Assembly: GCF_018274385.1 (NCBI RefSeq)
Contig: NZ_JAAFYZ010000103.1
Location: 1-33,816, forward strand
Direction: 5' to 3'
Length of the DNA stretch: 33,816 nt
Source of the DNA: Catenulispora pinistramenti
GTDB lineage: Bacteria; Actinomycetota; Actinomycetes; Streptomycetales; Catenulisporaceae
Made by a program: the position numbers and the translations under genes. The notes under the pieces were generated by a model. It did no database searches and had not been told where the DNA came from. It worked only from the letters and a program-made list of their open reading frames with translations. Below are positions 1 to 33,816 of this stretch, in pieces; the first letter of the stretch is position 1; every line of letters begins with the position of its first letter.

Positions 1-101
1 CCATCAACCGCCAGCCGCCGCCACGGATCCCCCGCATCCGCCGCCAGCAGATCAGCAATCCGAGCCGCCAGCCGCTCCGGCGAGATGGGCTCAGCACGCA
101 T
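1..101 (-). CDS. Partial CDS, N-terminus of a possible uridine kinase-like P-loop protein
   Basis: Leftward gene entering from the window edge; only about 33 codons are present. The ATG at 99-101 follows a GGAGA Shine-Dalgarno at 108-112 with a 6-nt gap. The peptide begins MRAEPISPERLAARIADLL and ends in LAVDG at the edge. Actinobacterial uridine kinase-like proteins often begin with a similar 'ISPERLA...VAVDG' segment placed just before the P-loop, which here would lie outside the window. That family link is inference from a short stretch; the start itself is well supported by the ribosome site and reading frame. An earlier ATG at 105-107 is in another frame and stops after five codons. Confidence 0.5.
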   Translation of the reverse strand, partial: MRAEPISPERLAARIADLLAADAGDPWRRLAVD

Positions 102-1216
102 CAGTCATCTCCACAGACATCTCACTTCCCAGACCGCCACACCGCGCTCGCAGCGTGCCCGCCGACAAGCCGCACGCCGCGGCTCCCGCCCCCGCCCCCG
201 CATGCTGGTGCGCCACTCGCCCCCGCATTTCGGCACGTCACCCGCACTCGCATTTCGGTGCGTCACCCGCACTCGCATTTCGGCGCGCCGCTCGCACTCG
301 GATGTTGGTGCGCCGCTCGGACCCGCCTGTCGGTACGGCCGGCCCGCTTGTCGCTGCCGCATCGCGTACCTGGCCGCTGCCGTGTCGCGTGCTGTTGGCT
401 CGGGCACTTGCCTGCTGTCTTGCCGCGTTGCCCGCGCATCTGCGTGCCGGCCCGCCGCTTGCTTGTCGCTGCCGTATTGCGCACCGGCCCGCCGGCACGT
501 CGCTGATTCGTGCACCTGCCCGCGCCGCCCACTTGTGTCTCTGTCGGCTACCATGCCGCGCATGCTCGCGCACCCGCGTGCTGGTCCGCCGCTCGCACCC
601 GCATTTCGGCTGGCCCGCTTGTCTCTGCTGCATCGCGTACCTGGCCGCTGCCGTGCCGCGTGCTGTTGGCTCGGGCACTTGTCTGCTGTCTTGCCGCGCT
701 GTCCGTGCGCACCTGCGTGCCGACCCGCCGCTGCTTGTCTGCCGTCGCACCGCACATCTGCTCGCCGGCACGTCGCTGATTCGCGCACCTGCCCGCGTCG
801 CCCAACTGTGTCTCCGCCGCCGGCCACCGCGCCCCGCATGCTCGCGCACCCACGTGTTGCTGCGCCGCTCGCACCCGCATGGCGGCACGCCGGCCCGCTG
901 TCGCTGCTGCATTGCGCACCTGCCCGCTGCTGGCTCGCGTGCCTGCTGTCTCGCCGCGCGCTGCCCGCGCGCACTTGTCTGCCAGCCCACCTAATCGTGC
1001 CTTTGCCTGCTGGGTCACCGCGCTCCGCCGACTCGCCCCGGGGCTGGCACGCCGCCCGCTCGCGCATCCGCCTGCCGCCGCACCGTGCGCATGCCGACAA
1101 CGTGCTCGTGCATCTGCCAGCCAGCCAGCTCGCTGCGCACCATCCGCTTGTGCCATTGCCAGCTGGCCACCGCGCCCCGCCTGCTCCAGCACCCGCGCCA
1201 AAACCGCTGCGCCTCC
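102..1216. repeat. Non-coding spacer with degenerate ~272 bp tandem repeats
   Basis: About 1.1 kb without a convincing gene. Two long, diverged copies lie at roughly 286-558 and 559-834, with a third partial copy from 835 to about 990. A 25-base identical stretch at 386-410 recurs at 657-681 (offset 271), and the segment at 494-500 onward recurs at 767 (offset 273). The left end also holds 25 bp units, for example 231-255 and 256-280, differing at one base. Several frames on both strands stay open, but the products are biased Arg/Ala/Cys-rich peptides that repeat in all frames, which is what GC-rich repeats give. I see no start with a ribosome site and no domain. It may be an expanded spacer or the remains of a gene. 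Confidence 0.7.
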
Positions 1217-3802
1217 TCACGAATCCGCGATTGCCGCGACGATCGACACTGAAGCCGCCCGTCGTCCCGGCAGTACCGAAGCCGCCAATCCCGCCGCCGC
1301 CGCCAGTAGCACGTACCAGACCAGCGTCAGCACCGGCACCGACAGCACCGCCCCGCCCTCGACTCGGCCGATCAGGGCCTCCAACGCGGCTGCGATCCCG
1401 ACTCCGAGTGCCACCCCCATCAGTGCCCCGACCGCCGACATCAGGACCGCCTCCACCGACAGCATGCGCCGCAGCTGCCCGCGCGATAGCCCCAGTGCGC
1501 GCAGGAGTGCTGACTCGCGGGTGCGTTCCACGACCGACAGCGAGAGGGTGTTGGCGATGCCCAGTACCGCGATCACTACCGCTAGGCCGAGCATCGCGGT
1601 GAACAGTTGCAGGGTCGCGTCGGCGCTGCCGGTCAGCGAGTCCTTCTTCTCCGCCAGGCTCCCGGTGTGCAGGAACGGGTACTGCGACACCACTGAGTCG
1701 ACGGCGGCCCGTGAGTCGACCGTGGAGACGCCTGGTGCGGCCAGGATGCGGACCTGGGTGTCGCCGAGTGGTTTGAACGTCGACAGGAACTGTGGGCGGG
1801 GCATCAGGACGTCGTACCAGTCGATGCCGTGGCCGGTGAAGACCTGGTAGATCAGTGCCACTCGGGCGGTCACCGGGCCGGATTGTTGGGTCTGCACGGT
1901 GATCGTGTCGCCGAGCTTCACGTGCTGCGAGTCGGCCATCTCGTTCGACAGTGCGACCGTGCCGGGGCCGAAGGCGGCCAGTGAGCCGGACTTCACCACC
2001 GGCTTGAACAGGGTGCCGTAGGCCGACGCCTCGACCGCTCCGACGTCCACCGACGTGCCGTTCAGCGTTGCCTTCGTGCCGTCCACCGCCGCGACGTGGG
2101 CCAGCTGTGGCTTGGCCCGCAGCTGGTCGGTGACCTGGAACGGGACCGTCTGGCCGGTGCCCGGCGGGTCCACGGAGTAGTCGTACGGGTTGTGCGACTC
2201 GATCCATTGTGACTGCGTCACCGTCACCGAGTCCTGGGTCACCGTGAACAGCGACATCAGCGTCACGCCGATGGTGAGTGCCGCGGTGGTGGCCGCGACG
2301 CGGCCGGGGTTGCGGCGGGCGTTGGAGCCGGCCAGCTTGGTCGGGGTGCCGAACAGCCGGCCCGGGAGCCAGTCCAGGGCCCAGATCATCGGCCCGACGA
2401 TCAGCGGTCCGGCCACGATCAGCGCGGCGAAGACCAGCGCGCCGCCGCCACCGATCAGCTTCACCCCGCCGAGCAGGTCGTGCTGTCCGGTGCCGAGGGC
2501 GGCCAGCACGATGCCGACCGCGCCGAGCCCCAGCGCGACCAGCACCCGGGTCCGGCCGATCCGGCCCTGGGTGGTCTTCACCTCCTGCTGCGTGCGCAGC
2601 GCCTCGACCGGCGGCACGTTCGTCGCGGCCCGGGCCGGCAGCACCGCCGAGGCGATGGTGACCGCGAACCCGACCGCCATGCCCAGCGCGATCACCCCGC
2701 CGGACACCACGATCCCGCCCGGCGGCAGCTGGGTCGAGCTCACCGCGGCGACCACCGCGTGCAGGGCCTGCGCCACGCCGATCCCGGCCAGCACGCCGAG
2801 CGCCGAGCCGACCAGCCCGACCAGCGCGGCCTCGGCCACCGTCGCGGCGAACACCTGCCCCTTGCCGGCGCCGATGCAGCGCAGCAGCGCCACCTGCCGG
2901 ATCCGCTGGGCCACCAGGATGGTGAACGTGTTGTAGATGACGAACCCGGCGACCAGCAGCGCGACCGCCCCGAAGACCTCCAGGATCTGCGGGACGTTCC
3001 CGGCGATCGACGCCCGGTGCTCCAGCACCGCCTTGGTGTACTGGGTCCCGGTCAGGACGGTGAACTGCGGCTGGCCGCCGAGCGCCGACGCCGCCTCGGA
3101 CGCCAGGTGCGCCTGCGAGGTGCCGCCCTTGGCGTGCAGGTCGATCTCGTCATAGCTGGTCTTGCCGGTGAGGCTCAGCACCACCTGCGGTTCCAGCCCG
3201 ACCAGGGTCCAGCCGTTGGCGCGGTTGTCCACGCCGTACTCGGCGATGCCGGCCAGCCGGAAGGTGTGGATCGCCGAGTCGTGCCCGACGACCCGGATCG
3301 TCTGGCCGACCGTCAGCTTGTGCTCGGCGGCGGTGTCCTTGTCGATGACCGCGTCCCCGGGCCCGGTCGGCCCGGTCCCGGCCACGATGGACCCCGGATA
3401 CAGCGCCGGGTCGGTGGGGAACGCGAGGGCGTTGCCGGTCAGGCCGTCGGTGCGCATCGGCTGCCCGTTGGCGTCCAGCACCGGGGCCGGCCCCTTGACC
3501 TGCCCGCTGACCACCGCGTCCGAGCCGACGCGCGCCTGGATCTGGTCCACGACCGACGGCGTGAGCAGCGACGGCGGCGTCGGCGGCGCGGTGGTGTTCG
3601 GGTAGACGGCCGACCCGGTCTGCTGCACGGCCACGTCCACGTTCTGCGCGGCCCGCGCGTACCCGTAGTTGAAGGCCTGGTTGATGGACCCGGAGAGCAG
3701 GAACGTCCCGGTCACGAAGGCGATGCCGAGCACGATCGACAAGCAGGTCAGCGCCAGGCGCACCGCATCGGCGCGCAACCCGGCCAGCACTACCTTCAGC
3801 AT
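1217..3802 (-). CDS. FtsX/MacB-type ABC transporter permease
   Basis: 861-residue membrane permease of the ABC3 (FtsX/LolC/MacB) class, expected to work with a LolD-like ATPase in export or envelope remodelling. The ATG at 3800-3802 is chosen because GAGGAGGT lies 5-6 nt upstream; an in-frame ATG at 3833-3835 has no such site. An N-terminal membrane segment (about residues 14-36) is followed by a large extracytoplasmic MacB-like domain, then three helices in the middle, and the plan is repeated in the second half with helices near the C-terminus. The length is typical of the double-FtsX actinobacterial permeases. No ATPase gene is adjacent; these are normally encoded directly upstream, so this copy is an orphan. 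The antiporter gene lies upstream on the same strand with a 186-nt gap. The substrate is unknown. Confidence 0.9.
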   Translation of the reverse strand: MLKVVLAGLRADAVRLALTCLSIVLGIAFVTGTFLLSGSINQAFNYGYARAAQNVDVAVQQTGSAVYPNTTAPPTPPSLLTPSVVDQIQARVGSDAVVSGQVKGPAPVLDANGQPMRTDGLTGNALAFPTDPALYPGSIVAGTGPTGPGDAVIDKDTAAEHKLTVGQTIRVVGHDSAIHTFRLAGIAEYGVDNRANGWTLVGLEPQVVLSLTGKTSYDEIDLHAKGGTSQAHLASEAASALGGQPQFTVLTGTQYTKAVLEHRASIAGNVPQILEVFGAVALLVAGFVIYNTFTILVAQRIRQVALLRCIGAGKGQVFAATVAEAALVGLVGSALGVLAGIGVAQALHAVVAAVSSTQLPPGGIVVSGGVIALGMAVGFAVTIASAVLPARAATNVPPVEALRTQQEVKTTQGRIGRTRVLVALGLGAVGIVLAALGTGQHDLLGGVKLIGGGGALVFAALIVAGPLIVGPMIWALDWLPGRLFGTPTKLAGSNARRNPGRVAATTAALTIGVTLMSLFTVTQDSVTVTQSQWIESHNPYDYSVDPPGTGQTVPFQVTDQLRAKPQLAHVAAVDGTKATLNGTSVDVGAVEASAYGTLFKPVVKSGSLAAFGPGTVALSNEMADSQHVKLGDTITVQTQQSGPVTARVALIYQVFTGHGIDWYDVLMPRPQFLSTFKPLGDTQVRILAAPGVSTVDSRAAVDSVVSQYPFLHTGSLAEKKDSLTGSADATLQLFTAMLGLAVVIAVLGIANTLSLSVVERTRESALLRALGLSRGQLRRMLSVEAVLMSAVGALMGVALGVGIAAALEALIGRVEGGAVLSVPVLTLVWYVLLAAAAGLAASVLPGRRAASVSIVAAIADS

Positions 3803-3927
3803 GCGCACCTCCTCGGGATGGATCTTCGGGCTCACGTCTCCAGGACCGGATCATCGTAACTTTCCTGGCGTGACTATCCTCGCGTGCCCGGCGTGGGCTG
3901 CGCATCGGACTATGGTCGGGTTCGGGA

Positions 3928-3973
3928 CCCGGTGTCTCCGACCACGGGGGCCCGGTGTCTCCGACCACGGGGG
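3928..3973. repeat. Perfect 23 bp tandem duplication
   Basis: Positions 3928-3950 and 3951-3973 are identical 23-base units (CCC, GGTGTCTCCGACCAC, then five G). They lie in the spacer between the antiporter stop and the permease start, upstream of the permease. This is a recent duplication; no function is evident. Confidence 0.85.
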
Positions 3974-3988
3974 GATATATCGAGGTCG

Positions 3989-5197
3989 TCACCAGCTCTC
4001 GGCAGCTTCTTCCCACCCCTGCGGAGCCCGCGTGCTCCCGCTCACCTTCAGCGCCAGGAATGGATAGAGGAGCACCGACAGCATCCCCGCGCCCACCATC
4101 GCGGCCGCGGTCGACGACTTCAACGTCCCGCGCTCCACCCCGATCGCGGTGATGGCCACGATCAGCGGCAGCCCCGTGGCCGCATACAGCGCGATGGCCC
4201 GCCGGCCCCGTGAGCTGGTGCCCTCCGGCGCGGTCAGGAAGCTCGGCAAGCCGCGCGTCACCAGGAACAGCCCCAAGAACAGCGGCACCAGCCCGACCGT
4301 GGCCCAGTTCGAGGTCAGGGCCTTGAGGTCGTAGCCGATCCCGGTCTCGATGAAGAACACCGGGATCAGGAAACCGAAGCCGATCGCCTCCAGCTTCGCG
4401 GTGATCCGTTCGGCGCGCTCCGGATCCCCGCTGTGGAACAGGATGCGCATGATGACGCCGGCGGCGAACGCGCCGAGCAGCATGTCCACGCCCAGCGCCA
4501 CGGTCGCGCCGATCATCGCCATCAGCAGCGCGATGACCAGCCGGACGGCGAACTGCCCGGAGGTCTCCATGGTGATGTCGGCCAGCCGGTGCACGGCGGT
4601 GTGCTCGCCGCGCACCGCGATCACCACCCCGGCCGCGGCGATCAGTGCGAACGCCGTCAGGTAGACCATCGCCTCGCCGGGTTTGCGGCCGTCCAGGAAC
4701 AGGGTCATGGCGATGATCGGCGCGAACTCCCCGACCGCGCCGACCGCCATCACCACGTTGCCCAGCGGCGTGCCGACCTCGCCGGCGTCCCGCAGCACCG
4801 GCAGGATCGTGCCCAGCGCGGTGGTGCTCAGCGCGATGCCGACGATCACGCCGCTCTTCGCCGACGGCGCCAGCAGCAGGCCCAGGCTGACGCCGAGCAC
4901 CGCCGACATCGCCCAGCCCAGCAGCGCGCGGTTCAGCGGGGCGCCGCGCAGCCGGTCGAAGTCGATCTCGTAGCCGGCCATGAAGAACAGCATCGCCAGG
5001 CCGAACTGGGACAACGCCTGCACGTAGTCGTCATCGTGGGCCCAGCCGAGCACGTCCGGGCCGACCAGGATGCCGAGCACGATCTCGAACACCACCAGCG
5101 GCACCGGCGCCTTGCGTCCGGCCAGGTCGGCCAGCGGCGGGGACAGGACCGCGATGACGGCCACCAGCAGCATGGTCGCCAGAGAGTGCGTCGTCAC
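3989..5197 (-). CDS. CPA2-type cation:proton antiporter (Kef/Na+-H+ exchanger family)
   Basis: Integral membrane monovalent cation/H+ exchanger, about 402 residues from the GTG at 5195-5197. About a dozen hydrophobic segments span almost the whole protein. The segment FFMAGYEIDFDRLR matches the family's conserved 'F..G.E.D...L' signature, and GTILPVLRDAG and FFIETGIGYDLKAL are also family-like. There is no C-terminal TrkA-N domain, so it is a short antiporter rather than a full KefB/C channel. The reading frame is open back to an ATG at 5261-5263, but the extra 22 residues are polar and Pro/Arg-rich, and neither start has a good ribosome site. The GTG, possibly leaderless, is my choice. It is divergent from the PemK-like gene. 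The transported ion cannot be told from the sequence. Confidence 0.85.
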   Translation of the reverse strand: MTTHSLATMLLVAVIAVLSPPLADLAGRKAPVPLVVFEIVLGILVGPDVLGWAHDDDYVQALSQFGLAMLFFMAGYEIDFDRLRGAPLNRALLGWAMSAVLGVSLGLLLAPSAKSGVIVGIALSTTALGTILPVLRDAGEVGTPLGNVVMAVGAVGEFAPIIAMTLFLDGRKPGEAMVYLTAFALIAAAGVVIAVRGEHTAVHRLADITMETSGQFAVRLVIALLMAMIGATVALGVDMLLGAFAAGVIMRILFHSGDPERAERITAKLEAIGFGFLIPVFFIETGIGYDLKALTSNWATVGLVPLFLGLFLVTRGLPSFLTAPEGTSSRGRRAIALYAATGLPLIVAITAIGVERGTLKSSTAAAMVGAGMLSVLLYPFLALKVSGSTRAPQGWEEAAESW

Positions 5198-5333
5198 ACA
5201 GGGATTGTCCGGGCCCTGAGGTGCGTTCGGCCGGGTGTGGGAGCGGTGCGGCGTGGCGTTCACTCGTTAGGCGCAGCGCGCGGCTCAATGGCGGTTGGCG
5301 GCCCCGCTCAATCCTTTGGCATAGTTCGGCGCC

Positions 5334-5804
5334 ATGGCAGAGCATGAGCACGACCAGTGGGGGAACTCGCCCGGCCGGTTCCCGCCCTTCGATACCGTCG
5401 AGATCGACCCGCACAAGATCGGCGCGGTGCACACCGAGTGGGATCCCGAGGAGGACCACCACCCGGATCCCGGCGAGATCGTCTGGACCTGGGTTCCCTA
5501 CGAGGAGCACGACGGGCGCGGCAAGGACCGCCCGGTGCTGCTGGTGGCCCGGGGCAAGGCGACCGGCAACTTCCTGGCGATCAAGCTGACCAGCAAGTGG
5601 CACTCGGACGCCGAGAACTGGGTCAGCATCGGCACCGGCGACTGGGACCGGGACGCGCGCGAGTCCTGGGCGGTGATCGACCGCGTGGTGCGGGTGCACC
5701 CCGAGGGCGTACGGCGCGAGGGCCACGCGCTGGAACGCGGCGACTTCGACAACGTCATCGGCCACCTGCACAAGCGCTACGGCTGGACCGGCGAGGGCTT
5801 CTGA
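5334..5804 (+). CDS. PemK/MazF-like protein, solitary
   Basis: 156-residue protein resembling the actinobacterial PemK/MazF-like (type II toxin fold) family. The first 45 residues are acidic and His-rich. They are followed by GEIVWTWVPYEE and then KDRPVLLVARG, which corresponds to the 'G.I.W...P....G..RPVLV' beta-barrel core of MazF-like endoribonucleases; LAIKLTSKWH follows. No antitoxin gene lies beside it: the left neighbour is a divergent antiporter and the right one a convergent cell-wall enzyme. Members of this solitary branch may not be toxins. There is no Shine-Dalgarno; a CATAGT -10-like hexamer at 5320-5325 would place transcription start near the ATG at 5334, so the mRNA may be leaderless (inference). 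Confidence 0.75.
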   Translation: MAEHEHDQWGNSPGRFPPFDTVEIDPHKIGAVHTEWDPEEDHHPDPGEIVWTWVPYEEHDGRGKDRPVLLVARGKATGNFLAIKLTSKWHSDAENWVSIGTGDWDRDARESWAVIDRVVRVHPEGVRREGHALERGDFDNVIGHLHKRYGWTGEGF

Positions 5805-5864
5805 GCCGCAGCGTTCATGAGCCCGATGGCTCAGGCTCATGCCCGAGCCCGACGCCATGAGGCC

Positions 5865-5919
5865 GAAGCACGGCTGAAGCACGGTCGAACCACGGCTTAA
5901 GCACGGCTTAAGCACGGCC
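5865..5919. repeat. Five 11 bp tandem units before a terminator
   Basis: Five consecutive 11-base units of the form GAAGCACGGCT (5865-5875, 5876-5886, 5887-5897, 5898-5908, 5909-5919) with one to three changes each. They run directly into the terminator stem, whose first bases (GAAGC) continue the pattern. No coding role. Confidence 0.85.
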
Positions 5920-5953
5920 GAAGCCCCCGAGCGCGTCCGCGCTCGGGGGCTTC
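5920..5953. terminator. Bidirectional intrinsic terminator-like hairpin
   Basis: A perfect 16 bp inverted repeat (GAAGCCCCCGAGCGCG at 5920-5935, its complement at 5938-5953) with a 2-nt centre. It sits between the convergent PemK-like gene (stop 5804) and the LysM gene (stop 5986-5988), so it can end transcription from both sides. There is no long U tract, as is common in actinomycetes. Confidence 0.9.
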
Positions 5954-5985
5954 CGGGTCTCACACGAGATCTGACCGCGTCGGGA

Positions 5986-7005
5986 TCAGTACCCGTACCA
6001 GCAGGAACCGCCACAGCGGGCCGCCACGACCGAGTCCAGCGAGCCGTAAGTGGCCGCCGCGTACCGGACGCCGGCGATGATGTTGTCCACCGGGTTGTAG
6101 ATGTCGGTGTGGCCGGTCAGCGCGTAGGCGTTGAACGTCGGGGAGATGGTCTGCATCAGACCGATCGACGGGTGGCCGGCGGCGGCGTTGGAGTCCCAGC
6201 CGTTGGTGGCGCTCGGGTTACCGGCCGACTCGTGCATCACGGTCTGGTAGATCGCGTTGTACGAGACGTAGTACCCGTTGGAGTTCAGGATCGAGATGGC
6301 TTCCTTGATCCAGCCGTCCAGGTTGTTGGCGTAGGAGCCGGTCGACGCCGAAGAGTTCTGGTAGCTCTGGGTCTGCGTCTGGGTGCCCTGGCTGCTCTGC
6401 GAGCTCTTGCTGGACGACTGCGCCGACTGGTTCGACTGGTTCGACTGCGTCGACTGGGAGTTCTGCACCGGGGCGGACTCCGTGACCGGCTGGTTCGAGG
6501 TCGAGGTCGAGGCCGGGGCCGCGGAACCGTCGGCGTTCGGCAGGTTCAGCACCCAGCCGATCAGGATCAGGTTCGGGTCCTGCAGCTTCTGCCCGTTGGC
6601 CTGGGCCTTGCCGGTGTTGAGCTTGAAGATCTCCGGGTACTTGCTGCCGTCGCCGAGCTTGGCCTGGGCTATGCCGGACAGGGTGTCGCCGGCGTGGACC
6701 GTGTAGGTCGCGGACTGCGGGGCGGCGTCGGCCTTGGGGGCCACGGCGGCCTTCGGGGCCACGGCGGCGGCCGGTGCGGCGTGCGCCGGGGCGGCTGCGT
6801 GAGCCGGAGCGGCGGCGGCGAGCGCGGCGGCCACGGCCGAGGCCGGAGCCGGCGCCAGGGCCGGGGCGGCCGCCGGGGCGGCGTGCGGGGCGGCGGCGAA
6901 CGCCGGGGCCGCGGAGGCCAGAGTCGGGACGGCGACCGCGCCGAGGGCGGCGGCGGTCAGGGTCAGGCCGCGGGAGCGGCGGCTGAGCACCAAGGGTGTG
7001 CGCAT
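5986..7005 (-). CDS. Secreted LysM-transglycosylase (resuscitation/cell-wall lytic type)
   Basis: 339-residue exported peptidoglycan hydrolase. Residues 1-38 form a signal peptide (twin-Arg/basic start, hydrophobic core, ASA-like cleavage site). An Ala/Pro-rich stretch follows to about 95, then a LysM domain (YTVHAGDTLSGIAQ... to VLNLP, about 98-152) that binds glycan. A Gln/Ser-rich linker (about 155-225) leads to a C-terminal SLT-like lytic transglycosylase domain. The sequence QTVMHESAGNP holds the probable catalytic Glu, and GLMQTISPTF is the family's second motif. It would cut glycan strands outside the cell during growth or spore germination. The gene is preceded by a c-di-AMP riboswitch, as known for rpf-type genes in Streptomyces, which supports a cell-wall role. 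GAGGAAG at 7018-7024 is the likely ribosome site, 12 nt from the ATG. Confidence 0.92.
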   Translation of the reverse strand: MRTPLVLSRRSRGLTLTAAALGAVAVPTLASAAPAFAAAPHAAPAAAPALAPAPASAVAAALAAAAPAHAAAPAHAAPAAAVAPKAAVAPKADAAPQSATYTVHAGDTLSGIAQAKLGDGSKYPEIFKLNTGKAQANGQKLQDPNLILIGWVLNLPNADGSAAPASTSTSNQPVTESAPVQNSQSTQSNQSNQSAQSSSKSSQSSQGTQTQTQSYQNSSASTGSYANNLDGWIKEAISILNSNGYYVSYNAIYQTVMHESAGNPSATNGWDSNAAAGHPSIGLMQTISPTFNAYALTGHTDIYNPVDNIIAGVRYAAATYGSLDSVVAARCGGSCWYGY

Positions 7006-7024
7006 GTGCGTAGTTGTCTTCCTC

Positions 7025-7150
7025 TTTGACCGCCTACCGGGTTAGCTGACGGGTTCGGGCGAAAGAGGCTGCCCTACCACTTCGGAAGCGGATTCACCCC
7101 ATTGGGACGTGGGTCCCCGGTTCCCGTCCGGCGCTTTGCGCGCTTTTGGG
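7025..7150 (-). promoter_or_regulatory. ydaO/yuaA-type c-di-AMP riboswitch
   Basis: Leader of the LysM-transglycosylase gene. Read on the minus strand it holds the conserved blocks of actinobacterial ydaO aptamers in order: CCGGGGACCCA, GGGGTGAATCC (complement of 7090-7100), GTAGGGCAGCCTC, CGCCCGAACCCGTCAGC and TAACCCGGTAGGCGGTC (complement of 7028-7044). The ribosome site follows immediately, at 7018-7024. The class binds cyclic di-AMP and turns off cell-wall hydrolase genes in actinomycetes (established for rpfA leaders). The boundaries are approximate, as I judged them from motifs and did not fold the RNA. Confidence 0.88.
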
Positions 7151-7431
7151 ATTCGGCGTAGGCCGCCGGTGTCCCGTCTTCCGGGTCTCGGACCGGCGTG
7201 CCTGGTCTGCGACCGTAGCGGCCCGGACTGGGGAAAAGCACGCTGAGACGGTCACGAAAAGGTAACAACGCGCTAGGTAGCTGCGCGTTCTATATCCAGT
7301 AATTGATTTAGCTCGGAATTCAGAGGGATGAATCGGGCATAAGGTATTTCGCCGTACCTCAGAGACGCTCAGTACACGAGCCGGTACTTCGGACTCGCCA
7401 ACAGGACGCGCACGGGAGGACACTTCCTTGC

Positions 7432-10395
7432 GTGAAGGACGCACCAGCGATACTCGGCCGGCAGCAGACGCTCGAGAAGTGCATGGCGGCACTGGCCGCC
7501 GGCGGCGGCGTGCTGGTGAGCGGTCCGGCCGGGATCGGCAAATCGGCGCTGCTGGACGCGATCGGCTCGGCGTGCGCGGCCGCCGGGCAACTGGTGCTGC
7601 GCAGCGCGTCGGCCGCCGCCGAGTCCTGGCTCCCCTACCTCGGGCTCTACGACCTGTTCTCCGACGCGGTCGCCGCCCGGCCCGAAGTGGTCCCCTACCA
7701 CCTGCGCTCGGCCTTCGACGGCGTGCTGATGCGCTCGGTCCCCGACGGCGCGGCCACCGACCAGCTCGCGATCCGGGTCGCCGTAGTCGAAGCACTACGC
7801 GCGCTGTCCTCGGAACGGCCGGTCCTGCTGATCCTCGACGACGTGAACTGCCTGGACTCGGCCACCGCCGAGGTCCTGGCCTTCGCCGTGCGCCGCCGCC
7901 AAGGCAGCCGCGTCCGCGTGCTCGCCGCCGAGCGGTTGTCCGAAGGACAGGAACCCACATGGTGGGGACTCCTGCCGGAGGACGCGGTCGAGATCGCCCT
8001 GGGCAACCTGCCCGGCCCGGTGGTCTCCGAACTGCTGCGGACCCGCCTCGGCTTGCGTCCCACCGACAAACTGTCGCAACGGATCCGCGACGCCGCGGGC
8101 GGTAACCCCTTCTACGCACTGGAGTTGGGCCGTGCCGCACTGCGATCGGGAACCGTGGTGCAGCCCGGCGACCCGCTACTGGTCCCGGAACGTCTGCGCG
8201 GCCTGCTCGCCGACCGCCTGCACGCGTTGCCGAAGGCCGCCCGCGACGCGCTCCTGCTGATCTCGACGGCCGCCCGCCCGCCACGGGAACTGCTGGCCGG
8301 GCACGAGTGGGGACTGTCCCAAGCGCTGGCCTCGGGCATCATCGTTTCCGGACGGGACCTGGAGCCGCGCTTCGCGCACCCGCTGTTGCGCGAGATCGTG
8401 TATGCGGACGCTGATATAGAGGCCCGCCGCGAATGCCACGCGAAGCTCGCGCAGGCCCACGACGACCCGCTGGAGCGGGCTCGGCACCACGCGCTGGCGA
8501 CGGCCGACTCGACCGAAGACCTGGCGGCGGAACTGGAAGAGGCGGCACGGATCGCGGTGCATCGCGGAGCGCCGGGGACTGCTGCGGAACTGTTCCGGAT
8601 GGCCGCCGAGCGGACGCCTGCCACCGGTGGCGTGGCGGTGCAGAGCGGGACGCCTGCTACTGGCAGCGCGGCGGCGCGAACGGGGACGCCTGCCAGCGAT
8701 GGTGCGGCGGCGCGAAACGGAACGCCGGTAGCCGGTAGCGCAGTGGTGAACGGTACCGACACCCTGTCGGCGACAGCCGCTCCCGACGCTCATGACGACG
8801 CCGCCGCGACGAACGTGAAGCCCGGCGCCGGCCTGGCGAATGTCGGCGTGACACCGGCGGACACCGACGTGGCGTCCCGTCGCCTCCTGGAAGCCGCCCG
8901 CGCCGCCTTCGACGCGGGCCTTCCGCGCCAAGCCCGCGACGCCGCCGAGCGGGTCGCGGCCGGACCCGACCCGGCCTGCCGTGTCGGCGCGCGGATGCTG
9001 CTGGTCGAACTCGACGACGACATATCCGTGCAGGCCGCCCTTCTCGAGGCGTCCGAGGCCGACGCCGCGGGGCGTCCGGACTTGCAGGCGCGGGTCAGCC
9101 TTCAGCGCGCGGACCACGCCTTCCGTTCCGGTTCCGTCGAAGCGGCGATCGCGGCCCTGGCGCGGGCTGAGGAGTACGCGCTGTCCACCGGCGACCGCAA
9201 TCTGCGGGCGGAATCGATCGCGATGCGCGTGCCGACCGAGATCCAGACCGATCCGGAGCGGGCCATCGAGTCGCTGGAGGAGGCCGAGGCGCTGGGGCTC
9301 GGCGGCGATCTGACGCTGCCGTCCATCGCGGTTCGCAAGTCCCTGATCATCTGGTTCCTGCGCCGGGGCGACGTCGCCGACGCCTTGGCGACCGCCTCCC
9401 GACTGCGGGCCGACGTCGAGCGGGCCGGGCGACTGCGCGACCTCGGTGACGTTCTGCACCTGGTGGCCTCGGTCAACGAGCGTGCCGGCCTGTGCCGTCA
9501 GGCGCACGAGGCGGCGCTGCTCGGCAGCCGGCTGCGAGCCGAGACCGGCTCTTCGAGCGTGCAGGCGCTGATCCTGACCGCCGCGGCCGAGCTGTCCGGC
9601 GGGAGCGCCGAGGCCGCGGTGGAGGTGGCGCAGCGTGCCATCGAGGCCGGCACCGCGTCCGGCGATTCGGAGTTCACCGGCTACGCGCACGCTTTCCTGG
9701 GGCGTGCCGAACTACTGTTGGACCGCTCCTCGCAGGCCGCGCACCACCTGGCCCGTGGCAGGACCCTGATGCGGAACGTCGGCATGGTCGACCCGGCGAC
9801 GTTTCTGGTCGACGCCGACCTCGCCGAGACCCTGGCGCGCTGCGGCTCGTTCTCCGCCGCCGACCGGATACTCGACGAGGCGCAGGAAGCCGCCCGGCGC
9901 CTGGAGCGCGACGTGGTGAAGCTCGGCCTGACCCGGGCCCGCCTGCTGCGCCACGGCCTGGCCGCCGACGCCCGCGAGGCCGCCGACCGGCTCCGGGCCG
10001 CGATCCCGGCCGAACACGCCTATCCGCTGGAGATAGCCCGCGCCGAGGTCACCCTGGGCGAACTGGAACGCCGGGCCCGCCGCCGCGCCGCCGCCCGCAC
10101 CGCCTGGGAATCGGCGGCGGCGGCCTACGCGGCGGCCGGTTGCAGCCCCTGGCTCCGCTTCGTCCAAGGCCGCCTGGCCCGCCTGGACACCCCGGCCGAA
10201 CCGTTGAGCGCCACCGAGCGCCAGATCGTCGAACTGGTCCGCTCCGGCGCCACCAACCGCCAGATCGCCGCCGCACTCCAAGTGTCGGTGAAGGCCGTCG
10301 AAGGCAACCTGACCCGCCTCTTCCGCCGCTTCGGCGTCAGCAGCCGCGCCGAACTCGCCGGCGCGGAGCCGGTGGCGCGGGTGGAGCACGTGTGA
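7432..10395 (+). CDS. LAL-family (large ATP-binding LuxR) transcriptional regulator
   Basis: 987-residue cytoplasmic regulator. An N-terminal AAA/STAND ATPase has Walker A GPAGIGKS (31-38) and Walker B VLLILDD (131-137). The long middle part is an alpha-helical TPR-like sensor region. A C-terminal LuxR helix-turn-helix (about 925-975) contains LSATERQIVELV, NRQIAAALQVSVKAVEGN and LFRRFGV. The length and order are typical of LAL activators, which often control catabolic or secondary-metabolite genes after binding a ligand. The start is GTG at 7432 with GGGAGGA at 7414-7420. Residues 395-442 hold four 12-residue repeats that look like a recent insertion in the linker. The target is not evident: the downstream DsbA gene is separated by a terminator-like hairpin. 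Confidence 0.93.
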   Translation: MKDAPAILGRQQTLEKCMAALAAGGGVLVSGPAGIGKSALLDAIGSACAAAGQLVLRSASAAAESWLPYLGLYDLFSDAVAARPEVVPYHLRSAFDGVLMRSVPDGAATDQLAIRVAVVEALRALSSERPVLLILDDVNCLDSATAEVLAFAVRRRQGSRVRVLAAERLSEGQEPTWWGLLPEDAVEIALGNLPGPVVSELLRTRLGLRPTDKLSQRIRDAAGGNPFYALELGRAALRSGTVVQPGDPLLVPERLRGLLADRLHALPKAARDALLLISTAARPPRELLAGHEWGLSQALASGIIVSGRDLEPRFAHPLLREIVYADADIEARRECHAKLAQAHDDPLERARHHALATADSTEDLAAELEEAARIAVHRGAPGTAAELFRMAAERTPATGGVAVQSGTPATGSAAARTGTPASDGAAARNGTPVAGSAVVNGTDTLSATAAPDAHDDAAATNVKPGAGLANVGVTPADTDVASRRLLEAARAAFDAGLPRQARDAAERVAAGPDPACRVGARMLLVELDDDISVQAALLEASEADAAGRPDLQARVSLQRADHAFRSGSVEAAIAALARAEEYALSTGDRNLRAESIAMRVPTEIQTDPERAIESLEEAEALGLGGDLTLPSIAVRKSLIIWFLRRGDVADALATASRLRADVERAGRLRDLGDVLHLVASVNERAGLCRQAHEAALLGSRLRAETGSSSVQALILTAAAELSGGSAEAAVEVAQRAIEAGTASGDSEFTGYAHAFLGRAELLLDRSSQAAHHLARGRTLMRNVGMVDPATFLVDADLAETLARCGSFSAADRILDEAQEAARRLERDVVKLGLTRARLLRHGLAADAREAADRLRAAIPAEHAYPLEIARAEVTLGELERRARRRAAARTAWESAAAAYAAAGCSPWLRFVQGRLARLDTPAEPLSATERQIVELVRSGATNRQIAAALQVSVKAVEGNLTRLFRRFGVSSRAELAGAEPVARVEHV
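8614..8757 (+). repeat. In-frame 36 bp minisatellite in the LAL regulator
   Basis: Four adjacent 36-base units encode TPATGGVAVQSG, TPATGSAAARTG, TPASDGAAARNG and TPVAGSAVVNGT. They are in frame, so copy number could change without breaking the gene. They lie between the ATPase part and the helical sensor part, in a low-complexity Ala/Gly/Thr linker. Confidence 0.9.
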
Positions 10396-10413
10396 CGCGG
10401 GTGGAGCACGGGT
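10376..10413 (+). repeat. 19 bp tandem duplication across the LAL stop codon
   Basis: The 19 bases at 10376-10394 recur at 10395-10413 with one change. The duplication spans the end of the regulator gene, whose TGA is at 10393-10395. A second TGA is created in another frame in the copy. No function is seen. Confidence 0.75.
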
Positions 10414-10476
10414 GATGGACGGAGACCGGGGTCACGTCCACACCCGGAATTCCGTGAGGTAGTTCACCGTTGAACG

Positions 10477-10515
10477 AGATGTGTGGGCCCCAACCCCCTC
10501 CGGGCCCACACATCT
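10477..10515. terminator. Terminator-like hairpin after the LAL gene
   Basis: A perfect 14 bp inverted repeat: AGATGTGTGGGCCC at 10477-10490 and its complement at 10502-10515, with an 11-nt C-rich loop. It lies 80 nt past the regulator stop and 50 nt before the DsbA gene. It probably ends the regulator transcript; being before the next gene, it could also act as an attenuator (inference). Confidence 0.8.
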
Positions 10516-10566
10516 ATACGTGAGCGACCTACTAATAGCGACCTACCAGCAAGGAAGTGAACCACC

Positions 10567-11280
10567 GTGCGCGTCGAGATCTGGAGTGACGTCGCCTGCC
10601 CCTGGTGCTACATCGGCAAGGCGCGTTTCGAGCAGGGCCTGCAGGCCTTCGCCCACAAGGACGACGTCGAGGTGGTCTTCCGCTCCTTCGAACTGGACCC
10701 GCAGCGGGCGAAGGGCGACACCGTCCAGGTCCTGCCGATGCTGGCCGGCAAGTACGGCATGAGTCTGGAGCAGGCCAAGCAGGCTGAGGCGCGGGTGGCG
10801 GCGAACGCCGCTGACGCCGGGCTGGGCTACCTGGCCGAGGGCCGGGACCACGGCAACACCTTCGACATCCACCGCGTCCTGCACTTCGCGAAGACGCGCG
10901 GGAAGCAGAACGAGCTCCTGGACTTGGCGTACACGGCGAACTTCGCTGAGGAGCGCTCGGTCTTCGACGACGAGCGGCTGGTGGAGCTCGCGGTCCAGGC
11001 GGGCCTGGACGAGACCGAGGTCCGTGCGGTGCTGGCCGACGCGACCGCGTTCGCGGCCGACGTGCGCGCCGACGAGCAGGAGGCGCAGATGCTGGGCGCC
11101 AATGGGGTGCCGTTCTTCGTGCTGGATCGCAAGTTCGGCGTGTCTGGCGGCCAGCCGGCCGAGGTGTTCACGGAGGCGTTGCAGGAGGCGTGGGCCGCTC
11201 AGGCGCCGGCGCTGAAGGTCGTCGGCAACGCTGCGCCGGACGGTGCGGTGTGCGGGCCCGATGGCTGCGAGATTCCGTAG
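10567..11280 (+). CDS. DsbA-family oxidoreductase, FrnE-like
   Basis: 237-residue cytoplasmic thioredoxin-fold protein of the DsbA/FrnE group (2-hydroxychromene-2-carboxylate isomerase-like fold). The first strand leads into CPWC at residues 11-14, the redox dithiol. An all-helical insertion follows, and GVPFFV near residue 180 supplies the cis-proline loop. No signal peptide is present, so it acts inside the cell, probably in disulfide exchange. The C-terminus carries two extra cysteines (VCGPDGCE) that could be redox active or bind metal. It starts at GTG 10567 with AAGGAAG at 10551-10557. It appears monocistronic, set off by hairpins on both sides, and is convergent with the AsnC regulator. 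Known relatives (FrnE) are linked to polyketide modification or oxidative stress; the role here is not shown. Confidence 0.9.
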   Translation: MRVEIWSDVACPWCYIGKARFEQGLQAFAHKDDVEVVFRSFELDPQRAKGDTVQVLPMLAGKYGMSLEQAKQAEARVAANAADAGLGYLAEGRDHGNTFDIHRVLHFAKTRGKQNELLDLAYTANFAEERSVFDDERLVELAVQAGLDETEVRAVLADATAFAADVRADEQEAQMLGANGVPFFVLDRKFGVSGGQPAEVFTEALQEAWAAQAPALKVVGNAAPDGAVCGPDGCEIP

Positions 11281-11312
11281 CTGCAAGCCCGACCTGGAAT
11301 TTTTTGAACGCT

Positions 11313-11341
11313 GATGCCCGTCCCCGAGTGGGATGGGCATC
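11313..11341. terminator. Terminator hairpin between convergent genes
   Basis: GATGCCCGTCCC (11313-11324) pairs with GGGATGGGCATC (11330-11341), with one G:U-type pair and a 5-nt loop. It sits between the DsbA stop (11280) and the end of the leftward AsnC gene (11431), so it can serve both. Confidence 0.8.
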
Positions 11342-11430
11342 GTGCGGTCTGGCTTCGCTCTGGCGGCTCGACCGTAGCCGGTACGGCGTCCCGGCGACCG
11401 ATCACCGGTACTCGCCCATGAATTGACGAA

Positions 11431-12447
11431 TCACGGCTGCCAGATGTCGATCGGCGTGGAGTCCACCGCGGCGCCCCGCTCGTCGAAGAGACGGCCCATG
11501 TGTTTGAGGGTGCGCAGGCATACGCCACGCCGCGTCACGACCAGCTCGGGATGGCCGGTGGCGAGTGCGGCTTCCCACTCCGGGAGGTCGGCGGCGTCGC
11601 GGAGCCAGACGATCAGCAAAAGGTTCTCGGCACCGGTCATGCCGGCCGCCAGACGGGTCTCGGGCAGGTGCGCCGCGGCTCGGGCCACGGTGGCCAGCCG
11701 CGCCGCGGGCACCTGGCAGCGTAGAACGGCGGTGACCGGCCAGCCGGAGACCGACTGGGCGATCTCGCAGCGCATCCGGATTCTGCCGTCGGCGAGCAGG
11801 CGGGCCAGCCGGCGGCGGACCGTGGCGTCGCTGACGCCGACGCGTGCCGCCAATTCGGTGTGGGACCGGCGCGCGTCGGTGGTCAGGGCTCTGATCAGGT
11901 CCTCGTCGGTGTCGTCCAGGGCTCGGAGGTTCTCCTCCATCGGACCGCCGGGTCCGCGCAGTTCGTGCTGTCGGGCGGGTTCCAGTGTGCCCAGACGCCA
12001 TCTGCTGGCCTCGCTGAAGGTGGTGACCAACAGTTCGGGGTGGTGAGCGCGTACGCCGGGCAGGGCGTCCAGTTCCCGGCGGCTGTAGGCGGAGGCGGCA
12101 GGAAGGTCGGCGACGGCGATCGCGGCCAGCAGGGGGCGCGCGCCGGTCATGTGGTGCAGGTAGATGACGTGCGGCTGGGCCAGGAGGTGGTCGACCGCCG
12201 GGTTCAGGCCGTTCGGCGCGCACTCGATCTCGACGTACATCATGCGCAGCAGGCCGGTTCGGGCGATCGGGCCGGGCACGCAGAACGTCCAGGCCAGTCC
12301 GGCTTTCTCCAGACGTTCCCATCGTCTGGCCACGGTCACCGGGTCGATGTCCAGGGCCCGGCCGAGGACGGACCAGGAAGCCCGGGGGTTGAGTTGCAGC
12401 GCGTGGATCAACTCCAGGTCGAGCTCGTCGACCAGATCCTGCGGCAT
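11431..12447 (-). CDS. Two-module Lrp/AsnC-family transcriptional regulator
   Basis: 338-residue DNA-binding protein made of two Lrp/AsnC units in tandem; most family members have one unit of about 150 residues. The first helix-turn-helix is near residues 7-50 (ELIHALQLNPRASWSVLGR...TVARRWERLE). The second is near 178-220 (DEDLIRALTTDARRSHTELA...ATVRRRLARL). Each is followed by an alpha/beta ligand-sensing region. The family senses amino acids or similar small molecules. The start ATG (12445-12447) has GGAGG just upstream. The gene is divergent from an M20 amidohydrolase-MFS operon, with a perfect palindrome between them, so it probably controls that operon and itself (inference). The duplicated form is known in actinomycetes. 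Confidence 0.9.
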   Translation of the reverse strand: MPQDLVDELDLELIHALQLNPRASWSVLGRALDIDPVTVARRWERLEKAGLAWTFCVPGPIARTGLLRMMYVEIECAPNGLNPAVDHLLAQPHVIYLHHMTGARPLLAAIAVADLPAASAYSRRELDALPGVRAHHPELLVTTFSEASRWRLGTLEPARQHELRGPGGPMEENLRALDDTDEDLIRALTTDARRSHTELAARVGVSDATVRRRLARLLADGRIRMRCEIAQSVSGWPVTAVLRCQVPAARLATVARAAAHLPETRLAAGMTGAENLLLIVWLRDAADLPEWEAALATGHPELVVTRRGVCLRTLKHMGRLFDERGAAVDSTPIDIWQP

Positions 12448-12500
12448 GGGCCCTCCAGGCGGTCGGAATCGGGATCATGGTGCGGGGGTTCGGCCGTCGT

Positions 12501-12517
12501 GTGCAGGATTCCTGCAC
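12501..12517. promoter_or_regulatory. Candidate AsnC operator palindrome
   Basis: GTGCAGGA-T-TCCTGCAC is a perfect palindrome with 8 bp arms and a single central base. It is centred in the 140-nt spacer between the divergent AsnC regulator (start 12447) and the M20 gene (start 12588). Its place and symmetry fit a binding site for the adjacent dimeric regulator. That assignment is inference. Confidence 0.65.
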
Positions 12518-12587
12518 CTGATCGGCCATTCGCGACGGCATGCTGATCCTAATGGGTACCCCTGGCCCCGGCTTTCTGGAGTACCTC

Positions 12588-13943
12588 ATGCCGCTACGCG
12601 ATGACGCCCGCCTGCTGACCGACGACCTGGTCGGTCTGCGGCGGGAACTGCACGCCGATCCGGAGTTGGGACGCGCGCTTCCCCGCACCCAGCGTCGGGT
12701 GCTGGCCGCACTCGACGGGCTTCCCCTGGAGGTCGCCGTCGGCACGGAACTGTCGTCGGTCACCGCGGTGCTGCGCGGTGCCCGCCCCGGTCCGACAGTG
12801 CTGTTACGGGCCGACATGGACGCGCTGCCGGTCACCGAGGACACCGATCTGCCCTTCGCATCCCGGAACGCCGGGGTCATGCATGCCTGTGGTCACGACC
12901 TGCACACGGCGATGCTGGTCGGCGCGGCCCGGTTGCTGGCCGACCGCCGCGACGCGCTGGCCGGTTCGGTGGTGTTCATGTTCCAGCCGGACGAGGAGGG
13001 CACCGACGGCGGTGGCGCGGAGCAGATGCTCGCCGAAGGGCTGCTCGATGCCTCCGGTGAGCGACCGCTGGCCGCGTATGCGCTGCACGTGGCCGCCAAC
13101 CGTCTACCGCGCGGTCTGTTCGCCAGCCGACCGGGCACGGCCACGGCGGCGTCAGACGGATTGGAAGTCACCTTCCGCGGTCGTGGCGGACACGGCTCGG
13201 CTCCGCACAAAGCGCTCGACCCTATTCCGGCGTTGTGTGAGGCGGTCACCGCTCTGCAGACCTTCGTGACGCGCCGCTTCGACGTCTTCGACCCGGTCGT
13301 GCTGACGGTGGGCGCGATCCGCGGCGGCACCAAGGCCAACGTGATCCCCGGCGACGCCTCGTTTTCCGCGACGGTCCGTACCTTCTCGCCGGCCGCGCGA
13401 ACTCTGATGCGACAGGGCACCGCAACCCTGGTCGAGAACATCGCGGCGGCTCACGGCCTGGCAGCACAGGTCGATTACCGACTGGGGTATCCGGCCACGG
13501 TCAACGACGCGGCCGAGGTCTCGCTCGCTGCGGACGCCGTCACCGAGCTGTTCGGTCCGGGCCGCTACTTCTCCGCGCCGCACCCGACACCGGGGGGCGA
13601 GGACATGGCGTTCGTGCTGAACCAGGTTCCCGGCGCCTACCTGATGCTGGGCGCCTGCCCGCCGGACCGGGATCCGGACACGGCCCCGTACAACCACTCG
13701 CCGCAGGCGGTCTTCGACGATGCCGTGCTGCCGGACGGCGCCGCGTTTCTGGCGCAGGCGGCGGCCGCCCGCCTCGCGGTCGCAGGAACGGGAGCCAAAG
13801 CCGAAGCTAAAAACGGAGCCAAAGCCAGGGCCGGAGCCGGAACCGAAGCCGAAGCCGGAACCGGAACCGAAGCCGAAGCCGAAGCCGAAGCCGGAACCGG
13901 CGGCCGGCCGCGAGGTCCCCGCGCCGCGAAGGCCGGCGCCTGA
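12588..13943 (+). CDS. M20 family amidohydrolase (N-acyl amino acid hydrolase type)
   Basis: 451-residue zinc-dependent hydrolase of the M20D group (hippurate hydrolase, aminoacylase, IAA-amino acid hydrolase). Metal-site motifs: RADMDALP (74-81), HACGHD (99-104) and FQPDEEG (132-138). A dimerisation domain begins around GRGGHGSAPHK, and the C-terminal catalytic part has GGEDMAFVL and YNHSP. It would release an amino acid from an N-acyl or amide conjugate. The ATG at 12588 is preferred over upstream ATGs because TGGAG lies 6 nt before it. The last 45 residues are a Lys/Ala/Glu/Gly tail made of hexanucleotide repeats, absent from typical members, which end near residue 400. The stop overlaps the MFS start by one base, so the two are translated together. 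The substrate is unknown. Confidence 0.9.
   Translation: MPLRDDARLLTDDLVGLRRELHADPELGRALPRTQRRVLAALDGLPLEVAVGTELSSVTAVLRGARPGPTVLLRADMDALPVTEDTDLPFASRNAGVMHACGHDLHTAMLVGAARLLADRRDALAGSVVFMFQPDEEGTDGGGAEQMLAEGLLDASGERPLAAYALHVAANRLPRGLFASRPGTATAASDGLEVTFRGRGGHGSAPHKALDPIPALCEAVTALQTFVTRRFDVFDPVVLTVGAIRGGTKANVIPGDASFSATVRTFSPAARTLMRQGTATLVENIAAAHGLAAQVDYRLGYPATVNDAAEVSLAADAVTELFGPGRYFSAPHPTPGGEDMAFVLNQVPGAYLMLGACPPDRDPDTAPYNHSPQAVFDDAVLPDGAAFLAQAAAARLAVAGTGAKAEAKNGAKARAGAGTEAEAGTGTEAEAEAEAGTGGRPRGPRAAKAGA
13785..13902 (+). repeat. Hexanucleotide repeat tract encoding the M20 tail
   Basis: A run of six-base units of the GGAGCC, GAAGCC, AAAGCC and GGAACC type encodes alternating Ala/Glu/Lys/Gly/Thr pairs at the C-terminus of the amidohydrolase. 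Changes in unit number keep the frame. The tract ends about 40 nt before the coupled MFS start. Confidence 0.85.
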
Positions 13944-15343
13944 TGGCCGAGGCGGCCACGCTCGGCACCCCGCCCGCCGTGGCGCCGAAACCGGCCCTGA
14001 TCCGCCGCGAGCTGGCCGCCTTACTGGTCCTCGCCGTGTCCAGCGGGTTCCAGCAAGGCTATTTCGTCCCGTTGTTCCCGATCGTCACCGACCGCTACCG
14101 GATCGGTGTGGCGGCCCTGGCCTGGACGGTCACGGCTCCGGCGCTGGTGGCTGTCGTGGCCACCCCGGTCCTCGGCGTCCTCGGCGATCGCCTGGGCCAT
14201 GCGCGGGTTCTGCGGGCGACCGCCTGTGCGGTGGCCGCCGGTGCGATGCTGATCGCCTTCGCACCGGACTACCCGGTGCTGCTGTGCGGCCGGGTCCTGC
14301 AGGGATTGCTCGCGGGGTTCCTGCCGCTGATGTTCGCGCTGATCCGCGCACGCCACAGCGCCGAGGACACCCGGCGGGCGATCGCTCATCTGTCCGGGGC
14401 GCTGCTGTCCGGTGTGCTGATCGGCAACGTCTGCGCCTCGAAGTTGCAGACTGTTGCGTTGTCGGTGGCTGCCGTCGGCGCCGTCATGGGTGTGGTCATG
14501 CTGTGGCGCGTTCCCGAACGTGGCACCCGTCCACGCCTCACCCCCGAAGCGGCGGGCGTCGACTGGTGGGGAGCTGTCCTGCTGGCGGCGGGACTGGTAC
14601 CGATCCTGCTGGCGCTGCATGAAGGTGCGGCTTGGGGTTGGCGCTCGCTGCCGGTGATCGGGTGTGTGGCCGCCGGGATGTCTTCGCTGGTGACGTGGGC
14701 GGTCGTGGAGCGGCGCCGTGCGGCTCCGCTGATCGACGTGCGCCGGCTCTTCCGCCCCCGGCTGCTGCCGGTCTTCGTCCTCGGCTGGTGCGTGCACTTC
14801 GTGGTGATCGGCGGACAGATCTCGTACACCACCTACTTCACGGCGCGCGGCGGACTGGGGCTATCCGCATCAGCGGTGGGGCCCATCCTGCTACCCGCCT
14901 TCAGCGCGATGGCGTTGCTCAGTGCCCTGACGGCCCGCATCGGCAAGGCGATCGGCTACCGGGCGGCCCTGGTCCTCGGCGCGGCGCTGCTGCTGGCCGG
15001 GGCGGGCGGGGTGCTGGTCCGCCACGGCAGCGGTGCCGACTTCGCGGTGCTGCTCGCTCTGGCGGGCGCCGGGATGGGCCTGATCGCCGGTGCCGGCCGC
15101 ATCCTGGTGATCGACGCGGTCCGGCCCGAGGAGGTCGCGACCAGCGAGGGGTTGTTCGAGCTGCTGATCACCCTGGGGGCGGCGGTCGGCTCGGCCGGCT
15201 ACGCCGCGATCCTGTCCTCGGGCGCGAACAGCGACGGAAGCGGTGGCTACCAGGCCGCCTGGAGTGTCGGTGCGGCGGTGGCGGCGACCGGTCTGATCGC
15301 CGCCACCGTTCTCGCCTGCCGCCGGGGGCGGGACGAGGCCTGA
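13943..15343 (+). CDS. MFS transporter
   Basis: 466-residue major facilitator superfamily protein with at least 12 hydrophobic segments. After a short cytoplasmic N-terminus, helix 1 begins near residue 24 (LAALLVLAVSSGF). The loop between helices 2 and 3 reads GVLGDRLGHARVL, matching the MFS motif A 'G.L.DR.GRR'. The family moves small molecules by proton coupling; the overall look is of the drug:H+ antiporter type. It overlaps the amidohydrolase stop by one base (TGATG) and so forms an operon with it. A reasonable inference is that it moves the substrate or product of that enzyme, under control of the divergent AsnC regulator. It is convergent with the acyl-CoA dehydrogenase gene, stop to stop 15 nt apart. 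Confidence 0.9.
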   Translation: MAEAATLGTPPAVAPKPALIRRELAALLVLAVSSGFQQGYFVPLFPIVTDRYRIGVAALAWTVTAPALVAVVATPVLGVLGDRLGHARVLRATACAVAAGAMLIAFAPDYPVLLCGRVLQGLLAGFLPLMFALIRARHSAEDTRRAIAHLSGALLSGVLIGNVCASKLQTVALSVAAVGAVMGVVMLWRVPERGTRPRLTPEAAGVDWWGAVLLAAGLVPILLALHEGAAWGWRSLPVIGCVAAGMSSLVTWAVVERRRAAPLIDVRRLFRPRLLPVFVLGWCVHFVVIGGQISYTTYFTARGGLGLSASAVGPILLPAFSAMALLSALTARIGKAIGYRAALVLGAALLLAGAGGVLVRHGSGADFAVLLALAGAGMGLIAGAGRILVIDAVRPEEVATSEGLFELLITLGAAVGSAGYAAILSSGANSDGSGGYQAAWSVGAAVAATGLIAATVLACRRGRDEA

Positions 15344-15358
15344 GGGAGCCGCCGGTCG

Positions 15359-16552
15359 TCAGGCTGCTGACTGACCGGCTCCCTCCAGCAGCAGCTTGGC
15401 GATCCCGTTCTTCTGGATCTCCGACGTACCGGTCAGCACCCGGAACATTCGAACCCTGCGGAACAGGTACTCGACCTCGTTGCCCTGGGTCAGGCCCTCC
15501 TTGCCGTGGATCTGCACCGCCTCGTCCAGGATCCGGAAGGCGGTCTCGGCGACGTTCAGCTTGCACATGAACGCCTCCAGGCGCGGCACCGTCCCGGTGT
15601 CCAGCTCCGCCAGTGCCGCGTAGGTCATCGCCCGAGCCGCGTAGTAGGAGGTGGCCATGTCGGCGAGTTTGTGTTGGATGGATTGCAGATCGCCGAGGGG
15701 GGCGCCCCGGACGATCCGCGTCCGGGACCGCGCCAGCGTCAGCTCCAACGCACGCCGCGTCATACCGAGCACGCTCGGGCAGTGCAGCAGCCGGTTGACG
15801 TTGACCCGGCCCAGGCCCAGTGTGAAGCCGTCGCCTTCCTTGCCGAGCAGGTTCGCGGCCGGCACCAGTGCGTCATCGAGCACGATGTCGCTCTCGATGT
15901 GCTCGCCGGACATCGGGGTGGCGCCGGGCAGTACCTGGCAGCCGGCGCAGTCCAGATCAACGAGGAACGCCGAGTAGGTCTTCTCGGTGTCGGCCATGCG
16001 CGCCACCACGATCGCGAAGTCCGCGACCGGGCCGGCGCTGGAGAAGACCTTGTGACCGGTCAGGCGGTATCCGTCGGTGACCCGCACCGCTGTGGTGCGC
16101 ATCGCCCGCACATCCGATCCCGCGTCCGCCTCGGTGAGGGAGAAACAGCAGGCCCGTTCGGCGCGCACCACTGGCAGGAAGTACTTCTCCATCTGGTGTT
16201 CGGTCGCGGCGGCCATGATGTCGCCGGCCCGGAGCGGGCCGCCCATCTCGCCGAGCACGCTGCTGCCCAGCACTCGGCCGCTGGCCGCGACCTCCTCCTT
16301 GAGGGCGGCCAGCTGTGTGTGGGTGAGGCCTTGGCCGCCGAGGCGGGGCGGCAGGTGGATGCCGTAGAACCCGAGCTCGCGGCTGCGGCGCCACACCGGT
16401 TCCAACAGCTCGCGGGTGATCGGGGTGGACGGGGTGAGGGCGTGTTCGTGTTCGTATTCAGCCAACTCGTCGTCCAGGTACTCGCGAAGCTGCTCGACCA
16501 GATTCTGCAAGAGCGGATCGGACGCGTAGTCCGGGCGCAGGGAGAACAACAT
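15359..16552 (-). CDS. Acyl-CoA dehydrogenase family protein without the usual catalytic Glu
   Basis: 397-residue flavoprotein of the acyl-CoA dehydrogenase fold. An N-terminal helical domain is followed by the FAD-binding middle with CCFSLTEADAGSD (family 'FALTEP.AGSD') and VFSSAG, and by a C-terminal helical domain with QIHGKEGLTQ and FRVLTGTSEIQK. In most members the catalytic base is the Glu of 'YEGTSEIQ'; here the position is Thr (VLTGTS). The alternative Glu position used by isovaleryl-CoA dehydrogenase ('LD.ER') reads VNVNR, so Asn. It may use another base or have another reaction. The gene follows the acyl-CoA ligase with a 13-nt gap and GAGGGG as ribosome site, so the two probably act in turn: activation, then oxidation of a carboxylic acid. 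Confidence 0.88.
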   Translation of the reverse strand: MLFSLRPDYASDPLLQNLVEQLREYLDDELAEYEHEHALTPSTPITRELLEPVWRRSRELGFYGIHLPPRLGGQGLTHTQLAALKEEVAASGRVLGSSVLGEMGGPLRAGDIMAAATEHQMEKYFLPVVRAERACCFSLTEADAGSDVRAMRTTAVRVTDGYRLTGHKVFSSAGPVADFAIVVARMADTEKTYSAFLVDLDCAGCQVLPGATPMSGEHIESDIVLDDALVPAANLLGKEGDGFTLGLGRVNVNRLLHCPSVLGMTRRALELTLARSRTRIVRGAPLGDLQSIQHKLADMATSYYAARAMTYAALAELDTGTVPRLEAFMCKLNVAETAFRILDEAVQIHGKEGLTQGNEVEYLFRRVRMFRVLTGTSEIQKNGIAKLLLEGAGQSAA

Positions 16553-16565
16553 CTTCGACCGCCCC

Positions 16566-18209
16566 TCAGTTGACCCGGCGCTCGGCGCCGGCCCAGTACG
16601 TCTCCCGGACGGCCTTGCGATCGATCTTGCCGTTGCGGTTGAGCGGGAGCATCAGGACGAAGTCGATGGAGCGCGGTTTCTTCAGCCGGTCCAGCCGTCC
16701 GGCGCAGAACTCGATCAGCTCCGCAGCCAGGTCCTCAGCGGCCGTTTCCGGCTCGGCGGGGGAGCGCAGCACCACGACGGCCTTGACCGCCTCACCCCAC
16801 CGCGGGTCCGGGACGCCGACCACACACGCTTCGAGCACTGACGGATGGTCGTACAGCACGGTCTCCACCTCGGAGCTGTAGATGTTGTAGCCGCCAGAGA
16901 TGATCATGTCCTTCTTGCGGTCGACGATGAAGACGTACCCGTCCTCGCGCATCCAGGCCAGGTCGCCGGTGTGCACCCAGCCGTCGCGGATCGTCTCGGC
17001 GGTCAGCTCCGGCGCGCGCCAGTACTCCCGCACGCAGTCCGCGCCGCGCACCACGATCTCGCCGACGCGCCCCGGCGCCACCTCCCGGCCCTGCCCGTCG
17101 ACCACGCGGACTTCGGAGTCGTATTCGGGCCGGCCGCAGGACTGCAACAGCTCGGGGTCGTCCTCGATGGCGCGGGCGATCTCGGCGGCGCTGATCGACA
17201 ACACCACCGACGTGGTTTCGGCCAGGCCGTAGCCCTGGCCGACGATCGGCCCGAACGCGGCCACGGCTTCGCGCAGCCGGGCCGGCGAGATCGGCGCGCC
17301 GCCGACGCGCAGATCGGTCAGGCTCGACAGGTCGTAGTCGGCCGTCTGCTGGTGCGCCACCAGCATGGTGAGCATCACCGGGACGACGAAGGTGGCGTTG
17401 ATGCGTTCGCGCTCGATCGTGGCCAGGAACGCGTCCGGATCCCAGGCCGGCAGCAGGTGGACCGTGGTGCCGGCGAAGACGCACGCCAGCAGTGGCATGC
17501 CGGCGGCGTGCGTCACGGGGCCGACGACCAGATAGCGCGTGTCCGGGCGGGGCCGTGGGTCGCCCATCAGCTGCTTGCGCATGTTGGCCAGGCGGTTGCC
17601 GACGGTCTGGACGGCGGCCTTCAACAAGCCGGTCGAGCCGGAGGTGTAGTTCAGGACCGCGGTGTCGTCGAGGGCGACGTCGGTGCGTATCGGCGCGTTG
17701 CCGCCCGTTTCCAGCAGCGTTTCATAGGCGAGTTCGGCGTCGGCTGTGGGGCCGTCGAAGACGACTGGGACGACTGGGCCGGCCGGAACTGCGGGGATGG
17801 CGGGGACGACCGGGACGACCGGGACGCCGGCATTGTCCTCGTCGCGGGCGCCTAGCGAGTCCAGTGCCGCTGAGGCCTCTTCCCGATGCGCGGCGTCGTA
17901 CAACACCACCTTCGCCTGCGAGGAGGCGAGGATGTGCGCGATCTCGGAGCGTCCCAGCCGGGCGTTGATCGGGACTCGGGCCAGGCCGGCTTTGTACAGG
18001 GCGAATTCGACGACGACCAACTCCCCGCGATTCCAGGCCAGGCTCGCCACGGCGTCCCCGGGCCGCAGGCCGCGGGCCAGCAGCGCCGAGGCCAGCCGGT
18101 TGGCGTCGGCTTCCAGCTCCGCGAACGTCCACGACCGCGGACCGCTGACCAACGCCGGCGTGTCCGGCCAGGAACGCGCGGCGCGCGTCAGATAGATCCC
18201 CAGGTTCAT
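16566..18209 (-). CDS. AMP-dependent acyl-CoA ligase (fatty acid/aryl acid type)
   Basis: 547-residue member of the ANL adenylating superfamily. It would activate a carboxylic acid with ATP and join it to CoA. The phosphate-binding loop is YTSGSTGLLK (188-197). Later motifs are QGYGLAETT, the GWVHTGDLAW block with the ribose-binding Asp, the hinge DRKKDMI, and the C-terminal lysine in LNRNGKIDRK. Residues 129-150 are a Val/Pro/Ala repeat inserted by 9 bp DNA units in a surface loop. The start ATG (18207-18209) follows GAAGGAGA. The gene is first in an operon with the acyl-CoA dehydrogenase and is divergent from a TetR regulator that probably represses it. The natural acid cannot be told; a medium-chain, branched or aromatic acid is possible. 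Confidence 0.92.
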   Translation of the reverse strand: MNLGIYLTRAARSWPDTPALVSGPRSWTFAELEADANRLASALLARGLRPGDAVASLAWNRGELVVVEFALYKAGLARVPINARLGRSEIAHILASSQAKVVLYDAAHREEASAALDSLGARDEDNAGVPVVPVVPAIPAVPAGPVVPVVFDGPTADAELAYETLLETGGNAPIRTDVALDDTAVLNYTSGSTGLLKAAVQTVGNRLANMRKQLMGDPRPRPDTRYLVVGPVTHAAGMPLLACVFAGTTVHLLPAWDPDAFLATIERERINATFVVPVMLTMLVAHQQTADYDLSSLTDLRVGGAPISPARLREAVAAFGPIVGQGYGLAETTSVVLSISAAEIARAIEDDPELLQSCGRPEYDSEVRVVDGQGREVAPGRVGEIVVRGADCVREYWRAPELTAETIRDGWVHTGDLAWMREDGYVFIVDRKKDMIISGGYNIYSSEVETVLYDHPSVLEACVVGVPDPRWGEAVKAVVVLRSPAEPETAAEDLAAELIEFCAGRLDRLKKPRSIDFVLMLPLNRNGKIDRKAVRETYWAGAERRVN

Positions 18210-18230
18210 CGTGCGTCTCCTTCAGCATAA

Positions 18231-18266
18231 CTGAACTACCTGTTTGTTTCCAGACGGTCAGTTCAG
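18231..18266. promoter_or_regulatory. Candidate TetR operator
   Basis: CTGAACT (18231-18237) and its complement AGTTCAG (18260-18266) form an inverted pair with a 22-nt centre. The flanks extend the likeness (TAACTGAACTACC against ATACTGAACTGACC on the other strand). It lies between the divergent ligase and TetR genes. A TTGACA -35-like box for the ligase lies beside it, at 18279-18284 on the minus strand. Assignment to the adjacent regulator is inference. Confidence 0.6.
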
Positions 18267-18324
18267 TATCGTTCATGCTGTCAAGAGTCCCTAGACTGGG
18301 CGCGACGACGACGGAAGGGCGGCT

Positions 18325-18921
18325 ATGGCGGAGGACAGGCGGACCCGCCGTACTCGGCGATCCCTGCGCGACGCGTTGGTGTCCCTGGTGCTGGAAAGGG
18401 GATTCGCGGCGCTCACGGTGGACGACATCACCGAGCGCGCCGACGTCGCGCGGGCCACCTTCTACAGCCACTGCCGTGACAAGGACGACCTGTTCACGCG
18501 CGTCACCGCCGACCTGCTCCAGGAGTTGGCCGGCCGTCTCGAAGGGGTGACCGATGAGACCGCGGTCGGTTTCACCGGCAAGCCGCTGCTCGAACTCTTC
18601 CGCCACGCCGAGGCCGAGCGAGATCTGTACCGGGTGATCCTGCGCGGCGAGGGCGACGGCAGACCGCTGAGTACGTTCACGGACGAATCCGTCACCCGCG
18701 TCGCAGCCGTCTTCCGCGAACGCGCCGTGACCACCGGTGCCGAACCCCGCATCGACCCCGAACTCCTGGCCCGCGCCTGGGTCGGCGAGCAGTTCGCGGT
18801 CCTGCGCTGGTGGCTCGAGCAGGAACCGAGACCCATGCCCGCCGAGGAGTTGGCCGACAACCTCCGAATGCTGGCCGTCCACGGCCGCTACTGGGCCAGC
18901 GGCTTGAACGGCGCGCCGTAG
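18325..18921 (+). CDS. TetR/AcrR-family transcriptional regulator
   Basis: 198-residue DNA-binding repressor. The helix-turn-helix occupies about residues 8-55 (TRRSLRDALVSLVLERGF, LTVDDITERADVARATFYSHCRDKDDLF), a close match to the TetR signature. The C-terminal all-helical part is the ligand pocket and dimer interface and ends in a Trp-rich segment (VLRWWLEQEP) seen in several actinobacterial subgroups. It is divergent from the acyl-CoA ligase-dehydrogenase operon with a shared 115-nt spacer holding an inverted repeat. It probably responds to an acyl-CoA or the free acid of that pathway (inference). A TAGACT -10-like box at 18292-18297 precedes it. Confidence 0.9.
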   Translation: MAEDRRTRRTRRSLRDALVSLVLERGFAALTVDDITERADVARATFYSHCRDKDDLFTRVTADLLQELAGRLEGVTDETAVGFTGKPLLELFRHAEAERDLYRVILRGEGDGRPLSTFTDESVTRVAAVFRERAVTTGAEPRIDPELLARAWVGEQFAVLRWWLEQEPRPMPAEELADNLRMLAVHGRYWASGLNGAP

Positions 18922-19097
18922 CCGGGCGTGGGCGGACAGACGCCGGCCCAAAACAGTGCTCTGATATCCCGATCCGGGAGGGCTGCCGCACGAGGGCACA
19001 TGGAGGCCGGCAACGGCATGCCGCCGACCATCATCAGCGCCAGATACAGCTCCGGCCCGTCGGCATGGCGATGGGGTAGTCCCGGGGCGGCGGACGC

Positions 19098-19532
19098 TCA
19101 GGGAAGTTTGCGCTCGCCGGGCGGCCGCCCGCGCTGCTCCTTCTTGGCTTGCTTCTGCGCCTGCCTGTAGGCGTCCACCATGGCTTCCGTCTCAGGGGTT
19201 ATCTTCATCCGGCCACGGCCGCTGGCCGAGACATCCATCGCCAACCCGGACGCCTTCACGGCGCTGACCCCGGGATGCCGTTGTGCGGCGGCGGCCTTCT
19301 CGGGCTCGGCGGCGCGCGCCGGGCGGCCCAGCAGGTCGGTGTGGCAGGCCAGCACCGCCTCGACCAGGCCGGCGCCGTATACCGCGCCGGCCAGCCGGTG
19401 CAGCCCGTCCCACTTGAAGCCGGCCTTCTTCAAAGCCCGCTTCTGGAAGTACGACATGCTCTCCAGAACGCGGATGACATCCTCGGGCGGCAGTGGTTTC
19501 GACGAGTCGTCCGAGTGGTCCATGTGGTCCAT
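19098..19532 (-). CDS. Hypothetical protein, unrecognised
   Basis: 144-residue soluble protein of unknown function, starting at one of two in-frame ATGs (19532 or 19523); the N-terminus reads MDHMDHSDDSS. Residues about 15-75 are helical and well composed (EDVIRVLESMSYFQKRALKKAGF, WDGLHRLAGAVYGAGLVEAVLAC), followed by an Ala-rich region. The C-terminus is basic (AYRQAQKQAKKEQRGRPPG). No signal peptide or membrane helix is seen, nor any motif I recognise. Codon choice looks native. It is divergent from the peptidase E gene with a 73-nt spacer. The open frame extends upstream to 19721, over the start of peptidase E, which argues for the shorter form. No strong ribosome site is visible. Confidence 0.6.
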   Translation of the reverse strand: MDHMDHSDDSSKPLPPEDVIRVLESMSYFQKRALKKAGFKWDGLHRLAGAVYGAGLVEAVLACHTDLLGRPARAAEPEKAAAAQRHPGVSAVKASGLAMDVSASGRGRMKITPETEAMVDAYRQAQKQAKKEQRGRPPGERKLP

Positions 19533-19605
19533 ACTCGGTGGCGCGGGCCGCGGGGGCCAGCCGGGCGCTGAAAGCCGTGATTGCTGAAGGCTAAAGGAAG
19601 GTGTC

Positions 19606-20340
19606 ATGAGGCTTCTCCTCACATCCGCCGGCATCAAGAACGCGAGTATCCACAACACCCTTGTCGAGCTGTTAGGCAAGCCGATCGCCGAGTGCGACGC
19701 GCTCTTCATCCCCACCGCCATCTACCCCTTCCCCGGCGGGGCCGGCATGGCGTGGCAGGCGGTCAGCGGCAAGAGCGCATCGCTATTGGCCGATCTGGGC
19801 TGGAAGTCGATGGGGATCCTGGAGCTGACGGCGCTGCCGAGCATCGGGGAAGCCGCGTGGCTGCCGGCGGTCCGGGACGCTGACGTGCTGCTGGTGTGGG
19901 GCGGCGACCCGTTGTTCCTCGCTGACTGGATGCGTCGTTCCGGCCTGGCCGCCGTGTTGCCGACGTTGCGCTCCGAGGCGGTCTACGTGGGGGTGAGCGC
20001 GGGGAGTATCGCGGCGACCTCGACCTTCGTTGAGACCTATGAGGAACCGCCGCGTGCGAACAGTGGGCCGCTGAAATCGGAGGAGGTCGTCTTCACGTCG
20101 CCTCAAGGCGACGTCGATCGGATCCTGGTCACCGGGCACGGCGTCGGGCTTGCAGATTTCGCGGTGATCCCGCACTTCCAGCACCCGGACCACGCCGACG
20201 CCTCGACGGCCAACGCGGAGAAGTGGGCGGCACGGATTCCCGCCCCGACGTACGCGATCGATGACGACACGGCCATCAGCGTGGTCGACGGCGTCACGCG
20301 GGTCGTGTCCGAGGGACAGTGGAAACTGTTCCAACCCTGA
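19606..20340 (+). CDS. pepE: Peptidase E (family S51)
   Basis: 244-residue cytoplasmic serine peptidase of the S51/alpha-aspartyl dipeptidase family, which splits dipeptides with N-terminal aspartate. It has the family's order of motifs: LLLTSAG at the N-terminus, FIPTA, VLLVWGGDPLFL, and YVGVSAGS with nucleophile Ser131. VIPHFQHPD supplies the usual histidine region. The start ATG has AAAGGAAGG 6 nt upstream. The gene stands alone, divergent from the unknown protein at 19098 and facing the small leftward ORF at 20450. Members in actinomycetes are often annotated as type 1 glutamine amidotransferase-like, because the fold is shared. The specificity is not proven here. Confidence 0.88.
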   Translation: MRLLLTSAGIKNASIHNTLVELLGKPIAECDALFIPTAIYPFPGGAGMAWQAVSGKSASLLADLGWKSMGILELTALPSIGEAAWLPAVRDADVLLVWGGDPLFLADWMRRSGLAAVLPTLRSEAVYVGVSAGSIAATSTFVETYEEPPRANSGPLKSEEVVFTSPQGDVDRILVTGHGVGLADFAVIPHFQHPDHADASTANAEKWAARIPAPTYAIDDDTAISVVDGVTRVVSEGQWKLFQP

Positions 20341-20449
20341 TACGGCGGGCGAAGAGCAGGCATCAGCCTTGCTGCATGCCGTGGGGAACCCGAGGCGACC
20401 GCTTGGGACGGTATGGCGCGGCCAGGTCGTCCGGGATCGGGCGGGCCGG

Positions 20450-20563
20450 CTAGAACTGAAACAGATAGGCCTCGCCGGGTAGGTATTCTTCGCCCTCTTC
20501 GAGATCGAACTTGTGGAACTCGACATAGACCCTGGCGGTCATGGCGCGAAGAGGCTGGTCCAT
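20450..20563 (-). CDS. Possible small protein of 37 residues
   Basis: ATG at 20561-20563 with GGAG 7 nt upstream; the frame runs to TAG at 20450-20452. The peptide starts MDQPLRAMTARVYVEFHKF and ends in EAYLFQF; it is acidic and aromatic, unlike the Arg/Ala-rich products of random frames here. About three quarters of the codons end in G or C. It is not a recognised family; it could be a true small protein or the C-terminal remnant of a larger gene, since the frame stays open for 13 more codons upstream before a TAG. It lies between the peptidase E stop and the protease terminator. Confidence 0.35.
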   Translation of the reverse strand: MDQPLRAMTARVYVEFHKFDLEEGEEYLPGEAYLFQF

Positions 20564-20611
20564 CTCGTGGCTCCAGAGTGGCCGAAACGGAGAGTCCTTA
20601 TCTACGGGCTA

Positions 20612-20650
20612 CGGGCCCCTGTCTGTCCCGTTGTACCAGCCAGGGGCCCG
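20612..20650 (-). terminator. Terminator hairpin after the serine protease
   Basis: CGGGCCCCTG (20612-20621) and CAGGGGCCCG (20641-20650) form a perfect 10 bp stem with a 19-nt centre that can pair further. It lies 30 nt past the stop of the leftward protease gene. Confidence 0.75.
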
Positions 20651-20679
20651 CACCGCTCTACCGCTCTACCGCACTACCG

Positions 20680-21534
20680 TCACGGCTTGGGCAGCATGCA
20701 CCCGGAGATCGTCAGGTCGATCGCGTTCGACGAGTTCAGGCACGTGGTGATCCAGTACGTCTCCTGGCCGTACCCCTGACCCTTCGTCTCCGTGGTGGTC
20801 CCGTCCGGGTTCACCTCGCAGGGGTTGTCCAGCGTGCACATCTGGCCGTCCTCGTTGATCGTGTTGTTCACGCCGATGACCTGGCCGGTGCTGGTGTCCA
20901 CGACCGGGGAGCCGGAGCTGCCGCCGATGACGCCGCACCCGCTGAGGCCGTAGCGCAGCGAGTCGTGCCAGGTCCACTGGTCCTCTTCCACCGTGCCCGC
21001 GAAGCCGTTCAGGTCGCAGCTCCAGGTCTGGTCCCAGTAGCCCGAGGGGATGGCTATGGTGTCGCCGCTGGTCGGGTGCGAGGCGGAGATGGTGAGGGCG
21101 GTGGCGCCGTACTCGCTGTTCAGCGAGGCGTAGGTGTCGGTGAGTTCGTAGACCGCGATGTCGGTGTTGGTCATGGTCGCGTAGAGGAGCTTGTCCGCCT
21201 GGACCGTGCCCAGCTGGTTGCCGTTCGCGTCCAGCAGGGTGCCGGAGCGGCTGCTCGCGACGTTCTGCAGCACCTGGCCGGCCGAGGGCATGCCGCCCTC
21301 GAAGCAGTGCCCGGCGGTGAGCATCAGGGCCTGGTCGGTGTCCTGCGAGGTGGGGTAGCGGACCAGCGAGGCGGAGCAGTCGTCCAGGGCGATGGTGCTG
21401 GCCAGGGTGACGTTGACGTCCGGACGCGGCGCGGCGGTCGCGGTACCGGCCGTCGCGGTGCCGGCGGTCAGGGTGAGCGCGGACGCGATGGTCACGGCCG
21501 CCGCGGCGAGCATCGCCGCTGTTCGCTTGAGCAT
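20680..21534 (-). CDS. Secreted chymotrypsin-like serine protease (S1 family)
   Basis: 284-residue exported protease. The ATG at 21532-21534 has GGAG 6 nt upstream. A signal peptide (MLKRTAAMLAAAAV... to ATAAP, cleavage near residue 35) leads to the trypsin-fold domain. The triad is visible: His76 in LTAGHCF, Asp125 in TNTDIAVYEL, and Ser207 in GGSSGSPVV. Eight or more cysteines suggest disulfides outside the cell. The C-terminal part (CEVNPDG..., CLNSSNAIDLTISGCM) is a short Cys-containing extension. A strong consensus promoter lies upstream and a terminator hairpin downstream, so it is a single-gene unit. The neighbour upstream is another secreted hydrolase on the same strand. The role is probably extracellular protein breakdown; the substrate is unknown. 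Confidence 0.9.
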   Translation of the reverse strand: MLKRTAAMLAAAAVTIASALTLTAGTATAGTATAAPRPDVNVTLASTIALDDCSASLVRYPTSQDTDQALMLTAGHCFEGGMPSAGQVLQNVASSRSGTLLDANGNQLGTVQADKLLYATMTNTDIAVYELTDTYASLNSEYGATALTISASHPTSGDTIAIPSGYWDQTWSCDLNGFAGTVEEDQWTWHDSLRYGLSGCGVIGGSSGSPVVDTSTGQVIGVNNTINEDGQMCTLDNPCEVNPDGTTTETKGQGYGQETYWITTCLNSSNAIDLTISGCMLPKP

Positions 21535-21586
21535 GGGATCTCCATGGGGCGAGGGTGGTGGCATGGTGCCGGGTGGCACGCGGCGG

Positions 21587-21615
21587 AGCGTAGGAACGAA
21601 TCCGGCATGTGTCAA
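21587..21615 (-). promoter_or_regulatory. Consensus housekeeping-type promoter of the serine protease
   Basis: On the minus strand, TTGACA (complement of 21610-21615) and TACGCT (complement of 21587-21592) are separated by exactly 17 bases. The expected transcript start is near 21580, giving a leader of about 46 nt with the GGAG ribosome site. It is the clearest -35/-10 pair in the window. Confidence 0.75.
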
Positions 21616-21737
21616 CGCGTCCTGATATAAACCTCAAGACCGAAGCGCCGCTGTGGGTAGGCCATCGGCGAACCGGCGGCATGTCCACAGCGGCACGAAG
21701 CCAACGTAACCAGCTTTGGCGCGGAGCCAGCCGAGGA

Positions 21738-23321
21738 CTAGGTGGCGTCGCCGGGCTGCAAACCCGGGCAAGAGCCCGAGTCGGGAGCGCCGGTCTCGAA
21801 GTACGCGGCCAGGTGCGCGGCGCACACCGGCACCTGCGCCAGCGAACCGTGCCGGAAGTCGTCGACGGTGAACACCGTCCCGCCGATCGTGTCCCGCATC
21901 TGCCACACCCACGGATACGGCGTCAGCGTCTCGTATCGGTGCCCTGACATCTCTAGCGACCCCGAGCTGTACCGCAGCGTGAAGTGCTGCACCGGCAGCG
22001 TCCAGCCCGCGCAGGTGGGACGCAGCGCCGTGAGGTCGCCGGTGACCGGGTTCTGCCGAAGGTTGCGCTGGTACTCGTCCCACAGCGGCTCGAAAGCGCG
22101 GGAGCTGTCGTCCTCGTTGCACAGATACGCCTGCTGCGCCGTCGGATTGAAGGCCTGCGGGGCACCGCTGGGCGGCGGGGGAGGCGGGCCGTCGCTGCCG
22201 GCCGCGGCCGGCACCCCGGGTGGGGCCGGCTGTCCGGAGACCGCGGTGGTCATGTTCTTCAGGGCGGCCGCGGCTTGCTCCCAGCCGGTGTTCTGCGAGC
22301 TCGCGAGGAAGGCTATGAAACCGCCGCCCAGGGGCGAGGCCATATCAGTGAACTGCCACGGATGCGCGTCGCCCTGCTCGCGCAAGGCCAGCACCCGCGC
22401 GGTCACCTTCTGGGCGGTGTCGCCCAAGCCGTAGACGCTGTCGCGCTGCGCCAGCCAGGCCGCGAACAGCCCGAAGTCCTGTTCCATGGCCTGTGTCGAG
22501 TCGTCTATGCGGTACGCCAGATCGTAAGCGCGGGGTGAGACGACGCTGTCCAGCCACATGCGATGGATCGTCGCCGGGAACATGCTCCGATACACCGCGC
22601 CGAGCTGGGTACCCCACGAGACGCCGAAGTAGCTCGCCTGCCGCTCGTGCAGCGCGCGCCGCAGTTGATCCAGGTCCCGCGCGGCGTTCGCAGTCGTGAG
22701 CTGTCCCAGGAACGCAGGGTCCGAAGAGGAGCAAGCGGCGTTGGTCTTCGCTGATTGGTCGTACGCCTGCCGCACCTGCGCCTTCGTCATCTGCCCGGAC
22801 TGCGGCGGCGGCCCGCCCTGGATGCCGGAGCAGTCGTAGGAGGTGCTGTAGCCGATGCCGCGTGGATCGAAGCCGATCAGGTCGTACTGGTCGTTGAGCT
22901 GAGCGTCGGCGGGGTTCTGCAGGGCCAGCTGTTCCGGCATCAGGTAGCCGCTGCCGCCCGGGCCGCCGGGGTTCATGAACAGGACTCCCTGGCGGTGTGC
23001 CTGGTCCTTGGCCTTCAGCCGGGTGAACGCGATCGTGACGTGCTGCCCCTCCGGATGCCGATAGTCCAGCGGGACGCTCACCGTTCCACAGTCCGTGCGT
23101 GCCCACATCGTCCGGAAGGCCGCCCGGTCCTTCGGCTGGACGCCGAGGAACCCCAGGACGTCGTCCGAATACTGTGGGCACGCCTGCCATGCGATGGCCG
23201 GCGTCACAGAAGACTGCGAAGCAGTGTCCGGTGCCGCACTCGCGGTGCCGACCAGACCGAAGCCGGTGGCGCCTAAGGCCAGCCCGAGCGTCGCCGCGCC
23301 GTTGCGTTTACTGAGTTTCAT
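21738..23321 (-). CDS. Secreted alpha/beta hydrolase, tripeptidyl aminopeptidase (TAP) type
   Basis: 527-residue exported hydrolase like the Streptomyces Tap/Slp proteases, which take tripeptides or short peptides from protein N-termini. A signal peptide ends near residue 30 (GTASAAPD). Family motifs: VLFMNPGGPGGSG (oxyanion region, 113-125), FDPRGIGYS, and the nucleophile elbow YFGVSWGTQLGAVY with Ser235. The catalytic His is His491 (DDFRHGSL). The acid residue normally sits in a 'G..D..TP' motif; here it reads SGHRYETLTP, so Glu464 replaces Asp. A Pro/Gly-rich insert (around residues 375-400, six prolines in a row) is unusual. The ATG follows GGAG closely. It is divergent from the frameshifted two-component genes, which may have controlled it (inference). 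Confidence 0.88.
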   Translation of the reverse strand: MKLSKRNGAATLGLALGATGFGLVGTASAAPDTASQSSVTPAIAWQACPQYSDDVLGFLGVQPKDRAAFRTMWARTDCGTVSVPLDYRHPEGQHVTIAFTRLKAKDQAHRQGVLFMNPGGPGGSGYLMPEQLALQNPADAQLNDQYDLIGFDPRGIGYSTSYDCSGIQGGPPPQSGQMTKAQVRQAYDQSAKTNAACSSSDPAFLGQLTTANAARDLDQLRRALHERQASYFGVSWGTQLGAVYRSMFPATIHRMWLDSVVSPRAYDLAYRIDDSTQAMEQDFGLFAAWLAQRDSVYGLGDTAQKVTARVLALREQGDAHPWQFTDMASPLGGGFIAFLASSQNTGWEQAAAALKNMTTAVSGQPAPPGVPAAAGSDGPPPPPPSGAPQAFNPTAQQAYLCNEDDSSRAFEPLWDEYQRNLRQNPVTGDLTALRPTCAGWTLPVQHFTLRYSSGSLEMSGHRYETLTPYPWVWQMRDTIGGTVFTVDDFRHGSLAQVPVCAAHLAAYFETGAPDSGSCPGLQPGDAT

Positions 23322-23406
23322 GTCTCCGGTCTAGGCGAAGCCCGGCAACAGCCGAGTCACCGAGGCTGTTACCCGGTTGTTGACACCGGGCCCTGATACT
23401 TGGGTG

Positions 23407-24587
23407 ATGTCCGTCCCGTGGTACCCGCGCAGGATCCGGATGCGGTTGACGCTGCTCTACGCGACGCTCTTCCTGGCCTCCGGCATAGTCCTGCTCGCCG
23501 TCGCGCTGTATCTGGTGTTCCGCAGCCCGATCCTGGTCACGTTCGATCCGGCGCCGCCGTCCCCGCCGTCACCGGTGCCGGGCATGTCCGATGTGCTGCG
23601 CGTCTTCCGGCCGGCCACCGGCACGGTCAGTCCCACCTGGGCCACGGTGCGCGCGGCCGCCGCGCAGTCGGCCGGGGTGCTGGCGGCGATGGCCGTGATG
23701 TCGGCCCTGCTGGGCTGGATCGTCGCCGGCCGGGTTCTCAGTCCTCTGCGGACCATGACGTTCCGGACGCGCAGGATCTCCGAGCAGAACCTGCACGAAC
23801 GCCTGGCGCTGGCCGGTCCGCGCGACGAGATGACCGAACTGGCCACCACGATCGACGGCCTGCTCGGCCGATTGGAAGCGGCTTTCCAGGCGCAGCGCCG
23901 ATTCATCGCCAACGCCTCCCACGAGTTGCGGACCCCGCTGGCCATGATGCGCACCTCCCTGGACGTCGCGGTCGCCAAGCCGGCGCGGCCGCGCGAAGTG
24001 GACGTGCTCGCGGGAAGCTGCGCGAGGGCCTGGACGCCGCGGACCGGTTGCTGGAGGGGCTGCTGTTGTTGGCCCGGACCCAGAACGTCGAGCGGATGGA
24101 GACCTCGGAGGTGTCGTTGCCAGACCTGCTCGACGTCGCGCTCCGAGCCCGCACGGCCGCGATCGAGGACAAGCACCTTTCGGTGGAACGGGAGGCGGGA
24201 GAGGCACTCTACCGGGGCAACGGCACGCTGTTGGCGAGTCTCGTGGACAACCTCGTGGACAACGCGATCCACCACAACGAGCCCGGCGGCTGGGTGCGCG
24301 CGCAGGTCATGACATCCCGCGACGAGGACGAGGACGAGGACGAGGACGACCGCACCAGCACCGGCCTGCGTGCTCGCATCATCGTCGAGAACGGCGGTCC
24401 GGTCCTGACCCAGGCCGAAGTGGACCTGCTCGGCCAACCGTTCCAGCGCCTCGGCCCGCAGCGCACGTCGCAGCCGGGCACCGGCCTGGGCCTGTCCATC
24501 GTCGCGGCGATCGTCGCGGTGCATCATGGCAGGCTCCTGCTACGGGCCCGGGACGAGGGCGGACTGCGCGCGGAGGTGGAGCTGTGA
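23407..24587 (+). pseudogene. Sensor histidine kinase, broken by a one-base frameshift
   Basis: Membrane two-component sensor. Helix 1 is near residues 13-38, a short outer loop follows, helix 2 is near 88-108, then a HAMP-like linker and the dimerisation box RRFIANASHELRTPLA with phospho-His172. After residue about 203 (REVDVLAG) the frame is lost: the rest (KLREGLDAADRLLEGLLLLARTQ, N box LVDNLVDNAIHHN, G box GTGLGLSIV) continues in the next frame to a TGA at 24585-24587. One base is missing in the GCGGG run at 24010-24014. All motifs are otherwise intact, so this is a very recent mutation or a sequencing error. A GATACT at 23395-23400 places a leaderless start at the ATG. It overlaps the response regulator by four bases. 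Confidence 0.88.
24321..24350 (+). repeat. GACGAG hexanucleotide tract
   Basis: Four GACGAG units plus a fifth variant (GACGAC) at 24321-24350 encode an Asp/Glu run between the N and G boxes of the kinase ATP-binding domain. It is prone to in-frame slippage. Confidence 0.85.
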
Positions 24588-25279
24588 GGGTCCTGGTCGT
24601 GGAGGACGTCCGCCGGCTCGCCGACGACATCGGCGAGGGATTGCGGGACCAGGGCATGGCGGTGGACGTCGCCTACGACGGTCTGACGGCCTCGGAGAAG
24701 TGCGCGTCGACGGACTACGACGTCGTCGTCCTCGACCGAGACCTCCCGGGCCTGCACGGAGATGTGCTCTGCCGCCAGATCGCCGAGTCCGCGGATCCGG
24801 CACTGGTCCTCATGCTCACCGCGGCGGGTGCGCCCGACGAACGCGTCCAGGGTCTGCGCCTGGGAGCCGACGACTACCTGCCCAAGCCCTTCCACTTCCC
24901 CGAATTGGTGCTGCGCGTCCAAGCCCTGGCCCGGCGCCGGCCCGCGGCCCGGCCCCGGGTGCTGCGCGCGGCCGGCATCGAACTGGACCCGATGCTGCGC
25001 ACGGCGACCCGGGGCGGCCGGCCGCTGCGGTTGTCGCCGAAGGAATTCGAGGTTCTCGCCGCGCTGCTCGCGGCGGCACCCGCCCCGATGAGCGCCGAGC
25101 ACCTGCTGGAAAAGGTGTGGGACGAGAACGCCGATCCCTTCACCCGCACCGTCTCGGTCACGGTCGGCCGGCTGCGCCGCAAACTCGGCGCGCCGGACGT
25201 GATCGTGACGATAGCCGGTGCGGGCTATGGGATCGGTGTCTCAGAGGACGAAGATCTGCCGCCATCAGATTGTGTCTGA
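24584..25279 (+). CDS. OmpR/PhoB-family response regulator
   Basis: 231-residue two-component regulator. The receiver domain (1-118) has the acidic pocket Glu7/Asp8, phospho-acceptor Asp51 in VVVLDRDLPG, Thr79 in MLTAAG and Lys101 in LPKPF. The C-terminal winged helix (about 130-220) has LRLSPKEFEVLAAL, the recognition helix TRTVSVTVGRLRRKL and the wing VTIAGAGYGIG. It starts at GTG 24584 inside the end of the kinase gene (GTGA overlap), so its translation depends on ribosomes finishing the kinase frame. The kinase frameshift could therefore lower its expression. Such pairs often sense envelope stress. It is convergent with the ferredoxin gene, 7 nt apart. Confidence 0.93.
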   Translation: MRVLVVEDVRRLADDIGEGLRDQGMAVDVAYDGLTASEKCASTDYDVVVLDRDLPGLHGDVLCRQIAESADPALVLMLTAAGAPDERVQGLRLGADDYLPKPFHFPELVLRVQALARRRPAARPRVLRAAGIELDPMLRTATRGGRPLRLSPKEFEVLAALLAAAPAPMSAEHLLEKVWDENADPFTRTVSVTVGRLRRKLGAPDVIVTIAGAGYGIGVSEDEDLPPSDCV

Positions 25280-25286
25280 GACGGGT

Positions 25287-25517
25287 TCAGGCCTCGTCCT
25301 TCTCGAATCTCAGCGCGGAAGCAGGACACAGATTCACCGCGTCCCGCACCGCGTAACGGTGTTCCGCCGACGGTTCGGGCTCCAGTACCACGACCAGGCC
25401 TTCCTGCTCGTCCTGGTCGAACACCTCCGGCGCGTTCAGGGCGCACATCCCGGCTCCCATGCACTTGGAGCGGTCGGCCACGACGCGCAGCTTGACGTCC
25501 TCGGCCGGGCTCACCAT
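25287..25517 (-). CDS. [3Fe-4S] ferredoxin, P450 redox partner
   Basis: 76-residue small acidic ferredoxin. The cluster ligands fit the C-x5-C...C-P pattern of Streptomyces P450 ferredoxins: CMGAGMC near residues 19-25 and LCPASAL near 63-69. It carries electrons from a ferredoxin reductase to the P450. Its ATG at 25515-25517 lies within the last codons of the P450 gene (stop 25511-25513); a GTG at 25512-25514 is an equally possible start. The overlap means coupled translation. No reductase gene is in the window, which is normal. Confidence 0.92.
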   Translation of the reverse strand: MVSPAEDVKLRVVADRSKCMGAGMCALNAPEVFDQDEQEGLVVVLEPEPSAEHRYAVRDAVNLCPASALRFEKDEA

Positions 25518-26713
25518 GCGATCGGCAAGCTGTGGACGCCGTAGACGAGCATGTCGTCGCGGAACGGGATCTCTTCGAAGGGGGTCGCCAGGCGCAGGTT
25601 CGGCAGTCCGTTGATCAGGACGTCCAGCGCGATCTGGAGTTCGGCGCGGGCCAGCGGCTGGCCCAGGCACTGGTGCACGCCGAACCCGAAGGCGAGGTGC
25701 CGGCGCGCGTCCCGGCCGACGTCCACGGCGTCGGCGTCCGGGAAGGCCTCGTGGTCCCGGTTGGCCGCGTTGATCATCAGCAGCACGCCCTCGCCGGCCC
25801 GGATCCTCTGCCCGCCGATCTCCAGGTCCTCGACCGCCGTCCGGGCCAGTCCCTGGTGGATGATCGACAGGTAGCGCAGCATCTCCTCGACCGCGCCGCG
25901 GATCAGGCCGGGGTCCTCGCGCAGCCGCTTGAGCTGGTCCGGATTGCGCAGCAGGGTGAGGATCGACAGCGACGTCATGTTGGCGGTGGTCTCGTGCCCG
26001 GCCACCAGCAGCAGCGTGCCCATCGTGGCGATCTCGTCGGGGGTGAGTTCGTCGCGGTGGATCAGGCGGCTGATGATGTCCTCGTCGTCGCGGTCCCGCT
26101 TGGACTCGGCCAGGTTCTTGATGTAGTCGTTCAGATCGTCGCGGGCCACGCGGACCTGTTCGGCGCTGCTGGCGGCGCTCAGGAGGATGTGGCTCTGCTT
26201 CTGGAAGTAGGCGTGGTCCTCGTAGGGGACGCCCAGCAGCAGGCAGATCACCAGCGAGGGGAGCGGGAACGCGAACTCGGTGACCAGGTCGGCGTGGTTC
26301 TTGCCGCGGGTCATCGTGTCGAGCAGGTCCGAGGCGATCGCCGTGACCTGCGGCCGCAGCGACTCCACCCGCTTGATGATGAAGTCCGAGGTGAGCATGC
26401 GCCGCAGCCGGGCGTGCTCGGGGTCGTCCATCCGGATGAAGGACGCGCTCTGCGTGCCGAGCTGTCTGCGTCCGGGGCTGAGGAAGGGGAATCCGGGCTT
26501 GGTGCCGTCGGCGCTGAGCCGGTGGTCCTGCAACGCGGTCCGGATGTCCTGGTGCCGGGTGAGCATCCACACGGAGGAGCCGTCGAACAGCTGCACCCGG
26601 CTGACGGGGTTGTGCTCTCGGGCCTGGTCGTAGGCCGGAGGCGGGTCGAACGGACAGGCTCCGCGGGAGGCGGGGACGGCGAGGACTTCAGTCGACTGGT
26701 CCGCGAGAGTCAT
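25511..26713 (-). CDS. Cytochrome P450, CYP105-like
   Basis: 400-residue soluble bacterial P450 monooxygenase. All key features are present: the I-helix oxygen-activation motif AGHETT (238-243), ExxR (Glu277-Arg280), and the heme loop FGFGVHQCLG with axial Cys349. The segment MDDPEHARLRRMLTSDF is typical of CYP105 relatives, which hydroxylate xenobiotics or macrolide-type products. The ATG at 26711-26713 is chosen for its AAAGGA 8 nt upstream; the frame opens nine codons earlier without a site. It is paired with a [3Fe-4S] ferredoxin in the same operon. A palindrome in the promoter region suggests TetR-type control by a regulator encoded elsewhere. The substrate is unknown. Confidence 0.93.
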   Translation of the reverse strand: MTLADQSTEVLAVPASRGACPFDPPPAYDQAREHNPVSRVQLFDGSSVWMLTRHQDIRTALQDHRLSADGTKPGFPFLSPGRRQLGTQSASFIRMDDPEHARLRRMLTSDFIIKRVESLRPQVTAIASDLLDTMTRGKNHADLVTEFAFPLPSLVICLLLGVPYEDHAYFQKQSHILLSAASSAEQVRVARDDLNDYIKNLAESKRDRDDEDIISRLIHRDELTPDEIATMGTLLLVAGHETTANMTSLSILTLLRNPDQLKRLREDPGLIRGAVEEMLRYLSIIHQGLARTAVEDLEIGGQRIRAGEGVLLMINAANRDHEAFPDADAVDVGRDARRHLAFGFGVHQCLGQPLARAELQIALDVLINGLPNLRLATPFEEIPFRDDMLVYGVHSLPIAW

Positions 26714-26739
26714 ACGCCTGATCCTTTCCAGGTGGCACA

Positions 26740-26761
26740 AGTTAGCTTTGGTACGCTAACT
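26740..26761. promoter_or_regulatory. Candidate P450 operator
   Basis: AGTTAGC (26740-26746) and GCTAACT (26755-26761) are perfect 7 bp arms around 8 bases. TAACT and CTAACT half-sites repeat just beyond (26758-26782). It is 27 nt upstream of the P450 start, where a repressor would block transcription. No TetR-type gene is adjacent. Confidence 0.6.
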
Positions 26762-27058
26762 AACTATCGGTCAGCCTAACTCACGCATGGTGATGAATAA
26801 AGGGGCGAATCGAGGGTTGAATCGGGGTGAATCAGGGGAGAGCCGGTCCTCAGCTCTCTGACAAGGGCAAATGCGTCAGGGTGTCAGGGGCGATAGGCCG
26901 GGAACCAAGCCGAACCCGACGAATGCCGCGATCGGCACCGTCGGCCCCGCCTGCCTTCTTCAGCGCGGTAAAAGACTTCCGCGTCCGTCCGTACCTCCAG
27001 GTGCCGGTAGATAGTTGACCTCGGAGACGTTCACGCGGACGTACAGATAGAGGGAGTC
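26762..27058. other. Intergenic spacer between P450 and hydrolase
   Basis: About 300 bases with no supported gene. It holds short GAATCGGGG-like direct repeats (about 26805-26838) and a small GAGAGC/GCTCTC stem near 26838-26858. A 63-codon open frame at 26827 has no ribosome site or recognisable product. Promoters for the divergent P450 and alpha/beta hydrolase must lie here, but I cannot point to one. Confidence 0.6.
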
Positions 27059-28378
27059 ATGGAGTCGATGAAAGACCCGGCAGAGTTGGTGCAGCGGTTC
27101 GTGGGGTTCGCCGAGCAGGGCCAGTGGCAGCGGATCGAGGAGCTCTTCGCGCCGAATATGCGGGCCGTGGTTTCCGCCGACGCGGTCCGGGACGGGTGGG
27201 CCGCCGAGGCCGCACCGCTCGGCCCGGTCGCCGGATTCGGTGCGCCGCGCACCGAATCGGTTCCGGGCGGGCTGACGCGGGTGAGCGTCCCGGTCAGCTT
27301 CGCCAAGGGCGACCTCGTGATCGTCATCGCCACCGCCGAAGACGGGCTCCTGCACGGCCTGCGCCTCGGGGTGCCCGGGGAGTGGACCGTGCCGCCCTAC
27401 GTCGCCCCGAAGCGGTTCACGGAGCGCGAGGTCGTGGTCGGCGAAGGCCCGCTGGCGGTGCCCGGCACGCTGACCATGCCCCGCGGTGACGGCCCGTTCC
27501 CGGCCGCGATCCTGCTGTCCGGCGGCGGACCCTTCGACCGCGACGGCGCCGCCGGACCGCTCAAGCCGCTCAAGGATCTGGCCTGGGGGCTGGGCAGCCG
27601 GGGCGTGGCGAGTCTGCGCTTCGACAAGGTCACCGCGGTCCACGCCGAGGTCCTGGCCGAGATGATCGAGTTCACGGCGGCCGATGAGTATCTGCCTTAC
27701 GCGCTCGACGCGTTCCGGCAGCTCCGGGAGAACCCGGCGATCGTCACCGACCGCATCTATGTCCTCGGGCACAGCATGGGCGGCAAGATGGCGCCGCGGG
27801 TGGCCGCGGCCGAGCCGGGTATCGCAGGGCTCGTACTCCTGGCCGCCGACGCGACGCCGATGCAGCGCTCGGCGGTCCGGGTCGCGCGCCATCTGGCCGG
27901 ACTGGGTCTGGTGCCGGCCGAGATGGCGGCGGTCATGGAGCGGCAGGCGGCGACCGTCGAGAGCCCCGGCCTGTCCCGGTCGACGCCGATCGAAGACCTC
28001 CCGCTCGGCTACTCCGGCGCCTACTGGCTCGACCTGCGTTCCTACGATCCGGTGGCCACCGCGAAGACCTTGGACCTGCCGATGTTCATCGCGCAGGGCG
28101 GCCGCGACTACCAGGTCACCGTCACCGACGATCTCGCTTTGTGGCGGGCCGGGGTCGGGGATCGCCCTCATGTGGACATCCGCGTATATGACGCCGACAA
28201 CCACATGTTCACGCCCGGCAGCGGCCCCTCGACGCCGGCCGAGTACTCGACGCCGGCCAACGTCGATCCGGCGGTGATCGACGATCTGGCGGGCTGGCTC
28301 GACCCGGACTCCCCGGACTCCCCGGACTCCCCGGGCTCCCGGCGCCGGTTCTCCGGAATGCGTGTGCGCGGCAGCTGA
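27059..28378 (+). CDS. Alpha/beta hydrolase with N-terminal DUF3887-like domain
   Basis: 439-residue protein without a signal peptide. Residues 1-105 resemble the small cone-shaped DUF3887/NTF2-like domain often fused to these hydrolases. Residues 120-425 form the hydrolase: ILLSGGGPFDRDG (oxyanion region), nucleophile Ser239 in YVLGHSMGG, the acid in AQGGRDYQVT, and the His in DADNHMF. The family includes esterases and dienelactone hydrolase-like enzymes; the substrate is not known. The C-terminus has a DSPDSPDSPGS run from 9 bp repeats (28306-28340). The ATG follows GAGGGAG. It is divergent from the P450-ferredoxin operon and might act on related compounds, but nothing in the sequence proves that. 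Confidence 0.87.
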   Translation: MESMKDPAELVQRFVGFAEQGQWQRIEELFAPNMRAVVSADAVRDGWAAEAAPLGPVAGFGAPRTESVPGGLTRVSVPVSFAKGDLVIVIATAEDGLLHGLRLGVPGEWTVPPYVAPKRFTEREVVVGEGPLAVPGTLTMPRGDGPFPAAILLSGGGPFDRDGAAGPLKPLKDLAWGLGSRGVASLRFDKVTAVHAEVLAEMIEFTAADEYLPYALDAFRQLRENPAIVTDRIYVLGHSMGGKMAPRVAAAEPGIAGLVLLAADATPMQRSAVRVARHLAGLGLVPAEMAAVMERQAATVESPGLSRSTPIEDLPLGYSGAYWLDLRSYDPVATAKTLDLPMFIAQGGRDYQVTVTDDLALWRAGVGDRPHVDIRVYDADNHMFTPGSGPSTPAEYSTPANVDPAVIDDLAGWLDPDSPDSPDSPGSRRRFSGMRVRGS

Positions 28379-28708
28379 AACCGGCTTCAACCACGTGTTA
28401 AGCGATATCCACGATCGCCCTTCATGATTTCTTCAGAAAGCGCGCCGCAGGTCAGGGAGTCGCGCGTGAAAGGCTACATACGACTTACTCACGGGGTGTA
28501 AAGTGCTGCGCGAGATAGGCTGTTTCCATTGGGAAATCGCCGTCGAGCTCGCTGAGGCGCCGGCTCCATCTTGTCGTGCGCGTGCGTGCCCGGGCGGTTT
28601 CACTCGATGTGACCGACAGGGCCCGCATCGTTCACGTTAACAAGCTGTGACCTCGGTTCTCGTCGGGTGAGACTCCCCATCTCCTATGCCGCGTAGTAGA
28701 TTCACAGT
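28379..28708. other. Intergenic region upstream of the recombinase-like gene
   Basis: About 330 bases, less GC-rich at the left. I see no supported gene; a 25-codon frame at 28424 lacks a ribosome site. It has a small TTTCC-ATTG-GGAAA palindrome (28523-28535). TAGATT at 28697-28702 is a -10-like box seven bases before the GTG at 28709, which suggests a leaderless transcript for the next gene. Confidence 0.55.
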
Positions 28709-30073
28709 GTGGTTGACATGCGAGAACCGAATTCCGCGGTGGGTATCTACTGCTGCGTACCGCACATCGACGACGATGATCAGAGCACTGTCGACGTCCG
28801 CGAGCTCAGGTGCCGCGAGTACGCGCGGGCGCGGCGGCTGGCCGTGGCGCCCGCGGCGGTGCAGGCCGACGCCGTGCGCACGGTGTGGAAGGCCAAGGGC
28901 GTCAAGCCGGGGTGGATCGCGACGCTGGCCGCCGTGGAGCGCCGGAAGGTCGACGACCTGATCCTGTACGCGCCCGGCTCGCTGCTCCGGCACCGGGCGC
29001 ACGACCTGGTGCGGCTGCTGACCGTCTGCGAGCGCAACGGGATCAGGCTGCACAGCGTGGGTGATGAGTGGAACCTGGCCGACCCGGCGCAGCGCCGGAC
29101 GATGACCGACCGCGCGAGCGCCGCGTGGCGCTCCGCGCAGGCCGTCTCCCGGGCGTCCCGGGCCGCGCACCGCGGCGCCGCACTGGCCGGCCGGCCGCAC
29201 GGCGGCGGCCGCCGCGCCTTCGGCTACGAGTCGGGCATGAGCGCCGTGGTCCCGGCCGAGTCCAAGGTGATCCGCGAGGTCTTCTCACGCTTCCTCGAAG
29301 GCGAGACGCTGCGCGCGATCGCCTTCGACCTGAACGATCGCAACGTGCCCACCGCGCTGGGCTCGGCGTGGACGGTCGGCGGCGTCGGCCGCATCCTCGA
29401 CGCCCCGCGCTACGCCGGCATCCGCGTCTTCCGCGGCCAGGTCCGCGCCGACGACGGCGGCTATCTGCTCGGGGCGTGGGAGCCGTGCGTCAGCGTCGAG
29501 GAGTGGGAGCGGGTGCGCGCGCTGCGTGCCGACCACGCGCCTCGGCCCAACGGGGTGCGCAACGGCAGTGAGCGCTCGGGGTATCTGCTGACCGGCTTGG
29601 TCGAGTGCATGGCTTGCGGGCACAGCATGGTCGGCTCGGTCGTCGGCGGCTACCGCATGTACGCCTGCGCCTCGACGCGCAACCGGCCGCCGGAGGAGTG
29701 CGCGCGCTCGATCGGGGCGACGTCGTTCGAGGTGCATGTGCAGCAGGACGCGGTGCGGATTCTGCAGGAGTGGGACGCCGAGCGTGTCGCGGCGCTGCCG
29801 ATGGTGGGCAACCGCCGGCCCGAGGTGCGGCCCGGCGATGTCGAGCACGCGGCCTTCGGGGATATCCACGGTGGGGTGGTGGTCCGCTCGGCTTCGGCCG
29901 TGGACGGGATCGTGACCGGGCCGGACGCCGGGTTGGATTGGCCGCGCGTGCCGTTGCGCCGCCGGGCCGAGGTGCTGCGCTTCCTGTACACGGTGATCCG
30001 GGTCGGGCCGAAGACGACGAGCCGGGGGGTTTTTGATCCGGGGCGGATTGCTTTGGTGCCGCATCCTTTGTAG
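28709..30073 (+). CDS. Serine recombinase-like protein lacking the catalytic serine
   Basis: 454-residue protein with the layout of a large serine recombinase: resolvase-like N-domain (about 10-150), recombinase domain (GRPHGGGRRAFGYE through YAGIRVFRG), and a zinc ribbon with ECMACGHSMVG and later YACAS and Cys pairs. The catalytic 'Y.R.S' motif of the family reads IYCCVP (13-18): Arg is Cys16 and Ser is Pro18. The 'DRL.R' motif reads GSLLR, so one active-site Arg is also lost. The reading frame is intact with native codon use, so it is not a decayed gene in the usual sense. It may bind DNA without cutting. It starts at GTG 28709, probably leaderless. I see no att sites, no cargo genes and no phage genes beside it. 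Confidence 0.85.
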   Translation: MVDMREPNSAVGIYCCVPHIDDDDQSTVDVRELRCREYARARRLAVAPAAVQADAVRTVWKAKGVKPGWIATLAAVERRKVDDLILYAPGSLLRHRAHDLVRLLTVCERNGIRLHSVGDEWNLADPAQRRTMTDRASAAWRSAQAVSRASRAAHRGAALAGRPHGGGRRAFGYESGMSAVVPAESKVIREVFSRFLEGETLRAIAFDLNDRNVPTALGSAWTVGGVGRILDAPRYAGIRVFRGQVRADDGGYLLGAWEPCVSVEEWERVRALRADHAPRPNGVRNGSERSGYLLTGLVECMACGHSMVGSVVGGYRMYACASTRNRPPEECARSIGATSFEVHVQQDAVRILQEWDAERVAALPMVGNRRPEVRPGDVEHAAFGDIHGGVVVRSASAVDGIVTGPDAGLDWPRVPLRRRAEVLRFLYTVIRVGPKTTSRGVFDPGRIALVPHPL

Positions 30074-30273
30074 GGCTTGGGGATGTGGGGCTTGGAAATG
30101 TAGGGGTTGAGGTCAGGGACGCGGATCGTTGTGGGCGGTCGGGGGCTGGGCTGCTGGTAGCGGCGTCGGCTACGTCGTGGCGGGGCGGCCACAGTGCATG
30201 CGATCCGGTGCTTGGAACGAGCCCGGGGCACGCTCGGCGCGATCGCCCGCGACCCGGCACTGTGGCGGCGCCG

Positions 30274-30521
30274 GGCGGCGACGATGTCCGGTCGGCGTTG
30301 GCGTGGCTGGGAATCGGAAGCCGGGAACGGCGTCGGTTGTCCGTGTTGCGACGTTGATCCGTCCGAGTCCCGGTGGGCACTGGAACGAGTCCTTCACGCG
30401 CTGCCCCGTCGGGCTCGGCGTGAGCTTGCCGCGGTGATGAAGGCGGCGGATTCCCGAGTACTGGCAACGACCTTCGGCCACGAACCCGGATGCCGCCGGC
30501 TGGTGGGACCGGCGCGTGTGA
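30274..30521 (+). pseudogene. Possible small gene broken by two frameshifts
   Basis: In a 455-base spacer, three short coding-like pieces follow one another in successive frames. First comes DVRSALAWLGIGSRERRRL (to about 30345). Then DPSESRWALERVLHAL and ARRELAAVMKAAD (about 30357-30450). Last is NPDAAGWWDRRV, ending at TGA 30519-30521. Together they read like one small helical, Arg-rich protein with a WWDRR end, a pattern I associate loosely with small actinobacterial proteins of unknown function. Two single-base changes would be needed to join them. No start with a ribosome site is clear. This could be chance; treat it as tentative. Confidence 0.3.
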
Positions 30522-30528
30522 TCGCGGC

Positions 30529-31119
30529 TCAGCTGTGCTCCGGGTGCCTGGCCCGCCACGTGTTCTTCTTGGCCTGGTTGCCGCAGCGGTCCATCGAGCA
30601 CCAGCGGCGGGTTCCGGGGCGGGAGGTGTCGAGGAACCAGGCGCCGCAGTTCGGGTTGGCGCAGTCGCGGATGCGGGGGAGGAGAGGGGAGGTCGCCAGG
30701 TCGAGGGCGTCGCCGGCGATTGCGGCCAGGGTGGCGGTGATCGGGTCGGCGGCGGCGTGGGTCAGGGTGCCGGTTTCGTCGAGGACGGGGTGCGGGGTCG
30801 GGCCGGATGCGACCTTGTTGAGCAGGAGGCGCGCGGCCGGTGGGCAGTCCGCGGGGGTGGTCGTGCGCGCGGCTGCCAGGAGGGCGTGGACGGCTTCGCG
30901 GGTTTGTTGTGCGGTGGTGAGGGTGCGGGGAGTCGGCGTGGCGATCGGTTGGGCGGGGTCGTAGGGGCCGAGTTGGTGTACCCAGGCGGCTAGGGCTTTG
31001 GGGGTGGCGAGTTCTTCGAGTGCCTGGGGTGTGCCGCGCCATCGCAGGGTTCGGATGAAGTCCAGACATAGGCGGCCGGAGCCGGTGCGGAAGACGGGGT
31101 CTGGTTCTGCGGTGGTCAC
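30529..31119 (-). CDS. CGNR zinc-finger (ABATE domain) regulator
   Basis: 196-residue protein of the CGNR family. The N-terminal part is the ABATE domain, a stress-linked presumed ligand-binding domain, opening RTGSGRLCLDFIRTL, where the family usually has 'LDF.NT'. The C-terminal treble-clef zinc finger has Cys153, Cys158, Cys174 and Cys179 in RDCANPNCGAWF and RRWCSMDRCGNQAKK. The name-giving Arg of CGNR is Gln here. Such proteins are thought to bind DNA as regulators. The GTG at 31117-31119 has a TAAGCT six bases upstream, so the transcript may be leaderless. It is divergent from an MFS exporter across an 84-nt spacer filled with a long inverted repeat, so it probably regulates that gene and itself (inference). 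Confidence 0.88.
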   Translation of the reverse strand: MTTAEPDPVFRTGSGRLCLDFIRTLRWRGTPQALEELATPKALAAWVHQLGPYDPAQPIATPTPRTLTTAQQTREAVHALLAAARTTTPADCPPAARLLLNKVASGPTPHPVLDETGTLTHAAADPITATLAAIAGDALDLATSPLLPRIRDCANPNCGAWFLDTSRPGTRRWCSMDRCGNQAKKNTWRARHPEHS

Positions 31120-31135
31120 GGGTCCAGCTTACTGC

Positions 31136-31184
31136 GGAACCGGTTTGACTGGTGTACTTTGGTGGAACCAGTTAAACCGGTTCC
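31136..31184. promoter_or_regulatory. Large inverted-repeat operator between CGNR and MFS genes
   Basis: The left arm GGAACCGGTTTGACTGGT (31136-31153) and the right arm ACCAGTTAAACCGGTTCC (31167-31184) are complementary at 17 of 18 positions around a 13-nt centre. Each arm contains its own palindrome AACCGGTT, giving two nested dimer sites. It covers most of the spacer between the divergent starts at 31119 and 31204 and overlaps a TTGACT -35-like box at 31145-31150. A binding protein here would affect both genes. Confidence 0.8.
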
Positions 31185-31203
31185 GGTCTTGTGAGGTGCC
31201 CTC

Positions 31204-32415
31204 TTGTCCGCACTTGTCGCATCCCCTGCTCCCACTCTGAAACCGGCGCTGAGCCGGCCGTTGACGTTGCTGCTCTCGATCGCGTGCGGGGTGGCCGTCG
31301 CGAACATCTACTTTCCGCAGGCGATCAGTCCACTGATCGCCGATGGGTTGAAAGTGAGTAAGAGTTCTGCCGCTCTGGTCACGACCTGTGCCCAACTCGG
31401 GTACGCCGCCGGGATCTTCCTGCTGGTGCCGCTCGGGGACCGGGTCCGGCATCGGCGGTTGGTCACGGTGTTGCTGCTGCTGACCGCGGTTGGGCTGGTC
31501 CTCGCCGGTACGGCTGACGCGCTGCCGATGATGGTGCTCGCCAGCACCCTGATCGGGGTGACGACGGTCGTCCCGCAGATCCTGATCCCGATGGCGGCCG
31601 GGCTGGCCGAGCCCGAGCGGCGGGGTGAGGTGACCGGGACCCTGTTGTCCGGGCTGATCGGCGGGATCCTTTTGGCCCGCACGTTTTCCGGGACGCTCGG
31701 CCAGTGGCTCGGATGGCGGGCGCCGTATCTGGTCGCGGCTGTCGCGGTGCTGGTGTTGTCGGTGGCGTTGGCCGTGTTGATGCCGGTGACCACGCCGAGT
31801 ACCGGCGAGCGGTATCCGGCGTTGCTGGCCGCCTCGGTGCGGTTGTTGCGGGCGGAGCCGTTGCTGCGGCGGTCGTGCCAGTACCAGGTGCTGGTGTTCG
31901 CGGGGTTCAGCGCGGCTTGGACGGCGTTGGCCTTGCACGTCACGGGTCCGACGTACCACCTCGGCACGCCGGCGGTCGGGCTGCTGGCGTTGGTCGGCGC
32001 CGGGAGCATGTTCGCGACGCCGCGGGCCGGCCGGGCCACCGACCGGCTCGGGCCGGACGCGGTGAATCTGCGGTGCCTGCTCGGGGTGTTGGCAGCCGCG
32101 GGTGTGCTGCTGCTCGGCACGGTCGGCGGGGTGCTCGGGCTGGTCGGTCTGGCGGTGGGGATGCTCGCGCTGGACGTCGCGGTGCAGTCGGGGCAGGTCG
32201 CGAATCAGGCCCGGATCTTCGCGCTGCGGCCGCAGGAGCGGGCCCGGTTGAACACGGCGTATATGACGTGCGCGTTTCTCGGCGGGAGTGCCGGATCGTG
32301 GCTTGGAGTGCGTGCTTATTCGGCGTTCGGCTGGAACGGGGTGTGCGGGGTCGTCGCGGTGGTGGGCGGCGCCGCGCTGGTGCGGTGTTCGCTCGCCGGG
32401 AAGCCTCGGGGTTGA
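31204..32415 (+). CDS. MFS transporter (YgaY/YnfM-like exporter)
   Basis: 403-residue major facilitator protein with about 12 membrane helices. It opens with RPLTLLLSIACGVAVANIYFPQAISPLIA, typical of the small-molecule exporter subgroup, and LLVPLGDRVRHRRLV is the motif A loop. NIYFPQ and a 'LNTAYMTCAFLGGS' segment in the second half are common in this group of putative drug exporters. The start is TTG at 31204-31206 with GAGGT 6 nt upstream; there is no competing ATG. It is divergent from the CGNR regulator. The inferred job is export of a toxic or signalling compound sensed by that regulator. Its stop lies inside a CCTAGG-rich palindrome that precedes the ABC gene. Confidence 0.9.
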   Translation: MSALVASPAPTLKPALSRPLTLLLSIACGVAVANIYFPQAISPLIADGLKVSKSSAALVTTCAQLGYAAGIFLLVPLGDRVRHRRLVTVLLLLTAVGLVLAGTADALPMMVLASTLIGVTTVVPQILIPMAAGLAEPERRGEVTGTLLSGLIGGILLARTFSGTLGQWLGWRAPYLVAAVAVLVLSVALAVLMPVTTPSTGERYPALLAASVRLLRAEPLLRRSCQYQVLVFAGFSAAWTALALHVTGPTYHLGTPAVGLLALVGAGSMFATPRAGRATDRLGPDAVNLRCLLGVLAAAGVLLLGTVGGVLGLVGLAVGMLALDVAVQSGQVANQARIFALRPQERARLNTAYMTCAFLGGSAGSWLGVRAYSAFGWNGVCGVVAVVGGAALVRCSLAGKPRG

Positions 32416-32451
32416 TACCTAGGATCCCTAAAGCCTAGGCCTCCTAGGTAT
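32415..32451. promoter_or_regulatory. CCTAGG palindrome cluster before the ABC ATPase
   Basis: ATACCTAGGA (32415-32424) and TCCTAGGTAT (32442-32451) are perfect 10 bp arms; between them lies a third palindrome GCCTAGGC (32433-32440). The right arm overlaps the ATPase start codon and the left arm touches the MFS stop. Such sites often bind TetR- or PadR-type repressors of ABC exporters; no such gene is adjacent. Confidence 0.65.
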
Positions 32452-32905
32452 GACGATGATCGCTGCTGCCGGCCTCGCCAAGAGCTACGGCGCCGAGCCG
32501 AACCGCGTGCCCGCACTGCGCGGCGTGGACGTCGCGATCCCGGAGGGCACCTTCACCGCGGTGACGGGTCCTTCGGGATCGGGCAAGTCCACGCCGCTGC
32601 ACTGCCTGTCGGGACTGGATACCGTGGATGCCGGGACGGTGCGCATCGGCGACACCGAGATCACGGCCCTGCCGGAGCGCGCACTGACCCGGCTGCGGCG
32701 CGAGCGGATCGGCTTCGTGTTCCAGGCGTTCAACCTGCTGCCGACCCTCACCGCCGGAGAGAACATCGTCCTGCCCCTGGAACTCACCGGCCGCCGCCCC
32801 GACGCGGAGCACTTCGAAGCGGTGGTCACCCTCCTCGGCCTGGCCGACCGCCTGGAACACCGGCCCGCGCAGCTGTCCGGCGGCCAGGCGCAGCGCGTCG
32901 CGATC
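32450..32905 (+). pseudogene. ABC transporter ATP-binding protein (LolD-like), truncated
   Basis: N-terminal 152 residues of a LolD/MacB-class ATPase. Walker A is GPSGSGKST (40-48), followed by Pro where Leu is usual (KSTPLH). The Q-loop is FVFQAFNLLP (Gln92), and the ABC signature LSGGQAQR is at 142-149. Likeness stops after QRVAI: the expected ARAL..., Walker B (DEPTGALD) and H-loop are absent in all frames up to the window end. The frame stays open to 33154, but the added residues are repeat-derived (Gly/Trp/Cys-rich). It cannot hydrolyse ATP as it stands. The break at about 32906 may be a true rearrangement or an assembly error close to the contig end. FtsX-type partners normally follow; none does here. 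Confidence 0.85.
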
Positions 32906-33377
32906 AGAACCGAGATATGGCGCCCGGGTGGCGACGATGCTCTCGCTGGTGCTGTATCAGGCAACGTTTGCCCGGGAGCTTTCGCTTTGCTCGGGAGCTC
33001 GCGATGTGGTTCGCGATGTGCCGGTCGGCGGGCGGGATTCGTCGGCGGGTGGAGTTTGCTGGGGGCTGGAGTTTGCTGGGGGCTGGAGTTTGTGGGCCGG
33101 GTTGCGGTTGGTCTGTGGTTTTCAAAGCATTTTACGGCCTTCGGTCATGGTTGAGCCGGTTCGGGGTTCGGGTCGGCGAGTCTGTGTTTCGGCTGCCCGT
33201 TCGCGCGTTCACAACCCCGCCGCACCTCAGGCCTCTTCAACTCCAGTTAGCCAGTGCAAGATCAAGAACTGTGATGAAGAGCCGGGCCTCCGGCGGGCCT
33301 CGGCAACCTCAGGGAAACTAGCGCGGTTCCCTCGGGTGGCTGATCTAGTCTCAGCGGCTGCGGTTTGTGAGGTGGTG
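32906..33377. other. Non-coding, repeat-rich sequence after the ATPase break
   Basis: About 470 bases without a supported gene. It includes a 17 bp tandem repeat (TGGAGTTTGCTGGGGGC at 33050-33066 and 33067-33083, with a partial third copy) and short CGCGATGTG direct repeats near 33000-33020. AGGGAA/TTCCCT arms at 33311-33332 could form a small hairpin. Base use differs from the genes: more T and G runs on this strand. Confidence 0.6.
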
Positions 33378-33554
33378 CGGTTCGTTCCCCTCGGTCGCGT
33401 CGTCAGCCCGGGGGGTACAGCACCGGTGTCCGGGGGTAAAGTCCGCGCACTTGCGGTTGGGTGCCCGAGCTGCGGTTTTGATAGCGCGAACTTGACCCCC
33501 GGCCACCGGCACTGTAGGCGAAGCCCTGCCGACGCGACCGAGGGGAACGAACCG
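33378..33554. repeat. Long inverted repeat, about 78 bp arms
   Basis: The outer 25 bases are perfectly complementary (33378-33402 against 33530-33554). The arms continue inward with mismatches, including TACAG..CCGGTG.CCGGGGGT on the left against the complement of 33485-33517 on the right, to a centre near 33466. It could fold into a long stem-loop. It may be a MITE-like or other small repeated element; no transposase is present. Confidence 0.75.
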
Positions 33555-33677
33555 AAAACCGACCGGAAGAATAGCAATCACAGGGACCAAGGGCGCGGGT
33601 TGGTTGCTGCCGCTGCGGGTGAGGGCGTGGCGACGGGCCGGTGATCAGTTGGTCGAGAACATGCCCGGGTGCGGTAG

Positions 33678-33783
33678 GCGGCATGCCTTGGTAGCCAGGT
33701 CTATATGCCATCCGGCGGTGGCCATCTTGGTGGTCAGGTCTGTCTATCATCCGGCGGCAGCCATCTCGGCGGCCAGGCGAACC
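33678..33783. repeat. Tandem repeat of about 39 bp
   Basis: Three diverged units start with GCGG and share GCCAT/GCATG, TTGGT.G.CAGGTCT and ATCCG: 33678-33714, 33715-33753 and a partial third at 33754-33783. No coding role is evident. Confidence 0.7.
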
Positions 33784-33800
33784 CGCGCCCACACCTGCAC

Positions 33801-33816
33801 CTGTCTCTTATACACA
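33801..33816. other. Tn5/Nextera mosaic-end adapter remnant
   Basis: The last 16 bases, CTGTCTCTTATACACA, match the first 16 of the 19-base Tn5 mosaic end used in Nextera libraries (the full end adds TCT). This is library adapter left at a contig end, not genomic DNA. It shows that the right edge is an assembly end. Confidence 0.93.

Follow-up and report, generated by a model that had tools for sequence, protein, structure and literature searches.

A Catenulispora family of serine integrases without their catalytic residues, probably retained as putative DNA-binding proteins

The gene described here encodes a serine-recombinase-like protein that has lost the active site of the large serine integrases, and its best explanation, which we judge moderately probable, is that a dead integrase was domesticated and retained, under host regulation, for putative DNA binding. 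The window, by which we mean the whole stretch of DNA analyzed, is the entire contig C6 (33816 bases) within an 11.46-Mb genome. Comparison with live relatives shows that an integrase ancestor lost three things: the nucleophilic serine, the DR pair in DRLxR, and the coiled coil used for synapsis. The dead gene was then duplicated and maintained by purifying selection. The dead protein would most likely dimerize through its catalytic fold and may bind specific DNA via its linker, its recombinase domain, and its zinc ribbon, neither cutting nor synapsing it. Two of the resulting clades, A and B, would be expressed from probable leaderless promoters under a BlaI/MecI-type palindrome, and clade C stands at the end of an ABC-transporter operon carrying an iron-box-like element.

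A broader interpretation, which we put forward tentatively and hold to be possible rather than probable, is that these proteins make up a new family of host regulators that recognize specific sequences, or of proteins that bind chromosomal sites, reading DNA as an integrase does but neither cutting nor synapsing it; in this family the paralogues would have separate inputs and may act together with the linked He_PIG proteins. If true, it would mean separate regulatory inputs, BlaI-type for clades A and B and iron-box-like for clade C.

The lost active site and the remaining domains

The features of the gene and its promoter region are as follows:

28679..28701 (no strand assigned): palindrome ATCTCCTA-N7-TAGTAGAT, operator-like, probably of BlaI/MecI type
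28697..28702 (+): TAGATT, candidate -10 box found by eye, 6 nt ahead of the start codon (leaderless)
28709..30073 (+): clade A dead serine-recombinase-like gene, 454 aa, GTG start
28748..28762 (+): YCCVP replacing YCRIS, catalytic Ser to Pro and Arg to Cys (residues 14-18)
28973..28990 (+): PGSLLR replacing xDRLxR (residues 89-94)
29198..29215 (+): HGGGRR linker from helix E to the recombinase domain (residues 164-169)
29252..29530 (+): recombinase (DNA-binding) domain, PF07508 (Pfam)
29585..29707 (+): zinc ribbon, PF13408, with Cys 300, 303, 320, and 331 present
29765..29905 (+): short low-confidence stretch where live relatives carry the coiled coil (residues 353-399)

The one named protein match found comes from Catenulispora pinisilvae NH11 (97% identity across the protein). 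The reading frame is undamaged, as stated in a preliminary description made from the letters of the DNA, with 454 codons, a GTG start, and no interruption. This start is backed by an ATG at the matching codon in two orthologues (G025 and G027) and by a constant spacing of 69 nt between the palindrome and the Tyr codon in 9/9 clade A loci. Rfam returned zero matches close to the gene.

According to the same description, the catalytic Ser is replaced by Pro, the active-site Arg is also replaced, and GSLLR stands in place of DRLxR. Each of these substitutions was borne out in an alignment of 40 relatives, comprising 21 dead rows and 19 live rows (3 from the genus and 16 from outside), read with the residue numbering and roles of gamma-delta resolvase as a guide. 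Pro occupies the catalytic position in 21/21 dead rows, and Ser in 19/19 live rows. The Arg of YxRxS, present in 19/19 live rows, is Cys in 20 of the 21 dead rows and Arg in the remaining one. The D and the first R of DRLxR occur in 19/19 live and 0/21 dead rows, and the last R is retained in 20/21 dead rows. A search for homologues sharing the Pro had been suggested as a check against a lone mutant; since the substitution is common to the whole family, a chance lesion is ruled out.

Another serine occupying the active site had been named as an observation that would overturn this reading. The tabulated active-site loop columns of the dead rows contain no invariant Ser or Thr that could be a replacement nucleophile, and position 26 varies among S, T, L, A, and V. 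That the protein is still a recombinase with another nucleophile is therefore very improbable: the intact fold speaks for it, nothing further having been found, and against it stand these variable columns, the loss of the Arg and of the DR pair in nearly all or all dead rows, and the missing coiled coil.

In Pfam searches, the gene product matched PF07508 (Recombinase, 66.6 bits) and PF13408 (Zn_ribbon_recom, 27.3 bits), both exceeding the cut-off. The resolvase domain PF00239 is weak in the dead protein (24.8 bits, beginning at residue 21), whereas in two live relatives it scores 69.3 and 73.2 bits and is their top-scoring domain. All six residues of the HGGGRR linker are invariant in the 21/21 aligned dead rows, and from passages on the A118 integrase (PMC3783163) we infer that this linker contacts DNA. 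The same passages describe the A118 recombinase domain as reading attP half-site bases near positions 9-11, the zinc domain as reading positions 16-24 of the half-site, and the coiled coil as mediating synapsis (PMC3783163).

It is the coiled coil that qualifies the earlier statement that the domains look whole, which stood for the recombinase domain and the zinc ribbon. The segment measures 42-50 residues in 20/21 dead rows (47 in the window protein) vs 73-76 in the 19 live rows; the exception is the clade A orthologue in G025, with 85 residues. An AlphaFold2 model of the dead protein, built from the 40 rows (pLDDT 80.8, pTM 0.47), is without the helix pair (369-391 and 397-417) found in the model of the live sister (pLDDT 82.8, pTM 0.43), but the corresponding region of the dead model lies mostly below pLDDT 50, so the loss is not proven by the model alone.

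In the model of the dead protein, the fold of the large serine recombinases is retained, with a resolvase-type N domain and a long helix E (126-159). The N domain aligned with the TP901-1 catalytic domain (3bvp) in VIA-align with a Z of 12.2 (rmsd 3.3, 129 aligned), and the top Foldseek matches in the PDB were the Bxb1, SPbeta YokA, phiC31, and A118 integrases (entries including 9dxf and 4kis), at low whole-length TM-scores (at most 0.36 among the first ten matches). Alignment with Bxb1 (9iu2) gave a Z of 16.3 across 375 residues with an rmsd of 21.4, which we read as reflecting domain movement in the model. Compared with an active large serine recombinase, the protein thus has the N-domain fold with the long helix E, PF07508, and PF13408; the nucleophilic Ser, the Arg of YxRxS, DRLxR, and the coiled coil all fail, so by its sequence the label of an active recombinase does not appear to apply.

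Distribution, phylogeny, and selection

The genome of the window holds two further dead paralogues (45-47% identity; contigs C578 and C223) and one live relative (34-39% identity; C260). Clade A, to which the window gene belongs, was found in 9/10 Catenulispora genomes, the exception being G021, a 77% complete assembly in which the dead family was not found at all. Each of the nine also holds one or two dead paralogues; clade B occurs in 7, clade C in 5, and clade D, with the motif YCRTP, in 2 of the 10 genomes. The clade A gene of G027 is split into two pieces by contig ends, and its N-terminal piece likewise has Pro at the Ser position.

Beyond the genus, the dead type was not encountered. 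An order-wide search of 391 genomes gave matches at E <= 1e-20 in 41, 32 of them outside the genus; the 22 of these 32 that were inspected all carried the live motif YCR[IF]S. G007 holds a truncated live-type copy; in a family-level search, the active-site reading covered the matches other than those of G013 and two more in G007. With a profile of the dead proteins, only G000 reached E <= 1e-60 among 396 genomes of the phylum (the best four or fewer candidates per genome being scored). Plasmids yielded one relative (27% identity) of the live type YCRIS, viral contigs one distant match, and phages 96 records, compared by identity and coverage, all below 60% identity and none spanning 80% of the query. 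Among the genomes searched, the dead family was thus found only in Catenulispora. None of the literature matches listed (titles and abstracts, with subscription papers mostly outside them) describes an inactive or domesticated serine recombinase family.

In a tree of 33 rows, the dead rows form one clade (100/100), and the live Catenulispora integrase S adjoins it (95/83), so that, by this tree, the dead proteins have a single origin beside S. Clade D branches first, then A, then B with C; the root was drawn at the midpoint, and D and other long branches were flagged by the program as possibly misplaced. Because D retains the Arg, the change from Ser to Pro may have preceded that from Arg to Cys.

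The conservation checks proposed at the outset, dN/dS and synteny, both indicated retention. Pairwise Nei-Gojobori dN/dS for clade A was 0.099, 0.161, 0.150, 0.137, 0.126, and 0.287 (the last against G025), that is, purifying selection at 0.10-0.16 in five of six pairs; the N domain is under constraint as well, at 0.069-0.210 for five pairs and 0.392 against G025. The values were 0.088-0.120 for four clade B pairs, 0.280-0.290 for three clade C pairs, and 0.304 for S_G000/S_G023, the only informative live pair. Selection is therefore strong in A and B, whereas clade C, at about 0.28 vs 0.30, is not set apart from the live integrase. Between paralogues A and B, identity is 57% in the recombinase domain, 54% in the zinc ribbon, and 36% in the N domain. 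A hydrolase gene lies upstream of clade A in 7/9 loci and an MFS gene downstream in 8/9, the window counted (the former was not found beside clade A in G025 or G027, the latter in G017), and these flanks mark clade A as a settled chromosomal gene.

All 23 dead copies, including the one lying in two pieces at contig ends, are free of internal stops. A decaying pseudogene or lone mutant, an idea to which the lost active-site residues and a short remnant of another dead-type copy in G025 and G027 might lend some color, is hardly credible in view of these open frames, the Pro common to all aligned rows, and dN/dS far below 1; conservation among orthologues refutes it. The remnant itself comprises 44 residues (profile positions 406-449) at G025:C488:87005-87136 and G027:C689:49376-49507, about 4 kb from clade D, and means that dead copies do decay. 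Clade C has been cleanly lost in G017, and none was found in G003, so at least this clade is dispensable. At the clade D locus, the sequences of G025 and G027 agree at every one of 15,116 bases, yet the two genomes differ in their clade A genes; a contaminant common to both or a recent transfer is a possible cause.

The preliminary description had supposed that the protein was kept for DNA binding or as an accessory to an active recombinase. Its retention is upheld by the purifying selection, which, together with the strictly conserved linker, recombinase domain, and zinc ribbon, fits a role in putative DNA binding. The accessory role is weakly supported at best, as the close live sister S occurs in 3/10 genus genomes vs 9/10 for the dead family, and the coiled coil is missing. 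A related alternative is a dominant-negative anti-integrase that occupies the attachment sites of live elements or forms dead heterodimers, thereby blocking integration. The retained N-domain fold and DNA-binding domains, the absence of the synaptic coiled coil, and the presence of close live relatives in the genus are compatible with such a function; we nevertheless regard it as unlikely, since three genomes hold both the dead family and the live sister, whose identity is 35% overall and 49% in the recombinase domain.

The live S proteins of G000 and G005 are identical across the aligned protein, but their flanks differ. S adjoins a sigma-70 family gene in G005 (by Pfam) and, judging from similar flanks, in the other two genomes. 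At L072 7603-8253, and also in L071 and L070, a gene of the sigma-70 family precedes the live sister integrase, with PF08281 and PF04542 detected in L072. The segment common to the three S genomes starts near ggcac[ga]ctcaaagg; to its left, each genome has sigma-like sequence that has diverged.

The promoter palindrome and the neighboring genes

The palindrome ends 7 nt ahead of the start codon. Its right arm shares bases with TAGATT, which follows the -10 rule TANNNT and is possibly the -10 box of a leaderless promoter. The pattern ATCTMCTA-N7-TAGTAGAT stands at 9/9 clade A promoters with 0 mismatches and at 7/7 clade B promoters with 0-2, zero-mismatch counts that are partly built in because the pattern was derived from these promoters; its position, which both paralogues share and which lies 69-70 nt upstream of the Tyr codon in the 9 A and 4 B loci measured, is not built in. 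Shuffles of the window gave a mean of 0.01 sites at up to 3 mismatches. With up to 2 mismatches allowed, a reversed control pattern was found 0-4 times per genome; the true pattern also has other sites, with 1-2 mismatches, elsewhere in the genomes. Between the window and G025, the palindrome is identical at 22/23 bases, and between the window and G027 at 21/23, whereas the four preceding 23-base blocks reach only 4-15/23. Farther upstream, a second conserved block (28475-28520), an imperfect inverted repeat by eye, is found in 7/9 clade A loci, the exceptions being G025 and G027.

In 7/7 loci, a BlaI/MecI-type gene lies divergent from clade B, identified by PF03965 in the tested copies (G003 included) and by sequence likeness at the other B loci. 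The core of the palindrome, CTA-N7-TAG, occurs within 200 nt upstream of 7/11 BlaI-family genes of G003 and G025, or 6/10 when only those without a clade B neighbor are counted; mononucleotide shuffles gave a mean of 0.17 and a maximum of 3 in 1000, and every other CTA/TAG spacing from 0 to 15 was found at 0-2 BlaI genes. Among 169 genes of twelve loci, clade B BlaI genes included, 11 have CTA-N7-TAG, 10 of them at A or B promoters. The recurrence of this geometry upstream of BlaI-family genes and over the clade A promoter, as expected of a BlaI/MecI regulon, makes the palindrome most likely a BlaI-type operator, the identity of the repressor being our inference. Two observations speak against it: G025 keeps the palindrome but is without clade B and its BlaI gene, so there the clade A repressor must be another protein, and CTA-N7-TAG is absent upstream of the two BlaI genes that most resemble the one beside clade B (78%).

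Autoregulation was demoted to a rival once CTA-N7-TAG proved to be a geometry upstream of BlaI-family genes. In this alternative, the dead recombinases would themselves bind the palindrome as their operator, so that A and B repress themselves and each other. The zero-mismatch sites in 10 genomes all lie at A or B promoters (from which the pattern was derived), their position before the start is constant in both paralogues, and the clade A palindrome is retained in the two genomes in which searches found clade A but no clade B, G025 and G027, of which G025 also gave no match for B's BlaI gene. We consider autoregulation rather unlikely, given that CTA-N7-TAG precedes most BlaI-family genes tested and hardly appears at other spacings, that G009 has one and G023 two single-mismatch sites outside the A and B loci, upstream of the same kind of gene, and that clade B has its divergent BlaI-type gene at every locus. 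In addition, the 23-bp palindrome is centered on a base pair, whereas integrase sites, in the passages of PMC3783163, are centered on a dinucleotide.

The setting of clade C is of another kind. By gene order, and by Pfam at the G011 locus, clade C closes an ABC-transporter operon (L063-L067), and the box TTAGGCANNCCTAA, which we take to resemble an iron box, stands over this operon in 4/4 loci with a retained transporter. At the G005 locus (L064), gene calling gave no transporter gene, and the TTAGGCANNCCTAA box lies a short way ahead of clade C, an arrangement that possibly arises from misassembly. The best NCBIfam names for the transporter parts are of 2-aminoethylphosphonate types and fall below the cut-off, so iron is at most a candidate substrate. 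Clade D loci differ from the clade C pattern, and D_G025 shows TTAGGTAAGCCTTACC by eye.

Large proteins with a He_PIG domain, which was tested on one copy, adjoin the B and C loci (L057-L061 and L063-L067) and by eye appear to be secreted. CTA-N7-TAG lies within 410 bases around the start in 10/10 He_PIG copies downstream of B or C and in 0/8 other copies, one of which follows clade A in G025; the copies form orthologous groups and are not independent, and more than one kind of site is involved. In Pfam, the tested copy matched He_PIG and, below the cut-off, InhA-like MAM; in NCBIfam it matched NTTRR-F1, also below the cut-off. A label of S53 peptidases for these proteins was dropped, as Pfam and NCBIfam showed no peptidase in that copy.

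Known systems and other features of the window

The large serine recombinases phiC31, Bxb1, A118, and SPbeta YokA share with the dead family the domain order, N-domain fold, PF07508, and zinc ribbon, but the dead family is without the catalytic Ser and Arg, the DR of DRLxR, and the coiled coil. Its nearest tree rows, at 29-35% identity, are the live integrases of the order with YCR[IF]S (L026-L046) and the sister S (L070-L072), which, unlike the dead family, have the full active site and the coiled coil; S adjoins a sigma-factor gene, whereas the dead genes occupy fixed loci.

Tn3/gamma-delta resolvase represses its own promoters and is likewise a serine recombinase doubling as a DNA-binding regulator; it is, however, catalytically active, whereas the dead family is without the catalytic residues. 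TldR, a dead TnpB, is also a mobile-element enzyme kept as a DNA-binding regulator, but the likeness is by analogy only, TldR being unrelated and RNA-guided. A passage of PMC13418256 describes it as an RNA-guided transcription factor of phages. The retention of mobile-element enzymes as regulators is a growing theme, to which a conserved, multi-copy dead serine integrase would add a further way for such an enzyme to become a host protein that binds DNA. The family would also offer a naturally non-cutting integrase scaffold with a findable recognition site.

Several other features were noted in the window. A sensor histidine kinase gene (23377-24587) seems split across two overlapping frames, with a frameshift near 24000 by eye, and contains a GACGAG hexamer repeat (24321-24349) that encodes an Asp/Glu run. 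An ABC transporter ATPase (32450-33154) appears truncated, its Pfam match stopping at residue 153, and its tail lies near a 17-base tandem repeat (33050-33096). At the left end of the contig, positions 187-337 hold a tandem repeat array of 25/50-base units.
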